A stretch of 64,000 nucleotides of DNA, taken from NCBI RefSeq assembly GCF_907163105.1, contig NZ_OU015321.1, forward strand, positions 868,001 through 932,000, given 5' to 3'. Both the position numbers and the translations under genes were made by a program. This document shows positions 1 through 64,000 of the stretch, piece after piece (the stretch's first letter is position 1; each line of letters opens with the position of its first letter). This stretch comes from Cloacibacterium caeni (lineage in GTDB: Bacteria; Bacteroidota; Bacteroidia; Flavobacteriales; Weeksellaceae). The notes beneath the pieces are model-generated. The model made no database searches. It was not told where the DNA came from and was given only the letters and a program-made list of their open reading frames with translations.

Positions 1-1619
1 GAAATTATTTGATGATTTCTACCATCAAAAAACCATTTTCTTATATCGTTCCGCTTTCTAGATTTCCTATGACTGCTCAAGTTTTTGATTTACAAGGAAA
101 TTTAGTAAAAACCGTAAATGATGTTCCATTGAATGAAATTATGCCAAAAGGTTTTTCATCAGTTAGAACAGGAAAAAGAAATATGTCTTGGAGAGCAGAC
201 AAACCTGCAAGTTTATATTTTGTAGAAGCTTTAGATGGTGGTGACCAAAGCAAAAAAGCAGAATTCAGAGATGAAGTTTTTACTTGGGATGCACCTTTTT
301 CGGCTGAACCTAAATCTTTGATGAAAACCAAACAAAGATTTGCAGGAATTCAATTCGGGAATGAAGAAAACGCTGTAGTAATGGATTCTTGGTATGATAC
401 TCGTTCACAAAAAACGTATTTCCTTAATCCAAAAACAGGAGAAAATAAAGAAATTGCAGAAAGAAATTATCAAGATGTTTATGCAGATCCAGGAAATTTC
501 CAAACCGATAAAAATGAATTCGGACAATACGTAATTTCCATCAAAAACGGAAAAGCACACTTAATTGGTGATGGTTTTACCAAGGATGGTCAGTTTCCTT
601 TTATTGACGAATTTGATTTTAAAAACTTCCAAACTAAGAGATTATATACTTCTAAAACACCAAATGTAAAAGAAGATATTATTGACATTATTGATGCCAA
701 TAAAGGAACGGTTTTAGTAACTCAACAGTCTAAAAATCAGTATCCTAATTATTTTGTTAGAAATATTAAAAACAACAAAGCAGAAGCGGTAACGCAATTT
801 TCAAATCCTTTTGCGAGTATTTCTACTATTCATAAAGAAGTCATCAAATATAAGAGAAATGATGGAGTAGAACTGAAAGGAACACTTTATCTACCAGCAA
901 ATTACGATTTCAAAAAGAAACCAAAATTGCCACTTTTAGTTTGGGCGTATCCAGAAGAATTTAAGGATAAAGCAACAGCTGGACAAAACACTGCAAACCC
1001 GAACGAATTTACTTTCCCAAGTTATGGTTCGTTTATTTATTGGGTGACTAAAGGTTATGCGGTTTTAGATGATGCGAGTTTTCCAATTATTGGTGAAGGA
1101 ACTACAGAACCGAATGATACTTTTATTCCGCAATTGGTTGCCAATGGAAAAGCGGCAATTGATGCTGTTGATCAATTAGGCTATATCGATAGAAATAGAG
1201 TAGCAGTGGGTGGCCATTCTTACGGTGCATTTATGACCGCAAATTTATTAACTCATTCTAACGATTTTGCTTGTGGAATTGCCCGAAGTGGCGCTTATAA
1301 CAGAACTTTGACACCTTTTGGCTTCCAAAGTGAACAGCGTAATTATTGGGATGTTCCTGAAATCTACAACGGAATGTCACCATTTATGAATGCTAATAAA
1401 ATGAAAAAACCAATGCTTTTAGTTCATGGTGAAGCAGATAACAATCCTGGAACGTTTACATTGCAAACAGAGCGTTATTTCCAAGCGTTGAAAAACTTAG
1501 GAGCACCTGTAAGAATGGTGATTTTACCGAAAGAATCTCACGGTTATGTTGCTAAGGAAAACATTTTACATTTGCTTTGGGAACAAGACCAATTCTTAGA
1601 AAAATGTTTGAAAAAATAA
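1..1619 (+). CDS. S9 family serine peptidase (prolyl oligopeptidase type), 5' end outside window
   Basis: The reading frame is open to the first base of the window, so the gene starts upstream and only about 537 residues are visible; full-length relatives are around 800. The C-terminal alpha/beta-hydrolase domain carries the catalytic triad. Counting from base 9, Ser404 lies in GGHSYGAF, Asp477 in HGEADNN and His511 in ESHGY. The N-terminal visible part matches the end of a beta-propeller domain. The arrangement resembles glutamyl endopeptidase-like S9 enzymes, which cleave oligopeptides in the periplasm or outside the cell. The signal peptide cannot be judged because the start is missing. 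A strong terminator follows directly. Confidence 0.9.
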   Translation, partial: NYLMISTIKKPFSYIVPLSRFPMTAQVFDLQGNLVKTVNDVPLNEIMPKGFSSVRTGKRNMSWRADKPASLYFVEALDGGDQSKKAEFRDEVFTWDAPFSAEPKSLMKTKQRFAGIQFGNEENAVVMDSWYDTRSQKTYFLNPKTGENKEIAERNYQDVYADPGNFQTDKNEFGQYVISIKNGKAHLIGDGFTKDGQFPFIDEFDFKNFQTKRLYTSKTPNVKEDIIDIIDANKGTVLVTQQSKNQYPNYFVRNIKNNKAEAVTQFSNPFASISTIHKEVIKYKRNDGVELKGTLYLPANYDFKKKPKLPLLVWAYPEEFKDKATAGQNTANPNEFTFPSYGSFIYWVTKGYAVLDDASFPIIGEGTTEPNDTFIPQLVANGKAAIDAVDQLGYIDRNRVAVGGHSYGAFMTANLLTHSNDFACGIARSGAYNRTLTPFGFQSEQRNYWDVPEIYNGMSPFMNANKMKKPMLLVHGEADNNPGTFTLQTERYFQALKNLGAPVRMVILPKESHGYVAKENILHLLWEQDQFLEKCLKK

Positions 1620-1624
1620 ATTTT

Positions 1625-1650
1625 AAAAGACGCTGAAAAGCGTCTTTTTA
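1625..1650 (+). terminator. Intrinsic terminator of the S9 peptidase gene
   Basis: A perfect 10-bp stem (1625-1634 with 1639-1648) and a GAAA loop are followed by a T-rich run. It starts 6 bases after the peptidase stop codon. Confidence 0.9.
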
Positions 1651-1698
1651 TTTTTGAAATAATCTTGAATTTGATAAAATTGTGTAATTTTAAAAAAG

Positions 1699-1726
1699 TC
1701 TAGAATCTGAAATCTAACATCTAACA
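1699..1726 (+). repeat. Heptanucleotide array before alkB
   Basis: Four 7-bp units (for example TCTAGAA and TCTAACA) run without gaps and end one base before the ATG of the AlkB-like gene. They belong to the same period-7 family seen at 26803-26870, 40602-40634, 41004-41038 and 59484-59511. Confidence 0.75.
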
Positions 1727-1727
1727 A

Positions 1728-2309
1728 ATGAATAATCTTTTACCAAAAGACGGCACTGTACATTATTATGGAAAAATCTTCACAGAGGAACAAAGTGCAA
1801 TATATTATGTTAAATTGCTGAATGAAATCAATTGGCAACATGATGTAGTTAAAATTTTTGGAAAAGAGATTGTCACCAAAAGAAAAGTTGCTTTTTTAGG
1901 AGATGAAGGAATTTCTTATAAATATTCTGGTAAAAATAAAATCGCTGAGAATTGGCTAAAATTTATTTTAGAAATAAAATATACGGTGGAACAAATCTCA
2001 GGCGAAAAATTTAATGCGTGTTTATTGAACTATTATCACAATGGCTCTGAAGCGATGAGTTGGCATTCTGATAACGAAAAAGAAATTCTCAAACATTCTG
2101 CAATTGCGTCTGTAAGTTTCGGAGCGGAAAGAAAATTTGGTTTTAAACATAATTTTAGCAAAGAAGAAATTTCTCTAATGCTAGAGAATGGCTCATTACT
2201 CATCATGAAAGATGAAACTCAAATCTATTGGAAACACAAGCTTTACACGAATGCTAAAATTACTGAGCCAAGAGTAAATTTGACATTCAGAACAATTTTA
2301 AACGATTAA
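1728..2309 (+). CDS. AlkB-like 2-oxoglutarate/Fe(II)-dependent dioxygenase
   Basis: A 193-residue member of the AlkB (2OG-FeII oxygenase) family, closest in layout to the short ALKBH2/3-like bacterial proteins that remove alkyl groups from DNA or RNA bases by oxidative demethylation. The iron ligands are visible as His113 and Asp115 in WHSDNE and His170 in WKHKL. Arg182 and Arg188 in the C-terminal PRVNLTFR match the 2-oxoglutarate and substrate-pocket arginines. NYYHNGSEAMSWHSD is the typical family stretch. The gene stands alone between a terminator and a lipoprotein gene. Its start codon directly follows a heptanucleotide array. No SOS- or Ada-type site was recognised upstream. Confidence 0.88.
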   Translation: MNNLLPKDGTVHYYGKIFTEEQSAIYYVKLLNEINWQHDVVKIFGKEIVTKRKVAFLGDEGISYKYSGKNKIAENWLKFILEIKYTVEQISGEKFNACLLNYYHNGSEAMSWHSDNEKEILKHSAIASVSFGAERKFGFKHNFSKEEISLMLENGSLLIMKDETQIYWKHKLYTNAKITEPRVNLTFRTILND

Positions 2310-2470
2310 ACATAATATTCTAATTAATTCCTATAATTTATATTATGTTAAATTGTATTTTTTCATCTTCAATATAATTATAGTTTCCTAACCTTTTCAT
2401 TCCTTTTAATCCATTGAATGTTTATAATCATTGATGAGAATTTTATAAAGTTATAAATCGTTTATCGCCA

Positions 2471-2478
2471 TACTTTTG
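2471..2478 (+). promoter_or_regulatory. -7 promoter box (TACTTTTG)
   Basis: TACTTTTG fits the Bacteroidota -7 consensus TAnnTTTG and lies 12 bases before the ATG of the lipoprotein gene. No clear TTTG -33 box was found at the expected spacing. Bases 2310-2470 otherwise hold only AT-rich sequence and a weak inverted repeat (2310-2318 with 2340-2348). Confidence 0.6.
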
Positions 2479-2489
2479 CAAGAAAAATT

Positions 2490-2981
2490 ATGAAAAATTT
2501 TGTAGTTATTCTTTTAATTAGCATTTCTTTTATTTCTTGTAACAAAAAAGTAACATCTTCATATACCATAATTCCTGAAGATACCATTCACCAGAGTTAT
2601 CCAGAAACTTTTGAGCCGAAAAAAGATAATTTGCAATTTTGTTATCTTTCTGTGGTAGGCAAAGATTCTTTGCACCTTTCTTACACTCTTTATCCTACAG
2701 ATTCTGTAAAAGGAAAAATGAGCTATGATAATTATGAAAAAGATGGTTCTACTGGAAAAGTGTATGGTATAAAATCTGGTGATACCTTAAAATTAACTTA
2801 CGACATGTTTTCTGAGGGAATGCATTCGTTAATAGATGTTCGCTTTTTGACCAAAGACAATAAACTTTACGAAGGAATTACTGCTATGAAACAAAAGAAC
2901 GATTCTACTATGATTATTGTGAATGATAAAAGTGTAGATTTTAAGTCTGGAAGAGTTTTATCGCCTGTTAAATGTAAATAA
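2490..2981 (+). CDS. Hypothetical lipoprotein
   Basis: A 163-residue protein with a short hydrophobic N-terminus ending in a lipobox-like ISC at about residue 17, so it is probably lipid-anchored in the cell envelope. The mature part is polar and rich in Lys, Asp and Ser, and I recognise no domain. It includes repeated short motifs around the word DTLKLTYD that suggest beta strands. It has its own -7 box and stands between unrelated genes, so context gives no function. Similar small lipoproteins are common and poorly conserved in Flavobacteriia. Confidence 0.7.
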   Translation: MKNFVVILLISISFISCNKKVTSSYTIIPEDTIHQSYPETFEPKKDNLQFCYLSVVGKDSLHLSYTLYPTDSVKGKMSYDNYEKDGSTGKVYGIKSGDTLKLTYDMFSEGMHSLIDVRFLTKDNKLYEGITAMKQKNDSTMIIVNDKSVDFKSGRVLSPVKCK

Positions 2982-3076
2982 TGTTAGTAATTTTTCATGC
3001 TATTCTACTCTATTTTAGATGAATTTTTTAATTTTTTCTCTACATATAGTTGCAGTTTACTTTTTCTATTGGGTAT

Positions 3077-3107
3077 TTTGATACTATGTGAAATCCTCGT
3101 ATTTTTA
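3077..3107 (+). promoter_or_regulatory. Bacteroidota promoter of the acyl-CoA dehydrogenase gene
   Basis: A TTTG -33 box (3077-3080) and a -7-like box TATTTTTA (3100-3107) are separated by 19 bases, the usual spacing. The last base of the -7 box departs from TAnnTTTG. The ATG follows 16 bases downstream. Confidence 0.55.
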
Positions 3108-3123
3108 GCAAAATTTAAACGCA

Positions 3124-4305
3124 ATGTCATACTATCCTTTAAATACTATTCCAGATTATTATGGAATTGATGATTTACTTACAGAAGAACATATATTAAT
3201 CAGAAACTCTGTAAGAGATTGGGTTCAGTCATTTATTATGCCTCAAATTGATGATGCAGCACAACATCATAAAGACATTTCTAATCTCATGAAAGAATTA
3301 GGAGCAATTGGTGCTCTTGGTCCTTATATTCCAGAAGAATATGGAGGTGCTGGTTTAGACCAAATTTCTTACGGATTAATTATGCAAGAGTTAGAACGTG
3401 GAGATTCTGCCGTTCGTTCTGCAGCTTCTGTACAGAGTTCTTTGGTTATGTTTCCTATTTTTGAGTTTGGTTCAAAAGAACAAAAGCGCAAATATCTTCC
3501 AAAATTAGCTTCTGGTGAATTTATCGGTGCATTTGGTTTAACAGAACCAAATCACGGTTCAAATCCAGGAGGAATGGAAACGCATTACAAAGATATGGGT
3601 GATCATTATTTGCTTAACGGTGCTAAAATGTGGATTACCAATGCTCCACTTTGTGATATTGCTGTAGTTTGGGCAAAAGGTGAAGACGGAAAAGTTCGCG
3701 GAATGATTGTAGAACGTGGTTACGAAGGTTTTACCACTCCAGAAACCACCAATAAATGGTCATTAAGAGCTTCTAAAACTGGTGAATTGGTTTTTAATAA
3801 CGTTAGAGTTCCTAAAGAAAATCTATTACCAAATGTAGAAGGTCTTAAAGGTCCACTTTCTTGTTTAAATTCAGCACGTTACGGGATTTCTTGGGGAGTA
3901 ATTGGCGCAGCAATTGATTGTTATTGCACTGCTGTTCAGTACTCTAAAGAAAGAACACAGTTCGGAAAACCAATTGCAAGTTTCCAACTTCAACAGAAAA
4001 AATTAGCCGAATTTTTAACAGAAATTACAAAAGCACAATTGCTTTGTTGGAGATTAGGAACCTTGAAAAATGACCACAAAGCTACTCCAGCTCAAATTTC
4101 TATGGCAAAGAGAAATAATGTGAGAATGGCAATTAACATAGCAAGAGAATCTCGTCAAATTCTTGGCGGAATGGGAATTATGGGAGAATTCCCAATGATG
4201 CGTCACGCTGCCAACTTAGAATCTGTCATCACTTATGAAGGTACAGAAGACGTTCACTTGCTCATCACAGGTCTTGATATCACAGGAATCAACGCATTTT
4301 CATAA
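3124..4305 (+). CDS. Acyl-CoA dehydrogenase, glutaryl-CoA dehydrogenase-like
   Basis: A 393-residue FAD enzyme that oxidises an acyl-CoA to the 2-enoyl-CoA and passes electrons to ETF. All family blocks are present: the N-terminal helical domain, FGLTEPNHGSNPGG and KMWITNAP in the middle beta domain, YSKERTQFGKPI, and LGGMGI near the C-terminus. The catalytic base is Glu372 in YEGTEDVH; a YEGT glutamate at this position and the TEDVH tail are typical of glutaryl-CoA dehydrogenases, which also decarboxylate. That substrate is inferred from family resemblance only. The gene has its own promoter and terminator and no pathway neighbours. The ETF genes are at 26-27.6 kb. Confidence 0.88.
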   Translation: MSYYPLNTIPDYYGIDDLLTEEHILIRNSVRDWVQSFIMPQIDDAAQHHKDISNLMKELGAIGALGPYIPEEYGGAGLDQISYGLIMQELERGDSAVRSAASVQSSLVMFPIFEFGSKEQKRKYLPKLASGEFIGAFGLTEPNHGSNPGGMETHYKDMGDHYLLNGAKMWITNAPLCDIAVVWAKGEDGKVRGMIVERGYEGFTTPETTNKWSLRASKTGELVFNNVRVPKENLLPNVEGLKGPLSCLNSARYGISWGVIGAAIDCYCTAVQYSKERTQFGKPIASFQLQQKKLAEFLTEITKAQLLCWRLGTLKNDHKATPAQISMAKRNNVRMAINIARESRQILGGMGIMGEFPMMRHAANLESVITYEGTEDVHLLITGLDITGINAFS

Positions 4306-4312
4306 AAATTAT

Positions 4313-4352
4313 ACTTTGTCAAAGCTTTAAAATCTTTGACAAAGTTTTTTTT
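4313..4352 (+). terminator. Intrinsic terminator
   Basis: A perfect 12-bp stem (4313-4324 with 4334-4345) and a 9-base loop are followed by a run of T. It ends the acyl-CoA dehydrogenase transcript. Confidence 0.9.
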
Positions 4353-4432
4353 TTGATTTTGGCGTGCCTTTTTTCCACCGCTATTGCCATGCAAAAAAGT
4401 CGCGCTTTCCGTTTCAATCTTTTATTTTTCCA

Positions 4433-4466
4433 GTCTTCGACTCTTCGACTCCGCTCAGACTGACAT
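4433..4466. repeat. Interspersed TTCGACTCC..GCTCAG repeat half
   Basis: TTCGACTCCGCTCAG followed by ACTGACA (about 4444-4465), with a preceding TTCGACTC, is one arm of a palindromic repeat type widespread in Bacteroidota genomes. A diverged full palindrome of the same type lies inside the neighbouring E2 gene at 4810-4895. Confidence 0.6.
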
Positions 4467-4484
4467 AATAAAAGGATTTCCACT

Positions 4485-4543
4485 GCAATCGCTCACGCGA
4501 AAGAAAGAATAAAATCTGCTCAATCAGCAAAATCAGCGAGAGA
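4485..4543. repeat. Interspersed repeat ending in CAGCGAGAG
   Basis: The 16-mer GCAAAATCAGCGAGAG (4528-4543) is identical to 35064-35079, also in a non-coding gap next to a gene start. The sequence before it (CGCTCACGCG, AATCTGCTCAATCAG) resembles the other copy loosely. Confidence 0.55.
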
Positions 4544-4549
4544 AAAATA

Positions 4550-5812
4550 ATGAAAACCATCAATATACCATTACCTAAAATAGGAGAATCTACTACCGAA
4601 GCCAAAATTGTAGAATGGCTTAAAAAACCCGGAGATTTCATCAAACGTGATGAACTTTTTGCCGTAATCGGAACCGACAAAGTAGATTCGGAGATCTTCT
4701 CAGAGTACGAAGGAACACTCAAAGAAATTCTTGTAAAAGAAGGCGAAGAAGTTTCTGTAGGAACTCCTATTTGCACAATGGAAGTGGATGATAACATAGA
4801 AGTTTCAACTGTCACAATCAGCGCGAAACGTAGTGAAGTAGTCGAAGTGTCTAATAAAGATTTTTCGACTCCATTACATTCCGCTCAAAATGACAAAACT
4901 CAACTTACACCTCGAAACTCAGAACTCGTATCTTTTCTTTCTCCAGTGGTAAGAAAAATGGCTGCAGAAAACGGTTTGAGTTTAGAAGATTTGCAGAAAA
5001 TCAATGGAACTGGTGAAAAAGGAAGAATTAGAAAACAAGATGTAGAAAATTTTTTAAAACCAAGAAAACAAAAGACTTATACTCCATTTGTTGAAGAAAA
5101 ACTTCAACTCAAAGTTGAACTCGGCGAAACTTTAGAGCCACTTTCTAAAATGCGTAAACTCATCGCCGAAAATATGGAAAAATCTTGGCGAAGCATTCCT
5201 CATGTTACTACTTTTATGGATGCAAATGTGACGAAATTAGTCGCTTATCGTGAAGAAAATAAAGAGAAATTTCTACAAGAAAATGCGGTAAAACTCACTT
5301 ATACGCATGTGATTATGAAAGCAGTGATAGATGCAATTAAGGTCTATCCTACTCTAAATTCTTGGTTTAATAATGAAGAATTGTTAGAAAAGAGAAACAT
5401 TAATTTAGGTTTTGCAGCTGCACTTCCAGATAGTAATCTCATTGTTCCGAATATAAAAAATGCACAGAATTTATCGGTTGTAGAAATTGCTCAACAAGTT
5501 TCTGAAATAGGAACAAGAGCTAAAAATGGAAAACTGAAACCAGATGACATTCAAAATACCACTTTCACGGTTTCTAATACGGGAATGTTCGGTTCAAAAA
5601 GTGGAACGCCTATTATTTCTCGACCGCAAGTTGCTGTTCTCGCTTTAGGAAATATCCTGAGAAGAGCTTGGATTGTTGATGAAAACGGTGAAGAAAAGAT
5701 ATTACCTCAATCGGTGATGACTTTGTCTTTAAGTTATGACCACAGAATTGTAGATGGTGCTCTTGCCTCGAAATTCTTAACAGAGATTAAAAAAAATATG
5801 GAAAATTTTTAG
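4550..5812 (+). CDS. Dihydrolipoamide acyltransferase (E2) of a 2-oxo acid dehydrogenase complex
   Basis: The E2 core of a 2-oxo acid dehydrogenase complex moves acyl groups from lipoyl-lysine to CoA. Domains in order: a lipoyl domain (about 1-80) with lipoyl Lys44 in GTDKVDSE, a linker, a peripheral-subunit-binding domain (about 131-167, SPVVRKMAAENG..) and a catalytic domain with His398 and Asp402 in YDHRIVDG. At 420 residues with one lipoyl domain it matches branched-chain or 2-oxoglutarate E2 proteins. No E1 or E3 gene is adjacent, so the substrate is open. The linker (residues 87-116) is encoded by a palindromic interspersed repeat, which is unusual. Confidence 0.9.
   Translation: MKTINIPLPKIGESTTEAKIVEWLKKPGDFIKRDELFAVIGTDKVDSEIFSEYEGTLKEILVKEGEEVSVGTPICTMEVDDNIEVSTVTISAKRSEVVEVSNKDFSTPLHSAQNDKTQLTPRNSELVSFLSPVVRKMAAENGLSLEDLQKINGTGEKGRIRKQDVENFLKPRKQKTYTPFVEEKLQLKVELGETLEPLSKMRKLIAENMEKSWRSIPHVTTFMDANVTKLVAYREENKEKFLQENAVKLTYTHVIMKAVIDAIKVYPTLNSWFNNEELLEKRNINLGFAAALPDSNLIVPNIKNAQNLSVVEIAQQVSEIGTRAKNGKLKPDDIQNTTFTVSNTGMFGSKSGTPIISRPQVAVLALGNILRRAWIVDENGEEKILPQSVMTLSLSYDHRIVDGALASKFLTEIKKNMENF
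4810..4895. repeat. Palindromic repeat inside the E2 coding sequence
   Basis: The left arm (4810-4849, TGTCACAATCAGCG..AGTCGAAGTG) and the right arm (4864-4895, TTCGACTCC..GCTCA..TGACA) are imperfect inverted copies of each other. They match the intergenic repeat at 4433-4466. The unit is read in frame and encodes E2 residues 87-116 in the interdomain linker. Confidence 0.65.
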
Positions 5813-5833
5813 AAATTTTATAAATAAATTTAT

Positions 5834-5983
5834 CGTTCCATAGGAACGTAATGTGTGTAATTCAATAATATATGTAGGAGTTGCGTTCCATAGGAACGCT
5901 ATCTTTTTTATTACATTGCGTTCCTACGGAACGCCACAATTCTTAATCTTTGTTTGCTACACATATTTGGTTCCTTCGGAACC
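5834..5983. repeat. Cluster of four REP-like palindromes
   Basis: Four short near-perfect palindromes built on GTTCC-N3-GGAAC lie at 5834-5848, 5883-5899, 5918-5934 and 5969-5983, with a decayed fifth around 6065-6075. Two have 7-bp GCGTTCC/GGAACGC arms. They fill the 327-base gap between two convergent genes. The rest of the gap (5984-6139) shows only AT-rich sequence and no gene. Confidence 0.8.
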
Positions 5984-6139
5984 TTCTTAGAATGTAAAAT
6001 AATGATTTTCAGATTAAGAACTTTAATTTAAAGAAGTTTAGATATCTCTACAAAATTGTTTTGATTCCTTCGGAAATTGAAAATTTCATGGAATCAATGA
6101 CTAAAGTGATGAATAAAACCTGCGAAATCTGCGGGAAAT

Positions 6140-8827
6140 TTAATTCCAACTTTCGTGAACTTTTTCTGTAAATGGAATTTCTGGATTGAGAATTTCTAGA
6201 ATTAAGTTTTTAACAGAAACCAAGGAATCTTCAAAATTGCCTTTTACAAATTCTACGTTCTGTACCCCATTATTTACTTCCGCAAAACTCCAAATTCCCG
6301 TTTCTATTTCACGATTTTTAAACTCTTCTATTTGTGAAATACAGTATTGATACATACACAATTGCATTGCTTGTTTGTATTTATCATCAAAGAAAAGATT
6401 TTCAATTTTGTCTTCTTTTATTTTGATTTTCAGGTTTTTAGGCTTTGCAGTTTTATAATCAATAATTCTTAAAGTTCCGTTGAGAATATCAATTCTATCA
6501 ATATATCCGTAGAAAATCACTTGATTATTTTCATCAATTTTGAATGGAATATTTTCAATTTTTCTTTCTAAAGCTACAATTTCTAGCGCATTCCCTTTTT
6601 TAACCAACTCCAAATCATAATTCAAAACAGATTCTACTACTCTTTTGGCAATTTGTTTGTGAACGAAATTCATTCCTTTTTCGTAGAATTCTGGTTGATG
6701 TTTTAGTCTTTCAATCGCTTTGTCAATTGATTCATCTACTTGTTGAAGTAAGTTTTCTAAATCATTAATTTTTAATATTTTACCGATTATTTTTCCGTAT
6801 AAATATTCTAAAGCATTATGAACTAAAGTTCCATAATTACGTTGAGAAAGCTCTTCTTCAATTTCTGTGGTTTCTCTGGTGTTGAGAATTTTATCCAAGT
6901 AAAAATCAATAGGATTATAAAGATACGTAACCAAATGTGATGGCGAAACTTTCTGCTTCCATTCTTCTAATTTTTCAAGAACAGCAGTTGTTTTTTCAAT
7001 CGTAATTGGTTCTTGATTAATCGGTTCAGAAGTATTTTCGATAATGATATGCTCTATTTTATGCTGAGATTCCATCTCAATTTGGGTAATGAATCTCGTT
7101 TTTTCGCCTGTATTTACGCCAGAACCGAGAGCATTGTAAAGCAAATAGATATTCTTGGCATTCTGTAAAAATCGGTAAAAGTGATAGGCATAAATTCCGT
7201 CATTTTCTAAGAAAGTATGCAGATTAAACTGCTTTCTTACATCAAACGGAAGATAAGTATTTTGCGAATTTCCAAGCGGTAATTTTCCTTCGTTGGCGGA
7301 AAGAAGAATGATATTTTCAAAATTCAACAATCTGGTTTCCAAAAGTCCCATCAATTGTAAACCTTCTAAAGGTTCTCCCACGAAATCTATGGATTCTGAA
7401 TTGATAAGCTGATTAATCAAAACTTCCAGTGTTTCGATTTTCACCTGATATTGATATGGAGAAAGTTGATTCTTGATGATGATGAAACTCTTCTCGAAAT
7501 GAGAAATGTTTTCATATTGTACATTATCTATTTCATTGTATTTTAAATCTTTACAAAAATCAATTAAAGTATTGAGTAAAGTTTCAGCGTCTTGTTTTTC
7601 AAACAAATTATAGAAAGAAAGTCCGTTCAATAATTCGTTTAATTGTTTTTTAGAAATGTAGACAATGTTTCTTTCTTCTAAGGTTGCAACGAAGTTTTTG
7701 ATGATATTTTCGTCTTTAAAATTCTTTGGAAGTTCATCTAAAATCGGCAAAATATCATTGTAATAATACGAAGAAGCATTTTTTTCTAATTGTTTATGAA
7801 GATGAAACAGTTTTTTCATCGCATTTGAAAAAGCCAAATTTTTCAACGGAAAGCCCATTGTAATGTTCAGTTTTTCAACAGATGCGAGAGAATCTAATGT
7901 AGCAGGAAGCAAATTTTCGTCTAATAAAACTACTGCAGTATTTTGATAATCAGAATTTTCTGTGTGAATTTCTGAAAGAATTTCTGGCAAAACTTTGGTT
8001 TGAGCAATATTTCCTGAAACCTCATAAACCTTTATGTTTTTGTCTATAGAAAATTCATTTTCAATCCAGTTGAAATCTCTAGAATCATTAAATTCTTTCC
8101 AAGTTTTGTATTCGCGGAGAAATTTTCCTGCTTCTTGTCTTTCGTCATGGAAATAGTATTCATCTGCATGAAAGAAAATATCTGCTTTGTCCCATTGTAA
8201 AAGGGTTCTGACTAATTTTTCTTCAACGGGAGTAAATGCATTAAAACCAATAAAAACTGCTCTAAGATTGAAATTTTTACAATAATTTTCTAAATTTTCT
8301 TTGGTATGAAGATGAATCATTCCCGAAGTAGCCAATTGCTGTTCCTCTAATTTTTCTTGTAAAAAAGGAAGAAAAGCATACATTTTTCGCCAAAAATTGA
8401 GATTTCTCTTTCTAGCGCCTTCTTCATCGCCCAGATTTTCGCCCCAGTTTTTGATGCGTTCTTCAGCAAGCATCCATTCCAGAATTTCTTTGTCATTTCC
8501 ATGAAATTTCAGCATATCGTCCCAATCTTTTTGCAATGTAGGGAACCATTTCAGGAAACTCGCCAAATCTTCGTCTTGATAAAGTTGATTATAAGTTTGA
8601 TAGGCAAAAAGCCAAAGTGCAATGCCTTTGATTTCTTGTTTTTGACTGATTTTATGCACCAATTCATCAATCGTAAAAAACTCTGGAAGAATCCCATTAT
8701 ATTGTTTTTCTTTTAAGATTTCTTTAATGAAAACTACGGGTCTTTTTCCTGGAATTATAAATGAAAAACCCGATAAATCTTTAGATTTATCAAGCAAATT
8801 GGTTATGGTTTTTTTTAGAAATTTCAT
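6140..8827 (-). CDS. PD-(D/E)XK nuclease family protein, AddB-like
   Basis: An 895-residue protein ending in a RecB-type nuclease domain. Asp777 (in YIDRIDI), Asp790 and Lys792 (IIDYK) and the downstream QLCMYQY form the motif set of this nuclease clade. The N-terminal two thirds looks like a degenerate UvrD/AddB-type helicase fold: there is no intact Walker A lysine, but blocks such as VLLDENLLPATLDSL and LLSANEGKLP resemble AddB. Bacteroidota carry such a protein as partner of an AddA-like helicase-nuclease in double-strand break processing. No addA lies in this window. The start codon is 2 bases after the glutaminase stop, so the two are cotranscribed. Confidence 0.8.
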   Translation of the reverse strand: MKFLKKTITNLLDKSKDLSGFSFIIPGKRPVVFIKEILKEKQYNGILPEFFTIDELVHKISQKQEIKGIALWLFAYQTYNQLYQDEDLASFLKWFPTLQKDWDDMLKFHGNDKEILEWMLAEERIKNWGENLGDEEGARKRNLNFWRKMYAFLPFLQEKLEEQQLATSGMIHLHTKENLENYCKNFNLRAVFIGFNAFTPVEEKLVRTLLQWDKADIFFHADEYYFHDERQEAGKFLREYKTWKEFNDSRDFNWIENEFSIDKNIKVYEVSGNIAQTKVLPEILSEIHTENSDYQNTAVVLLDENLLPATLDSLASVEKLNITMGFPLKNLAFSNAMKKLFHLHKQLEKNASSYYYNDILPILDELPKNFKDENIIKNFVATLEERNIVYISKKQLNELLNGLSFYNLFEKQDAETLLNTLIDFCKDLKYNEIDNVQYENISHFEKSFIIIKNQLSPYQYQVKIETLEVLINQLINSESIDFVGEPLEGLQLMGLLETRLLNFENIILLSANEGKLPLGNSQNTYLPFDVRKQFNLHTFLENDGIYAYHFYRFLQNAKNIYLLYNALGSGVNTGEKTRFITQIEMESQHKIEHIIIENTSEPINQEPITIEKTTAVLEKLEEWKQKVSPSHLVTYLYNPIDFYLDKILNTRETTEIEEELSQRNYGTLVHNALEYLYGKIIGKILKINDLENLLQQVDESIDKAIERLKHQPEFYEKGMNFVHKQIAKRVVESVLNYDLELVKKGNALEIVALERKIENIPFKIDENNQVIFYGYIDRIDILNGTLRIIDYKTAKPKNLKIKIKEDKIENLFFDDKYKQAMQLCMYQYCISQIEEFKNREIETGIWSFAEVNNGVQNVEFVKGNFEDSLVSVKNLILEILNPEIPFTEKVHESWN

Positions 8828-8829
8828 GC

Positions 8830-9741
8830 TTAAAAAATTGAAATTCCCAGTTTGGTTGTGAGCAGTTCCAGAGCATACATTCCTGCTTCTGAATTTCCTT
8901 TTTCATTTAATCTTGGGCTCCAAGTTGCCACCGCAAATTTTCTGGGTAAAACGGCTACAATTGCACCGCCAATTCCACTTTTTCCAGGCAATCCTACTTT
9001 GTAAGCAAATTCTCCGGATTCATCATAAAAACCGCATGTTAACATTAATGCATTAAGTCTTTTTATCTGACTTTTATTTAAAATGGTTTTACCAGATTTG
9101 GTTTTTCCTTCGTTGGCCAAAAAATAAAAAGCATGAGCTAATTCTTCGCAAGTCATTTCTACAGAACACTGATGAAAATAAAAATCCAGAACGTCTTCTA
9201 CCTTGTTTTCGATATTTCCAAATGATTTCAAAAAATTACCAAGCGCAAAATTTCTGTAGCCTGTTTGCTTTTCAGAAAGGGCAACTTTTTGGTTAAACTG
9301 AATGTTTTTTTTGCCTGAAATTTCTCTGATAAATTCTAAAAAATCTTCTTTTGGATTTTTAAGATGAGACAGTAAAATGTCTGCAATAACTATTGCACCT
9401 GCATTTATAAAAGGATTTCTGGGAATTCCTTTTTCGTTTTCTAATTGCACCAAAGAATTAAATGCGTTACCAGAAGGTTCTACATTTACACGCTGCCAAA
9501 TTTTTTCGCCTAAAATAGAAAATGCCAAACACAGCGTGAAGACTTTTGAAACACTTTGTATAGAAATTTTTTCCTGAAAATCTCCTTTGCCAAATTCTGT
9601 TCCTTCATGTGTAGAAATGAAAATTCCAAACTTATCCGGACTGATATTTTTAAGTTCGGGTATAGAAGCCGATACTTCTCCTATTTTAGGAAATTCTTGG
9701 CTTTCTACATATATTTCTTCTATGGTTTTTTGGTAATTCAT
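8830..9741 (-). CDS. glsA: Glutaminase A
   Basis: Hydrolyses L-glutamine to glutamate and ammonia in the cytoplasm. The 303-residue length is typical of GlsA. The Ser63-x-x-Lys66 pair in IQSVSKVF is the beta-lactamase-like nucleophile motif of this family. Further family blocks are RNPFINAGAI, the GYRNFALGNFLKSFG region, and LPGKSGIGGAIVAVLP near the C-terminus. The ATG overlaps the stop of the upstream DUF922 gene by one base (TAATG) and the stop is 2 bases from the next start, so it sits inside a tight operon. The metabolic link to its neighbours is not obvious. Confidence 0.93.
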   Translation of the reverse strand: MNYQKTIEEIYVESQEFPKIGEVSASIPELKNISPDKFGIFISTHEGTEFGKGDFQEKISIQSVSKVFTLCLAFSILGEKIWQRVNVEPSGNAFNSLVQLENEKGIPRNPFINAGAIVIADILLSHLKNPKEDFLEFIREISGKKNIQFNQKVALSEKQTGYRNFALGNFLKSFGNIENKVEDVLDFYFHQCSVEMTCEELAHAFYFLANEGKTKSGKTILNKSQIKRLNALMLTCGFYDESGEFAYKVGLPGKSGIGGAIVAVLPRKFAVATWSPRLNEKGNSEAGMYALELLTTKLGISIF

Positions 9742-10277
9742 TAGTTTTTATAGCGTTCTAGTTTTTTGAGTTGAGCTTTAATTTCTGCATCTAGCTCATT
9801 TTGTTTTTCTGCATTGGTTCCTCGTTTGGTAATGTTATCATAATAGTTTTGATAATCGAGAAATTCGCCATACATTACCTGATAAATCAACTTAAATTTC
9901 AGTTGGTAATCTTTCTCCGTTTTTACATTTTCTAGAAATTCTTTTCTCAGTTTTCTAGCGTAAATTTCGGCAATATCAAAATGGCCTTGTTCGTGATTTA
10001 TATTGAGATTTTTGGTTTTAATAGGATGTTTCCAAGATTTGCTTGGGTCAAAAGTAGCATCTATTCTCACCTTCATTTTATTATTGGCTTTGTCTTTAAA
10101 AGCGGTGTAACTTAGTCCACAAGAAGAATAACTGACAATGGTGCTGTCACTTTTCATTTTGTTTTCTAGGGATTTAAAAAGGCTCCAATTAAGTTTTGTT
10201 CCCTCTTTCCAGACTAATTTTTGAGAAAAAACAGTTAAAAAACAAAATAATAAAATAAGGCTAAAAATCTTCTTCAT
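9741..10277 (-). CDS. DUF922 family secreted putative zinc protease
   Basis: A 178-residue protein with an N-terminal signal peptide (hydrophobic residues 4-18, cut probably near FSQ). The core contains HEQGH (His95-Glu96-Gln97-Gly98-His99) followed by Asp101 and Glu104, the HExxH-type motif used to describe DUF922 as a putative zinc metalloprotease. It should act in the periplasm or outside. The C-terminus (about 155-178) is charged and helical. It sits between a lipoprotein gene (1-base gap) and glsA (1-base overlap). Proteolytic activity is inferred from the motif only. Confidence 0.75.
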   Translation of the reverse strand: MKKIFSLILLFCFLTVFSQKLVWKEGTKLNWSLFKSLENKMKSDSTIVSYSSCGLSYTAFKDKANNKMKVRIDATFDPSKSWKHPIKTKNLNINHEQGHFDIAEIYARKLRKEFLENVKTEKDYQLKFKLIYQVMYGEFLDYQNYYDNITKRGTNAEKQNELDAEIKAQLKKLERYKN

Positions 10278-10278
10278 A

Positions 10279-10695
10279 CTATTCTACTACAATTGTTTTC
10301 TCAATCCAAATATTTTGATTGCTGCTGTCTTTTCCGTTCCAAAATTTGAAAGTGTAAATCCCTTTTTCTTCTGGTCTAAAGTTGAAACCATTTACTCCAA
10401 CTCTTGTTGCTTGAGTACAAGTTCCGTTAATGGTGTAAGAATAAGCCACCACATTTCTTTCTAAACCATTTCTGATGTAATCATATCCAAAAAAATCATC
10501 ACAAGCACTTGGATAAGTAGAATACGTTTTGATGGTTTGAATGGTGAAAACATCCATCGTATCTTGTGCAATTTTCACACTATCTATTTTGATAGATTCT
10601 ACATTTTGTATTTCGTCTTCGTCATTTCTATCACAAGAAACAGCGATAAATCCAGCTAATAAAGCGATTATGCTGAGGTTAAAAATTTTCTTCAT
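10279..10695 (-). CDS. Hypothetical lipoprotein
   Basis: A 138-residue protein with a lipoprotein signal: a hydrophobic stretch ending in AVSC at residue 21, followed by acidic residues. The mature part has a beta-rich look with the ending EEKGIYTFKFWNG, resembling small immunoglobulin-like envelope proteins. No named domain is recognised. It lies 12 bases downstream of rsmG and 1 base upstream of the DUF922 gene, so it is part of the same transcript. Confidence 0.7.
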   Translation of the reverse strand: MKKIFNLSIIALLAGFIAVSCDRNDEDEIQNVESIKIDSVKIAQDTMDVFTIQTIKTYSTYPSACDDFFGYDYIRNGLERNVVAYSYTINGTCTQATRVGVNGFNFRPEEKGIYTFKFWNGKDSSNQNIWIEKTIVVE

Positions 10696-10707
10696 TGATT
10701 TAAGTTT

Positions 10708-11343
10708 TTATGAATTAAAATTTCCTTTGGATAAATATACTACTTTTTTAGTGTCAAAAAACTCTTCTTCGAACTGGTCTTTCAGATTATAAATTTCACA
10801 TTTTATTCCAGCGAGTTCTTCTCCTAAATCACCACCTTTTAAGTATAAAACGCCGTTGTGTTTTGGGTTAAATTGTTCTTTTTCGAATTTTCCTTTCAAC
10901 CAACGCAAGAAAACAGGCATTTGTGTAACTGCTCTGCTCACTACAAAATGGAATTTGTCTTTTATTTTTTCGGCTCTTTCGTGATAGGCTTTTACATTTT
11001 TTAAGCCAAGACTTTCGGCAACTGCATTCACTACCGTAATTTTTTTGCCAATAGAATCTACCAAAGTAAATTCTACATTCGGAAACAAAATCGCCAAAGG
11101 AATTCCCGGGAAACCACCACCAGTTCCTATGTCTAGAACTTTGGTTCCATCTGCAAATTCCATAATTTTTGCAATTCCCAATGAATGGAGAACGTGTCTT
11201 TCGTAGAATTCATCAATATCTTTTCTCGAAATCACGTTAATTTTTTCGTTCCAGTCTTTATAGAGCGTTTCAAGTTGTTGGAACTGAGATTTTTGTTGGT
11301 CTGTTAAATTTGGGAAATATTTTAAAATAATTTCTGAAGACAT
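10708..11343 (-). CDS. rsmG: 16S rRNA (guanine527-N7)-methyltransferase RsmG
   Basis: Methylates N7 of G527 in 16S rRNA using S-adenosylmethionine. At 211 residues it has the usual length. The SAM-binding motif I is VLDIGTGGGFPGIPLA (residues 69-84), preceded by NVISRKDIDEFYERHVLHSL, and the later VVSRAVTQMPVFLRW is the family's motif IV-VI region. It is the first gene of the leftward row rsmG, lipoprotein, DUF922, glsA, AddB-like. It is divergent from the aminotransferase gene across a 94-base gap. Confidence 0.95.
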   Translation of the reverse strand: MSSEIILKYFPNLTDQQKSQFQQLETLYKDWNEKINVISRKDIDEFYERHVLHSLGIAKIMEFADGTKVLDIGTGGGFPGIPLAILFPNVEFTLVDSIGKKITVVNAVAESLGLKNVKAYHERAEKIKDKFHFVVSRAVTQMPVFLRWLKGKFEKEQFNPKHNGVLYLKGGDLGEELAGIKCEIYNLKDQFEEEFFDTKKVVYLSKGNFNS

Positions 11344-11414
11344 ATGCGTTCTAATATTTCAACAAAAATAAAGAATTTATCGCGGAAATCTTTCGGAATT
11401 TATACTTTAAAATT

Positions 11415-11422
11415 TATCTTTG
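11415..11422 (+). promoter_or_regulatory. -7 promoter box (TATCTTTG)
   Basis: A perfect TAnnTTTG box lies 15 bases before the chosen ATG at 11438. A TTTC, close to the TTTG -33 box, lies 20 bases further up (11391-11394). The box overlaps the in-frame TTG at 11420, which argues against that earlier start. Confidence 0.65.
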
Positions 11423-11437
11423 CTAAAAATCGTAAAA

Positions 11438-12637
11438 ATGAATAAACTGTCAGATAGATTAAACAGATTAAGTTATTCTCAAACTTTCGTAATGAGCAAT
11501 AAAGCCCGTGAAATGAAAGCTGCCGGAATAGATGTGATTTCTTTAACTCTTGGTGAACCAGATTTTGATGTTCCTGCGAATATCAAACAAGCTGCTTTTG
11601 ATGCTATTAATCAAAATTTCTCTCATTATTCGCCTGTTCCAGGATTTTTAGAATTGAGACAAGCGATTGCTAAAAAGCTGAAAAGAGATAATCATCTGGA
11701 TTATAAACCAACTCAAATATGTGTTTCAAACGGTGCAAAACAGTCTATTCTTAATGTTTTAGCAGCAGTAGTAAATGATGGTGACGAAGTTATTTTGCCA
11801 GCTCCTTATTGGGTTTCTTACGACGAAATGGTGAAAATGATGGGCGGAACTTCAGTTTTTATAGAAACGAATATTGATACAGAGTTTAAAATGACTGCTG
11901 AACAACTGGAAGCAGCAATTACTCCAAAAACCAAAGTAATTCTTTACAGTTCGCCTTGTAATCCTTCTGGAAGTTATTATACAAAAGATGAACTAGAAAA
12001 AATAGCCAACGTAGTGGCGAAATATCCTTATGTAACGATTATTTCTGATGAAATCTACGAATACATCAATTACGATGGAAAACACACTTCTATTGCAGAA
12101 TTCCCACAAGTTTATGAACAAACTGCAGTAATCAACGGTATGTCTAAAGCTTTTGCAATGACCGGTTGGAGAATTGGTTATAGCGCTTGTCCAGAATGGT
12201 TAGCCAAAGCTTGTGATAAAGTTCAAGGACAAATGACTTCTGGTGCGAATACAGTTGCGCAAAGAGCTTCGATTACAGGATTGGAAACAGATCCGAGTGA
12301 ATATCATTTTATGGTAGAAAGTTTTGAAAAACGAAGAAATTTGGTTTTTGAATTGATGAAAGATATTCCAGGATTTAAAGTTAATTTGCCAAAAGCAGCA
12401 TTCTACTTCTTCCCAGATATTTCTTATTACATCGGGAAAACGATTGACGGTTTTTTTATCAATAATTCTGATGATTTTGCGATGTTTTTATTAGAAAAAG
12501 CACATGTAGCTTGTGTAGGAGGCGTAAGTTTTGGTGATGCTAATTGTATCAGATTCTCTTATGCGGCTTCTGAAGAAGAATTAAAAGAAGCGATGAGTAG
12601 AATTAAAAAAGCTTTAACAGAAGCAGAAATTCATTAA
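11438..12637 (+). CDS. Pyridoxal-phosphate aminotransferase, class I (aspartate aminotransferase-like)
   Basis: A 399-residue fold-type I PLP enzyme that transfers amino groups between aspartate (or a similar amino acid) and 2-oxoglutarate. Lys237 in NGMSKAFAMTGWRIGY is the Schiff-base lysine. SSPCNPSG is the Asn-Pro cofactor motif, SDEIYEYINY holds the pyridine-contacting Asp and Tyr, and IRFSYA near the end carries the carboxylate-binding Arg. The subgroup Igamma aspartate aminotransferase is the best fit, but alanine or aromatic substrates cannot be excluded. The start at 11438 is preferred over a TTG at 11420 because a -7 box overlaps the latter. Confidence 0.9.
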   Translation: MNKLSDRLNRLSYSQTFVMSNKAREMKAAGIDVISLTLGEPDFDVPANIKQAAFDAINQNFSHYSPVPGFLELRQAIAKKLKRDNHLDYKPTQICVSNGAKQSILNVLAAVVNDGDEVILPAPYWVSYDEMVKMMGGTSVFIETNIDTEFKMTAEQLEAAITPKTKVILYSSPCNPSGSYYTKDELEKIANVVAKYPYVTIISDEIYEYINYDGKHTSIAEFPQVYEQTAVINGMSKAFAMTGWRIGYSACPEWLAKACDKVQGQMTSGANTVAQRASITGLETDPSEYHFMVESFEKRRNLVFELMKDIPGFKVNLPKAAFYFFPDISYYIGKTIDGFFINNSDDFAMFLLEKAHVACVGGVSFGDANCIRFSYAASEEELKEAMSRIKKALTEAEIH

Positions 12638-12658
12638 CAAATTTTTAAAAATATCCTT

Positions 12659-12691
12659 AAAATCTTCAGTCAAAAGCTGAAGATTTTTTGC
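12659..12691 (+). terminator. Intrinsic terminator
   Basis: An 11-bp stem (12659-12669 with 12677-12687) and a 7-base loop are followed by T residues, after the aminotransferase gene. Confidence 0.9.
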
Positions 12692-12750
12692 TTTTTAGGA
12701 GTCATAGAAAAAAATTATCGGTTTCTCATTTTAAAAATTTTAAAATTGAT

Positions 12751-12758
12751 TAATTTTG
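12751..12758 (+). promoter_or_regulatory. -7 promoter box (TAATTTTG)
   Basis: A perfect TAnnTTTG box. The transcript should start near 12765, which rules out translation from the TTG at 12756 and supports the ATG at 12795. No -33 TTTG is evident. Confidence 0.65.
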
Positions 12759-12794
12759 CAAACTGAAAATATAATAGTAAAAAACAACAAAAAA

Positions 12795-13427
12795 ATGGCA
12801 TTAGTAGGAAGAAAATTTCCAAATGTAACGGTAGACGCAATCTCTAAATCAGGAGAAAATTTAAGAATTAACGTTTTAGAAGAAGCAGTAAAAAATCAAT
12901 CAAAAGTTTTATTATTTTGGTATCCAAAAGACTTTACTTTTGTTTGTCCAACAGAATTACACGCTTTTCAAGCTGCTTTAGAAGAATTTAAAAACAGAAA
13001 CACTATGGTTATTGGTGCTTCTTGTGACACAAACGAGGTACACTTCGCATGGTTATCTACTCCAAAAAATATGGGTGGAATCGAAGGAGTGACTTATCCA
13101 CTTTTAGCTGATACACACAGGCAATTGGCTAATATTTTAGGAATTGTAGACCAAGATTTCGAATATGATGAAGAAGGAAACGAAACTTTTTCTGGGTCTA
13201 ACGTAACGTACAGAGCAACTTATTTAATTGATGAAGAAGGAAAGGTTTTCCACGAAAGCGTAAATGATATGCCTCTTGGAAGAAACGTAGCTGAATATTT
13301 AAGATTAATTGATGCTTATACTCACGTTCAAAAATACGGAGAAGTTTGTCCAGCAAACTGGCAAGAAGGTAAAGCAGCAATGAATGCTACTAGAACTGCA
13401 ACTGCAGAATATCTTAGCCAAAACTAA
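12795..13427 (+). CDS. 2-Cys peroxiredoxin, AhpC/TSA family
   Basis: A 210-residue thiol peroxidase that reduces hydrogen peroxide and organic hydroperoxides in the cytoplasm. The peroxidatic Cys51 sits in DFTFVCPTE and the resolving Cys185 in GEVCPANW, the pattern of typical dimeric 2-Cys AhpC/Prx enzymes. The C-terminal tail after CPANW (EGKAAMN..) is also typical. No AhpF-like reductase is adjacent, so reduction may depend on thioredoxin; this is inference. The gene has its own promoter and terminator, as expected for a highly expressed stress protein. No OxyR-type palindrome was recognised. Confidence 0.92.
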   Translation: MALVGRKFPNVTVDAISKSGENLRINVLEEAVKNQSKVLLFWYPKDFTFVCPTELHAFQAALEEFKNRNTMVIGASCDTNEVHFAWLSTPKNMGGIEGVTYPLLADTHRQLANILGIVDQDFEYDEEGNETFSGSNVTYRATYLIDEEGKVFHESVNDMPLGRNVAEYLRLIDAYTHVQKYGEVCPANWQEGKAAMNATRTATAEYLSQN

Positions 13428-13450
13428 AATATTAAAATACAATTAATACC

Positions 13451-13480
13451 AAAGCAGAACATTTTGTTCTGCTTTTTTTG
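13451..13480 (+). terminator. Intrinsic terminator
   Basis: An 11-bp stem (13451-13461 with 13465-13475) and a 3-base T loop are followed by a T run, after the peroxiredoxin gene. Confidence 0.9.
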
Positions 13481-13499
13481 TAAATTTACTTGTTCAAAA

Positions 13500-13979
13500 A
13501 TGTATGAAATGACTAAAAATGTAAGGTTGCTTTCTCCTCAAAAAACTATAGCGCTTATTGCTCATGACCATAAAAAAGATGAATTACTTGAATGGGTAAA
13601 AAAACACAGTGAAGTGATTCAACAACATCAATTAATTGCTACAGGAACCACGGGAAAATTGATAGAAAATGAATTGGGAGTTCCTGTTCACAGAGTAATG
13701 AGTGGGCCACTTGGTGGAGATCAACAACTCGGTGCAATGATTGCCGAAGGAAAAATAGATATCGTTATTTTCTTTTGGGATCCTATGGAAGCACAACCTC
13801 ATGATCCAGATGTGAAGGCTTTTTTAAGAATCTGTGCGGTTTGGAATATTATCGTAGCTTGTGATGCTTCTACCGCAGATTTTATTCTGACTTCGCCTTT
13901 TATGCACACAGAATATGCAGTAGAAACTCCCGACTATAAAGTGTATTTAAATAGAAATATAGAAAAAGGAATTTCATAA
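13500..13979 (+). CDS. mgsA: Methylglyoxal synthase
   Basis: Converts dihydroxyacetone phosphate to methylglyoxal and phosphate, a bypass of lower glycolysis. With the start at 13500 the protein has 159 residues (E. coli MgsA has 152). Active-site residues align with E. coli: His22/Asp23 in AHDHKK, Asp74 in GGDQQ, and His101 and Asp104 in PHDPDVK. The phosphate-binding ATGTTG loop is at about 47-52. An ATG at 13509 is an alternative start; a TTG-led extension to 13464 would begin inside the preceding terminator and is unlikely. It is monocistronic between hairpins. Confidence 0.95.
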
Positions 13980-13982
13980 AAA

Positions 13983-14000
13983 AGCCCGAAAATTCGGGCT
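13983..14000. terminator. Short GC-rich terminator hairpin between convergent genes
   Basis: AGCCCGAA (13983-13990) pairs with TTCGGGCT (13993-14000). The A run just before it gives a T run on the minus strand, so it best serves the leftward lipoprotein gene at 14028-14399, and it may also stop mgsA transcripts. Confidence 0.75.
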
Positions 14001-14027
14001 CTCATTATCAATATTTAATCTCTGTTT

Positions 14028-14399
14028 TTATCGGTGATTCTTTTTGTGCTTGATTTTTCTTTTTTTGCCGTGTTCATCATAGTAATAACGATCATTTTTT
14101 TGTTGACCAGGCGCGAAAACTTTAGCCGACTTGGTTCCATAGACTTTTTTCATTTGTCCAGGAGGTGAATTTTGAGGTCTGTCATCTACGATGATTACCG
14201 TAGAAGAACCGCTTCTAATTAAAACACCATTTCGGTAAACATTACCATTAGGTGCTCTATAAATTTCGCCTTGTCTGTAAATTCTACCATCTGGAGCTCT
14301 ATAAACTCTTCCATTATCTCCGTAAACATTACTAGAACCACAAGAAACTACAGTAATCGTGAGTGCTAAAGCGCCGAATATTTTAAATATATTTTTCAT
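14028..14399 (-). CDS. Lipoprotein with GxxYR repeats
   Basis: A 123-residue protein with a lipoprotein signal (VVSCGSS, Cys at about residue 20). The mature N-terminal half is built from short repeats of the form G-[RNE]-[VI]-Y-R with intervening APDG or APNG, four copies between about residues 28 and 60. Such YR-rich repeats look like short beta-hairpin units. The C-terminus is strongly basic (KKRKIKHKKNHR), which could bind acidic surface polymers; that is inference. Similar small proteins are widespread in Chryseobacterium-type genomes without assigned function. It stands alone between two other genes. Confidence 0.7.
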   Translation of the reverse strand: MKNIFKIFGALALTITVVSCGSSNVYGDNGRVYRAPDGRIYRQGEIYRAPNGNVYRNGVLIRSGSSTVIIVDDRPQNSPPGQMKKVYGTKSAKVFAPGQQKNDRYYYDEHGKKRKIKHKKNHR

Positions 14400-14482
14400 T
14401 TCTTTAAGATTTTGGGGGTTGATACTTTCTTTAAAACAAAAGCTTTGCCAAAATCTTATTTCTTATGAAAACTTTAACGTTT

Positions 14483-14974
14483 TTAGAATTTATGAGTTCT
14501 TCTTTCTAAAAGAATAATATCTCTCCAAACACTGTTCATTTCAGCGATTTTTTCTCTTCTTCCAATGATTCTGAAGCCTAATTTTTCATGAATTTTTATA
14601 CTCGCTACATTTTCTGGGAAAATACCTGATTGTAAAGTCCAGAATTCATGTTCTTCGGTTTCTTCTATTAATTTATGGAGCATCATTTCGCCAAATCCTT
14701 TTCCATGAACTGAATTATCTAGATAAATGCTGACTTCGGCAACACCTTTGAAGCATGCTCTTGCAGAAACCGGTTGAATAGCAGCCCAACCTTGCACTAC
14801 TCCATTTTCGTTTACCAAAACCAATCTACAAACTTTGAAATATTTATTGTCCCAAGTTTCCCAACTTGGAACATCTTTGTCAAAAGTAGCATTGCCGCCT
14901 TCGATTCCTTGTTTTAAAATTTCTAAAACTCTCGTTCCATCTTCTGGAAGCATTTCACGGATTTGGTAGTTCAT
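14483..14974 (-). CDS. GNAT family N-acetyltransferase (phosphinothricin acetyltransferase-like)
   Basis: A 163-residue single-domain GNAT enzyme that should transfer acetyl from acetyl-CoA to an amino group. IREMLPEDGTRVLEILKQGIEGGNATFD and the WAAIQPVSARACFKGVAEVSIYLD strands are characteristic of the PAT/YncA subgroup (methionine sulfoximine, sulfone or phosphinothricin N-acetylation). VHGKGFGEMML is the pyrophosphate-binding motif A (consensus Q/RxxGxG/A), here with G-K-G-F-G. The substrate in this organism is unknown. It faces away from the accessory segment to its right. Confidence 0.85.
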   Translation of the reverse strand: MNYQIREMLPEDGTRVLEILKQGIEGGNATFDKDVPSWETWDNKYFKVCRLVLVNENGVVQGWAAIQPVSARACFKGVAEVSIYLDNSVHGKGFGEMMLHKLIEETEEHEFWTLQSGIFPENVASIKIHEKLGFRIIGRREKIAEMNSVWRDIILLERRTHKF

Positions 14975-15092
14975 GTAAATTTATAAAACTGATTATTTGT
15001 GGTTATAGATTTGGTAAATTATAAAAGTCTAAATTTATGAAAAGTTAAATTATGCCATATTTTTGAATAACATCTTAAAAACAGACACAGAA

Positions 15093-15122
15093 ATGGCATA
15101 AAATTATTAAATTTTATGCCAT
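15093..15122. repeat. Perfect 12-bp inverted repeat
   Basis: ATGGCATAAAAT (15093-15104) and its exact complement (15111-15122) are separated by 6 bases. No T run follows, so it is more likely a protein-binding or recombination site than a terminator. Confidence 0.7.
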
Positions 15123-15143
15123 GAAGTCTTATATACAGAAATG

Positions 15144-15167
15144 GCACAATTTTTGAAGTAATTGTGC
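15144..15167. repeat. 8-bp inverted repeat GCACAATT/AATTGTGC
   Basis: Arms at 15144-15151 and 15160-15167. It begins with the same CAGAAATGGCA context (15136-15146) as the neighbouring larger palindrome (15088-15098). Confidence 0.55.
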
Positions 15168-15421
15168 TTAATTCTGAATTTGTATTTGAGGCTTGCTATC
15201 TCAAATTAAAAATCAAATTAGTTTATTGATATTTTCCCCTAATATCAGATTGCAAAAGTACATATTATTTATGTTAAAAAAAAGTTAAAAAATGTTAAAA
15301 TTTTAAATAGCAAAAAATTAAATATTCTAATTATAGTGAGTTAATTTTACTCAAAAATATGTATAACAATATACATGCCAATTTTTTATAATTTTTTTTT
15401 ATAATTTTTAAATAAGTAAAT

Positions 15422-16348
15422 ATGCAATATTTAAATATAGCTACACATTATGGTCTAGGAAAAGACCAAAGAGAATTAGATTTCGTAGATGTAAATCTAA
15501 AAAATGATAATCTTCTATTTATAGACCCAAGATTAATTGAAATTTCAAATGCTCCACTTTCAAAAAAGATGCAAAAGAATATTGAAATGTTTTGGGCAGA
15601 ATTGATTAAACTTGTAAGGGCAAAAGATACAAAAGGCATAACAAGAATTTTATCTGGAATGAAAGAACCTAATGAAACTAAATTGGGTTATTCATCAAAT
15701 AGAATAAAAGGTAATTCAATTTCAAAAAAACTTAAACCAAAACTTATTGATGCAATTAAAAATAACAAAGCTGTTCAATCAGGAATCTTAAGTCATTTTG
15801 CAGATATTGAATTGTTTATTGAGGATATAAGCTCAGATAGAATTTCAGATATTACTACAAAGATAATTAAAAGTAATTTGATTGAATTTACTCAAGAACA
15901 ATGCAAAATACATAATATTCCTATGAGTAATTTTCATCAAAAAGATATTTTTAACCGTGAAAATCTGTCGTGGGAAAATAAGGATGTTTTATTACCATAT
16001 TATTTAGGAGTTCCAATAATTTTTGTACCTAAAGAAATTGTTAGACTTGAGTTTATGGCAAATAGTAATATTAATTGTTTCTATAGGTTTGCCATTAGAA
16101 ATTTTTTGATTTACGATAAAGATTTAATTGTTGATATTACACCTACAGGAAAAGATGGAGAATTACAATTAAAAGATATTAAGAGTAAATATCCATGTTC
16201 AAAAGAATCTCTATCAAACTGGATTCTTAAATATGGTAAATTATTAGTTGATTATAAATCTGAAATTTTGAATGGAAAAATTAGGCCATTATCAGATTTT
16301 GAGATTATGCAAATCGTTTATCAGAATTATAATGAAGATGTAGCATAG
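15422..16348 (+). CDS. Unrecognised protein, possible accessory/defence gene
   Basis: A 308-residue soluble protein with no signal peptide or membrane segment. I cannot assign it to a named family. Visible features are LFIDPRLIE (residues 32-40), a conserved-looking acidic block EDISSDRISD (134-143) followed by a helix, and VDITPTGKDGELQLKD near residues 237-252. The spaced Asp/Glu residues could form a metal site. Upstream DNA is extremely AT-rich and lacks a clear promoter. The gene ended at a terminator shared with uvrA before an IS element split them. The island-like setting suggests transfer. A defence or phage-related role is inference from context only. Confidence 0.6.
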   Translation: MQYLNIATHYGLGKDQRELDFVDVNLKNDNLLFIDPRLIEISNAPLSKKMQKNIEMFWAELIKLVRAKDTKGITRILSGMKEPNETKLGYSSNRIKGNSISKKLKPKLIDAIKNNKAVQSGILSHFADIELFIEDISSDRISDITTKIIKSNLIEFTQEQCKIHNIPMSNFHQKDIFNRENLSWENKDVLLPYYLGVPIIFVPKEIVRLEFMANSNINCFYRFAIRNFLIYDKDLIVDITPTGKDGELQLKDIKSKYPCSKESLSNWILKYGKLLVDYKSEILNGKIRPLSDFEIMQIVYQNYNEDVA

Positions 16349-16357
16349 ATAAAAAAA

Positions 16358-16390
16358 GGGCAAGAATTATTCTTGCTCTTTTATTTTTAT
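16358..16390. terminator. Bidirectional terminator, originally shared with uvrA
   Basis: A 9-bp stem (16358-16366 with 16370-16378, one G-T pair) has a 3-base loop, T-rich sequence on the right and an A run on the left. It ends the 15422 gene. On the minus strand it lay 7-8 bases beyond the uvrA stop before the IS inserted. Confidence 0.8.
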
Positions 16391-16431
16391 TTGACCCGTC
16401 CTAAAATAAGTTTACACCCAATAGACTTATT

Positions 16432-16821
16432 ATGGAAAATCGAGAGAAGACAGTAGAAAAGCGTACACAACAAGATTACACAATGGCTTTTAAATTAGGT
16501 ATTGTAAGCCGTGTAGAAAAGGGCGAATTCACTTACAAACAGGCACAACAACATTACGGTATCCAAGGTAGAAGCACCGTTTTGGTTTGGCTCAGAAAAT
16601 ATGGTAATTTAGATTGGAGCAAACCCACCATTCATACCATGTTACAATCCAAAGAAACACCCGCCGAAAAGATTAAAAGATTAGAGAAAGAATTAGCTGA
16701 TGAGAAACTGAAAACCAAAGTTCTCAATATGATGATTGATATCTCCGACAAGCAATACGGCACACAGATCCGAAAAAAGTTTACGCCCAAACAGTCAGAC
16801 AACTCCAAGAAAAAGGATTGA
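16432..16821 (+). CDS. IS3-family transposase OrfA (helix-turn-helix)
   Basis: A 129-residue DNA-binding subunit of the IS. An N-terminal helix-turn-helix (about 18-60, KLGIVSRVEKGEFTYKQAQQHYGI.., VLVWLRKYG) should recognise the IS ends. A C-terminal leucine-zipper-like helix (about 78-105, EKIKRLEKELADEKLK) mediates oligomers in this family. The frame contains the slippery heptamer A AAA AAG at 16773-16779, from which a -1 shift gives the OrfAB transposase. Ribosomes that do not shift end at the TGA overlapping the orfB TTG. Confidence 0.92.
   Translation: MENREKTVEKRTQQDYTMAFKLGIVSRVEKGEFTYKQAQQHYGIQGRSTVLVWLRKYGNLDWSKPTIHTMLQSKETPAEKIKRLEKELADEKLKTKVLNMMIDISDKQYGTQIRKKFTPKQSDNSKKKD
16773..16779 (+). 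promoter_or_regulatory. Programmed -1 frameshift site A-AAA-AAG
   Basis: The heptamer is positioned so that AAA and AAG are zero-frame codons of orfA. After a -1 slip the frame stays open through 16818 into orfB (GTT TAC GCC CAA..), giving a continuous OrfAB fusion, as in other IS3-family elements. Confidence 0.85.
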
Positions 16822-17663
16822 GTTTATCCAAAATCTGCAGATTGTTTGGGATAAGCAGACAAGCCATTTACCAGCAGCGCCAAAGATTATGTGTTCGGGA
16901 AAAAGAATTGGAGAAAGTTAAACAATTCGTTGAGGAGATTCGTTTAGAACAGCCCAGAATAGGAACAAGAAAACTTTATTATTTGCTTAAAAATAAGTTC
17001 AAGCTTGAAAAGATAAAAATAGGCAGAGATGCGCTGTTCAATTATTTACGAAGAGAAAACCTGCTTATTTATCCTAAGAAAAGATATACAAGAACAACTT
17101 TCTCCAAACACTGGCTCAGAAAACACCCCAACCTTTTGAAAACGACTTGCCTAAAAAGAAAAGAACAGGTATTTGTAAGCGATATCACTTATATAAAAAC
17201 CAAAACGAATGTCTGTTATTTATCTTTGGTTACGGATGCTTACAGCAGAAAAATAATGGGTTACGAATTAAGTGAAAATATGAATGCTGAAAATGTAGTC
17301 AAAGCTCTGAAAATGGCCGTTAAAAACAGAACAACACATCTTCCGCTTATTCATCACTCAGACAGGGGATTGCAATATTGCTCAGAAGTGTATCAGAAAG
17401 TACTTGTTGAAAACAAAATAAAACCCTCAATGACAGATGGCTATGATTGTTATCAAAATGCTTTGGCAGAAAGAATAAACGGAATATTGAAGCAGGAATT
17501 TTTAATTTATAAATGCAAAAACATTCAGGATTTAAAACAAATGGTTAAAGAAAGTATTTATATTTACAACAACAAAAGACCACATCTTAGTCTGAAGATG
17601 AAAACCCCGGAAACAATCCACAAAAAATCCGGAAAATCAATATCTTCCGGATTGGTATTTTAA
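16818..17663 (+). CDS. IS3-family transposase OrfB (DDE integrase core)
   Basis: A 281-residue catalytic part. The rve-type DDE core has Asp in VSDITYIK, Asp in HHSDRGLQYCS and Glu in NALAERINGILK. The N-terminal HTH_21-type region (RIGTRKLYYLLKNKF..) is complete. It is normally made as an OrfAB fusion through the -1 frameshift at 16773-16779; the separate TTG at 16818 overlaps the orfA stop (TTGA). It is convergent with uvrA, overlapping that gene's last codons by 4 bases. Confidence 0.93.
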   Translation: MSLSKICRLFGISRQAIYQQRQRLCVREKELEKVKQFVEEIRLEQPRIGTRKLYYLLKNKFKLEKIKIGRDALFNYLRRENLLIYPKKRYTRTTFSKHWLRKHPNLLKTTCLKRKEQVFVSDITYIKTKTNVCYLSLVTDAYSRKIMGYELSENMNAENVVKALKMAVKNRTTHLPLIHHSDRGLQYCSEVYQKVLVENKIKPSMTDGYDCYQNALAERINGILKQEFLIYKCKNIQDLKQMVKESIYIYNNKRPHLSLKMKTPETIHKKSGKSISSGLVF

Positions 17664-20527
17664 TGTAAAACTTGTAAACCTATTTTAGGATTAGTCAATT
17701 CCATTTCCTTTTTTAAAAATTTAGCAGTCAAAGATTTTTTTGATTTTATCAATTCTTCAGGAGTTCCCGTTGCGATGATTTCGCCACCGTGTTTTCCACC
17801 TTCTGGACCGATGTCTATAATGTGGTCTGCCAATTTAATGACATCTAAATTATGTTCAATAATAATAAAAGAATTGCCTAATTCTACCAACTGATTGATG
17901 GCTTCCATTAGAATTTTTACATCTTCAAAGTGCAAACCTGTTGTAGGTTCATCCAGAATATAAAGCGTGTTCCCTGTTTGTTTTTTGGCAAGTTCTGTCG
18001 CCAGTTTTATACGTTGCGCTTCTCCTCCACTTAATGTGGTAGATTGTTGACCAAGTGTAATGTAACCCAAACCAACGTCTTGCAAAGTCTTCACTTTTGC
18101 ATAAATTTTAGGAATCGGTTGGAAGAAATCTACCGCTTCATCTATCGTCATTTCCAACACATCAGAAATCGATTTTCCTTTGTAGCGAACTTCCAAAGTT
18201 TCTCGGTTAAAGCGTTTTCCGTTGCAGGTTTCGCAATGCACGTAAACATCAGGTAAAAAGTTCATTTCAATGACTTTTAAACCGCCACCTTGACACGTTT
18301 CGCATCTTCCACCTTTTACATTGAAAGAAAATCTCCCCGCTTTGTAACCACGAATTTTAGATTCTGGCAATTCTGCAAAAAGATTTCTAATATCGGTGAA
18401 CATTCCGGTGTAAGTTGCAGGATTAGAACGTGGTGTTCTTCCAATCGGAGTTTGGTCTACATCTACAATTTTGTCGATATTTTCGATGCCTTCAAATTTT
18501 TTATAAGGCAAAGGTTCTTGAACCGCTCTGTAAAAATGTTTGTTGAGAATTGGATAAAGCGTTCCGTTAATCAAAGAAGATTTTCCACTTCCCGAAATTC
18601 CTGTTACCACCACTAATTTTCCTAAAGGAACTTCTAGGTTTACGTTTTTCAGGTTATTTCCTGTTGCGCCTTTTAATTTTAGAAATTTTCCATTTCCTTT
18701 TCTTCTTTCTTTAGGGATTTCTATGCTTCTTTTTCCAGTGAGATAATCTGCCGTGATTGTATTGGCTTTGATTAGATCTTTAGGTTTTCCTTGCCAAAGA
18801 ATTTCGCCACCGTGTTTACCAGCTCTAGGACCGATATCGAGAACGTAATCGGCTTCTAGAATCATGTCTTTATCATGTTCTACCACGAGAACAGAATTGC
18901 CAATATCTCGCAGATTTTTCAATGAATTGATGAGTCTTTCGTTATCTCTTTGATGCAAGCCAATGCTTGGTTCATCTAAAATATACAATACATTTACCAA
19001 CTGAGAACCAATTTGTGTAGCCAATCTAATTCTCTGAGATTCGCCACCAGAAAGCGTTCTAGAACTTCTACTCAAGCTTAAATAATCTAAACCAACGTCT
19101 AATAAAAACTGCAATCTGGTTTCTATTTCTTTTAGAATTTCGTTGGCGATGATTTTATTTTTTTCGCTGAATTTTTCTTTAACTTCTTGAATCCAATCTT
19201 TCAAATCCAACAAACTCAACGCATTGATTTCAGCAATATTTTTTCCATCAATTTTAAAAGCCAAACTGCTTTTTTGGAGTCTCGCTCCGTTGCATTCTGG
19301 ACAAGTTTCTTCGGTAGTAAATTGTCTTTCAAGTACTACTGCATCGTAGTTTTCTTTGTCTTCAATCACTTGACTTAAATAAGGAATTAACCCTTCAAAA
19401 TTGATTTTTATTTTCTTAGAAATTCCGGCGTATTTCAAATCAGCAGTAAATTCTTTTTGGCAACCGTAGTAAATATAATCTACGGCTTCACGAGGAATTT
19501 CATTGAAAGAAGTATTTAAACCTAGCCCGAAAATCTCTAAAATATTTTTAATTTGAGTGAGAAGCCATTTGTTTCCTTTCAAAACTTCTAGAGGCAATAA
19601 AGCGCCTTGATTGATAGAAAAATTAGGGTTTTCTACCAAAAATTCTTCATTGATTTTCTTGATGGTTCCGAGACCTTTACAAGTTGGGCAACTTCCCTTT
19701 GGTGAGTTGAAAGAAAACGTGTTTGGCTCTGGAATAGGCAAAGCATTTCCGCTGTGTGCATCCATCAAATTTTTAGAAAAATATTGATAGTCTGTTGCGC
19801 CTAATTTCTGAACCATCACTACTCCTTCTCCCATTTGCAAAGCCGTTTTCAGCGATTTTGCCATTCTGATTTCCGTAGCGTTTTCGCCGATAATCCATCG
19901 GTCTATTACCACTTCTATATCGTGAGTTTTGTAACGGTCAAGCTTTAAATCATATTCTATATCTTGTAATTCTCCATCGATTCTGGCTTGAGAATACCCT
20001 TTTTTAGCCAATTGCACAAAGAGTTCGTGGTAATGTCCTTTTCTAGAACGAATGACAGGTGCTAAAAGCAAAACTTTTTCGCCTTTATAATTTTCTTTGA
20101 TGGTTTCTAGAATTTGTTCTTCTGTGTAGCTCACCATTTTTTGACCAGTTTCCAAAGAATAAGCATCTGAAACTCTGGCGAAAAGCAAACGTAGAAAATC
20201 ATACAATTCTGTCACGGTACCCACTGTAGAACGTGGATTTTTATTGGTAGTCTTTTGTTCGATGGCAATTACAGGAGAAAGTCCTTCGATTTTATCAACA
20301 TCTGGACGCTCTAAACCGCCCAAAAACTGACGAGCATAAGCAGAAAAAGTTTCGATATAACGTCTTTGTCCTTCTGCAAAAATGGTATCAAATGCCAAAG
20401 AAGATTTCCCAGAACCTGAAAGTCCCGTAATGGTAACCAATTCATTTCTAGGAATTTTAACATTGATGTTTTTAAGATTGTGTTCTCTAGCTCCGTATAT
20501 TTCGATGTATTCTTTTTCTGTACTCAT
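17660..20527 (-). CDS. uvrA: UvrABC excinuclease subunit A, C-terminus altered by IS
   Basis: The damage-recognition ATPase of nucleotide excision repair. Both ABC modules are complete: Walker A GLSGSGKS (35-42) and GISGSGKSS, signatures LSGGESQRI and LSGGEAQRI, and two Walker B stretches ending ILDEPS and ILDEPT. Zinc-finger cysteines occur in CPTCKGLG and CETCQGGG. The protein is now 955 residues. The last 12 (LTNPKIGLQVLH) are encoded by the right end of the IS. Removing the IS and one ATT copy restores GAA-TAA, an ancestral 943-residue protein. The UvrA C-terminus is usually variable, so function is probably kept. The gene has lost its terminator. Confidence 0.95.
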   Translation of the reverse strand: MSTEKEYIEIYGAREHNLKNINVKIPRNELVTITGLSGSGKSSLAFDTIFAEGQRRYIETFSAYARQFLGGLERPDVDKIEGLSPVIAIEQKTTNKNPRSTVGTVTELYDFLRLLFARVSDAYSLETGQKMVSYTEEQILETIKENYKGEKVLLLAPVIRSRKGHYHELFVQLAKKGYSQARIDGELQDIEYDLKLDRYKTHDIEVVIDRWIIGENATEIRMAKSLKTALQMGEGVVMVQKLGATDYQYFSKNLMDAHSGNALPIPEPNTFSFNSPKGSCPTCKGLGTIKKINEEFLVENPNFSINQGALLPLEVLKGNKWLLTQIKNILEIFGLGLNTSFNEIPREAVDYIYYGCQKEFTADLKYAGISKKIKINFEGLIPYLSQVIEDKENYDAVVLERQFTTEETCPECNGARLQKSSLAFKIDGKNIAEINALSLLDLKDWIQEVKEKFSEKNKIIANEILKEIETRLQFLLDVGLDYLSLSRSSRTLSGGESQRIRLATQIGSQLVNVLYILDEPSIGLHQRDNERLINSLKNLRDIGNSVLVVEHDKDMILEADYVLDIGPRAGKHGGEILWQGKPKDLIKANTITADYLTGKRSIEIPKERRKGNGKFLKLKGATGNNLKNVNLEVPLGKLVVVTGISGSGKSSLINGTLYPILNKHFYRAVQEPLPYKKFEGIENIDKIVDVDQTPIGRTPRSNPATYTGMFTDIRNLFAELPESKIRGYKAGRFSFNVKGGRCETCQGGGLKVIEMNFLPDVYVHCETCNGKRFNRETLEVRYKGKSISDVLEMTIDEAVDFFQPIPKIYAKVKTLQDVGLGYITLGQQSTTLSGGEAQRIKLATELAKKQTGNTLYILDEPTTGLHFEDVKILMEAINQLVELGNSFIIIEHNLDVIKLADHIIDIGPEGGKHGGEIIATGTPEELIKSKKSLTAKFLKKEMELTNPKIGLQVLH

Positions 20528-20610
20528 AATGTCAATCTCGTCAAAAAAATCAAGACTTACAAAAATACGGAATTATTCTCTGAAAAAGTTTATCAATCGT
20601 AAGATTTCCG

Positions 20611-20643
20611 CATAAAAAAAGAACCTCAAATTTGAAGTTCTTG
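20611..20643 (-). terminator. Intrinsic terminator of the UMF1 transporter gene
   Basis: A hairpin at 20619-20642 with one mismatch is followed by seven T on the minus strand. It separates the transporter from uvrA downstream. Confidence 0.88.
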
Positions 20644-20663
20644 TGATTATATTTTCTAAAGAT

Positions 20664-22187
20664 TTACAAAGTTTCTTTGTCTGATATTTTGTTGAATTTC
20701 AAAAATCTAATGAAAAACAATCCTAATGCAAAGAAAACCGACATAGAAAGTGCTGCAAATCTCATTCCTGAAGTGGTAGGCAGTTGGAATGAAGTTTCTT
20801 GTAAGAAGAACAACCTAATTGCATCATAATTGTCGATTAATAGTGCAAAAATGAAGGTTCCTAGGATAATTGCTATCTTTTCTAATACATCATAAAAGCT
20901 GAAATACGTAGTATTATCCATAGAATCTTTCGGTAAAAGTCTACTGTAGGTAGAACGAGACATCGACTGAATACCTCCCATTACTAAACCGATGATGGCT
21001 GCAATTCCGTAAAATTGATATTCTACATTTGGATTTTCTTTTTTGAGGAAATAAGCAGAAAGACAAGCGAATATCCATAAAATAATGGTAATGCTAATCA
21101 CATTTTTATTGCCTATTCTTTTTGATAATCTCGAGAAGAAAATGGCACCAATGATTGCTTCAATTTGAATGATTAACAAGGTCATAATGAGTTTTCCTTG
21201 TTCAAGGTTAATTTCACTCTTCCCGAACAATGTAGCCATTAGGAAAATGGTCTGCATTCCAACACTGTAAAAGAAGAAACTTGCTAAAAAATACTTAAGA
21301 TTAGCAGTTCTGAATAATTGTGCGCCAACTTTATATAATTCTCTAAAACTTTCTTTCACGATTTCAATGTAGAAGATAATATTGTCTTTTAAAACTTCTA
21401 CAAAGCCACCGTTTGATTTATGACTTTTGAAAATATTTTTTAGATTCAGCAATACTAAATCTTTTGGTAGTTGGTCTTTTACTTCACCAAATTGAGGTAA
21501 ATGTTTGAAGGTATATTGAGAGAATCCAAACCACCAAGCTCCCGTGAATAAGAATGAAATTCTAGTGTATAAAAGTGCTTCTTTTGGAGTGTCTGCAAAA
21601 AACATAATTAATGCCAAACAAATCACCACTAAAATTACGGAGCCAATGTAACCATAAACGTAACCTTTTGCAGAAAGTGCATCTTGCTTATCTGGCGTAG
21701 CAATATCCGGTAAGAATGAATTGTAGAAAACCAAACTTCCCCAGAATCCTACACTCGCAGTAATACTGAAAAGCAATCCTAAGAAAACGTTATTCATATT
21801 GGTAAACATAGCCAATCCCATACAAGAAGTTGCTCCTAAATAAGCGAAAAATTGCAAGAAAGACTTTTTATTTCCAATGGTGTCTGCCAAAGAGGATAAA
21901 ATAGGCGAAAGAATGACCACAATCAAAAACGAAATCGTTAGAGAATAGCCATAAACTGCATCTGGTTGATAATCTTTTCCGAAAATATTAATCATATTTC
22001 TCACTGGAACTTTAATCCATTTTCCTGTTTCGGTTACGTACTCGCTTTTTTCATAAGCAGTAGTAATAATAGAATAGTAAATAGGAAAAATGGTAGAGGT
22101 AATTACCAGTGAATAAACAGAATTCGCCCAATCGTAGAAAGCCCAAGCTTTCATGATTTTAGGGTTGTTTTTGATATTTTGTTTCAT
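20664..22187 (-). CDS. MFS transporter, UMF1 (Atg22-like) family
   Basis: A 507-residue inner-membrane protein with about 12 hydrophobic segments. The N-terminal AFYDWANSVYSLVITSTIFPIYY block, with DWANS, is the hallmark of the UMF1 family related to vacuolar Atg22 amino-acid effluxers. GLVMGGIQSMSRSTYSRLLP, about four fifths along, is a second family signature. The substrate in bacteria is not known. The start is set at ATG 22187 (MKQN..), because the 16 codons upstream run into the preceding terminator. Flanked by terminators on both sides, so monocistronic. Confidence 0.85.
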   Translation of the reverse strand: MKQNIKNNPKIMKAWAFYDWANSVYSLVITSTIFPIYYSIITTAYEKSEYVTETGKWIKVPVRNMINIFGKDYQPDAVYGYSLTISFLIVVILSPILSSLADTIGNKKSFLQFFAYLGATSCMGLAMFTNMNNVFLGLLFSITASVGFWGSLVFYNSFLPDIATPDKQDALSAKGYVYGYIGSVILVVICLALIMFFADTPKEALLYTRISFLFTGAWWFGFSQYTFKHLPQFGEVKDQLPKDLVLLNLKNIFKSHKSNGGFVEVLKDNIIFYIEIVKESFRELYKVGAQLFRTANLKYFLASFFFYSVGMQTIFLMATLFGKSEINLEQGKLIMTLLIIQIEAIIGAIFFSRLSKRIGNKNVISITIILWIFACLSAYFLKKENPNVEYQFYGIAAIIGLVMGGIQSMSRSTYSRLLPKDSMDNTTYFSFYDVLEKIAIILGTFIFALLIDNYDAIRLFFLQETSFQLPTTSGMRFAALSMSVFFALGLFFIRFLKFNKISDKETL

Positions 22188-22223
22188 AGTTTTTTTCCGT
22201 AAAAAGGAATTATTACACAAAAA

Positions 22224-22273
22224 TAAAAAAACCATTAAGAAATTGACTAAAAAATCAATAAATCTTAATGGTT
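22224..22273 (-). terminator. Intrinsic terminator of the thiolase gene
   Basis: A perfect 11-bp stem (22230-22240 with 22263-22273) has a 22-base AT-rich loop and seven T following on the minus strand. Confidence 0.85.
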
Positions 22274-22295
22274 AATTATTTGTAAGATGAGAAAA

Positions 22296-23474
22296 TTATA
22301 AATTCTCAATCACAATTGCAGAAGCACCACCACCTCCATTACAGATTGCAGCAGCACCATATTTACCATTGTTTTGTTTTAAAACATTAATGAGTGTAAC
22401 GATAATTCTAGCACCAGAACTTCCTAGAGGATGTCCTAATGAAACGGCACCACCATTAACATTTACCTTAGATTCGTCTAAACCTAAAATTTTATTGTTG
22501 GCTAAACCAACTACTGAAAAAGCTTCATTAAACTCGAAGAAATCAATATCAGAAACTTCTAAACCAGCTTTTTTAAGAGCAATTGGTAATGCTTTTGCAG
22601 GAGCTGTGGTAAACCATTCTGGTTCGTGTGCAGCATCTGCATAAGAAACGATTTTTGCTAAAGGTCTTAACCCAAGTTCTTCCATTTTTTCTTTTGACAT
22701 TAAAACCAATGCAGAAGCACCATCATTTAATGGAGAAGCATTTGCAGCAGTTACTGTTCCATTTTCTTTTTGGAAAACAGTAGGCAAAGTTCCAATTCTG
22801 TCAAAATTTACATTTTTATATTCTTCGTCTTCTGCGAAAATAATCGGTTCTCCTTTTCTCTGTGGAATTTCTACAGGAACGATTTCCTCTTTAAATTTAC
22901 CAGAAGCCCAAGCTTCAGCACTTCTTTTATAAGACTGAATCGCGAAGTTGTCTTGGTCTTCTCTTGAGAATTCATATTTTGCAGCACATTTTTCTGCACA
23001 AACTCCCATGTGGATTTTGTTGTAAACATCAGTCAAACCGTCAACTAACATTCCGTCTTGCATTTTTACATCTCCCAATTTTACAGCATTTCTCGCACTG
23101 TAATAATGCGGAACTTGGCTCATGTTTTCCATCCCACCTGCTACAATTACGTCTTGGTCACCAGATTTAATAGACTGAGAAGCCATCATTACGGCTTTCA
23201 TCCCAGAAGCACATACTTTATTGATAGTGGTAGAAGGTGTTTCGTTTGATAAACCGGCGCCTAATGCAGCTTGACGAGCAGGAGCTTGTCCTTCTCCAGC
23301 TTGTAAAACATTACCCATATAAACTTCTTGAACGTGTTTTGCGTCAAGATTAATTTTGTCTAACGCTCCTTTGATAGCAATTGAACCTAATTTAGGGGCA
23401 GGAATGCTGGATAAACTTCCTAGAAAACTTCCCATAGGTGTTCTTGCTGCTGAAACGATAAATACTTCTTTCAT
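22296..23474 (-). CDS. Acetyl-CoA C-acetyltransferase (thiolase)
   Basis: A 392-residue thiolase that makes or cleaves acetoacetyl-CoA (or longer 3-oxoacyl-CoA). The nucleophile Cys is in [11 protein letters not shown], the histidine in [10 protein letters not shown] and the second cysteine in CNGGGGAS. The CNGGGGA ending favours the biosynthetic or degradative acetyl-CoA acetyltransferase type over FadA. The start is set at ATG 23474 ([15 protein letters not shown]); an upstream TTG would add 14 unlike residues. It is monocistronic between terminators. A second thiolase is in the fad operon at 41 kb, so this one may serve ketone-body, mevalonate or amino-acid routes; that division is inference. 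Confidence 0.92.
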
Positions 23475-23520
23475 GATATTTAATAGAGATTTAAATTTTA
23501 AAATTCTTTTCGCCAAAGTA

Positions 23521-23552
23521 CAAAAAAAAACACACTTTCTAAAAAGTGTGTT
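23521..23552 (-). terminator. Intrinsic terminator
   Basis: A perfect 10-bp stem (23529-23538 with 23543-23552) and a 4-base loop are followed by a T run on the minus strand, after the nucleoside permease gene. Confidence 0.9.
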
Positions 23553-23577
23553 TTATGTTTATAATCAATGATTTAGA

Positions 23578-24951
23578 TTAATGAGATACGTTTCCTATTG
23601 CTTCTGGATTGTGCTTGTGTTTAAACATCAAAGCGAAAAGTACAGCAATCACTAAAGCGTAAGCAGCGAAAGCTAACCAAATGTGTGGCCAATCTTTCAT
23701 CGCAATCTCTTTAGTCAAAGTACCATTTACAATGGAAGAACCTTGTTTTCCTATAAATTCTACAAATTTAGAATTGTCTACTGTAGTATCTAAAAATCCA
23801 GCTAAAGAATCTGCGGTAGAGAATTTTTGAGTAAAGAATTTATCAATCGCCCAACCTGCAGAAACGCTTCCGATAATCGCTCCGAAACCATTGGTCATCA
23901 TCATAAATAAACCTTGAGCTGAAGAACGAATTTTAGAATTGGTATTGGTTTCTACGAAAAGTGAACCAGAAATATTGAAGAAATCAAACGCCATTCCGTA
24001 GATAATACATGATAAAATAATCATCCAAAGTCCTGAAGTAGGATTACCAAAACTGAATAAACCAAATCTTAAAACCCAAGCAAACATACTCATTAACATT
24101 ACGTTTTTAATTCCATATTTTCTTAAAAAGAAAGGAATAGCAAGGATGAATAAAGTTTCAGAAACTTGAGAAATAGACATGATAATGGTAGAATATTTCA
24201 CTACGAATGAATCTGCGTATTTTGGAAAATTCTCGAATTCACTTAAAAACACATCTCCATATGCATTGGTTAACTGTAAAGCACCTCCTAAAAACATAGA
24301 GAATATGAAGAAAAGAGCCATTTTATAGTTTCCAAAAAGTTTGAATGCGTTTAGACCTAAAACTTCTACTAGCGAAGAGTCTTTAGAAATTAATTTTTGT
24401 GGTTTACAAGCTGGTAATGCAAATGAATATAAACCAAGTAAAACTGCTGCTACACCTGCAATGTAAAATTGAAATTCTGAAGCTTTATTTCCAGATAAAT
24501 TCGTAATCCACATCGCTACGATGAAGCCAATTGTTCCCCAAACTCTAATCGGTGGAAAATCTTTTACCACGTCGTAATTATTGTTTTTAAGTAAAGTATA
24601 AGAAATAGAGTTTGCTAGTGCAATTGTAGGCATGTAAAATACCATCGCAAGAAGCATCACTGCAAAAAATGTATCTGGTGTGGTTACTTGAGGTAAATAA
24701 AACAGAACCGCAGCGTATAAAATATGCAGAATTCCATAAATTCTCTCAGCATTAATCCATCTATCTGCGATGATTCCTACTAAAGTAGGCATGAATACAG
24801 AAGCAATTCCCATAGTACTAAAAACAGCGCCAAACTTTGTTCCATCCCATTGTTTGGTTCCAAACCAATAATTAGCGATGGTGATTAGCCAAGCTCCCCA
24901 AACAAAAAATTGTAGAAAACTGAGCAGTGTCAATCTAAATTTAATATTCAT
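23578..24951 (-). CDS. Nucleoside:H+ symporter family MFS permease (NupG/XapB-like)
   Basis: A 457-residue membrane protein with about 12 predicted segments. The N-terminal LTLLSFLQFFVWGAWLIT and the PPIRVWGTIGFIVAMW block are strongly typical of the NupG/XapB nucleoside:H+ symporter family. It should import nucleosides across the inner membrane. It lies 73 bases downstream of the BFN-domain gene on the same strand and ends at a terminator. Hydrophobic segments near the C-terminus (WLAFAAYALVIAVLFALMF) complete the fold. Confidence 0.85.
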   Translation of the reverse strand: MNIKFRLTLLSFLQFFVWGAWLITIANYWFGTKQWDGTKFGAVFSTMGIASVFMPTLVGIIADRWINAERIYGILHILYAAVLFYLPQVTTPDTFFAVMLLAMVFYMPTIALANSISYTLLKNNNYDVVKDFPPIRVWGTIGFIVAMWITNLSGNKASEFQFYIAGVAAVLLGLYSFALPACKPQKLISKDSSLVEVLGLNAFKLFGNYKMALFFIFSMFLGGALQLTNAYGDVFLSEFENFPKYADSFVVKYSTIIMSISQVSETLFILAIPFFLRKYGIKNVMLMSMFAWVLRFGLFSFGNPTSGLWMIILSCIIYGMAFDFFNISGSLFVETNTNSKIRSSAQGLFMMMTNGFGAIIGSVSAGWAIDKFFTQKFSTADSLAGFLDTTVDNSKFVEFIGKQGSSIVNGTLTKEIAMKDWPHIWLAFAAYALVIAVLFALMFKHKHNPEAIGNVSH

Positions 24952-25024
24952 AAGTAGTAATTTTTTCTTTTACGGTATTTTAGACCGTTGAGTGTTTTCA
25001 GAGTTTATTATTTAATTTTTAGCG

Positions 25025-25624
25025 CTAGTCAATTTTTTTATTTCGTCTTTTGAGTTCTTCTTGGATTTCCATAGCGGCATCATAATCTTCTTCTCTCACT
25101 GCATCGTCTAATAAAATTTGTAATTCTTCTGTACTGAGTTTTTTGAGGTCAGAAGTTTCACTTTCTAAAGCCTCTTCTGGTTCTGGCAATTCATTATTAT
25201 TGTCAATTTCTAGAAGAATTCCAGCTTCGTTCAATACTTGTTCTGTAGTATAGATTGGGGCATCAAAACGTACTGCCATTGCTACAGCATCAGAAGTTCT
25301 GGCATCTAAAATAAGTTCTTCTCCGTTTTCTGTGTTTTTAAAATTGAGATTAGAGAAGAAAACGCCGTCAATAATTTGATAAATAATTACCGATTCTAGG
25401 GTATAATGAGTAGAATTTACAAATTTGGTAAATAGATCATGCGTGAGTGGACGAGGTGGTCTCAAGTCTTTTTCTAAACCTAAAGAAATAGATTGAGCCT
25501 CAAAATTACCAATTACTACAGGTAGTTTTACGCCAGTTTCTTCATGTTCCAGAAGCAATGCATAAGCTCCAGATTGAGTTTGACTATAAGATATTCCGCG
25601 TATGATTAGTTGTTTATAATCCAT
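25025..25624 (-). CDS. Bifunctional nuclease (BFN/DUF151) domain protein with UVR motif
   Basis: A 199-residue cytoplasmic protein. Residues 1-130 form the BFN (DUF151) domain, with SYSQTQSGAYALLLEHEETGVKLPVVIG and LDARTSDAVAMAVRFDAPIY as the conserved blocks. The C-terminal EELQILLDDAVREEDYDAAMEIQEELKRR is a UvrB/UvrC-type (UVR) helical motif. An acidic linker separates them. A plant homologue was described with RNase and DNase activity; the bacterial role is unclear. No obvious operon partner other than the permease downstream. Confidence 0.88.
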   Translation of the reverse strand: MDYKQLIIRGISYSQTQSGAYALLLEHEETGVKLPVVIGNFEAQSISLGLEKDLRPPRPLTHDLFTKFVNSTHYTLESVIIYQIIDGVFFSNLNFKNTENGEELILDARTSDAVAMAVRFDAPIYTTEQVLNEAGILLEIDNNNELPEPEEALESETSDLKKLSTEELQILLDDAVREEDYDAAMEIQEELKRRNKKID

Positions 25625-25798
25625 GAATACAAATATACTTTAATTTTTAAAATTTAACATTTGATATTTAAAATTTTATCACTGCCTTCAGATGATTTAT
25701 TTTACAAGTTTTGATGATAAAATTGGTTTTACTTTTTATATAATGAGAAATTCATTTATTCTTCAAAAGAAATAAAAAATTTTGGCTTCTGCAACGAC

Positions 25799-25827
25799 AA
25801 AAAAATCCGAGATAAAAATCTCGGATT
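25799..25827 (-). terminator. Intrinsic terminator of etfBA
   Basis: A perfect 10-bp stem (25804-25813 with 25818-25827) and an AAAA loop are followed by a T run on the minus strand, 25 bases after the etfA stop. The rest of 25625-25851 shows no gene. Confidence 0.92.
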
Positions 25828-25851
25828 GATATTTTTAAAAAGGATGATATT

Positions 25852-26799
25852 TTAGTGTCCTTTTAATGCTTTAATTTTTTCTGTTAGTGCAGGAATAATT
25901 TGGAAAGCATCTCCTACTACTCCATAATCAGCAGATTTAAAGAATGGTGCTTCTGCATCATTATTAATCACTACGATGGTTTTAGAAGAGTTTACACCAG
26001 CCAAATGCTGAATAGCACCAGAAATACCTACTGCTATGTATAAATTAGGAGCGATGGCTTTACCGGTTTGTCCTACGTGTTCTGAGTGAGATCTCCAACC
26101 GATATCAGAAACTGGTTTAGAACAAGCGGTAGCTGCACCTAAAACATTTGCTAATTCTTCGATCATTCCCCAGTTTTCAGGACCTTTCATCCCTCTACCT
26201 GCAGAAACTACTACTTCAGCTTCTTTAAGGTCTAATTTTCCTGAAGATTTTTCTTGGTTCACCACAGTAAGACCTTCTGCAGAAACAGAAACTTCTTTTA
26301 CTTCTTCAGAACCTGCTACTGGATTTTCTTTTACTCCGAAAGAGTTTTGAGAAACAGTAACCACTACATTTTCGCTATGAGCTTTAGCATCCATAAAAGC
26401 TTTTCCAGAGAAAGATTTTCTCTTCGCTTCGAATGGAGAAACGGCAACTGGAGCAGAAACTACATTGGTTAATAATGAAGCGTTTTTAATCACAGCAAGC
26501 ATAGGAGCTACAGAACTAGCATCTGTAGAATGCGGGAAAACTACTACTCCATCTACTACAGTAGCAAGAGCTTCTGCATAAGCTTTTGGGTTGAAACTTT
26601 TAAGTGTGTCACTTTTTAGAGTAACCACTTTAGAAGCTCCGTATTTGTAAAGAACATCTGCAGGATCTGTAGGATTAACGCTTACCGCTACTACATCAGT
26701 TCCAGACATATCTGCAACTGTTTTTGCGTAAGAAACAGCTTCTAGAGCCGCTTTTTTATATGCTCCTGAAATATTTTCGGTATATACAAAAATTGACAT
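25852..26799 (-). CDS. etfA: Electron transfer flavoprotein subunit alpha
   Basis: ETF alpha binds FAD and, with EtfB, carries electrons from acyl-CoA dehydrogenases to the respiratory chain. The 315-residue length is typical. The C-terminal FAD domain is clear: SAGRGMKGPENW, the SEHVGQTGKAIAPNLYI block, GISGAIQHLAG and NNDAEAPFFKSADYGVVGD. The N-terminal half is the usual alpha/beta domain. It lies downstream of etfB, separated by an 85-base gap filled with heptanucleotide repeats. Several acyl-CoA dehydrogenases encoded in this window are its likely electron donors. Regulation probably comes from the operator-like palindrome upstream of etfB. Confidence 0.96.
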   Translation of the reverse strand: MSIFVYTENISGAYKKAALEAVSYAKTVADMSGTDVVAVSVNPTDPADVLYKYGASKVVTLKSDTLKSFNPKAYAEALATVVDGVVVFPHSTDASSVAPMLAVIKNASLLTNVVSAPVAVSPFEAKRKSFSGKAFMDAKAHSENVVVTVSQNSFGVKENPVAGSEEVKEVSVSAEGLTVVNQEKSSGKLDLKEAEVVVSAGRGMKGPENWGMIEELANVLGAATACSKPVSDIGWRSHSEHVGQTGKAIAPNLYIAVGISGAIQHLAGVNSSKTIVVINNDAEAPFFKSADYGVVGDAFQIIPALTEKIKALKGH

Positions 26800-26802
26800 A
26801 AT

Positions 26803-26870
26803 TTAAAAAGATTTGAGATTTGAGATTTAAGATTTGAGATTTTTTGAATTTCAAATTTCAAATTTCAAAT
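26803..26870. repeat. Heptanucleotide array between etfB and etfA
   Basis: On the coding (minus) strand about nine 7-bp units (ATTTGAA three times, then AAATCTC-type units) fill nearly the whole gap between the etfB stop and the etfA ATG. The two halves are imperfect inverted copies and could fold into a hairpin. Confidence 0.8.
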
Positions 26871-26884
26871 GGATTAATAATTTG

Positions 26885-27631
26885 TTAAATAACTTTTGCT
26901 TCTTCGTGAAGTAATCTTACCAATTCATCTAGATTATCCGCAGAAACTAGTTTTACTTGAGCTCTAGCTGGAACAGCATCAAAAGATACTGCACTTACTT
27001 TAACATCTGTTTCAGTTGGTTCTTTTACAGTTAAAGGTTTAGTTCTAGCAGACATAATTCCTCTCATGTTGGGAATGATAAGGTCTTTTTCTTCTACCAT
27101 ACCTTTTTGACCAGCGATTACAGCAGGAATTTTTACAGTTAAAGTTTCTTTTCCTCCTTCAATTTCTCTTACTACAGTAGCTTCTGCACCATTTACATCT
27201 AAACCTACGCAAGCATTTACGAAAGGTCTATTAAGTAATTGAGCAATCATTGCTGGAACAGCAGCACCATTATAATCAATAGATTCTTTACCGCAAAGTA
27301 CCAAGTCGTAACCACCTTCTTCTACAATTTTTGCCAATTCTTTAGCTACGGTAATACTGTCTTGTGGTTCAGCGTTTACTCTTATTGCGTCATTTGCACC
27401 AATAGCAAGAGCTTTTCTCATTACAGCTTCAGTAGCTGCGTCACCTACAGTAGCGATGGTCACTGTAGCTCCTTGAGATTCTTGTAATTTTACAGCTTTT
27501 GTAAGAGCAAATTCGTCATAAGGATTAATTACCCACTGAATTCCGTTTTTGTCAAAAGCAGATTTATCTGCAGTAAAGTTAATTTTAGAAGTAGTATCTG
27601 GAACACTACTAATACAAACTAATATTTTCAT
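26885..27631 (-). CDS. etfB: Electron transfer flavoprotein subunit beta
   Basis: The 248-residue AMP-binding partner of EtfA. Family marks are KILVCISSVPDTTSKI at the start, NPYDEFALTKAVKLQE, and DLVLCGKESIDYNGAAVPAMIAQLL, followed by GGKETLTVKIPAVIAGQKGM. It is the first gene of the etfBA operon. About 135 bases upstream lies an 18-bp perfect palindrome that matches the operators at the marR-fad promoter, suggesting joint control with beta-oxidation. A terminator closes the operon after etfA. Confidence 0.96.
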   Translation of the reverse strand: MKILVCISSVPDTTSKINFTADKSAFDKNGIQWVINPYDEFALTKAVKLQESQGATVTIATVGDAATEAVMRKALAIGANDAIRVNAEPQDSITVAKELAKIVEEGGYDLVLCGKESIDYNGAAVPAMIAQLLNRPFVNACVGLDVNGAEATVVREIEGGKETLTVKIPAVIAGQKGMVEEKDLIIPNMRGIMSARTKPLTVKEPTETDVKVSAVSFDAVPARAQVKLVSADNLDELVRLLHEEAKVI

Positions 27632-27765
27632 ATGTAGATTTTTATTGTTTTTTTAAAGGTCATATGCAATCGCTCATTCGTCATTATAATTAGTTTTGAT
27701 AATCATGGCGATTTCATAAGGTTCAATTTTTCTTATTTGAATGTTTGCTAATTTAAATAAAAAAA

Positions 27766-27783
27766 TATTATGCATGCATAATA
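27766..27783. promoter_or_regulatory. 18-bp palindrome, probable MarR operator upstream of etfB
   Basis: A perfect palindrome (TATTATGCA and its complement). It differs from the operator at 37686-37703 in 3 of 18 positions. A degenerate second site (TTCATTGCATAA, about 27801-27812) lies some 31 bases away, the same spacing as the two sites at marR. Confidence 0.7.
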
Positions 27784-27809
27784 CTCTAAAATTATTTATA
27801 TTCATTGCA

Positions 27810-27837
27810 TAAATATACGATAATTGCCTGAAACAAA
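27810..27837 (-). promoter_or_regulatory. Candidate etfB promoter
   Basis: On the minus strand TTTG (27837-27834) is followed after 16 bases by TATATTTA (27817-27810), one base off TAnnTTTG. Transcription would start near 27803 and run through the palindrome. The remainder of the 27632-27995 gap shows no convincing gene. Confidence 0.45.
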
Positions 27838-27952
27838 GGAAATTTTGAGATTTTATTTCGGGAATAATTTTTGAAATCATTAAAAATTACCACAAATTAA
27901 TGGTTTTTTCTTTCCCAAAAATGTGGAGTTAATTCTCAAATTTTAAGCAGAA

Positions 27953-27985
27953 ATAAAAAATCCTCAATCTTTTCGACTGAGGATT
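27953..27985 (-). terminator. Intrinsic terminator of the M20 dipeptidase gene
   Basis: An 8-bp stem (27959-27966 with 27978-27985) is followed by a T run on the minus strand, 11 bases after the stop. Confidence 0.88.
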
Positions 27986-27995
27986 AACTTAAAAT

Positions 27996-29378
27996 TTATT
28001 GTTGAGTATAAAATTCAAAGAAATATGGAATACTTTCTATTCCTTTGTAGAAATTATACAATCCGTAGTGTTCATTTGGCGAGTGAATTGCATCAGAATC
28101 TAAACCGAAGCCCATTAAAACTGATTTTGCTCCTAAAATTTTCTCAAAAAGAGAAGTAATAGGAATACTTCCGCCACTTCTATATGGTAGAACTTCTTTA
28201 CCAAAGGCTTTTTCCATAGCTTTTTTAGCTGCTTGGAATTCTTTGGTATTGCTTTGTAAAACGTAAGGCATTCCACCGTGATGAGGCGTAACTTTTACTT
28301 TCACAGAAGCAGGAGCAATTTTTTCAAAGTATTTCGTGAACTTTTCAGTAATTTCTTCGTCAGTTTGATAAGGAACCAATCTCATAGAAATTTTAGCAAA
28401 TGCTTTGCTAGGAATTACGGTTTTAGCACCTTCACCTGTGTAACCTCCCCAAATTCCGTTTACATCAAGAGTTGGTCTGATAGAAGTTCTTTCTAAGGTA
28501 GTATAACCAGTTTCGCCTTCTACTCCGCTTAAACCAATTGATTTTTTGAATTCTTCTGGGTTGTCTTTTAATTTATTCATTTCTGCTCTGTCTTCCGCAG
28601 AAACGATTTCTACATTATCATAAAAACCATCGATGGTAATTCTTCCTTCTTCATCATGAAGTTTAGCAATCATTTCTGCTAAAACATTAATTGGGTTAGG
28701 AACAGCACCACCATATAATCCTGAGTGTAAATCTCTGTTCGGACCTTCTACTTCTACTTCCATATAACTTAAACCTCTAAGACCAGTAGTCACAGTTGGT
28801 TGTTCGTTAGAATAAATATGTGTGTCTGAAATTAGAATCACATCACAAGAAAGTTTTTCTTTATTTTCTTCTAAAAATCCAGCTAAACTTACAGAACCTA
28901 CTTCTTCTTCTCCTTCAATAATGAATTTAATATTACAAGGTAGAGAATTGGTTTTCATCATCGCTTCAAAAGCTTTTACGTGCATGAAGAATTGGCCTTT
29001 ATCATCTGCACTTCCTCTTGCGAAAATAGCACCTTCTGGATGAAGTTCTGTCTTTTTAACCACAGGTTCAAAAGGTCCGCTTTCCCATAATTCTAGTGGA
29101 TCTGCAGGTTGAACATCATAGTGACCGTAAACCAAAACGGTTGGTAATTCTGGATTGATGATTTTTTCACCATAAACCACAGGGTAACCTTTGGTTTCGC
29201 AGATTTCTACTTGATCTGCTCCTGCATTGGCAAGGTGTTTTGCCACAGCATCAGCACAATTGAGCACATCTTGATTGTAAGCTGGGTCTGCAGAAATAGA
29301 AGCAATCTTCAATAATTCTATCAATTCGTCTAGAAAACGTTGCTTGTTTTGTTGGATATAACTTTGTGTGTCCGACAT
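27996..29378 (-). CDS. M20 family metallo-dipeptidase (CNDP2-like)
   Basis: A 460-residue cytosolic dipeptidase with a two-metal centre. Metal-binding blocks in order: VLVYGHYDVQPAD (His and bridging-domain Asp), ARGSADDKGQ (bridging Asp), IEGEEEVGS (catalytic Glu and metal Glu), ISDTH, and the C-terminal HSPNEHYGL histidine. An insert around residues 200-380 is the dimerisation domain. Length and motifs fit the carnosinase/CNDP2-like group, which cleaves a range of dipeptides. There is no signal peptide, so it acts inside the cell. Monocistronic, with a good terminator. Confidence 0.92.
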   Translation of the reverse strand: MSDTQSYIQQNKQRFLDELIELLKIASISADPAYNQDVLNCADAVAKHLANAGADQVEICETKGYPVVYGEKIINPELPTVLVYGHYDVQPADPLELWESGPFEPVVKKTELHPEGAIFARGSADDKGQFFMHVKAFEAMMKTNSLPCNIKFIIEGEEEVGSVSLAGFLEENKEKLSCDVILISDTHIYSNEQPTVTTGLRGLSYMEVEVEGPNRDLHSGLYGGAVPNPINVLAEMIAKLHDEEGRITIDGFYDNVEIVSAEDRAEMNKLKDNPEEFKKSIGLSGVEGETGYTTLERTSIRPTLDVNGIWGGYTGEGAKTVIPSKAFAKISMRLVPYQTDEEITEKFTKYFEKIAPASVKVKVTPHHGGMPYVLQSNTKEFQAAKKAMEKAFGKEVLPYRSGGSIPITSLFEKILGAKSVLMGFGLDSDAIHSPNEHYGLYNFYKGIESIPYFFEFYTQQ

Positions 29379-29401
29379 TGTTTTAAAATTTTAGTAAATA
29401 T

Positions 29402-29428
29402 AAAAAATGTCTCGCAATTGCAAGACAT
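29402..29428 (-). terminator. Intrinsic terminator
   Basis: A stem built on ATGTCT/AGACAT (29407-29412 with 29423-29428), closed by the self-complementary GCAATTGC, has T residues after it on the minus strand. It ends the small lipoprotein gene. Confidence 0.8.
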
Positions 29429-29450
29429 CTATTTTGTATGAGAAAATATC

Positions 29451-29669
29451 TTATTTTTTTGCAGTGCTATCTACCTTAACTTCTGCAGCAGCTGGTTGTT
29501 CTACAGTAACAGAGTCCGTTTTTTCTTTATAAGTAGGCGCTTCAGCATTTTCATCGTCATATCTAACTACATCTTCAGTTTTTTTCAAAACTCCCTTGTT
29601 TCCTCCTTCAGGTAAACCACAAGAAACTAAAAAAGACGCTGCAGCCACAGCAAATACCAATTTTTTCAT
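29451..29669 (-). CDS. Small hypothetical lipoprotein
   Basis: A 72-residue peptide beginning MKKLVFAVAAASFLVSCG, a clear lipobox with the lipidated Cys at residue 17. The mature part is only about 55 residues, acidic with lysines, ends in two lysines, and has no recognisable domain. An upstream TTG would add 19 residues that do not look like a signal, so the ATG at 29669 is preferred. It is transcribed alone or after the methyltransferase gene (77-base gap). Confidence 0.7.
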   Translation of the reverse strand: MKKLVFAVAAASFLVSCGLPEGGNKGVLKKTEDVVRYDDENAEAPTYKEKTDSVTVEQPAAAEVKVDSTAKK

Positions 29670-29746
29670 ATCTAAATTATTACGTTTATAAATTTTTCCA
29701 AAAGTAAGAAATATTGAGTTTACCACAAAAAAAACTTAAAATTTTC

Positions 29747-30898
29747 TTAATCAAGAAGTTTTCCTACCAGGAAATGATTTCCAGAAAGAGATTTTACCGC
29801 GATAAGATATTGGTTTCCGCCGTCTTTTATTTTGTATTTTTTCTTGATTTCTTCTGGTTTTAAAGGAAAATTTTTGGTGATGATATTAAATTGTTCACCC
29901 TTTTTAATCGCTTTTGAATTGATTTCTTCTGTCTCAAAAATTCTTCCTGGGAAGTGTTCTATTTTTTCTTCGGAAGTATAAATGTGTGTGTTCTGATGTA
30001 ATTTTTTCAAACCAAATTTCTCTGAAACTAAATTGAATGCTCCAGATTTTAATACGGAATTATTTGGAATGTAAATGTATTTTTTAGGAAATGAAAGTTC
30101 TGATTGACAGTGTTTTTCATCATCTAAATTAAAGTGAAATTCAGGTTCTGAAGATTGTAAATTGATGCAAGAAATATCTGGTTGATTTTCTGTTTTTTTG
30201 AGATAAACCAAAACTTCTTTTACGTCATTTTTAACCGCAATAATCCAGATTTTATAAATATTTTTGAGCGAAGAAACCAAATGCTGAATATCAATCAGCG
30301 GTGATAGTTTTATTAAAATTTCAGTTGAAATGTCACTTAATTGCTCTTGAATTTCAATAATATTAGGCGACAAATCCTCCAAAAGAAATACTTTTCTGTT
30401 ATGGTTATCTCTTCTTGCAGGATCTAGATAAATTAAATCGAATTTTTCTTTATTGTTTGTGAGAAAATCTTCTAATTTTTGGTTGAGGAAATTCGCTTTT
30501 CTTCCGAGGACTTCCCAATTGTGTTTTACAATGTCCAAAAGCTCTGTATTCTGTTCTATCAAAGTAATTTCTTCAAAATTTTGAGAAATAAAATAAGCGT
30601 CAATTCCAAAACCACAAGTTAAATCCACGAATTTTTTACCTTTAAAAAACTGTTTTTTAAAGTCTGCGGTGTCTTGTGATGAAGCCTGTTCTAGATTAAG
30701 ATTGGGTGGAAAAATAATGTTTTCTTGATTCAAAAAAGGGAACTTTTTCTCTGCTACTTTTCTGCCTTTGATTTGCTGAACCAATTCCTGTATAGAAACC
30801 TCTGGAAATGGAGATTTTTTCAATAACAAAGAATGCAAATCCGCATCTTTATGTTTTGCCACGAATACACGAATTTTATTTAATTTTTTTTGATTCAA
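29747..30898 (-). CDS. Class I SAM-dependent methyltransferase with THUMP-like domain
   Basis: A 383-residue protein. The SAM-binding motif I is KFVDLTCGFGIDAYF (about 89-103), followed by ITLIEQNTEL, and the catalytic-loop-like LIYLDPARRD is near residue 165. The last 80 residues match the THUMP-like domain found on this Bacteroidota methyltransferase family. An RNA or nucleobase substrate is likely by analogy with other THUMP enzymes but is not shown by the sequence. It follows a GxxExxY cassette that separates it from mutA; the four upstream genes are on the same strand. Confidence 0.78.
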   Translation of the reverse strand: MNQKKLNKIRVFVAKHKDADLHSLLLKKSPFPEVSIQELVQQIKGRKVAEKKFPFLNQENIIFPPNLNLEQASSQDTADFKKQFFKGKKFVDLTCGFGIDAYFISQNFEEITLIEQNTELLDIVKHNWEVLGRKANFLNQKLEDFLTNNKEKFDLIYLDPARRDNHNRKVFLLEDLSPNIIEIQEQLSDISTEILIKLSPLIDIQHLVSSLKNIYKIWIIAVKNDVKEVLVYLKKTENQPDISCINLQSSEPEFHFNLDDEKHCQSELSFPKKYIYIPNNSVLKSGAFNLVSEKFGLKKLHQNTHIYTSEEKIEHFPGRIFETEEINSKAIKKGEQFNIITKNFPLKPEEIKKKYKIKDGGNQYLIAVKSLSGNHFLVGKLLD

Positions 30899-30912
30899 AG
30901 TTTATTTTTTAT

Positions 30913-31413
30913 GCTACAAATGCGCAAATTATATTTAATTTATTTGATTTTTATAATAAATTTTGACTAAAGAACTATTCTTTTATAATTAAGTTTTGGT
31001 TCGCCAAAATTTACCAAAAGAGCCAAATTATTTCCAGATACTTTTAAATAATTAATGCATTGTGCAATATCTTCATTAGCTATTTTATTTTTCCCTTTAA
31101 CTTCAAGTATAATTTTATCAAATATGACAAAATCTGCATAAAATTTATGAGAAAGGATAATGCCTTTGTAGTTTACTGTATATTCTTTTTCTCTAGAGTA
31201 TTCAATTTTCGCATTCTTGAATTCTAATTCCAAAGCATCTTTATATACAATTTCTGAAAAACCTGCTCCCAAATTATTGTGAACTTCCATACAAATTCCA
31301 ATAATTTGATATGATTCTTCCTTATGAATGATACCCATATTTTAGTTTTTCAATTTGTGAATTAGTGGAATTTAAAACAAAATTATTTTAAAAAAATATT
31401 CGTGCATTAGTGG
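30913..31413. mobile_element. Inverted-repeat cassette carrying a GxxExxY gene (type B)
   Basis: Imperfect inverted ends GCTACAAATGCGCAAATTA (30913-30931) and CGTGCATTAGTGGC-type sequence (31395-31413) match at 13 of 19 positions. A second related word (TGTGAATTAGTGGA) lies at about 31356-31369. The cassette begins 3 bases after the mutA stop and ends 14 bases before the methyltransferase start, so it fills the gap between two codirectional genes. Confidence 0.6.
30967..31338 (-). CDS. GxxExxY protein (PD-(D/E)XK nuclease-like)
   Basis: A 123-residue protein with the naming motif GFSEIVY (residues 26-32). Asp69, Glu79 and Lys81 in ADFVIFDKIILEVKG form a D-Xn-E-x-K pattern, as expected for the PDDEXK_3 nuclease-like superfamily to which these proteins belong. 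Glu29 of the naming motif may be a further active-site residue. Activity has not been established for the family, as far as I know. It lies in the same direction as mutA and the methyltransferase, inside inverted repeats. A diverged relative is at 36200-36577. Confidence 0.85.
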   Translation of the reverse strand: MGIIHKEESYQIIGICMEVHNNLGAGFSEIVYKDALELEFKNAKIEYSREKEYTVNYKGIILSHKFYADFVIFDKIILEVKGKNKIANEDIAQCINYLKVSGNNLALLVNFGEPKLNYKRIVL

Positions 31414-31416
31414 CGA

Positions 31417-32574
31417 TTATTCAAACATTTCAGCCCATCTTACTGGTTTTATTTCTTTAGCATTGTAGAGTTGTTCTACAGATTTGGTTTTTTCTAGTTT
31501 TGGGTAAAGATTTACACCAATGAGTTTTATTTTACCTTCTTCTACCCAATTTTGTTCTGCAATTGCCTGTTGATAGATCATTTCAGCAATTTTTCCAGAT
31601 TTTAGATTTTCTACAAAACCACCAGAATTTTCGATTTCTAAGAATAATTTCCAAGCGTTTTCTGCGAATTGATGGGTAATTTCTTCAATATAATAACTTC
31701 CGTTTGCAGCATCGTCAAATACATTAATAATACTTTCGTATGCCAAAACAATTTGTTGTTTAAACGAAATTTCCTCTGAAAGTGAATTAGAATTTTGCAC
31801 TTTAAAATCATTGCTATAAACCGCATCAGAACCTGCAATCATGGCCGCGGAAAGTTCTAGCGTAGAACGAATAAGGTTATTTTCTTCATCGTTATTAGCT
31901 TTATTTCTTAGAGAAGTTTCTGTGAAAATGTAAGGAATGCTGTCTAGTCCGAATTCTTTAGAAAGTTGATTGAAAAGGATTTTAAATGCTCTGATTTTTG
32001 CAATTTCAAAGAAATAATTCCCTCCAACTGCAAATTTGAAAACCAATTTTTCTAAAATTTCAGCTCCGAAAACTTCTGCCAAATCTTTTGCTTTTGCTAA
32101 TGCTAAAGCCAATTGTTGCGTGATAGAAGCTCCAGCATTTTGATAGAAAGTAGTATCTACCGCAATATTTCTTTTGAAATTTTTAGACAATAATTCTTCC
32201 GCTAATTGCGTGTTAATTTCTTGATTTTCAAAAACATCTATTATAGAAATATATTGATTATCATCTGCAAGAGAAATGTGTCCTGCCAAATCTTTATTGG
32301 CTACGAAAAGCGTTTTTTCGGTTAAATGTTCTACATTATGTTCTAGTAAAAATGCATAAGCATGTTCTTCTAAATTATCTTGATATTTAGCAACCAAATG
32401 TGTAGATTCTTCTACTTTTGGCAGATTTTTTAAGACAAAATCAGTGTCGGCATAATAAGGTTTTACAGAAATGCCTTCCAAGTTTTCTTTGGTAAGAACG
32501 GCATAAATATCTTCTGTCTTCAATTGTTTTTTGACCAGATTTTCCCAATCCTGAAGGGTAACTTGAGCAAACAT
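31417..32574 (-). CDS. mutA: Methylmalonyl-CoA mutase small-subunit-like protein
   Basis: A 385-residue relative of the non-catalytic small (beta) subunit of methylmalonyl-CoA mutase, which pairs with the B12-binding large subunit to interconvert methylmalonyl-CoA and succinyl-CoA. The TIM-barrel part is recognisable: VDTTFYQNAGASITQQLALALA, FKFAVGGNYFFEIAKIRAFK and AAMIAGSDAVY. There is no B12-binding domain, and it is shorter than the roughly 450-630 residues of many homologues. The large subunit gene is not directly downstream: a GxxExxY cassette and a methyltransferase follow. It lies 63 bases after divIC. Confidence 0.87.
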   Translation of the reverse strand: MFAQVTLQDWENLVKKQLKTEDIYAVLTKENLEGISVKPYYADTDFVLKNLPKVEESTHLVAKYQDNLEEHAYAFLLEHNVEHLTEKTLFVANKDLAGHISLADDNQYISIIDVFENQEINTQLAEELLSKNFKRNIAVDTTFYQNAGASITQQLALALAKAKDLAEVFGAEILEKLVFKFAVGGNYFFEIAKIRAFKILFNQLSKEFGLDSIPYIFTETSLRNKANNDEENNLIRSTLELSAAMIAGSDAVYSNDFKVQNSNSLSEEISFKQQIVLAYESIINVFDDAANGSYYIEEITHQFAENAWKLFLEIENSGGFVENLKSGKIAEMIYQQAIAEQNWVEEGKIKLIGVNLYPKLEKTKSVEQLYNAKEIKPVRWAEMFE

Positions 32575-32637
32575 AATGTATGGTTTTTTGTTTTATATTC
32601 AAATGTTTTTCAACATTCGAAATTCAAGATAATTTGT

Positions 32638-32997
32638 TTATTCTTCTTCTTTTTTCTTGATGGCAGAACTATCTACCACGAGAATAAAAATTTCTTCATT
32701 TTTCTTTTTCATAAAATAATTTTCTCGTGCAAACTTTTCTTTTTCTGCTTTGTTGTTCATGAGCTTTTTGTAGAAAGCATCATTTTTATGATATTCTGAC
32801 TTGTAATATGAGAGTTGCTCTTCGTATTTGCCTATTTCTTTGTTTAAGTCTTTGATGACTAACCAAGATGTAGAATCAAAAAAAATCATCCATACCAAAA
32901 AAAGAAAAATGGTAATGAAATATTTATTGAGAAGGTATTTCTGCACGAAACGCCAACTCGGAGATTTTTTCTGAATATCTTTAATTAGTTCCTTCAT
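32638..32997 (-). CDS. FtsB/DivIC-type septum formation initiator
   Basis: A 119-residue bitopic membrane protein: a short cytoplasmic N-terminus, one transmembrane helix (about 28-46, FITIFLFLVWMIFFDS), a periplasmic coiled coil (about 52-95) and the family ending ARENYFMKKKNEEIFILV. DivIC/FtsB proteins connect FtsL and FtsQ in the division complex. The start codon overlaps the udk stop by one base (TAATG), so it is translated in an operon with udk and mutA, a gene order common in Flavobacteriia. Confidence 0.88.
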   Translation of the reverse strand: MKELIKDIQKKSPSWRFVQKYLLNKYFITIFLFLVWMIFFDSTSWLVIKDLNKEIGKYEEQLSYYKSEYHKNDAFYKKLMNNKAEKEKFARENYFMKKKNEEIFILVVDSSAIKKKEEE

Positions 32998-33614
32998 TAA
33001 TAGGCTTTTTTAAGAGAATTGTTAATGACTGTAGAAAGAAAATCAATAGCTACAGAATTTTTTCTCATGTTAGGAACAATAAGGTCTGCTTCGTTTTTAG
33101 AAGGTTCTATAAACTCTTGGTGCATTGGCTTTAGCGTAGTTTGATAACGGTGAAGAACTTCGTGTAAATCTCTGCCGCGTTCTTGTGTATCACGTCTAAT
33201 TCTTCTGATTAATCTTTCGTCTGAATCTGCATGAACAAATACTTTAAGATCGAATTCCTTTAAAAGTTCCTGATTGGTCAAAACCAAAATTCCTTCTACA
33301 ATTAAAACGTTTTTAGGTTCTACAGTAACGTGATCTCCCGTTCTAGAATGCGTTACGAAAGAATACAAAGGCTGTTCTATGTTTTCTCCTCTTTTCAGCG
33401 CTTTTACATGTTTTACCAATAATTCAAAATCTATTGATTTTGGGTGGTCATAATTTAGCGCTTCTCTTTCTGAGAGCGATAATTGGTGATTATCATGGTA
33501 ATAATTGTCTTGAGAAAGTACATTTACGCCTTCTGCATTCAATTGTTGCAAAATATTATTCACTACGGTGGTTTTACCAGAACCAGTTCCACCTGCAATA
33601 CCTATTACTAACAT
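32997..33614 (-). CDS. udk: Uridine kinase
   Basis: Phosphorylates uridine and cytidine to UMP and CMP in pyrimidine salvage. At 205 residues it has the normal length. The P-loop GIAGGTGSGKTT (5-16), the SQDNYYHD substrate segment, YDHPKSIDFELL, and RRIRRDTQERGRDL in the lid region are all typical. It is the first gene of the udk-divIC-mutA set. Its start lies 78 bases downstream of the SanA-like gene, on the same strand. Confidence 0.95.
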   Translation of the reverse strand: MLVIGIAGGTGSGKTTVVNNILQQLNAEGVNVLSQDNYYHDNHQLSLSEREALNYDHPKSIDFELLVKHVKALKRGENIEQPLYSFVTHSRTGDHVTVEPKNVLIVEGILVLTNQELLKEFDLKVFVHADSDERLIRRIRRDTQERGRDLHEVLHRYQTTLKPMHQEFIEPSKNEADLIVPNMRKNSVAIDFLSTVINNSLKKAY

Positions 33615-33692
33615 TAAAAATATATTTTTTACAAATTTAGCTAAATTCCTAAATAATTGGTTGATTGATGCGTTCTTTTTTGGTCTGAAACC

Positions 33693-34328
33693 TTATTTTT
33701 TCAGATGTTCTTCTTCATTTGAAATTCCAAAAATATAATACACTACAGCTTGTACTCTTGCGAGGAATTCTCTAAGGTGATTTCTGTAATAACTCTGATA
33801 TTTAGTAACATCTTGGGCATCAAATCCTAATGCGTTCATACCAATGTTTCTTGCAAAAAATAAAGCTCTAAGGTTATGAAATCCTTGTGAAACAATGATT
33901 ACGTTTTTTTGTTTGTATTCATTTTTGCATCTTAGAATGCTTTCGCGAGTATTAAAACCTTTTGGGTCTTCTAGAATAATGTTTTCGGGAACTCCTCCTT
34001 GGTAAATTAAGAAATTTTTCATGGCTTTTGGTTCATTATACCCTTCGCTTTTTTCCCCACTTACAATGATTTTTTTGATTTTTCCATGATGATAAAGAAG
34101 CGCAGTAGCATCCATTCTAGAAATAAAATAAGGATTGGCATTTCCTGCCATCGTTTTTGGAGAAGTTCCCAGAACCAGTGCTACTTCTCTTGGCGGAATT
34201 TTTGAAATTTTAGTATACGTTCTTCCTTCGGTGAGAGAAAATACCCAGAAGTTTGCCAATATCATCAGCAAAAATCCTAGTTCTATCAACAAGAAAAATT
34301 TTTTAAATATGTCTAAAATGATTCTCAA
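33693..34328 (-). CDS. SanA/YdcF-like (DUF218) membrane-anchored protein
   Basis: A 211-residue protein with one N-terminal membrane helix (about 11-32) and a DUF218 domain. ALVLGTSPKT, ATALLYHHGKIKKIIVSGEKS, FNTRESILRCK and VIIVSQGFHNLRALFFAR are the family blocks. SanA in E. coli affects outer-membrane barrier function (vancomycin sensitivity at high temperature). A role in envelope assembly is therefore plausible here but unproven. It is transcribed divergently from the TlpA-like gene; TATATTTG boxes lie in the shared promoter region. Confidence 0.85.
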   Translation of the reverse strand: MRIILDIFKKFFLLIELGFLLMILANFWVFSLTEGRTYTKISKIPPREVALVLGTSPKTMAGNANPYFISRMDATALLYHHGKIKKIIVSGEKSEGYNEPKAMKNFLIYQGGVPENIILEDPKGFNTRESILRCKNEYKQKNVIIVSQGFHNLRALFFARNIGMNALGFDAQDVTKYQSYYRNHLREFLARVQAVVYYIFGISNEEEHLKK

Positions 34329-34354
34329 TAAAATAATTCTAAATTCGTTTGTAA

Positions 34355-34394
34355 CAAATATATCAAAAGAAGCATTTTGATTTTATTATATTTG
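34355..34394. promoter_or_regulatory. Divergent -7 boxes (TATATTTG on each strand)
   Basis: A TATATTTG box at 34362-34355 reads leftward to the SanA-like gene and another at 34387-34394 reads rightward to the TlpA-like gene. Both fit TAnnTTTG exactly. -33 boxes are not obvious at normal spacing. Confidence 0.6.
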
Positions 34395-34445
34395 TAAAAT
34401 CGACTCAATAATCAATTCCATAACAAAAATAAACAATTAATATTT

Positions 34446-35000
34446 ATGAAAAAATTAATCTTTTCCACACTTATATTAACCGCACTATTTTCTTGTAAAA
34501 AGAATGAAACTCCAGATCAATTAACAGAAGAAACAAACACTGAAACAGTAGATAGCTCAGCTGTAACTCCTGCCAATGCTTTGCCTGAAGTAAATCAAGA
34601 GCAATTAAAAGCAATGGTTGCACCACAAAAAAATGATACCATTTATGTAACCAATTTCTTTGCAACATGGTGTGGACCTTGTATGAAAGAGATTCCGCAT
34701 TTCAAAGAAAAAATGGAAGAATTAAAAGGAAAACCAGTGAAATTTACTTTTGTAAGTGTAGATGCTAAAGAAGATTGGAACACCGCTGTAAGTGATTTTG
34801 CAGATGAATATAATATCAGAAAAAATGTAGTTCTTTTTGATGCTTCTATGATTGCACCAGATTATTTTACAAAAATTACCAAAACTTGGGACGGTGGTTC
34901 TATTCCTTTTACCGTGATTAAAAAAGGTGATAAAGAAATAGAAACAGTAGGAATGATGAGCAAAGAAGATTTAGATGCAAAACTGAATTCTTTTAAATAG
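34446..35000 (+). CDS. TlpA-like thioredoxin-fold lipoprotein
   Basis: A 184-residue envelope protein. A lipobox (ALFSCKKNE, Cys at about 17) anchors it, followed by an acidic Thr/Glu-rich linker and a TlpA/ResA-type thioredoxin domain with the redox pair in FFATWCGPCMKEIPHF. SIPFTVIKKG holds the conserved cis-proline. Such proteins reduce disulfides or deliver electrons to cytochrome maturation and similar processes on the periplasmic side. There are no cytochrome biogenesis genes nearby. The next genes (iron-type ABC transporter) are separated by a repeat-rich gap. Confidence 0.88.
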   Translation: MKKLIFSTLILTALFSCKKNETPDQLTEETNTETVDSSAVTPANALPEVNQEQLKAMVAPQKNDTIYVTNFFATWCGPCMKEIPHFKEKMEELKGKPVKFTFVSVDAKEDWNTAVSDFADEYNIRKNVVLFDASMIAPDYFTKITKTWDGGSIPFTVIKKGDKEIETVGMMSKEDLDAKLNSFK

Positions 35001-35008
35001 AATATTTC

Positions 35009-35079
35009 TCTCGCAGATTGGGCGATTAAGCAGATGAATAGACTCAAAAAATCTGCAAAATTTGCAAAATCAGCGAGAG
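35009..35079. repeat. Interspersed inverted repeat with CAGCGAGAG end
   Basis: CTCTCGCAGATT (35009-35020) is the near-exact inverted copy of AATCAGCGAGAG (35068-35079). The 16-mer at 35064-35079 is identical to 4528-4543. It fills most of the gap between the TlpA-like gene and the permease. Confidence 0.6.
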
Positions 35080-35135
35080 TTTTCTTTTTCATAGATTTTT
35101 TTAAATTAAATTTGTGAAGTTTTTAAATAAAATCT

Positions 35136-36110
35136 GTGAACAATAAAACCTTCAAAACCATTCTTATTTTCGTATTTTCATTGGTGGTGATTACGATTCT
35201 CATCAATTTAAATATAGGCTTTATAAAACTAGGTTTAGCAGATTTTGTTGACGCTAATGCTCAGAATTCACAAATTGCAGAACTCAGAATGAATCGTGTT
35301 TTAGCGATGTTTCTAGCAGGCGTTTCTATTCCTACTTCTGGATTTCTTTTGCAAGAATATTTTCAAAATCCATTAGCTGGACCATCGGTTCTTGGGATAA
35401 CTTCAGTGGCGAGTTTAAGCGTAGCTTTTTACATCTTTTTTTCTCAAGATTTTACTTTACCAGAGTTTCTGCAAAATGGTTTCATCAGTATTTCTGCAAT
35501 TTTCGGAAGCCTACTTTTAATGACCATTTTATTGATTTTTTCTAGAAAATTTCAAGATAAATCATATCTGATTATTTTTGGTTTCTTGGTTTCTGCTTTA
35601 GCAGGAGCAGTAGTTTCTATCTTACAATTATATGCAGAAAATCAAAGTCTGAAAAACTATATTTTATGGAGTTTTGGAGCGAATAATCAAGTGACCAGAA
35701 ATCAACTTTGGGTGCTATTCATTGTAGTATTAGTGGGATTGTTTTTAAGTTTCAAAAGCATAAAACCGCTCATCGGGAATAGTCTAGGAAATCAATATGC
35801 TAAAAGTTTTGGCGTAAATTTAGAACAACTGAAATATTTTGTTATCATAGCTTCTTCCCTACTTTCTGCATCTGTTACGGCGTTTTTAGGGCCTATTTTG
35901 TTTATAGGAATTGTAGTTCCTCATTTTAGCAGAATGATTTATTCTCCAGCGAAATTGTGGCAACAATGGATTTTGAATATGATTTTAGGAGTTTTTATAA
36001 TGGAATTTTTTTCTATTATTTCAGAAATTTCGCAATTCCCAATTAATGTAATTACAAGTTTATTTGGAGTACCAGTAATTTTGATGATGATCCTTAAAAA
36101 TAAAAATTAA
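35136..36110 (+). CDS. FecCD-family iron/siderophore ABC transporter permease
   Basis: A 324-residue inner-membrane permease with about nine hydrophobic segments. ELRMNRVLAMFLAGVSIPTSGFLLQEYFQNPLAGPSVLGI is the strongly conserved FecCD start, GPILFIGIVVPHFSRMI is the later signature, and the end is typical. It should import Fe-siderophore, haem or cobalamin together with the ATPase at 36656. The start is GTG at 35136. No binding-protein gene is adjacent. The ATPase gene follows after a 545-base gap filled by a GxxExxY cassette whose left arm begins on the last bases of this gene's stop codon. Confidence 0.9.
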   Translation: MNNKTFKTILIFVFSLVVITILINLNIGFIKLGLADFVDANAQNSQIAELRMNRVLAMFLAGVSIPTSGFLLQEYFQNPLAGPSVLGITSVASLSVAFYIFFSQDFTLPEFLQNGFISISAIFGSLLLMTILLIFSRKFQDKSYLIIFGFLVSALAGAVVSILQLYAENQSLKNYILWSFGANNQVTRNQLWVLFIVVLVGLFLSFKSIKPLIGNSLGNQYAKSFGVNLEQLKYFVIIASSLLSASVTAFLGPILFIGIVVPHFSRMIYSPAKLWQQWILNMILGVFIMEFFSIISEISQFPINVITSLFGVPVILMMILKNKN

Positions 36111-36650
36111 ACGCAAAGGCGCAAAAGGATTTATTAACTTTATGTTTTTAAGACGCAAGTCATCAAAGATGACAATTAAAAAAACTAATAATTAAAAATA
36201 TGATAGAAAATGAGTTATCAAAAGTTGTTTTTGATTTAGGCTTAAAAATTCATAAAAAATTTGGAGCAGGCTTATTTGAAAGTGTATATGAAGAATGTTT
36301 ATTTTATGAACTAAAAAAAGCAGGATTAAAAGTAGAAAAACAAAAAACACTTCCAATAATTTATGAAGAGTTAAGAATTGAAAATGCTTTTAGAATTGAT
36401 ATAATTGTAGAAAACAAATTAATTTTAGAAATTAAAACTGTAGATTTCATTAATGATGTTCATAAGGCTCAACTTTTGACATATTTAAAAATAACAAATT
36501 GTAAATTAGGATTACTAATTAATTTTAGAACAGATATTTTTAAAGATGGAGTAAAAAGAGTTGTTAATGGATTATAAAAAACGAAAATCTTTGATTTTCT
36601 TGCGCCTTAAAAACGTAATAAATTAAAAAATAAAATTGCGCCTTTGCGTT
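36109..36650. mobile_element. Inverted-repeat cassette carrying a GxxExxY gene (type A)
   Basis: Outer arms AACGCAAAGGCGCAA (36109-36123) and its exact complement (36636-36650), plus inner arms GTTTTTAAGACGCAAG (36144-36159) and its complement at 36599-36614 with one mismatch, enclose the gene at 36200-36577. It begins in the permease stop codon and ends 5 bases before the ATPase ATG. An empty copy lies at 57623-57840; a 22-base stretch (36583-36604) is identical to the complement of 57725-57746. Confidence 0.8.
36200..36577 (+). CDS. GxxExxY protein (PD-(D/E)XK nuclease-like)
   Basis: A 125-residue protein with GLFESVY (24-30) as the naming motif and Asp67, Glu77 and Lys79 in RIDIIVENKLILEIKT as a D-Xn-E-x-K pattern, matching the PDDEXK_3 nuclease-like superfamily. 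It is a diverged paralogue of the protein at 30967-31338; only the motif regions match well. It separates the permease and ATPase genes of one transporter and lies in the same direction. Whether it is a nuclease, and whether it moves its own cassette, is unknown. Confidence 0.87.
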   Translation: MIENELSKVVFDLGLKIHKKFGAGLFESVYEECLFYELKKAGLKVEKQKTLPIIYEELRIENAFRIDIIVENKLILEIKTVDFINDVHKAQLLTYLKITNCKLGLLINFRTDIFKDGVKRVVNGL

Positions 36651-36655
36651 AAAAA

Positions 36656-37579
36656 ATGTTTTTAGAAATAAAAAATACAACCATCGGTTACCAAAAACCT
36701 CTTATTTCCGAGGTTAATGCGTCATTGGATTTTGGTGACGTTTGTTTGCTGATTGGTAATAACGGCGTTGGCAAAACTACTTTAATTAAATCTATTCTCA
36801 ATCAAATTTCACTTTTACAAGGCGATATTTTAATCAATAAAAAAAATGTAATAAAACTTACAGATAAAGAAATTGCAGAACAAATAGCAGTGGTTTTTGC
36901 AAAATCTCAAATTCCTGCAAATTACACTACAGAAGATTTAATTTCCCTTGGAAAATTCATTCATTTACCTTTTTATTATCAGTTAGAAAATGAAGATTTA
37001 GAACATGTTAACAGTATTATTTCTCAGTTAAAACTAGAAGAATATAAAAATATTCAGTTGCAGAAACTGTCAGACGGAAATCTTCAAAAAGCCTTTATTG
37101 GAAGAGCTTTAGCACAGAATTCTCCAATGATTATATTAGATGAACCTACTACGCATTTAGACGAAGAAAATAAAATTATCATCTTAAAATTACTTCGAGA
37201 TTTAGCAAAAAAACAAAACAAAATCATTCTTTTTTCTTCTCACGATTGGCGATTGGCTAAAGAATTTGCAGATAAAATTTGGTTTATTAATGACCAAAAT
37301 CTCCAAGAAGGTTTGGCGGAAGACATTCTTTTGAAGAATGATTTATTGACTAATCCTCGACTTTTTACTATCAATGAAGAGTTTGTTTCACCTGAAATTA
37401 TAGCTCCTTTTTTAGAAAAAGAAATGTTATACTCTGCTTTGCAAAAAAACTTTAAAAGAGACCTTTCTGGTTTTAAAATAGAATTTCAGGGTGCATTTTG
37501 GGAGATTTTTTACAAAAATAATAGGTTTTCTTGTCAATCTATTGACGAAATACTGTTATCAATTAGAAATTGCTTATAA
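36656..37579 (+). CDS. ABC transporter ATP-binding protein (FecE/BtuD-like)
   Basis: A 307-residue ATPase: Walker A GNNGVGKTT (34-42), signature LSDGNLQKAFIGRAL, Walker B MIILDEPTTHLD and switch histidine in LFSSHDWRL. The first 230 residues are the nucleotide-binding domain; a further 75 or so residues at the C-terminus are extra. The signature reads LSDGN instead of LSGGE/Q, a known variation in this subgroup. It probably powers the permease encoded at 35136, with the GxxExxY cassette between them. The following 165-base gap holds the marR promoter. Confidence 0.88.
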   Translation: MFLEIKNTTIGYQKPLISEVNASLDFGDVCLLIGNNGVGKTTLIKSILNQISLLQGDILINKKNVIKLTDKEIAEQIAVVFAKSQIPANYTTEDLISLGKFIHLPFYYQLENEDLEHVNSIISQLKLEEYKNIQLQKLSDGNLQKAFIGRALAQNSPMIILDEPTTHLDEENKIIILKLLRDLAKKQNKIILFSSHDWRLAKEFADKIWFINDQNLQEGLAEDILLKNDLLTNPRLFTINEEFVSPEIIAPFLEKEMLYSALQKNFKRDLSGFKIEFQGAFWEIFYKNNRFSCQSIDEILLSIRNCL

Positions 37580-37685
37580 TCAGCGTTTTTCGTTTGAAAT
37601 TTCTCATTTTCAAATTCTTTATCTTATTCTTTACATAATAATTAATTACCACATAATCAATAAGTTATCCGTTTGTAATAAAAAA

Positions 37686-37734
37686 TACTATGCACGCATA
37701 GTATTTTTTTTATATTTGCTATGCACGCATAACA
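37686..37734. promoter_or_regulatory. marR-fad promoter with two operator-like palindromes
   Basis: Two 18-bp pseudo-palindromes, TACTATGCACGCATAGTA (37686-37703) and TGCTATGCACGCATAACA (37717-37734), share a 12-base core and are centred 31 bp apart. A perfect -7 box TATATTTG (37711-37718) lies between them, so one site covers the -33 region and the other the start point. This is a layout expected for autorepression by the MarR protein encoded immediately downstream. Confidence 0.8.
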
Positions 37735-37744
37735 TTTTTTAAAA

Positions 37745-38197
37745 ATGGAAACTAAGACTAAAGAAAAAGTAGAAAATGTAGACTTAATGCTTAAATCAGT
37801 TTGGTTGGCAGTCAGTAAAATGTACTCCGAACAAGCTTCTATGCATAATTCTACGGCTGTACAAGCTTTAACACTACTTAAAATCGATCCTAAAGAAGGA
37901 ACAAGAAGTACTAATCTTGGTCCTAAAATGGCTATTGAACCCACTTCTTTGACTAGAATTATCAAACTTTTAGAAGATAATGGTTATATCTACAAAGAAA
38001 AAACAACTTCTGATAAAAGAGAAGTAATTATTAAACTTACAGACAAAGGACTTAAATCTAGAAACCTTTCAAAAGAGGTAGTAGTAGGATTTAATAAAAA
38101 AGTGGTAGAAAAAATAGATCCAGAAAAATTCGCTGTTTTCAAAGAAGTCATGGGAGACATTTTGAAAATTGCTAATAATATGAACAATAAAAAATAA
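37745..38197 (+). CDS. MarR family transcriptional regulator
   Basis: A 150-residue winged-helix repressor-type protein. The recognition region (GTRSTNLGPKMAIEPTSLTRIIKLLEDNGYIYKE) and the wing with the conserved DKREVIIKLTDKG are clear. It is the first gene of an operon with fadN, a four-helix-bundle gene, fadA and an acyl-CoA dehydrogenase (13-base gap to fadN). Its own promoter is flanked by two palindromes that should be its operators, and a third match lies upstream of etfB. By analogy with other MarR-type regulators of acyl-CoA metabolism, the ligand could be an acyl-CoA; this is inference. Confidence 0.9.
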   Translation: METKTKEKVENVDLMLKSVWLAVSKMYSEQASMHNSTAVQALTLLKIDPKEGTRSTNLGPKMAIEPTSLTRIIKLLEDNGYIYKEKTTSDKREVIIKLTDKGLKSRNLSKEVVVGFNKKVVEKIDPEKFAVFKEVMGDILKIANNMNNKK

Positions 38198-38210
38198 ACC
38201 TATATTTATA

Positions 38211-40604
38211 ATGAAAAGACGAATTAAACACGTTACAGTTCTTGGTTCAGGAATTATGGGAAGCGGAATTGCTGCGCACTTTGCAAACATTGGCGTAGAA
38301 GTTCTCCTTCTGGATATTGTTCCGTTTGAATTGACGGAAGCTGAACAGAAAAAAGGTCTTACCAAAGAAGACAAAGCAGTACGAAACAGAATTGCTACAG
38401 AAAGTTTGGCTAAATTAGTAAAAGCCAGCCCTGCTCTACTTTATAAAAAGGAGTTTGCAGAAAGAATTTCTGTAGGAAATTTTGATGACGATTTGCAGAA
38501 AATCAAAAATACAGATTGGATTATCGAGGTGGTAGTAGAAAGATTAGACATTAAAAAGTCTGTTTACGAAAAAATCGAACAATTCCGTAAACCTGGAACT
38601 TTGGTTTCTTCTAATACGTCTGGTATTCCTATTAATATGTTGGTAGAAGGAAGAAGCGCAGATTTTAAACATTATTTTGCAGGAACTCATTTCTTTAATC
38701 CTGTTCGTTATTTACCACTTTTAGAAATTATTCCTACCAAAGATACCGATGCTGAAATCGTGAAATTCTACATGGAATATGGCGCTAAATTCTTAGGAAA
38801 AACTACCGTTTTAGCAAAAGATACTCCTGCCTTCATCGCGAACAGAATTGGAGTTTTCTCGATGATGAATTTACTTCACAATGTAAAATCTATTGGTCTT
38901 AATGTAACTGAAGTTGATAAATTAACAGGTCCAGTTATTGGTAGACCTAAATCTGCAACTTTCAGAACAGCAGACGTGGTAGGTTTAGATACTTTGGTTC
39001 ATGTAGCAAACGGAGTTCACGCTTCTGGTGTAGAAGATGAACAATTCAAAGGAACTTTTGTTCTTCCAGATTACATCAATATGATGATGGAAAACAAATG
39101 GTTAGGTTCTAAAACTGAACAAGGTTTCTACAAAAAAGTGAAAAATGCGGATGGAAAATCAGAAATTCACGGTCTTAATTTAGATTCTTATCAATACGAA
39201 AATCAAGGAAAAGCAAATTTTGCTACTCTTGAACTCACTAAAAATATTGATAAACCAATTGATAGATTCAAAGTTTTAATTGGAGGAAAAGACAAAGCAG
39301 GAGAATTATACAGAAAATCTCTGGGAGCTCTTTTCGCTTATGTTTCTCACAAAATTCCTGAAATTTCAGACGAGCTTTACAAAGTAGATGATGCGATGAA
39401 AGCTGGTTTCGGTTGGGAAAATGGTCCTTTCGAAATTTGGGATGCAGTTGGTGTTCAAAAAGGAATTGAATTGGCTACTGAAGCTGGTTTCACGGTTTCT
39501 GATTGGGTAAAATCAGTAGAATCTTTCTACAAAGTAAATGAAGAAGGACAAAGTATTTTCTTCGACAAAAATTCTGGAAATTACAACAACATTCCTGGTC
39601 AAGAAGCTTTCATTATTCTTGATAATATCAGAAAAAATAAAACATTGTGGAGCAATTCTGGTTCTGCAATCCAAGATTTAGGAGATGGCATCATCAACTT
39701 CGAGATTCGTTCTAAAATGAATTCTCTAGGTGGTGAAGTTCTTGATGGATTAAATCGCGCTATTGACTTAGCAGAAAAAGAATATGATGGTTTAGTAATC
39801 GGAAATCAAGGTGCTAATTTCTCTGTCGGGGCTAACTTAGCGATGATTTTGATGATGGCAATCGAGCAAGATTGGGATGATCTGAACATGGCAATTGCTT
39901 ACTTCCAAAAATCGATGATGAGAGTTCGCTACTCTTCTGTTCCTGTGGTGGTTGCTCCTCACGGATTAACTCTAGGTGGTGGTTGCGAAATGACCATGCA
40001 TGCTGATAAAGTAGTTGCTGCTGCAGAAACTTACATCGGTTTAGTAGAAACAGGAGTGGGTGTAATTCCAGGAGGCGGTGGTACTAAAGAATTCGCTTTG
40101 AGAACTTCTAAAGAGTTCGCGGCTGATGACGTTAAAAACAACAGAATGCGTGAAGCTTTCATGAATATCGCAATGGGTAAAGTAGCAACTTCTGCTCACG
40201 AAGCTTATGATATGGGTATTCTTCAAAATCATAAAGACATTGTGGTAGTCAACAAAAACCGACAAATTGCTGAAGCTAAAAAAGTAGCTAAATTAATGGC
40301 AGAACAAGGTTATACTCAACCAATTCAGCAAAAAGTGAAAGTTTTGGGTCAAGGTGCATTAGGTATGTTCTATGTAGGAACTGACCAAATGGTTACTGGA
40401 AATTTCATTTCTGAACACGATAAGAAAATTGCAGATAAATTAGCGTATGTAATGGTAGGTGGTAATCTTTCTGAGCCAACTGTAGTTACAGAACAATATC
40501 TATTGAATCTTGAAAGAGAAGCATTCTTACAATTGTGTGGCGAAAGAAAAACACTAGAAAGAATTCAGTTTATGTTACAAAAAGGTAAACCGCTTCGTAA
40601 CTAG
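38211..40604 (+). CDS. fadN: 3-hydroxyacyl-CoA dehydrogenase / enoyl-CoA hydratase, FadN-like
   Basis: A 797-residue bifunctional beta-oxidation enzyme with domain order dehydrogenase first, hydratase last, as in B. subtilis FadN rather than FadB. The NAD loop GSGIMGSG (12-19), SSNTSGIP and HFFNPVRYLPLLEI mark the dehydrogenase. Residues from about 495 carry the crotonase fold with NQGANFSVGANL (oxyanion loop) and GLTLGGGCEMTMHAD. It hydrates enoyl-CoA and oxidises the 3-hydroxyacyl-CoA for FadA. Its TAG stop is the first three bases of a heptanucleotide array that flanks the four-helix-bundle gene. Confidence 0.93.
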   Translation: MKRRIKHVTVLGSGIMGSGIAAHFANIGVEVLLLDIVPFELTEAEQKKGLTKEDKAVRNRIATESLAKLVKASPALLYKKEFAERISVGNFDDDLQKIKNTDWIIEVVVERLDIKKSVYEKIEQFRKPGTLVSSNTSGIPINMLVEGRSADFKHYFAGTHFFNPVRYLPLLEIIPTKDTDAEIVKFYMEYGAKFLGKTTVLAKDTPAFIANRIGVFSMMNLLHNVKSIGLNVTEVDKLTGPVIGRPKSATFRTADVVGLDTLVHVANGVHASGVEDEQFKGTFVLPDYINMMMENKWLGSKTEQGFYKKVKNADGKSEIHGLNLDSYQYENQGKANFATLELTKNIDKPIDRFKVLIGGKDKAGELYRKSLGALFAYVSHKIPEISDELYKVDDAMKAGFGWENGPFEIWDAVGVQKGIELATEAGFTVSDWVKSVESFYKVNEEGQSIFFDKNSGNYNNIPGQEAFIILDNIRKNKTLWSNSGSAIQDLGDGIINFEIRSKMNSLGGEVLDGLNRAIDLAEKEYDGLVIGNQGANFSVGANLAMILMMAIEQDWDDLNMAIAYFQKSMMRVRYSSVPVVVAPHGLTLGGGCEMTMHADKVVAAAETYIGLVETGVGVIPGGGGTKEFALRTSKEFAADDVKNNRMREAFMNIAMGKVATSAHEAYDMGILQNHKDIVVVNKNRQIAEAKKVAKLMAEQGYTQPIQQKVKVLGQGALGMFYVGTDQMVTGNFISEHDKKIADKLAYVMVGGNLSEPTVVTEQYLLNLEREAFLQLCGERKTLERIQFMLQKGKPLRN

Positions 40605-40634
40605 AGGTTAGAATTTAGATATTAGAATTTAGAT
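40602..40634 (+). repeat. Heptanucleotide array, left flank of the four-helix-bundle gene
   Basis: Five 7-bp units each beginning TAG (such as TAGAATT). The first TAG is the fadN stop codon and the last unit contains the ATG of the next gene. The outer 18 bases are complementary to 41004-41021 at 16 positions. Confidence 0.8.
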
Positions 40635-40995
40635 GAAAGCACATCGTTTACAAGATTTACAAATTTGGAAAAGATCTATGAGTCTAGTTAAAGAAATTTA
40701 TCTCATTACTCAAGATTTACCTTCTGAAGAAAAATTTGGTTTGATAAGTCAAATCAGAAGATGTGCAGTATCTATTCCTTCTAATATCGCTGAAGGAGCT
40801 GGCAGAAATAATGTTAATGAATTTATTCAATTTTTAGGAATTGCTTCAGGTTCTGCATATGAATTAGAGACTCAATTAATTCTATTGTTTGAATTAAATT
40901 TTAAAACAGAAAAAGAAATTTCTGCCCTATTAAACGAACTTTCTGAAATACAGAAGATGATTTATTCTTTTAAAACAAAATTAAAAAACGGTTAG
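40633..40995 (+). CDS. Four-helix-bundle protein (S23/IVP-like, TIGR02436)
   Basis: A 120-residue all-helical protein. LQDLQIWKRSMSLVKEIY, the conserved AVSIPSNIAEGAGR and the helix that follows are the signature of the family first known from proteins encoded in intervening sequences of 23S rRNA genes, and related in fold to the Avd protein of diversity-generating retroelements. No reverse transcriptase is nearby. It is inserted between fadN and fadA in the same direction, with heptanucleotide arrays on both sides that form an inverted pair. Function unknown. Confidence 0.9.
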   Translation: MKAHRLQDLQIWKRSMSLVKEIYLITQDLPSEEKFGLISQIRRCAVSIPSNIAEGAGRNNVNEFIQFLGIASGSAYELETQLILLFELNFKTEKEISALLNELSEIQKMIYSFKTKLKNG

Positions 40996-41003
40996 TTGTT
41001 TTT

Positions 41004-41038
41004 CTAACTTCTAACCTCTAATTTCTAAAATCTAAATT
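41004..41038 (+). repeat. Heptanucleotide array directly before fadA
   Basis: Five uninterrupted 7-bp units beginning CTAA (such as CTAACTT and CTAAATT) end at the base before the fadA ATG. They are the inverted counterpart of the array at 40602-40634. Confidence 0.82.
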
Positions 41039-42217
41039 ATGAAACAAGCATATATAGTAGCAGGTTACAGAACAGCGGTAGGTAAAGCTCCGAAAGGAAG
41101 TTTAAGATTTACCAGACCAGATGTAATGGCTGCAAAAGTGATAGAAAAATTGATGGCAGATTTGCCTCAGTTAGATAAAGATAGAATCGATGATTTAATC
41201 GTTGGTAACGCAATGCCAGAAGCAGAACAAGGCTTAAACGTTGCACGTTTGATTTCTTTAATGGGATTAAATACCGATAAAGTTCCTGGTGTAACTGTAA
41301 ATAGATATTGTGCTTCTGGAAGTGAAGCGATTGCGATTGCTTCTGCTAAAATTCAAGCAGGAATGGCAGATTGTATTATTGCAGGAGGTGCAGAAAGTAT
41401 GTCTTTCATTCCAATGGGAGGTTATAAACCAGTTCCAGAAAGTCATTATGCAAAATCTCACCCAGATTATTATTGGGGAATGGGCTACACTGCGGAAGAA
41501 GTGGCAAAACAATACAATATTTCTAGGGAAGAACAAGACCAATTTGCTTTTGAATCTCATCAAAAAGCTTTGAAAGCTATTGCTGAAGGTAAATTTGCAA
41601 AACAAATCGTTCCAATTCCTGTAGAATATAATTTCTTAGACGAAAACCAAAAAGTTCAAACCAAAAAATTTGATTTCTCAGTAGACGAAGGTCCTAGAGC
41701 AGATACTTCTATCGAAGGTTTGGCAAAATTAAGACCAGTTTTTGCAGCTGGAGGTTCTGTTACCGCAGGAAACTCCTCTCAAATGTCTGATGGTGCTGCT
41801 TTCGTAGTAGTAATGTCAGAAGAAATGGTAAAAGAATTAAACCTTGAGCCAATTGCAAGATTAGTTTCTTATGCAGCTGTTGGCTTAGAGCCAAGAATTA
41901 TGGGGGTTGGTCCAATTTACGCAATTCCAAAAGCGTTAAAACAAGCTGGGCTTTCTCTTCAAGATATTGGTTTAATTGAATTGAACGAAGCCTTTGCTTC
42001 TCAGTCAGTTGCCATTAAAAAAGAATTGGATTTAAACCCTGAAATTTTAAATGTAAATGGTGGAGCAATCGCTCTTGGTCACCCTCTAGGTTGTACAGGA
42101 ACTAAATTGACGGTTCAGCTTCTTGACGAAATGAAATTAAGAGGCGTGAAATACGGAATGGTTTCTATGTGTGTAGGAACAGGACAAGGCGCAGCTTCTG
42201 TAATTGAACTATTGTAA
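41039..42217 (+). CDS. fadA: Acetyl-CoA C-acyltransferase (FadA-type thiolase)
   Basis: A 392-residue thiolase for the last step of beta-oxidation, releasing acetyl-CoA. The nucleophile is in VNRYCASGSEAIAIA, histidine in GHPLGCTGTK and the second cysteine in SMCVGTGQGAA; the CVGTGQG ending is typical of degradative FadA/FadI-type thiolases, unlike the CNGGGG ending of the thiolase at 22.3 kb. It sits between fadN and an acyl-CoA dehydrogenase under the MarR promoter. Translation begins directly after a heptanucleotide array. Confidence 0.94.
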   Translation: MKQAYIVAGYRTAVGKAPKGSLRFTRPDVMAAKVIEKLMADLPQLDKDRIDDLIVGNAMPEAEQGLNVARLISLMGLNTDKVPGVTVNRYCASGSEAIAIASAKIQAGMADCIIAGGAESMSFIPMGGYKPVPESHYAKSHPDYYWGMGYTAEEVAKQYNISREEQDQFAFESHQKALKAIAEGKFAKQIVPIPVEYNFLDENQKVQTKKFDFSVDEGPRADTSIEGLAKLRPVFAAGGSVTAGNSSQMSDGAAFVVVMSEEMVKELNLEPIARLVSYAAVGLEPRIMGVGPIYAIPKALKQAGLSLQDIGLIELNEAFASQSVAIKKELDLNPEILNVNGGAIALGHPLGCTGTKLTVQLLDEMKLRGVKYGMVSMCVGTGQGAASVIELL

Positions 42218-42239
42218 AATAAAAAAATTAATATATAAT

Positions 42240-44015
42240 ATGAGCACATTAAAAGGAGGAGAATTCCTAATAAAAGAAATAGAAGCTAAGAATATCTTCA
42301 CGATGGAAGATTTTTCTGAGGAACAAAAAATGCTTCGCGACTCTGCAAGAGAATTTATTGACAAAGTTGTAGTTCCTAACAAAGAGCGTTTCGAGAAAAA
42401 AGACTACGCATTCACTGAAGAGTGTATGAAACAAATCGGTGAAATGGGATTTTTAGGAATCGCAGTTCCTGAAAATTATGGCGGACTTGGTTTAGGTTTC
42501 GTTTCAACAATGATTGCTTGTGATTACATTTCTGGTGCAACGGGTTCATTGGCAACTGCTTATGGAGCACACACTGGAATTGGCACGCTTCCTATCCTAT
42601 TGTACGGAACTGAAGAACAAAAACAAAAATATTTACCAGATTTAGCAGCTGGAACGAAGTTTGGAGCATACTGTCTTACTGAGCCAGATGCTGGTTCTGA
42701 TGCAAACTCTGGAAAAACAAGAGCTAAACTTTCTGAAGACGGTAAACATTACATCATCAATGGACAAAAAATGTGGATTTCTAACGCAGGTTTTGCAGAT
42801 ACATTCACATTTTTTGCAAAAATTGATGATGATAAAAATATCACAGGTTTCGTAGTAAACAGAAGCGAATTAGAAAATCCTGAAAGCCTTACTTTCGGTG
42901 AAGAAGAGCACAAATTAGGTATTAGAGCTTCTTCTACTCGTCAGGTTTTCTTCAATGATATGAAAGTTCCTGTAGAATGTCTTTTGGGTGAAAGAAACAA
43001 TGGTTTCAAAATCGCTTTAAATGCATTAAATGTAGGTAGAATTAAATTGGCTGCTGCTTGTTTAGATGCACAGAGAAGAATTTTCAACCTTTCTGTTCAA
43101 TATTCAAACGAAAGAAAACAGTTCAATACTCCTATTTCTACTTTCGGAGCAATTAGAAAAAAATTAGCGGAAATGGCTACTGCTACTTTCGTTTCAGAAG
43201 CGGGTTCTTACAGAGCGGCTCAAGATATTCAAGATAAAATTGATGCTCTAGTTGCAGGAGGAATGTCTCATCAAGAAGCTGAGTTAAAAGGTGTGGAAGA
43301 ATTCGCGGTAGAATGTTCTATCCTAAAAGTTTATGTTTCAGACATCGCTCAAAAAGCAGCAGATGAAGGAATTCAGATTTTTGGAGGTATGGGATTCTCT
43401 GAAGATACACCAATGGAAGCAGCTTGGAGAGACGCCAGAATTTCTAGAATTTATGAAGGAACCAACGAAATCAACCGACTTCTTTCTGTGGGAATGTTGA
43501 TTAAAAGAGCTTTCAAAGGCGAAATTGATTTAATGTCTCCTGCAATGGCAGTTGGAAAAGAATTAATGGGAATTCCTTCTTTTGAAACGCCTGATTATTC
43601 AGAATTTATGTCAGAAGAAAAAGCAATTATCGCAAATCTTAAGAAAGTATTCTTAATGGTTTCTGGTGCTGCTCTTCAGAAATACATGATGGAAATTGAA
43701 AAGCAACAACACTTGTTAATCAATGCTTCAGAAATTTTAAACCAAATTTACATGGCAGAATCTGCAATTCTAAGAGTTGAGAAAAACTTCGGTCCAGATT
43801 CTATAGAAGCAGCAATGGCTCAATTAAACCTTTACAAAGCAGTAGAAGCTGTAATTACAGCTGCTAAAGAAGGAATCGTTTCTTTCGCTGATGGAGATGA
43901 GCAAAGAATGATGCTTTCTGGTCTTAGAAGATTTACAAAATATACCAATCAGCCAAACGTAATCGCGTTAACTGAGAAAATTGCTAAGCATTTTGTAGAG
44001 AAAAACTCTTACTAA
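42240..44015 (+). CDS. Long acyl-CoA dehydrogenase with C-terminal extension (FadE-like)
   Basis: A 591-residue FAD enzyme that starts beta-oxidation by forming the enoyl-CoA. Core blocks are YCLTEPDAGSDANSGKT, KMWISNAGFAD, YSNERKQFNTPI, FGGMGFSED, and the catalytic Glu in IYEGTNEINR (about residue 412). About 170 extra C-terminal residues are shared with B. subtilis FadE-type and VLCAD-like enzymes. The start at 42240 is chosen because it follows the fadA stop by 22 bases; an earlier frame start lies inside fadA. It is the last gene of the marR-fad operon, with a strong terminator. Electrons go to EtfBA. Confidence 0.92.
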   Translation: MSTLKGGEFLIKEIEAKNIFTMEDFSEEQKMLRDSAREFIDKVVVPNKERFEKKDYAFTEECMKQIGEMGFLGIAVPENYGGLGLGFVSTMIACDYISGATGSLATAYGAHTGIGTLPILLYGTEEQKQKYLPDLAAGTKFGAYCLTEPDAGSDANSGKTRAKLSEDGKHYIINGQKMWISNAGFADTFTFFAKIDDDKNITGFVVNRSELENPESLTFGEEEHKLGIRASSTRQVFFNDMKVPVECLLGERNNGFKIALNALNVGRIKLAAACLDAQRRIFNLSVQYSNERKQFNTPISTFGAIRKKLAEMATATFVSEAGSYRAAQDIQDKIDALVAGGMSHQEAELKGVEEFAVECSILKVYVSDIAQKAADEGIQIFGGMGFSEDTPMEAAWRDARISRIYEGTNEINRLLSVGMLIKRAFKGEIDLMSPAMAVGKELMGIPSFETPDYSEFMSEEKAIIANLKKVFLMVSGAALQKYMMEIEKQQHLLINASEILNQIYMAESAILRVEKNFGPDSIEAAMAQLNLYKAVEAVITAAKEGIVSFADGDEQRMMLSGLRRFTKYTNQPNVIALTEKIAKHFVEKNSY

Positions 44016-44040
44016 AATTTGTTAATTCAACTATACTTAA

Positions 44041-44073
44041 AAACCGCTTCAAAAATTTGAAGCGGTTTTTTGT
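44041..44073. terminator. Strong bidirectional terminator after the fad operon
   Basis: A 12-13-bp perfect stem (44041-44053 with 44056-44068) has a T run on the right and A-rich sequence on the left. It lies between the fad operon and the convergent AraC-type gene. Confidence 0.93.
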
Positions 44074-44077
44074 TTAT

Positions 44078-45022
44078 TTAAGAAACGATTTTATATTCTG
44101 AAAATAAATTTCGTTGATAATTTTTCGGAGTAATACCTTCAAAAGTTTTAAAGGTTTTGATGAGGTGATTGGTATCAGAAAAACCAGTCGCAAAAGCTAC
44201 TTCTTTGATGCTTTGGTTTTCTTTGAGGAGTTCTTTTGCACGTTTTATTCTTTGCTGAAGAATATATTCATTAGGCGATGTTCCAAGTTCGTATTTAAAG
44301 AGTTTAAAGAAATTAGATTTACTTACGAAAGTCAATTTGGCCAAATGTTCAATACTTAATTTTTGATGCAGATTGTTTTTAATATAATCTATGATAAAAG
44401 CCAATCGGTTTGAAGTTTTCAGTGTTTTGTAATCGTTTTCAATGAGTTTTCCTGCTTGAGTTTGCATCAGTCTTACCAATAATTCTTTCAGCGCCAAATC
44501 TGCCATAATATCCTTATTCATGTTATCTTCCATGGCAATTCTCATGAGATTATTGGTTGCAGAAGCCAGTGGCAAACTGTTGAACAGATAAAATTCTTCG
44601 CTAGAAATTCTCCAACAAGTGCTTTCGTCTACTTTCATTAATTTGGTATTGAGATAATGCAAAGATTCTTCTACAAAATCTGGACTGAAACTTAGTGCAA
44701 TACATTGTGAAGGAGCTTCGTCTGCCTCTGGAAAGTCGATGACCATTGTTTCTCCAGGAGAAACTAAAACCGTTTCTCCAGGAAAATAATCAAAATACTC
44801 AGATTTATTTTCCAATTTCATGTGCTTTTTCCCTCGTAACATCGCTGTAAAAGTCAAATCATTAAACTTTAGTTTAACATCTTCTGTCTTCTTGTGCGTT
44901 TCATACAAAGAAAATTCACAATTATTTAAAGTGAAAGTAGTCTTATTTTCTATAATGTTCTGTAATTGCTCATGTCCTGTTAATTCAGGGGTGTAGAGCA
45001 AATGTTTGTCTTCTCGTATCAT
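44078..45022 (-). CDS. AraC family transcriptional regulator
   Basis: A 314-residue regulator: an N-terminal cupin-like sensing half (about 1-190) and a C-terminal AraC pair of helix-turn-helix motifs (about 210-308), with KLSIEHLAKLTFVSKSNFFKLFKYELG, then the SIKEVAFATGFSDTNHLIKTFKTFEGITPKNY signature. It is divergent from the aldB homologue over a 195-base AT-rich region, so it is likely to control the aldehyde dehydrogenase and the DUF779 gene. This is inference from position. The inducer is unknown. Confidence 0.88.
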   Translation of the reverse strand: MIREDKHLLYTPELTGHEQLQNIIENKTTFTLNNCEFSLYETHKKTEDVKLKFNDLTFTAMLRGKKHMKLENKSEYFDYFPGETVLVSPGETMVIDFPEADEAPSQCIALSFSPDFVEESLHYLNTKLMKVDESTCWRISSEEFYLFNSLPLASATNNLMRIAMEDNMNKDIMADLALKELLVRLMQTQAGKLIENDYKTLKTSNRLAFIIDYIKNNLHQKLSIEHLAKLTFVSKSNFFKLFKYELGTSPNEYILQQRIKRAKELLKENQSIKEVAFATGFSDTNHLIKTFKTFEGITPKNYQRNLFSEYKIVS

Positions 45023-45217
45023 AAACTATGAATGATATTTTTGATAAAATAATCAATTTGGCTAAATATATAATAATTTTTCAATCAAACAAGATTTATA
45101 TTAAAGTATTATAATCAATATTTTCAAAACACTATTATACTATCATTTGAGACGATTTTACCATGACATTTGTAATGTTTAAGATAATTTGGCTGAAAAT
45201 TAAAAATTTAACAAATT

Positions 45218-46723
45218 ATGTCAACACACATCAATCGTCCTGTTTTAAAAGAAAAATACGACAATTACATTAATGGAAAATGGACTGCTCCTTCTACAGG
45301 ACAGTATTTCGAAGTGCTTTCTCCACTTGATGGAAAAGTTATGGCAAAAGCAGCACATTCAGCAAAACAAGACATAGAAATGGCTGTAGATGCTGCATCT
45401 GAAGCTTTCAAAACATGGAGCGAAACTTCTGCTACAGAACGCAGCATTATTTTGAATAAAATTGCAGATAGAATCGAGGAAAATCTACCCTATATCGCTG
45501 CAGTAGAAACCGTAGATAATGGTAAAGCCATTAGAGAAACGATGGCTGCAGATTTACCTTTGGCAGTAGATCATTTCAGATATTTTGCTAGTGTAATAAG
45601 AGCTGAAGAAGGTTCTATTTCTGAATTAGACAAAGACACCGTTTCTATCATCGTACACGAACCTATTGGTGTAATCGCACAAATTATTCCTTGGAACTTC
45701 CCTATTCTAATGGCAGTTTGGAAACTGGCTCCTGCTCTTGCTGCAGGAAACTGTGTGGTGCTTAAGCCAGCAGAAAGCACCCCTGTTTCTATTATGGTTT
45801 TAATGGAACTAATTGAAGATTTACTTCCTGCAGGTGTGGTGAATATTGTCAATGGTTTCGGAGCTGAGTTAGGAAGAACTTTAGTGACCAATCCAAAAGT
45901 GGCAAAAGCAGCGTTTACAGGTTCTACAGCTACAGGTAGAATGGTTATGCAATATGCTACAGAAAATATTATTCCTGTGACTTTAGAATTGGGAGGTAAA
46001 TCTCCTAATATCTTCTTCCCTTCTGTGATGGATGCAGATGATAAATTTTTTGACAAAGCCATTGAAGGAGCGGTATTATTTGCTCTAAATCAAGGTGAAA
46101 TCTGTACTTGTCCTTCTAGATTATTGGTTCATGAATCTATTGCTGATAAATTCTTAGAAAGAGTGGTAGAAAGAACTAAAGCCATCAAAACAGGAAATCC
46201 TCTTGACTCAACCGTAATGATGGGTGCTCAAGCTTCACAAATTCAAAAAGATAAAATCCTTTCTTACATCAAATTAGGCAAAGAAGAAGGTGCAGAATTG
46301 CTTTGTGGTGGAGAAGTAAATCATTTAGGTGGAGATTTAGAAGGTGGTTATTACATTCAGCCAACCATTTTCAAAGGGCATAACAAGATGAGAATCTTCC
46401 AAGAAGAGATTTTCGGGCCAGTTTTAGCAGTAACTACTTTTAAATCTACAGAAGAAGCGATAGAAATTGCGAACGATACCATGTATGGTTTAGGAGCGGG
46501 AGTTTGGACTAGAGATGCGCATGAATTATACAGAGTTCCGAGAGCGATAAAAGCTGGTAGAGTTTGGGTAAACCAATATCACGCATATCCAGCTGGTGCA
46601 CCTTTTGGTGGTTATAAATAATCTGGTATTGGTAGAGAAAACCACAAAATGATGCTTGATCATTACAGACAATCAAAAAATATGTTGATTTCCTATAACA
46701 AAAATAAACTAGGATTTTTCTAG
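45218..46723 (+). pseudogene. aldB: Aldehyde dehydrogenase (AldB-like) interrupted by an in-frame stop
   Basis: An NAD(P)-dependent aldehyde dehydrogenase very similar to E. coli AldB. Glu257 in ELGGKSPN and Cys296 in NQGEICTC are the catalytic residues, both present. A TAA at 46619-46621 (codon 468) ends the frame after FGGYK. The same frame then continues [15 protein letters not shown] to a second stop at 46721, giving the family-length ending LGFF. E. coli AldB has GGYKQSGIGRE, so a CAA to TAA change explains the break. The missing 33 residues belong to the dimer interface, so the truncated product is probably impaired. A sequencing error or strain-specific mutation is possible. Confidence 0.85.
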
Positions 46724-46744
46724 TTCACTTGTGTTTTAAACTTG

Positions 46745-46778
46745 AAGGAATGTTGTTCATCAGCATTCCTTTTTTTAA
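46745..46778 (+). terminator. Hairpin between aldB and the DUF779 gene
   Basis: AAGGAATG (46745-46752) pairs with CATTCCTT (46764-46771), followed by a T run. It lies 22 bases before the DUF779 start, so that gene may depend on read-through or its own promoter. Confidence 0.75.
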
Positions 46779-46799
46779 TTTTATTAAAAATTTTTAGAA

Positions 46800-47174
46800 A
46801 TGGTAAAAAGGTTAGACGTAACAAAAAAAGCTTTGGAAGTCATTAAAACGCTTAAAGAAAAACACGGTGATTTAATGTTTTACCAAGCTGGGGGTTGCTG
46901 CGAAGGAACCCAGCCTCAATGTTTTGAAAAAGGAGGTTTCTACGTAAGAACCAATGATGCCATGATTGGTTTGGTAGATGGTTATGAATTTTGGATCGAT
47001 AGAGATTTATTTGAATACTGGAAATTTTCGCATTTCACACTAGATGTTACAGACGGTTTCGGACCAGGCGGTTTTTCTCTGGAAACACCATTAGGAAAAA
47101 CTTTTAAAATTATTTACAGACTTTTTACCGAGGAAGAATTAAAAAATTTAGAGCCTGTAAAAAGAATGGAGTAA
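46800..47174 (+). CDS. DUF779 domain-containing protein
   Basis: A 124-residue cytoplasmic protein with the DUF779 core: FYQAGGCCEGTQPQCF (Cys33, Cys34, Cys41), then YEFWIDRDLFEYWKFSHFTLDV and GFGPGGFSLETPLGKTFKIIYR. DUF779 genes commonly sit beside aldehyde or alcohol dehydrogenase genes, as here behind the aldB homologue. An accessory, metal- or thiol-related role in aldehyde oxidation is an inference from that context. It is intact although the neighbouring dehydrogenase is broken. It is convergent with rluF with a 2-base gap. Confidence 0.85.
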   Translation: MVKRLDVTKKALEVIKTLKEKHGDLMFYQAGGCCEGTQPQCFEKGGFYVRTNDAMIGLVDGYEFWIDRDLFEYWKFSHFTLDVTDGFGPGGFSLETPLGKTFKIIYRLFTEEELKNLEPVKRME

Positions 47175-47176
47175 TT

Positions 47177-47896
47177 TTAATCAAAAGTCTTACTAGAATC
47201 TTGGAGAAGTTGAGCCAGTTCTTTCATTTCAGCATCAGTTAAATCTCTCCATTTTCCTATGGGCAAATCCAGTTTAATGTTCATGATTCTAATGCGCTTC
47301 AGTTTTTTTACTTCGTAACCTAGATATTCGCACATTCTTCTGATTTGGCGGTTTAAACCTTGGGTAAGTACAATTCTAAATTGCAAAGTATCGATTTGTT
47401 CTACTTCGCATTTTTTGGTTACGGTGTCTAAAATCGGAACACCATTGCGCATTTTTTCTAGAAATTTTGGGGTAATCGGTTTGTCTACACGTACAATGTA
47501 TTCTTTTTCGTGGTTATTTCTTGCGCGTAAAATTTTATTCACAATATCACCGTCAGAAGTCAATAAAATAAGACCTTCACTAGGTTTATCAAGTCTACCG
47601 ATGGGGAAAATTCTTTTCGGGTGATTGATGTAATCTACGATGTTATTTTTTTCACGTTTGGTATCTGTGGTGCAAACAATTCCGATGGGTTTATTAAAGG
47701 CGATATAAACGTGTTTTTCTTCTGTTTTTTTGATGTTTTTGCCATCTAGGCAAATTTCATCAGCATCAGAAACTTTAGTTCCTAATTCTGGCTTTTTGCC
47801 ATTAATGGTAATTCTTCCTTGTTCCAAAAGCTTATCGGCTTCTCTTCTCGAACAAAAGCCTACTTCTGATAAATATTTATTGATACGCGTTTCCAC
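47177..47896 (-). CDS. rluF: 23S rRNA pseudouridine(2604) synthase RluF
   Basis: A 239-residue enzyme that isomerises uridine in 23S rRNA. The N-terminal S4 RNA-binding domain ([20 protein letters not shown]) precedes the RsuA/RluF-type catalytic domain with the nucleophile Asp103 in [31 protein letters not shown] and [23 protein letters not shown] match E. coli RluF closely, which is why RluF is preferred over RluB/RluE. It is 17 bases downstream of the outer-membrane-type gene on the same strand. Confidence 0.92.
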
Positions 47897-47912
47897 AAAT
47901 TTTAATTTTTTC

Positions 47913-48467
47913 TTATTCTTCTCTCACTTTATTGGAGTGAAAAGTAATTCCAAGATTTAAACCAATATAAAAGTTACTTTTCAGTCCATCTCCGAAATTC
48001 ATGCTGTGATTTTCCAGAAAAAAGGAGTAATAATAATTCATTCTTACATTGATGGGGTTTTGGTCACCAATACCTAAAGTATATACTCTGGCTTTTCTCA
48101 CATCACTTTTTGTAAGGGCAAATCCTGCATTGAGATAAATATATCCAGAATCTGCGGCATTATCTAAATAAATTTTTGGCTGAACCAAAAAATACAAATT
48201 ATGGATATTGTCATAAATGTAATTGTATCGAAAACCAGCGCCTAAACCTATTCTATGCATCGGTTGAAAACCAATAACAGAAGTGATTCCAGCATTGGCA
48301 TTAAAATCTACATTGTTATCTTCATTCACGATGTCTGCAACTGCTTTTGCCAATCCATAGGCAACTTGACCATCTGTACTCCAATAAATTCCTTGATTAA
48401 GATTTCCTTTTTGCTGAGAATATCCTAAAAAACTAATAAAAATGAATAAAAAGTAATAGTTTTTCAT
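47913..48467 (-). CDS. Putative outer-membrane beta-barrel protein
   Basis: A 184-residue protein with an N-terminal signal peptide ([13 protein letters not shown], cut after SQ or YSQ). The mature part alternates hydrophobic and polar residues with aromatic belts ([30 protein letters not shown]), as in small porin-like barrels; the final strand region is aromatic. No named family is recognised. It starts 2 bases after the truB stop and is followed by rluF, so it is part of the leftward transcript. Confidence 0.72.
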
Positions 48468-48469
48468 GG

Positions 48470-49168
48470 TTAGAAATTTTCAAATCTAAACTCATTTTCC
48501 AAAATTTCTGCATGTGCATTTTCTACATGATACTCTCCTATTTTGGTTCTTCTGAGTTGAGTAAGATAAGCACCAACTCCTAAATTTTGACCAATATCGT
48601 GCGCTAAACTTCTGATGTACGTTCCTTTGCTACAACCTACGGTAAAAGTGATAAAAGGAAGTTGAATTTCGATGTTATTGAGATAATGAATGGTGGTTTT
48701 CCTAGATTTCATATCTACTTCTTGACCAGCTCTTGCTAAATCATAAGCACGGTTTCCATCAATTTTTATAGCTGAAAAAACAGGCGGTTTTTGCTCAATT
48801 TCCCCTACAAATTTTGCCAAAGTTTCTTTGATGAAATCTTCTGTAATGTGTGAATAATCGGCATGAAGTATTTCTGGTTTTTCGGTGTCGTAAGATTCTG
48901 TTTGTACGCCAATTTTTATTTCTGCGATGTATTCTTTTGGAGCATCTTGAATTTCTGGAATTTTCTTGGTGAATTTTCCGGTGCAGATAATCAATAAGCC
49001 AGTTGCTCTAGGATCCAGCGTTCCAGCATGACCGATTTTAAATTTTTTAGGAAGATTGAACTCTCTTTTCAGTTTGTACTTCAATTTATTAACAGCCTGA
49101 AAACTGGTCCAATCCAAAGGCTTGTCCACCAAAAGTACTTGTCCGTTTAAAAAATCTTCTGCGTTCAA
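48470..49168 (-). CDS. truB: tRNA pseudouridine(55) synthase TruB
   Basis: Makes pseudouridine 55 in the T-loop of tRNAs. The 232-residue length is on the short side but typical for Bacteroidota, which lack part of the C-terminal PUA region. Catalytic Asp52 is in GHAGTLDPRATGLL. VDKPLDWTSFQAVNKLK at the start, PPVFSAIKIDGNRAYDLAR, and CSKGTYIRSLAHDIG are further family motifs. It is 21 bases downstream of uppP and 2 bases upstream of the barrel-protein gene. Confidence 0.95.
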   Translation of the reverse strand: MNAEDFLNGQVLLVDKPLDWTSFQAVNKLKYKLKREFNLPKKFKIGHAGTLDPRATGLLIICTGKFTKKIPEIQDAPKEYIAEIKIGVQTESYDTEKPEILHADYSHITEDFIKETLAKFVGEIEQKPPVFSAIKIDGNRAYDLARAGQEVDMKSRKTTIHYLNNIEIQLPFITFTVGCSKGTYIRSLAHDIGQNLGVGAYLTQLRRTKIGEYHVENAHAEILENEFRFENF

Positions 49169-49189
49169 AGTAAAAAGTATAAAATGAAA

Positions 49190-50005
49190 TTACTTCACCC
49201 AACCAAAATAAATCAACAATAAAATCCCTGCGATAATTCTATACCAACCCCAAGGTTTGAAGCCGTATTTGGTCAAAACACCAATGAAAAACTTAATCGC
49301 AATAACTGCTACTACAAATGCTACCAAATTCCCTACGAAAAAACTCATCGTGTTTTCTGGAGTCGCAAATATCATTTCATATCCTTTTTGTTCAAGACCA
49401 TTATGATTCCAATCTTTTACAAAAATTGAATAAGCAGTTACGGCTAACATGGTAGGAACTGCCAAAAAGAATGAAAACTCTGCAGCAGCCTTTCTGGTAA
49501 GGTTTTGTTGCATTCCACCAATAATAGAAGCCGCACTTCTGCTCGTTCCTGGCATCATCGCAAGACATTGCCAAAAGCCAATCGTTAATGCTTTTTTAAA
49601 AGTGATATCTTTTTCGTCATCTATCGTATGTTTGGTGAAAATTTGGTCGATAAAAAGTAAAATGACACCACCCAAAATCAGAACAACTGCGATGGGAATA
49701 GGTTTTTCTAAAACTGTTTCTATTTTATCATCAAATAATTTTCCTAGAACCAAAGCTGGTAAAACGGCTACTCCTAATTTCAAATAGAATTTGATATTTT
49801 TAAAATCAAAAAATTTCTTCCAATACAAAAAGACTACCGCTAAAATTGCTCCAAACTGAATCGAAACTTGAAACATTTTAACAAATTCATCTTCTTGAAT
49901 TCCAAAAAATGAACTCGTGAAAATCATGTGTGCGGTAGAAGAAACGGGTAAATATTCGGTAAGACCTTCTACAATTGCAATAATAATTGCTCTGATTAAA
50001 TCCAT
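49190..50005 (-). CDS. uppP: Undecaprenyl-diphosphatase
   Basis: Recycles undecaprenyl pyrophosphate to the monophosphate carrier for peptidoglycan and other envelope polymers; it also underlies bacitracin tolerance. A 271-residue polytopic inner-membrane protein with E13GLTEYLPVSSTAH26 and PGTSRSAASIIGG as the two active-site motifs. The start is set at ATG 50005 (MDLIRAIII..), because the earlier in-frame start runs through a hairpin. The gene order ftsX, DUF3098, uppP, truB is common in Flavobacteriia. Confidence 0.95.
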   Translation of the reverse strand: MDLIRAIIIAIVEGLTEYLPVSSTAHMIFTSSFFGIQEDEFVKMFQVSIQFGAILAVVFLYWKKFFDFKNIKFYLKLGVAVLPALVLGKLFDDKIETVLEKPIPIAVVLILGGVILLFIDQIFTKHTIDDEKDITFKKALTIGFWQCLAMMPGTSRSAASIIGGMQQNLTRKAAAEFSFFLAVPTMLAVTAYSIFVKDWNHNGLEQKGYEMIFATPENTMSFFVGNLVAFVVAVIAIKFFIGVLTKYGFKPWGWYRIIAGILLLIYFGWVK

Positions 50006-50018
50006 AAACTGTATTGTG

Positions 50019-50063
50019 ATAAAAAAATTAAAAGATTCAAATCCCAATTCAAATCTTTTAATT
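50019..50063 (-). terminator. AT-rich hairpin before uppP
   Basis: A perfect 12-bp stem (50026-50037 with 50052-50063) is followed by seven T on the minus strand. It could end or attenuate transcripts from ftsX-DUF3098 ahead of uppP. Confidence 0.65.
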
Positions 50064-50083
50064 CTTTAGTTTTTTAAATGTTT

Positions 50084-50359
50084 TTATTTGTTTCTTTTAA
50101 GAATAGCGAAAACCTGAACTACAAATCCAGCAATCACCAATAACGGCGCTATTCTGATTCTTCTGATGGAAAAGATGTCTTCATTCCAAGCATTAGGATC
50201 TAGTTTTCCGTTAACAGTATTGGCATCTGGACCAAGCATTAAAAGAAATCCTGCTAAAATTAAAGCCAATCCCACCAACATGAGTTGATAGTTTTTTTTG
50301 CCAAAATAAAAAGGATTGTGCTGGGATTCAGACTTTTCTATAGTTTGTTTTTTAGACAT
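50084..50359 (-). CDS. DUF3098 family small membrane protein
   Basis: A 91-residue protein with two transmembrane helices (about 27-44 and 70-86) and a short loop containing GPDANTVNGKLDPNAWNEDIFS, typical of DUF3098. It follows ftsX by 12 bases and precedes uppP, an arrangement repeated in many Bacteroidota, which suggests an envelope or division-related role. That role is unproven. Confidence 0.88.
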   Translation of the reverse strand: MSKKQTIEKSESQHNPFYFGKKNYQLMLVGLALILAGFLLMLGPDANTVNGKLDPNAWNEDIFSIRRIRIAPLLVIAGFVVQVFAILKRNK

Positions 50360-50371
50360 TTTTAAAATTTT

Positions 50372-51271
50372 CTATGAGTAATATAAATCATCTACACTAG
50401 ACGCTAAGAATCTCCAAGTTGCAAAAACTGTACTGATGACGGTGATGAGAATACCTACACCAAAAACGATTGCGACTAACCAAATGTATTGATTGGTGTC
50501 TTGTACAAATGGAGTTCCGATTTCGCTGGTAAAGAAATACCAACCTGTAAATAAAGCTGTTAAACCAATAATAGCACCGATAATTCCTAAAATTACCGCT
50601 TCTTTTACAAATGGTTTAAGGATGAATCTGCGTTTTGCACCTACCAATTGCATAGTCTTGATAATGAAACGTTTAGAAAATATTTTTAAACGAATAGAGT
50701 TGTTAATCAACACCATTGCTACGATTAAGAATAAGATAGAAAATGCCAAAATCCAAGTCAAAATTCTATTGAGGTTATTGTAAACTTCAATTGTCAATTT
50801 ACTGTCGTTTTTCACTTCTTTTACGCCTTCTACTTCATTCAGTTTCTTTACAACGTCACTTATTTTTACAGGATCTACGTATTCTGGTTTCAAAGTAACT
50901 TCTACAGATGGTGGGAAAATATCTCCTTCAAAAAGAGCATCTGTTTCTATACCCAATTGTTTTTTGGCAAGTTCAGTAGCTTCTTGCTTAGTTATAAATT
51001 TAGCTTTTTTTACAAAAGGCTGCAATTTTATTCTTTCGTAAGCTAATTTTTGCAACTGCTCTGCTTTCGCAGAATCTCTAGGGTCTATATAGTCATCAAA
51101 ATAAGCTTCTACCACCAATTGCTCTTTGATATAATCTGAATATTTTTGAGCATTTATCAATATCAACCCAAAAAGTCCTACTAAAAATAATACCAATGCA
51201 ATACTAATGGATACGGTAATGTTGCTAGAACGGAGCCTTTTCTTGTTTAAATCTTCTGCTAATTTTGCCAT
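50372..51271 (-). CDS. ftsX: Cell division protein FtsX
   Basis: A 299-residue ABC-transporter-like membrane protein that works with FtsE to control peptidoglycan hydrolases at the septum. The first transmembrane helix (about 27-48), the periplasmic domain (about 50-165, with KAKFITKQEATELAKKQLG) and three C-terminal helices are all present. The start is set at ATG 51271 (MAKLAEDLNKKRLRSSN..); a longer frame adds 61 residues rich in Phe and Leu and runs across the divergent rsmA start, so it is rejected. FtsE is not in the window. Confidence 0.92.
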   Translation of the reverse strand: MAKLAEDLNKKRLRSSNITVSISIALVLFLVGLFGLILINAQKYSDYIKEQLVVEAYFDDYIDPRDSAKAEQLQKLAYERIKLQPFVKKAKFITKQEATELAKKQLGIETDALFEGDIFPPSVEVTLKPEYVDPVKISDVVKKLNEVEGVKEVKNDSKLTIEVYNNLNRILTWILAFSILFLIVAMVLINNSIRLKIFSKRFIIKTMQLVGAKRRFILKPFVKEAVILGIIGAIIGLTALFTGWYFFTSEIGTPFVQDTNQYIWLVAIVFGVGILITVISTVFATWRFLASSVDDLYYS

Positions 51272-51360
51272 CAATAAAAAATTTTCTGCTAAAATAGAAA
51301 AAAAACTCCGAAATTTGCCCCTGAACAAACACAAAACTGTGTTAAAAAATCTTAAAAATT

Positions 51361-52134
51361 TTGAACGTAAAAGCAAAAAAACATCTTGGTCAGCATTTTT
51401 TAACTGATGAAAATATTGCCAAAAAAATCGTAGAAGGTCTTGACTTTCAACCATATCAATATGTATTAGAGGTAGGTCCTGGAACTGGTGTTTTAACCAA
51501 ATATCTCCTCGAAAAACCTACCGAAACTTACGTTGCAGAAATAGACACAGAATCCATAGAATACCTAAAATTACATTATCAAAAACTTGAAAATAAGCAT
51601 TTTACAGGTGATTTTCTCAAAATTAATTTAAGTGATGTTTTCTCTGGAGAAGTGGCGGTAATTGGCAATTTTCCCTACAATATTTCGTCTCAGATTCTTT
51701 TTAAGATTATAGAAAATTATCAGCAGATTCCAGAAATGGTAGGAATGTTCCAAAAGGAAGTGGCAGAACGTACAGCTGCGGTTCCTAGAACCAAAGATTA
51801 TGGCATTTTGTCGGTTTTGGTTCAAGCTTATTATGATGTAAAATACCTGTTTACCGTTCACGAAAACGTATTCAACCCGCCTCCAAAAGTAAAATCTGGA
51901 GTCATCAAACTCACCAGAAACAGAAAAGATGGTTTGGAAGGCAATGAAATTCTTTTCAAACAAATTGTAAAAACAGGTTTTGGCCAAAGAAGAAAAAAAC
52001 TGAGCAACGCACTGAAATCTCTAGATATTCCAGAAGTGTTAAAATCTCATGCTTTTATGGATAAACGTGCAGAAGAACTGAGTGTAGAAGATTTTATCAA
52101 CTTCACGCAAGAATGGAAATCCGCAAAAAATTAA
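51361..52134 (+). CDS. rsmA: 16S rRNA (adenine1518/1519-N6)-dimethyltransferase
   Basis: Dimethylates two adenines in helix 45 of 16S rRNA. The 257-residue length is normal. KKHLGQHFLTDENI, the SAM motif VLEVGPGTGVLT, and the catalytic NFPYNISSQIL are diagnostic. The start must be TTG 51361: an in-frame TAA lies at 51343-51345, no ATG or GTG intervenes, and NVKAKKHLGQHFL is the conserved N-terminus. Divergent from ftsX (89-base gap). Its last four bases overlap the end of the convergent DUF1003-like gene. Confidence 0.95.
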   Translation: MNVKAKKHLGQHFLTDENIAKKIVEGLDFQPYQYVLEVGPGTGVLTKYLLEKPTETYVAEIDTESIEYLKLHYQKLENKHFTGDFLKINLSDVFSGEVAVIGNFPYNISSQILFKIIENYQQIPEMVGMFQKEVAERTAAVPRTKDYGILSVLVQAYYDVKYLFTVHENVFNPPPKVKSGVIKLTRNRKDGLEGNEILFKQIVKTGFGQRRKKLSNALKSLDIPEVLKSHAFMDKRAEELSVEDFINFTQEWKSAKN

Positions 52135-52658
52135 TTAAAATCTTTCTGAATTAACTCTTCTAATTTCGATTGTAAATCGTGAATTTTCGCTTTTAATTCC
52201 TTGATTTCTTGCTTGTTATTAGAAACATTGCTCTTGAGAATTACTTTTTGAGCTTTTTCTTTGTGTTCATCTTCGTCTTCATCATCAGCAATTTCGTCGA
52301 TGTCTTCCTGAATTTCATCGATGTCTTCTTGGATTTCATCAATGTCTTCTTGGATTTCATCAATGTCTTCCTGAATTTCGTTTACGTCTTCCTTAATCAC
52401 TTCTATGTGTTTATTGCTCTTGTTGACAGACATTTGAATGAAAATCGACAAGTAAATGGCTTCTAAAGACACAATCGTAGTGAGAACCAAAAGCATTTCT
52501 TCGAATTCTACAACTTTAAAAAGAGGAAGTAAAAAACTGGTGATAAATAGCAAAGTGTGAAATACCAATGAAGCGCTAGAACCAATCCAACTGATAACGC
52601 TGTCTGCCATCTTATCTAGCAACGTACTATTTTCTGTTTTAAGTTCTCTAAACTTCAT
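52131..52658 (-). CDS. DUF1003-like membrane protein with EIQEDID coiled-coil repeats
   Basis: A 175-residue protein. Two hydrophobic helices (about 30-50 and 55-78) with GSSASLVFHTLLF and SLEAIYLSIFIQMSVNKSN resemble DUF1003 proteins. They are followed by a tandem heptad EIQEDID, four to five copies (about 88-122), which should form a long acidic coiled coil, then a second basic-acidic helix. The heptads are encoded by nearly identical 21-bp repeats, so the copy number may vary between strains. It is convergent with rsmA with a 4-base overlap. Function unknown. Confidence 0.78.
   Translation of the reverse strand: MKFRELKTENSTLLDKMADSVISWIGSSASLVFHTLLFITSFLLPLFKVVEFEEMLLVLTTIVSLEAIYLSIFIQMSVNKSNKHIEVIKEDVNEIQEDIDEIQEDIDEIQEDIDEIQEDIDEIADDEDEDEHKEKAQKVILKSNVSNNKQEIKELKAKIHDLQSKLEELIQKDFN
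52291..52395 (-). repeat. Five tandem 21-bp repeats inside the DUF1003-like gene
   Basis: Units start at 52291, 52312, 52333, 52354 and 52375 (ATTTCATCAATGTCTTCTTGG type on the plus strand). Neighbouring units differ at only one to a few bases. Each encodes one heptad. Confidence 0.9.
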
Positions 52659-52749
52659 TTTGCTTAATTTTCTGACAAAATTACGATTAAAAATCGACTA
52701 AAATTTGACTTTAATGATTATTAATGCGAATTTTTGAACTCTTATTTTG

Positions 52750-52757
52750 TATTTTTG
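52750..52757 (+). promoter_or_regulatory. -7 promoter box (TATTTTTG)
   Basis: A perfect TAnnTTTG box 36 bases before the GTG at 52793. It places the transcript start after the in-frame ATG at 52724, which excludes that ATG as the main start. Confidence 0.65.
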
Positions 52758-52792
52758 CAAAAAATTCTAACTTTTTATCCCAATTAATTTCT

Positions 52793-54142
52793 GTGATTGA
52801 AGAGCAAAAAATATCTCACACCTTACAGTTTCTCATCGAGGAAAGAAATGTAAAAGCTGTTTCTGAAGCTATTTCGGAAGTAGAAGCGGTAGATATTGCC
52901 AATATTTTTGAAATTCTAGAAGAAGAAGATCAAAAATTTCTTTACGAAATTATGGATAATGAGCGCTCTGCAGAAGTACTACTCTACATAGACGAAGACG
53001 AGCGTAAAAAATTCCTGAGAAACTTCTCTACCAAAGAAATTGCAGATAATATCATCAACGAAATAGATTCCGATGATGCAGCAGATATTATTGCGGAATT
53101 ACCTGAATATCAACAAGATGAAATTATTCAGCACTTAAATGATGAGGAGCACGCACAGAATATTGTAGAACTTTTGCGTTATGATGAAGATGTAGCAGGT
53201 GGTTTGATGGCAACCGAATTGGTAAAAGTGAATCAGAATCTTTCAATCATTTCTGCGGTGAAAGAGATGCGTAAACAAGCCGAAGAAATGGAAGAAGTCT
53301 ACTCTATTTATGTAGTAGATGATTCCGAAAAGTTACTCGGTTTGTTAAGTCTCAAAAAATTATTAACTACTTCATCTTCTACTCGAGTTTCAGATGTTTA
53401 TAACTCTAAAATTCAATATGTTAAAGATACAGAATCTGCTGAAGAAGTTGCGCGTTTCATGCAAAAATATGACTTGTTCGAAGTTCCTGTTGTAGATAAA
53501 TTAGGAAAATTAGTCGGAAGAATTACCGTGGATGATGTTATCGACTTTATTACAGAAGAAGCAGAAAAAGATTACCAGTTAGCATCGGGGATTTCTCAAG
53601 ACGTTGACTCTAGTGATACCATTTTTCATTTAACCAAAGCGAGATTACCTTGGCTATTCATTGGAATGGTAGGTGGTTTAATTGGTTCTAGAGTATTGCA
53701 AAGCAATCAAAATGCGATGCACGACATTCCTGCATTGATGTTTTTCGTGCCACTGATTGCTGCAACAGCGGGAAATATTGGAGTTCAAGCTTCGGCGATT
53801 ATCGTTCAAGGTTTAGCGAATAATACTTTAGGAAAAGATACTTTTAAAACTTTATTCAAAGAAGTAAGCGTTTCTGCAGCTTCAGGAATGATACTTTCTT
53901 TAATTATTTTTGGATTCAATTTATTGATTAACCATAATGATTTGATGGTTTCTGTGACCATTTCTATTTCTCTTTTAGCGGTAATTATGGTAGCGGCGAT
54001 TATTGGAACCATTGTTCCTATTGTTCTGGAGAAAAATAAAATAGACCCCGCAATTGCTACAGGTCCGTTTATCACAACTTCTAATGATATTTTAGGAGTT
54101 TTAATCTACTTTGCTATCGCAAAAGCACTTCTCCACATTTAG
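52793..54142 (+). CDS. mgtE: Magnesium transporter MgtE
   Basis: A 449-residue Mg2+ channel. Order: cytoplasmic N domain of MgtE repeats (EIADNIINEIDSDDAADIIAELPEYQQDEII), tandem CBS domains (about 130-255), a linking plug helix and five transmembrane helices. The pore-lining signature VPLIAATAGNIGVQASAIIVQGLA is complete and the acidic PAIATGPFITTSNDILG is in the last part. Cytoplasmic Mg2+ closes the channel in characterised members. The start is taken as GTG 52793 because the promoter box lies downstream of the only upstream ATG. It is convergent with the TIGR02757 gene. Confidence 0.93.
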   Translation: MIEEQKISHTLQFLIEERNVKAVSEAISEVEAVDIANIFEILEEEDQKFLYEIMDNERSAEVLLYIDEDERKKFLRNFSTKEIADNIINEIDSDDAADIIAELPEYQQDEIIQHLNDEEHAQNIVELLRYDEDVAGGLMATELVKVNQNLSIISAVKEMRKQAEEMEEVYSIYVVDDSEKLLGLLSLKKLLTTSSSTRVSDVYNSKIQYVKDTESAEEVARFMQKYDLFEVPVVDKLGKLVGRITVDDVIDFITEEAEKDYQLASGISQDVDSSDTIFHLTKARLPWLFIGMVGGLIGSRVLQSNQNAMHDIPALMFFVPLIAATAGNIGVQASAIIVQGLANNTLGKDTFKTLFKEVSVSAASGMILSLIIFGFNLLINHNDLMVSVTISISLLAVIMVAAIIGTIVPIVLEKNKIDPAIATGPFITTSNDILGVLIYFAIAKALLHI

Positions 54143-54150
54143 AAATATTT

Positions 54151-54918
54151 TTATAATAATTCTTTGGAAACGCCAATCCCAAAAAGCGCATAATCGTATA
54201 CAGCAGGGTCTTCAGGATTGTGTTTTCTGATGATTTGGTCAAGTTCTTCTACGGCTTTCCAATCGTTTTGAGTTCTGGTGAGAATTCCTAATTTTCTGGA
54301 AATATTCGCAGTGTGAACATCTAATGGAATGGATAAATATTGTGGAGAAAGGTTTTTCCAAATGCCAAAATCTACGCCTTTTTTATCTTGGCGAACCATC
54401 CATCGCAGAAACATGACCAATCTTTTTGAAGCCGAATTTTTATAAGGAGAACTCACATGTTTATGACTTCTGTGCGGAATTTCTCCTAAAAAACGAGTTC
54501 TAAATCTTTCGATGGCGTGATAATAATTTTCTTCTTGTTCTTTTAAAAGAAATAAATTTTCTAAACTTTCAAATTCAGAATAAATACTTTTTAAATTTAA
54601 AATAAACTGTTGAAAATCTTCTGCCGAAAAAGTTCTGTGAACGGCTTTATTTTCTAATTTTTTGAAATCTTTTTGGGCAACATTCATTACAAAATCGTAA
54701 GGAGAATTTCCCATGAAATTCATGATTTTTTGAGCTGATGTAATGATGGATTTTCTGTTTCCCCAAGCAATGGTAGAAGCAAAAAACGCCGAAATTTCTA
54801 TGTCTTGTTTCAAAGAAAAGTGATGCGGAATAGAAATAGGATCCACTTCAATAAAATCTACATGATTGTATTGTTCGGCTTTTTGGTTGAGAAATTCAAA
54901 GATTTCTTGCTCGTTCAT
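54151..54918 (-). CDS. TIGR02757 (DUF2400) family protein
   Basis: A 255-residue protein of a family nearly confined to Bacteroidota and a few other phyla. DPISIPHHF, FFASTIAWGNRKSI, KRLVMFLRWMVRQDKKGVDFGIW and the C-terminal DVHTANISRKLGILTR are the conserved blocks. The helix-hairpin-like ending (TANISRKLG) recalls DNA glycosylase folds, and a DNA-related role has been suspected for such proteins; the function is not known. It lies 97 bases after rnz on the same strand. Confidence 0.88.
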   Translation of the reverse strand: MNEQEIFEFLNQKAEQYNHVDFIEVDPISIPHHFSLKQDIEISAFFASTIAWGNRKSIITSAQKIMNFMGNSPYDFVMNVAQKDFKKLENKAVHRTFSAEDFQQFILNLKSIYSEFESLENLFLLKEQEENYYHAIERFRTRFLGEIPHRSHKHVSSPYKNSASKRLVMFLRWMVRQDKKGVDFGIWKNLSPQYLSIPLDVHTANISRKLGILTRTQNDWKAVEELDQIIRKHNPEDPAVYDYALFGIGVSKELL

Positions 54919-55015
54919 AATAATTTGTGGGATGATCGGTGATGGATGTTTGATATTTTAAATTATGCAGACTGACTAGAGTGAAGTTCTAACTGCCAAA
55001 TAAAAATTGTAAATC

Positions 55016-55930
55016 TTAAATTTTAACCGCTTCCAATTGCTCCGGAAGATAGGTTTCAGGGAAAATTTCACAGGCTTCATTGAGAAAAACCGACAAATCA
55101 TGGTAGCGATTAGAAAAATGACCTAAAATTAATTTTTTAACATTGGCTTTTCTGGCAATTTTCGCAGCTTCTAGAGCAGTAGTGTGACCGGTATAATCTG
55201 CCATTTTCTTTAAATCATGTAAAAAAGTAGACTCGTGATACAACACGTCTACATTTTTAATAATTGGAATGATGCTCTCTAAATATCGAGTATCACTACA
55301 AAAAGCATAAGAAACAGAAGGTTCTGCATGTTTCGTTAAATTTTCATTTTTGAGAATATAACCGTCACTCAACTGAATATCTTTGCCGCGTTTTAAATTG
55401 TGATAATCACAGATTTCAATTTCAGGATATTTAGAAATTTCCTGCATATTGAGGTGTCTTTCTTTTGGCTTTTCCTTAAAAAGATAGCCGTTACAGTAAA
55501 TTCTATGGTCTAATGGAATGGTAAAAACCTCTACTCGATTGTCCTCGAAAACCTTTTCTGATTTTTTAGAAGAAAGTTCATGGAAAACCACTTCAAAACC
55601 TTGGTGCGTTTCGGTAATTCTAAAAATGGTTTCCATCATTTCTTTAATGCCTTTTGGACCGTACACATGAAGTGGCGTTTCTCTACCCAAAAGTCTAAAA
55701 CTAGAAATCAAACCCGGCAATCCAAAAACATGGTCACCATGAAGATGTGATATAAAAATGTGATTAATTTTAGAAAATTTGGCTTTAGCTTTTCTCAATT
55801 GAACTTGTGTTCCTTCACCACAATCGATGAGGAAACAACGCTCTTCCATTTCTAGAAATTGCGCAGTAGGTGCAGATTTCACAGTAGGAATTGCTGAGTT
55901 ATAGCCGAGAATTGTTAAGTAGGTGCTCAA
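55016..55930 (-). CDS. rnz: Ribonuclease Z
   Basis: The tRNA 3'-processing endonuclease of the metallo-beta-lactamase fold. At 304 residues it is the short form. The metal motif is His62-x-His64-x-Asp66-His67 in SHLHGDHVFGLPG; YAFCSDTRY, the ESTF stretch and LGHFSNRYHDL (last metal histidine region) complete the site. It also contains the DYTGHTTALEAAKIARKANV block typical of RNase Z. The 132-base gap upstream has only AT-rich sequence. Confidence 0.95.
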   Translation of the reverse strand: MSTYLTILGYNSAIPTVKSAPTAQFLEMEERCFLIDCGEGTQVQLRKAKAKFSKINHIFISHLHGDHVFGLPGLISSFRLLGRETPLHVYGPKGIKEMMETIFRITETHQGFEVVFHELSSKKSEKVFEDNRVEVFTIPLDHRIYCNGYLFKEKPKERHLNMQEISKYPEIEICDYHNLKRGKDIQLSDGYILKNENLTKHAEPSVSYAFCSDTRYLESIIPIIKNVDVLYHESTFLHDLKKMADYTGHTTALEAAKIARKANVKKLILGHFSNRYHDLSVFLNEACEIFPETYLPEQLEAVKI

Positions 55931-56062
55931 AATGCTTAAATGATGATTTTTAGAGGTTTAAAGTCTGCAAATTTCGTGAAAATTATTCTAATATCAAAAG
56001 TAGAAAACTATTTATTAATCTCTGAAATCTGTGGAATGTGTGGGATATTTTTTATAAAAAAA

Positions 56063-56632
56063 TTATTTTTCTAAAAATGCAAGAAATTTATCTAAAGCAT
56101 TTCTGCGGTGACTCATCGCATTTTTTTGTTCTGCAGGCATATCTGCAAAAGAAATTTCATGATTTTTTGGAATAAAAATCGGGTCATAACCGAAACCTTT
56201 GTTTCCACTTCTTTCGGTGCTTAAATCTCCATAAACTCTACCTTCAAAGTATTCTGCTCCATGTTCGTTGTACAAGCATAAAACGGTGATGAAATAAGCT
56301 TCTTTATCATTTTTGTCTTGCATTTCTTCTAGAACTTTGGCCATGTTTTTATCAAAATCATGATTCCCAGCGTAACGTGCAGAATAGATTCCTGGTCTTC
56401 CATCAAGTGCCGGAACTACCAATCCAGAATCGTCTCCTAAACTGGGTTTTCCAGTTTTTTCGAAGCAGAACTTGGCTTTAATCAAAGCATTTTCATGGAA
56501 AGAATTTCCGTCTTCTATAATTTCGTCGTGAATATGATAATCAGTGAGTGATGTAATGTGGTATTTTTCTCCTAAAATCTGTTGAATTTCTTCTTTCTTG
56601 TGTAAGTTGTGCGTGGCAACGAGGATTTCCAT
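56063..56632 (-). CDS. rdgB: Non-canonical purine NTP pyrophosphatase (RdgB/HAM1)
   Basis: Removes ITP, dITP and XTP from the nucleotide pool by hydrolysis to monophosphates, limiting misincorporation. At 189 residues it has the normal length. THNLHKKEEIQQIL (substrate loop), LGDDSGLVVPAL (metal site) and GIYSARYAG, then GFGYDPIFIP and MSHRRNALDKF are the signature blocks. It is 46 bases downstream of the CPBP protease gene on the same strand. Confidence 0.95.
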   Translation of the reverse strand: MEILVATHNLHKKEEIQQILGEKYHITSLTDYHIHDEIIEDGNSFHENALIKAKFCFEKTGKPSLGDDSGLVVPALDGRPGIYSARYAGNHDFDKNMAKVLEEMQDKNDKEAYFITVLCLYNEHGAEYFEGRVYGDLSTERSGNKGFGYDPIFIPKNHEISFADMPAEQKNAMSHRRNALDKFLAFLEK

Positions 56633-56678
56633 TATGTATTATTAAATATAAGATTTATAATTTTTAAATTTTTAGCGC

Positions 56679-57509
56679 TTATTCTCTGTAATAAATTCTA
56701 TTTCGGTACATGAATAAATAATAAAAAACTGCAAAAATGACTATTCCAACCAACAAAACTAAATATTCTGGGATGTTTAAAAGTTCTGAAAAACTTTCTG
56801 TATAGAAAAATTTCATCATCACTACTACAATAGTATTATTGAAAAAATGCAAGAAAATAGACATGAGAAGTGATTTGGTTTTATAATAAACCACTCCTAA
56901 AACAATGCCTAAAAGAAAAGCACCAATAAATTGCCAAGGATTGAAATGTACAATTCCAAAAACCAATGCCGAAATGATAATTGCATTTCTAGGTTTTACT
57001 CCATTATTAATCATTCCCTTTTGAATAATTCCTCTAAATATAATTTCTTCAATAATGGGAGCAAAAAAACTAACTAAAAGAAATAAAGTGAAGGTATCGT
57101 CTGAAATAGAATTCATCTGTTCAGAATAAATCTGATATAAATCTCCAAAAATAGGTCCAGAAGTGGGAATTAATGAAGTACTATATTCTCCAATCAAAAT
57201 CATTCCAAACATCATAGGAAAAATCAATAGGTAAACATGAAAAGGTCTAGTTTGCATATTGAAGTTAAGCACTTTTTTTTCTTTTTTCATGACAAAAAAA
57301 TCAAAAGCCCAAATAACAGGTAAAAAAGTAAAGAGATAACTCAAAATATTAAATCCATCAGTATATCTGAGGTCTGTATGAAAATATTTAAACGAAATAT
57401 AAACAGCTAAACCAACCATTGATGAAGAGAAAATAAGAGCTAAAATCATCACGATTGCTCCGTAACCGTCTAAAATATAATTCCTGTATTTTGTATTGTC
57501 TATACTCAT
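56679..57509 (-). CDS. CPBP family intramembrane metalloprotease
   Basis: A 276-residue polytopic membrane protein of the CPBP (Rce1/Abi) family. The motif pair is visible as Glu154-Glu155-x3-Arg159 in APIIEEIIFRG, then FGIVHFNPWQFIGAF and the last FLHFFNNT. In other bacteria, members process bacteriocins or protect against them, and some act as prenyl-protein proteases; the target here is unknown. Upstream is a repeat-rich 378-base region that separates it from prfC, which is transcribed the opposite way. Confidence 0.85.
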   Translation of the reverse strand: MSIDNTKYRNYILDGYGAIVMILALIFSSSMVGLAVYISFKYFHTDLRYTDGFNILSYLFTFLPVIWAFDFFVMKKEKKVLNFNMQTRPFHVYLLIFPMMFGMILIGEYSTSLIPTSGPIFGDLYQIYSEQMNSISDDTFTLFLLVSFFAPIIEEIIFRGIIQKGMINNGVKPRNAIIISALVFGIVHFNPWQFIGAFLLGIVLGVVYYKTKSLLMSIFLHFFNNTIVVVMMKFFYTESFSELLNIPEYLVLLVGIVIFAVFYYLFMYRNRIYYRE

Positions 57510-57622
57510 AAATGGTGATAAGTTGATGGGTGTTCAAAAAAAATCTAAAGAAAAATTTCTAAAAACTTATTTTGTTCAAAGATAGAAAAATGAGGGAAGC
57601 TACAAGTAGGAAGCTGAAAGTT

Positions 57623-57840
57623 TTTTGCGCCTTTGCGTGGAAATACATCTATCATTTGTTTTACAAAAGAATTTTTAACGCAAAGACGCAATATTTATAT
57701 TAAAAAAATAGAAAGAAAATAAGACGCAAGAAAATCAAAGATTTTCAAAACAAATAAAGACGAAGTCTTTTTGCGTCTTAAAAACATAATCAATTCATAG
57801 ATATATTTTGCGCCTTTGCGTTGAAATACATCTATCATTT
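57623..57840. repeat. Empty inverted-repeat element within 35-bp direct repeats
   Basis: Two 35-bp direct repeats (57623-57657 and 57806-57840, one mismatch) frame an inverted-repeat unit: AACGCAAAGACGCAA (57677-57691) against its near complement at 57808-57822, and inner AAGACGCAAG (57721-57730) against 57770-57785. The arms match those of the GxxExxY cassette at 36109-36650, but there is no gene between them. The rest of 57510-57887 shows nothing else. Confidence 0.78.
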
Positions 57841-57887
57841 TCAAATCTCGATAAAAATCACGATTTTTGCAACTTCAAAATTTACAA

Positions 57888-59483
57888 ATGAGTTTATTAC
57901 AAGAAATATCAAAACGTAAAACTTTCGGGATTATCTCTCACCCAGATGCTGGAAAAACTACTTTGACGGAGAAATTACTTCTTTTCGGGGGAGCAATTCA
58001 GGAAGCAGGTGCTGTAAAATCAAATAAAATCAAAAAAGGAGCAACTTCCGATTTTATGGAAATCGAAAGACAAAGAGGGATTTCGGTGGCTACTTCGGTT
58101 TTAGCATTTGAATACAAAGGAAAGAAAATCAACATTCTCGATACGCCCGGTCACAAAGATTTTGCGGAAGATACGTACAGAACGCTTACTGCGGTAGATT
58201 CTGTAATTGTAGTAATAGACGTAGCAAAAGGTGTGGAAGAGCAAACTGAGAAACTCGTAGAAGTTTGTAGAATGCGTAAAATCCCAATGTTGGTCTTCAT
58301 CAATAAATTAGACCGTGAAGGAAAAGATGCATTTGATTTGCTGGATGAAGTAGAGCAAAAATTAGGCTTAAAAGTAGTTCCGCTTTCGCTTCCGATTGGG
58401 ATGGGAAGTGATTTCCAAGGAATTTATAATATTTGGGAGAAAAACATTCAGTTGTTTTTAGAAGAAAAAAAACAAAAAGTAGGTGAAACCATCGTCATTA
58501 ATGATATCAATGACAGTTCGGTAGATGAAATCATCGGTGAAAAAGCTGCTGCTACTTTAAGAGACGAACTCGAACTCATAGAATCTGTTTATCCAGAATT
58601 CGACAGAGAACAATATCTTACTGGTGAACAGCAACCCGTGTTTTTTGGTTCAGCTTTGAATAATTTTGGGGTAAGAGAATTGCTAGATGCGTTTGTAGAA
58701 ATTGCACCAATGCCTCAACCCAAAGAATCTGACCTTAGATTGGTAAAACCAGAGGAAAAGAATTTTACAGGATTTGTCTTTAAAATTCACGCCAATATGG
58801 ATCCAAAGCACCGTGATAGATTGGCTTTCGTGAAAATTGTTTCTGGAACTTTTAAGAGAAATGAAAACTATCTTCTAGTAAGAGAAGGCAAAAAAATGAA
58901 GTTTTCTTCGCCGAATGCTTTCTTTGCAGATAAAAAGGAAGTAGTAGACGAAAGTTTCCCTGGAGATATTGTTGGTTTACACGATACTGGAAGTTTCAGA
59001 ATTGGTGATACTTTAACTGCTGGTGAAAAATTACAGTTCAAAGGAATTCCGAGTTTCTCGCCAGAACATTTCCGTTATATCAATAATGATGATCCATTAA
59101 AAGCAAAACAATTGGCGAAAGGTATTGACCAATTAATGGATGAAGGTGTGGCGCAATTGTTTACACTGGAAATGAACGGCAGAAAAATTATTGGAACTGT
59201 TGGTGCGCTTCAGTACGAAGTTATTCAATACAGATTGGAGCATGAATACGGCGCAAAATGTACGTATGAACCTATCGGAATTCACAAAGCATGTTGGATA
59301 GAAGCCGATGAAAAATCTGAAGAATTCAAAGAATTTGCAAGATTAAAACAGCGTTTTATGGCGAGAGATAATCATGGTCAGTTGGTGTTTTTAGCAGATT
59401 CTGCTTTTACCATTCACATGACTCAGGAAAAATTTCCGAATGTGAAATTACACTTCATTAGTGAATGGAATCACGCGAAATAA
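57888..59483 (+). CDS. prfC: Peptide chain release factor 3
   Basis: A GTPase that recycles RF1/RF2 from the ribosome after termination. At 531 residues it matches the usual length (E. coli 529). G1 is in SHPDAGKTTL, switch I in MEIERQRGISV, G3 in DTPGHKDF and G4 in NKLDREG. The RF3-specific C-terminal domain (FSPEHFRYINNDDPLKAKQLAKG) is present. The start is ATG 57888 (MSLLQEISKRKTFGIISHPD); a TTG 21 bases upstream is less likely. Just upstream lies the empty repeat element, and an array of 7-bp units begins on the base after its stop codon. Confidence 0.95.
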   Translation: MSLLQEISKRKTFGIISHPDAGKTTLTEKLLLFGGAIQEAGAVKSNKIKKGATSDFMEIERQRGISVATSVLAFEYKGKKINILDTPGHKDFAEDTYRTLTAVDSVIVVIDVAKGVEEQTEKLVEVCRMRKIPMLVFINKLDREGKDAFDLLDEVEQKLGLKVVPLSLPIGMGSDFQGIYNIWEKNIQLFLEEKKQKVGETIVINDINDSSVDEIIGEKAAATLRDELELIESVYPEFDREQYLTGEQQPVFFGSALNNFGVRELLDAFVEIAPMPQPKESDLRLVKPEEKNFTGFVFKIHANMDPKHRDRLAFVKIVSGTFKRNENYLLVREGKKMKFSSPNAFFADKKEVVDESFPGDIVGLHDTGSFRIGDTLTAGEKLQFKGIPSFSPEHFRYINNDDPLKAKQLAKGIDQLMDEGVAQLFTLEMNGRKIIGTVGALQYEVIQYRLEHEYGAKCTYEPIGIHKACWIEADEKSEEFKEFARLKQRFMARDNHGQLVFLADSAFTIHMTQEKFPNVKLHFISEWNHAK

Positions 59484-59511
59484 TTTTAAATTATAGATTT
59501 TAGATTATAAA
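59484..59511 (+). repeat. Heptanucleotide array after prfC
   Basis: Four 7-bp units (such as TTATAGA and TTTTAGA) begin at the first base after the prfC stop codon. Confidence 0.65.
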
Positions 59512-59638
59512 TGAATCTTCAAGGAAACTTGGAGATTTTTTTTGTAAAAATTTTGCAAATTATTTTACAATTCATTGATTTTCAAAATTTTAATATAAAT
59601 ACGATTTTTTACCTATTTTTAGGGAACATTTTTTGTAT

Positions 59639-59646
59639 TAAGTTTG
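59639..59646 (+). promoter_or_regulatory. -7 promoter box (TAAGTTTG)
   Basis: A perfect TAnnTTTG box 20 bases before the ATG at 59667. It argues against the longer frame start at 59511. Confidence 0.6.
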
Positions 59647-59666
59647 GCATCAACAAAACTATTAAA

Positions 59667-60833
59667 ATGAAGAAAACAATTTTTAGTCTTTTTACAGCTA
59701 CTCTATTATTGGTGGCTTGTAATAAAACCGATATTCAACAAACGGCGGATTCCTTTAAAACAGCAGATAGCCTTTTTAACCAAGCAAAAGAAAGTTATCA
59801 AACCCTCGATTCTATTTCTAAAATTGTAAATGATTCTAACAGTACGGTAGGAAAAGTAATCCTTCCAGAAATCAATAAGCATAAAGAAATCATAGAAGAC
59901 GCCATTAAAAAAGGAAATGTAAACATAGATTCCATCAATAGGGAATTTAAAAAACTAGATAACAAAAGCCAAAAAGCACAAGACATTAGAAAAGCGATTG
60001 ATTCAGCGAATAATGCCATAAAAAGTGGCGACAATGCTGCTGCTGTAATTGCTGAAACTGCCAATAAAATTTTGAAGCAAACTTCTAAAAATAATTCGCA
60101 AACCCAACCAGAACCAGAGGTTCAAAATCAAAATCAAGTTCAAAATCAACCTGTTCCTCAGCGTGAACTCTACCCTATTTCGAAAACAACGAGATTGCAA
60201 GTTTCGGTAGAAGATTTGGCTGCTGCAAAAGCCCTGTTAAATCAAGAATTGAGCACTTACAATGCAGATATTATCACAGAAAATTATACCGAAAACGAAG
60301 GAATTGCCAAACAATATTTGACCGTAAAAGTACCATTGAGTAATTTTAATGAATTGGTGAATAAAATGAGCAGTCTGGGAAATGTAGAATCTAAAAATAC
60401 AGAAGTGCAAGGCAATGATTATGTAGGAAGCCAAATGTGCGATGTGGAACTCACTTTGGTAGACAATACTCCAGAAACCAATAATGCAGAGGATTTAAAC
60501 ATCCTGAATGATGAACAAAAAGACGAAACTTTCGGGGATAAATCTTCTAATGCATTTATGAAAGGATTTGCGGTTTTGGGTGGATTATTTTTAGCGCTTA
60601 TTCCTTTTTGGCCAATATTTTTAATCGGCGGAATTGTTTGGTATTTCGTGGCAAAAAGAAATAAGAAAAAACGCGAAGAAGAATTCCAAAGACAATTGGC
60701 TTTAGAAAGAGAAAAAATAAAAGCAGCGGAAGCATTAAAACCATCAGCAGAAACGCCTCAAAACACTGAACCAACCAATGCTGAAGAAAATAAAAACGAT
60801 GACGATATTTCTAAATATATGCCGAAAGAATAA
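59667..60833 (+). CDS. DUF4349-like lipoprotein with a C-terminal membrane segment
   Basis: A 388-residue envelope protein: a lipobox (LLLVACNKT, Cys at about 17), a long helical, Lys/Asp-rich region (about 25-150), a linker of Gln/Pro/Asn repeats, then a DUF4349-like domain (about 170-260; ISKTTRLQVSVEDLAAAKALL, YLTVKVPLSNFNELVNKMSSLGNVESK). A transmembrane helix (about 296-318) and a charged cytoplasmic tail follow. Both a lipid anchor and a helix are unusual together. The start at 59667 is chosen because of the -7 box and the signal sequence. It ends at a strong bidirectional terminator. Confidence 0.8.
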   Translation: MKKTIFSLFTATLLLVACNKTDIQQTADSFKTADSLFNQAKESYQTLDSISKIVNDSNSTVGKVILPEINKHKEIIEDAIKKGNVNIDSINREFKKLDNKSQKAQDIRKAIDSANNAIKSGDNAAAVIAETANKILKQTSKNNSQTQPEPEVQNQNQVQNQPVPQRELYPISKTTRLQVSVEDLAAAKALLNQELSTYNADIITENYTENEGIAKQYLTVKVPLSNFNELVNKMSSLGNVESKNTEVQGNDYVGSQMCDVELTLVDNTPETNNAEDLNILNDEQKDETFGDKSSNAFMKGFAVLGGLFLALIPFWPIFLIGGIVWYFVAKRNKKKREEEFQRQLALEREKIKAAEALKPSAETPQNTEPTNAEENKNDDDISKYMPKE

Positions 60834-60850
60834 TGATAAGTTGATAAAGA

Positions 60851-60883
60851 AAAAAGGCTGTTCATTTTTTGAACAGCCTTTTT
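60851..60883. terminator. Strong bidirectional terminator
   Basis: A perfect 14-bp stem (60851-60864 with 60870-60883) and a 5-base T loop, with A and T runs on either side, lie between two convergent genes. It overlaps the last bases of the TonB-like gene. Confidence 0.93.
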
Positions 60884-61631
60884 AGTATTTTTCATAGAAA
60901 GATGTTGAAAAATTTAGAGGTATAGTAATTCTAGATTTTACAGGAACGCCATCTAATATAGCAGGATTCCATTTTCCTTTTGTTCTATTGATGGAGCGAA
61001 CAATATCTTTGTTAAATGATTCATTATCTATTTTGGGTGAAACAATAGGGTTGATAATTTCACCATTTTCATCAACTACAAATTCTAAAAAAAGGTTTCC
61101 ATTAACATGATAATCGTTAAAAATAGACATGAAATTATCATGAATATCCTTGTCCATCACTTTTTTGCCACCTTTATAAGTAATAGGAATATAAAGTTTT
61201 TCAGGAATGTAATTTTCTGTGTATTTATCCAGTAAATGATTGGGAACAAAAAATAATCTAACAATTGAATCAAAATTTTGATCTTTTATTTTTGCAGGAA
61301 TCCATTTGTTACTAAGTTTCAGTTCTCTCAAAACATCTAAAGTGAAATCGTACGCACATTTATTTTTATTGATGTTGACAGAGTCAAAATCGGTGATAAA
61401 TTTTATTTTGGCTTCCTTGGTCAATAATAATTTCGCTTGATAAATTTCTTTTTTATCACAAGAAGAAAGTTTTTTCTCAGAAGCAATAGTGTGGATATCT
61501 TTGTATAATTCTTGTAATCCACCTTTGTAAAATTCTTGATTTTTTGGAAACTCATCTAGAATTTGAGCATTAAAAAAGGCTGTAAAAAATAAAAAAAGAG
61601 AAAATAGTTTTTTTGTTTTCATAGTTATCAT
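60882..61631 (-). CDS. Secreted protein with TonB-type C-terminal domain
   Basis: A 249-residue protein with an N-terminal signal peptide (LFSLFLFFTAFFNA). The C-terminal 80 residues (LFLEFVVDENGEIINPIVSPKID..., GKWNPAILDGVPVKSRITIPLNF) match the TonB C-terminal fold as used in Bacteroidota proteins without the proline-rich TonB spacer. There is no transmembrane anchor other than the signal, so it is likely periplasmic rather than a true energy transducer. An internal ATG 9 bases downstream (MKTKKLF) may be the real start. It follows the DUF2891 gene by 11 bases. Confidence 0.78.
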   Translation of the reverse strand: MITMKTKKLFSLFLFFTAFFNAQILDEFPKNQEFYKGGLQELYKDIHTIASEKKLSSCDKKEIYQAKLLLTKEAKIKFITDFDSVNINKNKCAYDFTLDVLRELKLSNKWIPAKIKDQNFDSIVRLFFVPNHLLDKYTENYIPEKLYIPITYKGGKKVMDKDIHDNFMSIFNDYHVNGNLFLEFVVDENGEIINPIVSPKIDNESFNKDIVRSINRTKGKWNPAILDGVPVKSRITIPLNFSTSFYEKY

Positions 61632-61642
61632 ATAGTTTTTTA

Positions 61643-62710
61643 TTATTTATTACTCAAAGCATAGACCGCAAAACTAGCTAACCAATGGTCGCCACCATAA
61701 TTTCCTTTAAAAACCAAAGGTAAAGCATTTTCTAAAAATTTAGCGGAAGTTTCCTCGAAATGTTTTTTGTGTCGGTGATTTTTAGGTAAAACTTGAGCAA
61801 TATTTTTCATGCACCAACTTCTAGTAAAACTTAAACCAACCAAGTGAACGGTTTGATAATCATTAATATCCGAAATCAAAGGAATCTGTGAAATATTCTC
61901 AATACTTCTCTTTTCGTAGAATTTATTAAACCATTTTACATATTCATCTTGCGGGAGAATTCTGGTCATCAAATCAGCAATTTCTAAACTTGGCGAGAAG
62001 AAATCACTTCCGTCTGGTTCCAGATAAGCAGGCGTTTTTTCGTCTTTTAGATAGAAATATTTTGCTTTTTCGATGAGTTGGTTTTCAAAATCTTTTTCGC
62101 CAACCGTTCTTGCCCAATCTATTGCAAAACTTAGCGCAAATGCCGTGTTCGGATGAACTCCTGTTCTATTGGGATACGTTTGTTTCGGTAAATATTCTTT
62201 CCATAATTTTACGATTTCATCGGTGAGCGGTTTTAGATTTTGATGCCAAGTTTTCGCTTGTGGATTTTCCCAACTCGCCAATTCTGCATCTAATTGAAGC
62301 AACCAAGCCCAACCATAAGTTCTCTCAAAACCTTTGGCTACTTGATATTTATTGAAATATTCTGCTTCGGTTTTTATTTTTTCGGCTTGAAAAGAACCAT
62401 CCAAAATTTTAATAATCTCTTCTTTATTTTTGAGAAAAGGCTTGTCTTTGAGCAACTTTACCAGCATCCAATGTCCATGAACGGATGAATGCCAATCAAA
62501 ACAGCCATAAAAGCTAGGATGCAATTCTTTGGGAGTTAGTTTTACATCAATTTCATTATTGATAACATGTGCGGTTTTATTGGGGTATTCTTGATTGATG
62601 CAATGCACCGGTTTTTCAGATAATTGAAATGCGATTTCATCAGTAAGCGTGGGAATTTGCGCTGAAAAACTTAAAGAAAACAAAACGACAAAAAGACTTA
62701 ATTTTTTCAT
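61643..62710 (-). CDS. DUF2891 family secreted protein
   Basis: A 355-residue protein with a signal peptide (LFVVLFSLSFSAQ). HPSFYGCFDWHSSVHGHWML, FERTYGWAWLLQLDAEL, PNTAFALSFAIDWAR and FKGNYGGDHWLASFAVYAL are the conserved DUF2891 blocks; the pattern of paired helices with Trp and His resembles an (alpha/alpha) barrel, but no enzyme activity is known to me. The start is set at ATG 62710 (MKKLSLF..), because the 30 codons before it run back through the terminator of the upstream gene. Cotranscribed with the TonB-like gene downstream. Confidence 0.85.
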   Translation of the reverse strand: MKKLSLFVVLFSLSFSAQIPTLTDEIAFQLSEKPVHCINQEYPNKTAHVINNEIDVKLTPKELHPSFYGCFDWHSSVHGHWMLVKLLKDKPFLKNKEEIIKILDGSFQAEKIKTEAEYFNKYQVAKGFERTYGWAWLLQLDAELASWENPQAKTWHQNLKPLTDEIVKLWKEYLPKQTYPNRTGVHPNTAFALSFAIDWARTVGEKDFENQLIEKAKYFYLKDEKTPAYLEPDGSDFFSPSLEIADLMTRILPQDEYVKWFNKFYEKRSIENISQIPLISDINDYQTVHLVGLSFTRSWCMKNIAQVLPKNHRHKKHFEETSAKFLENALPLVFKGNYGGDHWLASFAVYALSNK

Positions 62711-62744
62711 TGAATAAATGTATGAAAATTTGATAAATATGAAA

Positions 62745-62776
62745 ATAAAAAGTCGAACAATTGCTTGTCCGACTTT
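62745..62776 (-). terminator. Intrinsic terminator of the acyl-CoA dehydrogenase gene
   Basis: A 12-bp stem with one non-canonical pair (62749-62760 with 62765-62776) and a 4-base loop are followed by T residues on the minus strand. Confidence 0.85.
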
Positions 62777-62800
62777 CATATTTTGAAAAGAATTTGCCAA

Positions 62801-63943
62801 TTATTTCTTAGCAATACTTCTAGAAATTACAATTTTCTGGATTTCTGAAGTTCCTTCGTAAATCTGAGTGATTTTAGCATCACGCATCATTCTTTCTACG
62901 TGATATTCTTTTACATAACCGTAACCACCGTGAATTTGAACGGCTTCAACAGTAGTGTCCATAGCTACTTGAGAAGCGTATAGTTTTGCCATTGCTCCAG
63001 ATTCTGAAATATCAAGACCAGCATCTTTTTCAGCAGCAGCTTTATAACAAAGCATTCTTGCCGCCATAATATTTACGTGCATATCTGCTAATTTGAATGC
63101 AATTGCTTGGTGATTAATGATTTCTGTACCGAAAGCTTTTCTTTCTTTAGCATATTTAAGCGCCAATTCATAAGCTCCAGAAGCAATACCTAATGCTTGA
63201 GAAGCGATACCAATTCTACCACCATTAAGAACCGCCATTGCGAAATTGAAACCGAATCCATCTTCACCAATTCTGTTTTCCTTAGGAACTTTTACGTCGG
63301 TAAACATTAATGAATGTGTATCAGAACCTCTGATTCCTAATTTTTCTTCTTTTTTACCAATTACAAAACCTTCCCAACCTTTTTCTACTATGAAAGCATT
63401 GATTCCTTTGTGTTTTTTCTCTACATCAGTTTGTGCAATCACAATGTAATATTGAGCGTTTCCACCATTGGTAATCCAGTTTTTAGTACCGTTTAATAGA
63501 TAATGATCTCCCATATCTATTGCGGTTGTTTTTTGTGAAGTAGCATCCGAACCAGCTTCTGGTTCAGAAAGAGCAAAAGCACCGATGACTTCACCTTTTG
63601 CTAAAGGAACTAAATACTTTTGTTTTTGTTCTTCAGAAGCGAATTTTTCTAGACCAGCACAAACCAAAGAATTGTTTACTGACATTACTACAGCTGCAGA
63701 AGCGTCTACCTTTGCAATTTCTTCAATAGCTAAAACGTAAGAAACGCTGTCCATTCCTGCTCCACCGTATTTTGGGTCAACCATCATTCCTAGGAATCCT
63801 AATTCTCCCATTTTCTTTACTTGTTCATAAGGAAATTTCTGGTGTTCGTCTCTTTCTATTACGCCAGGCAAAAGTTCAGTCTGCGCGAAATCTCTCGCTG
63901 CTTGCTGAATCATCAGTTGTTCTTCTGTTAAATTAAAATCCAT
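62801..63943 (-). CDS. Acyl-CoA dehydrogenase, short/medium-chain type
   Basis: A 380-residue FAD enzyme of the butyryl- or branched-chain-type acyl-CoA dehydrogenase group. MDFNLTEEQLMIQQAARDFAQTEL is the usual start. FALSEPEAGSDATSQKT, KNWITNGGNAQYY, YAKERKAFGTEI and VQIHGGYGYVKEYHVERMMRDAKI follow in order, and the catalytic Glu is in IYEGTSEIQK (about residue 368). It donates electrons to EtfBA. The gene stands alone with its own terminator. A -7-like TATATTTA box lies about 25 bases upstream (63978-63971). No MarR-type palindrome is visible in the 57 bases upstream. Confidence 0.93.
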   Translation of the reverse strand: MDFNLTEEQLMIQQAARDFAQTELLPGVIERDEHQKFPYEQVKKMGELGFLGMMVDPKYGGAGMDSVSYVLAIEEIAKVDASAAVVMSVNNSLVCAGLEKFASEEQKQKYLVPLAKGEVIGAFALSEPEAGSDATSQKTTAIDMGDHYLLNGTKNWITNGGNAQYYIVIAQTDVEKKHKGINAFIVEKGWEGFVIGKKEEKLGIRGSDTHSLMFTDVKVPKENRIGEDGFGFNFAMAVLNGGRIGIASQALGIASGAYELALKYAKERKAFGTEIINHQAIAFKLADMHVNIMAARMLCYKAAAEKDAGLDISESGAMAKLYASQVAMDTTVEAVQIHGGYGYVKEYHVERMMRDAKITQIYEGTSEIQKIVISRSIAKK

Positions 63944-64000
63944 TTTTTGTATTAAAATTAATTGGCGTAAATATACATTTTTTAGAGATTTTAACGAAAA

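Follow-up and report, generated by a model that had tools for sequence, protein, structure and literature searches.

A candidate minimal mobile cassette: a PD-(D/E)XK nuclease-like gene within paired inverted repeat units in an ABC transporter operon of Cloacibacterium

An inverted-repeat cassette that encloses an intact GxxExxY gene is found between the permease and ATPase genes of an ABC transporter operon in Cloacibacterium caeni (genome G000, 2.72 Mb). It occupies positions 36107-36655 of the window, by which is meant the whole 64,000-nucleotide stretch of DNA that was analysed. The same family of repeat arms also forms palindromes that carry no gene, some sister species have the cassette while others lack it, and the gene has an ancestry separate from that of the surrounding operon. 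The explanation favoured here, with a probability of about 0.45, is that of a minimal, long-lived and laterally exchanged cassette, in which a PD-(D/E)XK nuclease-like gene sits within paired inverted repeat units. It is preferred because arm type and protein type are coupled, the active site is kept, the ancestry of the gene is separate and miniature copies exist.

Read from 5′ to 3′, the cassette consists of an outer arm, a spacer, an inner arm and a hairpin, then the GxxExxY gene, then a hairpin, an inner arm, a spacer and an outer arm. These parts, the two operon genes and the related features of the window are as follows.

30967-31338, minus strand: second GxxExxY gene of the window, other arm family (CACGAAT type), arms at 30622-30664 and 31368-31408 (0 of 2000 shuffles)
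35136-36110, plus strand: FecCD-type ABC permease, upstream operon gene (PF01032, E 1.2e-57)
36110-36124, plus strand: left outer arm AACGCAAAGGCGCAA, 15-bp perfect inverted match to 36636-36650
36144-36159, plus strand: left inner arm, 16 bp, one mismatch to 36599-36614
36159-36173, plus strand: left inner hairpin, 6-bp stem, C-G closing pair, loop AAA, as read from the sequence
36200-36577, plus strand: GxxExxY protein, 125 amino acids, PD-(D/E)XK nuclease-like (TIGR04256, PF13366, conserved residues, predicted structure)
36583-36599, plus strand: right inner hairpin, 7-bp stem, C-G closing pair, loop TTT, read likewise
36599-36614, minus strand: right inner arm, inverted match to the left inner arm
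36636-36650, minus strand: right outer arm, inverted match to the left outer arm
36656-37579, plus strand: ABC transporter ATPase, downstream operon gene (PF00005, E 3e-24)
40633-40995, plus strand: IVP gene, 23S rRNA intervening-sequence type, four-helix (PF05635, E 4.7e-41)
57625-57639, minus strand: extra outer-arm copy with one mismatch, beside the gene-less element (arm search)
57677-57822, no strand assigned: palindromic element without a gene, same arm family (inverted-repeat score 29, reached by 7 of 2000 shuffles)

The first-pass annotation had described perfect 15-bp outer arms, 16-bp inner arms with one mismatch, a left arm that starts within the permease stop codon and a right arm that ends just before the ATPase start codon. 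All of these coordinates check: the first base of the left outer arm is the last base of the stop codon, and 5 bases separate the end of the right outer arm from the ATG at 36656. The inverted repeat at the cassette ends scores 62, a value equalled by 0 of 2000 dinucleotide shuffles (shuffle maximum 37), and it is the top-scoring pair both in the window and among the 35 inverted-repeat pairs found in a 464-kb scan of the same genome. That census (35 pairs scoring at least 34 in 464 kb; locally shuffled sequence totalling 284 kb gave 4) includes many pairs that are short hairpins or have one arm in coding sequence. No rRNA match was found in the window at Rfam gathering scores, the cassette lying between the permease and ATPase genes, and the three Rfam matches found at ten loci with E up to 1 were all under their own gathering scores. 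The sole gathering-level Rfam match of the window, a Flavo-1 RNA at 4394-4514 on the minus strand (58.2 bits), is far from the cassette.

The enclosed gene product matches TIGR04256 (E 3e-41; 140.3 bits against a curated cut-off of 35) and PF13366 (135.9 bits against a cut-off of 22). Residues E27, D67, E77, K79, Q91 and Y95, with the motif E77xK79, are invariant across nine GxxExxY proteins of this genome; the tenth protein, L009, was left out of the comparison because its start is uncertain. E27, D67, E77, K79 and Q91 are jointly present at 110 of 119 GxxExxY loci, and the nine exceptions comprise six alignment gaps and three substitutions at D67 or Q91. The resulting D...ExK...QxxxY pattern is presumably the motif of the Cas4/RecB/lambda exonuclease branch. 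The best AlphaFold model has a pLDDT of 90.8 (the four others range from 74.4 to 65.2), and the top Foldseek matches in the PDB are 4ic1 (SSO0001, a Cas4 protein; E 5e-4) and lambda exonuclease (E 4e-3). These leading matches are partial, with TM-scores to the query of 0.43-0.55, and the Holliday junction resolvase 2eo0 is a lower match at E 0.05. Weak matches were also obtained with PADLOC Cas4 profiles (best E 6e-5) and with a PHROG that bears the label CRISPR/Cas-associated; a search of the PDB by sequence gave just five matches, all of them S100 proteins (E 0.37-0.71). Given the conserved residues together with the fold and profile matches, the protein appears to be an active nuclease with a single domain, belonging to the Cas4/RecB/lambda-exonuclease branch; it displays the predicted PD-(D/E)XK core fold and the D and ExK residues of that superfamily. 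The gene is under purifying selection, with dN/dS of 0.00-0.11 in 14 of 15 chosen pairs, where the 0.00 comes from a near-identical pair and the remaining pair yielded no dS. Profile searches with TIGR and Pfam detected neither a DDE nor another known transposase inside the cassette, the enclosed gene being PF13366.

The arms are found elsewhere in the window and in the genome. Allowing up to 3 mismatches, the outer arm has six matches in the window (five at 0-1 mismatches and one at 3), where the average over 100 shuffles was 1.5 and the maximum 4. Genome-wide, AACGCAAAGGCGCAA with up to 2 mismatches occurs 21 times, compared with 5 times for a reversed-pattern control. A copy of the arms lacking a gene had been noticed near 57623-57840; it resolves into the element at 57677-57822 and the arm copy at 57625-57639, and the longest stretch identical to the cassette is indeed 22 bases. 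A model termed R1, built from six aligned full gene-less elements (five from this genome and one from G004), has matches in 12 of 59 genomes representing the species itself, its genus, family and order, including all seven Cloacibacterium genomes, and the arms thus extend beyond the two loci at which they were originally seen. Seven R1 places are present in G000, with strands merged by eye. The six training elements match R1 by construction, and the element at 57677-57822 (E 7.6e-21) is one of these six.

Most of the gene-less elements contain two small hairpins that face each other, and in the window cassette the gene fills the space between. The gene-less elements stand to the cassette as a miniature element does to its gene-carrying form. 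At the loci that were read, they are extragenic. Outer and inner feet are mostly conserved in sequence among the six gene-less elements. There are no both-side changes in their 13 outer arm pairs, which speaks against outer arms kept solely as an RNA stem, and over the whole predicted structure a both-side change is found in 1 of 32 pairs. The small hairpins show the reverse pattern. Directly inside the inner arm, 83 of 104 distinct half-elements, taken from every fetched locus, display a perfect stem of at least 6 bp, compared with 54 of 2080 mononucleotide shuffles; many half-elements are orthologous copies, and 104 is therefore not a count of independent events. The half-element stems have many unrelated sequences and are mostly C-G closed over a three-base loop.

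At the permease-ATPase junction, the cassette is present in three of seven Cloacibacterium species, namely G000, G004 and G005, and in G005 it extends along the entire query at 91% identity. Empty sites had been expected in sister species, and junction alignment gives clean, short empty junctions in G001 and G002. The junction of G006 is a 28-bp gap with TTTTGCGTTAAAAAAATG at its end, a sequence similar to the terminal part of the right arm; because of this remnant, G006 has probably lost the cassette, rather than representing the state before its gain. G003 has at the same place a different inverted-repeat cassette of about 400 bp with ends TTTCCCGCAGATTTCGCAGATT around another small open reading frame (score 35, 0 of 2000 shuffles). 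Outside the genus, the junction measures 27 bp in G016, holds another open reading frame in G014 and has a weak palindrome in G017 (18 of 1000 shuffles).

The nearest named records are L125, from a Flavobacteriales MAG (UBA1937; G004), and L126, from Cloacibacterium normanense (G005). Compared with G004, the gene has a dS of 0.13 and the flanks 0.95 and 0.82 (Fisher p=4e-11); compared with G005, the values are 0.89 for the gene and 0.25 and 0.33 for the flanks (Fisher p=3e-6). This swap, computed for this one gene and its flanks, means that the GxxExxY gene has a history separate from that of the operon, whichever enzyme was responsible. In 90-base steps, the left arm and the gene are 93-99% identical to G004 and the right arm 88%, and in the flanking genes the identity is 70-92% up to their last 100 bases. 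As the right arm of G004 is by eye closer to that of G005, the exchanged piece seems to consist of the left arm and the gene. In G004 (L125), about 100 extra bases follow the GxxExxY stop codon; they hold another copy of the left inner arm with its hairpin, which would fit a nesting or fusion of two cassettes.

The same junction is found in 28 of the best 80 of 368 named loci, the window's own excluded. The best 80 were kept as named relatives, and they are not mutually independent. Two of the 28 are from Cloacibacterium and 26 are from other genera (Chryseobacterium, Epilithonimonas and Kaistella), in contrast to the occupancy of 3 of 7 within Cloacibacterium. Another 32 of the best 80 of 368, mostly from Flavobacterium, join one other site cluster, with one similar flank sufficing; by the same rule the two clusters hold 60 of these 80. 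The 119 GxxExxY loci represent between 50 (one flank) and 59 (both flanks) distinct sites. In view of the 26 loci from other genera, the insertion is old at this junction and not simply a jumping unit, and the GxxExxY gene is often inherited in place over long times. The first-pass annotation had proposed a mobile unit and had set against it an ordinary operon member, conserved at this junction across genera. Among the best 80 of 368 named loci, the 26 go part of the way towards the latter; the differing histories of gene and flanks support the former. In Kaistella montana (L148), at the same junction, the GxxExxY gene appears frame-broken, as its match starts late and out of register.

For 11 further GxxExxY and IVP cassettes of this genome, 65 junctions of relatives were compared. 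The gene is carried at 22 of these (alignment over more than 60% of the own gene, at 58-100% identity), 16 are empty, with flanks less than 45 bp apart, 25 hold other sequence and 2 could not be closed. Every one of the 11 sites has at least one relative with the gene and at least one without. By eye, such junctions appeared to be hotspots for unrelated palindromes; this was rejected, just 7 of 25 stretches being at 4 of 200 shuffles or fewer, and two of those 7 (L034 in G002 and G003) look like a terminator. An unrelated palindrome in place of the cassette is claimed for G003 at the window junction only.

No consistent target-site duplication was seen by eye at four junctions of gene-less elements (L014, L015, L019 and L023) or at sites A, B, C and F; together with the 26 loci of other genera, this speaks against a freely jumping element. 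The insert at site A (about 260 bp) is longer than the element and shows no duplication, and the empty L014 allele of G002 results from a deletion, in which the start of the neighbouring gene is lost as well. At L019, comparison of G000 with G003 gives the direct repeat AATCTAA, which fits either a 4-7 bp duplication or a microhomology deletion. Nested palindromic elements are also seen by eye: at L019/L218 an AACGC element of G000 lies inside a TGTCATTCTGA-type palindrome that is unbroken in G003. At sites B and C, again by eye, the palindromes that different Cloacibacterium species have at one place differ in arm sequence.

The genome of C. caeni holds ten GxxExxY genes at ten places and five IVP genes, IVP being the family encoded by 23S rRNA intervening sequences. 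Flanking inverted repeats score above 30 at 6 of 10 GxxExxY and 4 of 5 IVP genes, each cassette with its own arm sequence, and the other 4 GxxExxY genes have no clear flanking repeat (scores 19-27). The IVP cassette of the window has arms at 40594-40633 and 41003-41043 (1 of 2000 shuffles), and this cassette (40594-41043) lies between two genes that appear to encode fatty-acid oxidation enzymes. In a 250-bp inverted-repeat test, the 99th percentile of 157 neighbour open reading frames was 29.4. Scores above it were obtained for 23 of 39 GxxExxY loci (the best 29 fetched from a phylum sample plus the ten own), 54 of the best 80 of 368 named loci, 15 of 34 IVP loci and, among small GIY-YIG loci, 10 of 24 (30 were fetched, of which 6 were discarded as clipped); some of these 10, e.g. 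L368, resemble plain hairpins and not repeat families. With swapped upstream and downstream regions as the control, the 99th percentile is exceeded at 20 of 39 GxxExxY loci, 16 of 34 IVP loci and 12 of 80 named loci (best of 368), the last figure being low because the named loci share arm families. A GIY-YIG nuclease gene of G000 (L295:8079-8464; genome positions 148079-148464) lies between the arms of a 28-bp inverted repeat, TTGTCAGGCTGAGCGGAGTCGAAGCCTT, which differ at one position, and similar repeats are found around several small GIY-YIG genes of other Bacteroidota.

Many GxxExxY arms appear by eye to be made of 8-10 nt quasi-repeats of the types CGCAAAG, CACAGAG, CACGGAG and CGCAGAT. 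Arm similarity is correlated with protein identity at 32 sites (Spearman 0.263, a value attained in 1 of 2000 label shuffles); each site is represented by a single locus, drawn from the 77 of 119 loci that have an inverted-repeat score of at least 30. In keeping with the suggestion that operon transcription survives the insertion, such genes are oriented in sense within operons: upstream neighbours are co-directional at 134 of 140 GxxExxY and IVP loci compared with 136 of 192 control open reading frames (13 of 153 loci have no upstream neighbour within 450 bp), and downstream neighbours at 137 of 142 compared with 176 of 192. GxxExxY genes with CGCAAAG-type arms are also seen in MAGs labelled Leptospiraceae, Bdellovibrio and Kiritimatiellaeota (L153, L172, L189). 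Mis-binning is likely for L172, as its flank is common with the Flavobacterium site cluster, and L153 and L189 may represent cross-phylum transfer or mis-binning. Three short Y1 (RAYT-like) transposase genes (L314, L315 and L316) are present in G000 among four matches, and hairpin-like inverted repeats are seen by eye on both sides of each. These genes were considered as movers of the cassettes and rejected, the adjacent repeats looking by eye unlike cassette arms.

In the favoured explanation, each repeat unit would comprise conserved linear feet (AACGCAAAGGCGCAA and TTTAAGRCGCAAG) and a small hairpin. The gene-less palindromes would be miniature, non-autonomous relatives of the cassette, comparable to REPINs in relation to RAYTs and to MITEs in relation to transposons. 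The putative nuclease might recognise its own arm family, or a cruciform or hairpin formed by the arms, and would cut or resect there; recombinational repair would then copy, swap or restore the cassette between genomes. Homing by such a nuclease is plausible. Lying in sense within operons, the cassette would be transcribed and yet cause no polar damage, and this orientation would also be compatible with an RNA-level step as in rRNA intervening sequences. Against the explanation, ordinary homologous recombination could have swapped the gene between species, and an identical layout is seen in the IVP cassettes, whose gene is not a nuclease gene.

It is possible, if rather doubtful, that mobility or recombination is a property of the arms themselves, which another enzyme would move in trans or homologous recombination would exchange. 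The genes inside (GxxExxY, IVP, GIY-YIG and other small open reading frames) would then be captured passengers, some of them kept for a host function. Such capture would account for the differing gene kinds with one layout (15 of 34 IVP and 10 of 24 small GIY-YIG loci above the percentile) and for the different open reading frame in the inverted-repeat cassette of G003, and the three RAYT-like genes of G000 are potential movers; the arm type, however, tracks the GxxExxY subfamily across sites, and no likeness to cassette arms is seen by eye in the repeats next to the three Y1 genes. The passenger explanation stays alive because of the IVP cassettes without a nuclease, the long stay at one site and the lack of a consistent target duplication.

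Two further explanations keep the gene or the transcript at the centre. An ordinary accessory operon gene, with arms that regulate mRNA stability or attenuation and a patchy distribution produced by loss and recombination, would be consistent with the shared gene order at 28 of the best 80 of 368 named loci (two of them Cloacibacterium), with dN/dS of at most 0.11, with co-directional neighbours and with the arm-like remnant in G006 as a sign of loss. It is nevertheless unlikely, given that a single genome has ten GxxExxY genes, each at a different place, that gene-less copies occur elsewhere and that the dS values are swapped. Still less probable is an action at the RNA level as in 23S intervening sequences, whereby pairing of the arms in the transcript would form a stem for RNase III to cut, and the cassette would be tolerated owing to its removal from the mRNA. 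The layout is that of the Coxiella intervening sequence as described in PMC4990558, IVP genes occur in such cassettes here and the orientation is sense. Yet the outer pairs of the six gene-less elements have no both-side change, the cassette is not in rRNA and RNA action alone leaves its spread unexplained. The likeness to rRNA intervening sequences proposed in the first-pass annotation thus holds for the layout and for 4 of 5 own IVP genes with scores above 30, and a stem selected only as RNA is not favoured.

A broader hypothesis is offered tentatively, as one that may well prove wrong: the GxxExxY, small GIY-YIG and IVP genes of Bacteroidota might together form the core of a single broad class of mobile elements of minimal size. 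That joint reading, equally tentative, would have palindromic cassettes in operons, with family-specific quasi-repeat arms, structure-conserved hairpins and gene-less miniatures. If true, the class would correspond to RAYT/REPIN but rely on other nucleases, with 23S rRNA intervening sequences as its rRNA-inserted branch. It would give a role to these protein families, could explain part of the short palindromic intergenic DNA in these genomes and would make the spread of rRNA intervening sequences, an old question, testable in harmless laboratory Flavobacteriia. In phylum samples, 60 of 118 genomes had a match to PF13366 and 157 of 198 a match to IVP. Yet the top results of searches in open-access literature held no study of the GxxExxY family or its arms and none of IVP or GIY-YIG palindromic cassettes in Bacteroidota; GxxExxY appears in PMC8934634 in a side remark on a CRISPR-like reverse transcriptase.

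Comparison with known systems shows partial likeness in several directions. With Cas4, RecB and lambda exonuclease, the GxxExxY protein shares the D...ExK...QxxxY residues, fold matches and weak Cas4 profile matches; it differs in consisting of the core domain alone (125 amino acids), and the fold matches are partial. As with homing endonuclease genes, there are a nuclease-like gene, occupied and empty alleles at one site in sister species (the permease-ATPase junction) and a sign of lateral exchange. Unlike those genes, the cassette has no intron or intein, and its arms are found at many unrelated sites. The gene-less copies have the ends of the gene-carrying form, as do MITEs in relation to autonomous transposons, but the cassette is without a transposase and without a consistent target-site duplication at the junctions read.

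The intervening sequence of Coxiella 23S rRNA is described in PMC4990558 as having terminal inverted repeats, short direct repeats upstream of an open reading frame, the frame itself in the loop and a sporadic distribution. The cassette resembles intervening sequences with an IVP/S23p frame in its terminal inverted repeats around one small open reading frame, the short direct repeats upstream and the sporadic occurrence; it differs in lying between protein genes of an operon and in carrying GxxExxY instead of IVP. REPINs, according to PMC3116915, are two inverted units that occur as short extragenic palindromes, in families each tied to a single-copy enzyme gene. No Y1 (HUH) transposase tied to the cassette was found, the Y1 genes of G000 being elsewhere and beside different-looking repeats. 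The enclosed enzyme is PD-(D/E)XK nuclease-like (PF13366) and not a Y1/HUH transposase, and the cassette units have long linear feet, with the gene inside the palindrome. Shared with the REPIN/RAYT system are the inverted unit pair, the hairpin borne by each unit, the dispersed palindromes and the distinct families within one genome, and dispersed inverted unit pairs with hairpins are what the arm family of this cassette displays.
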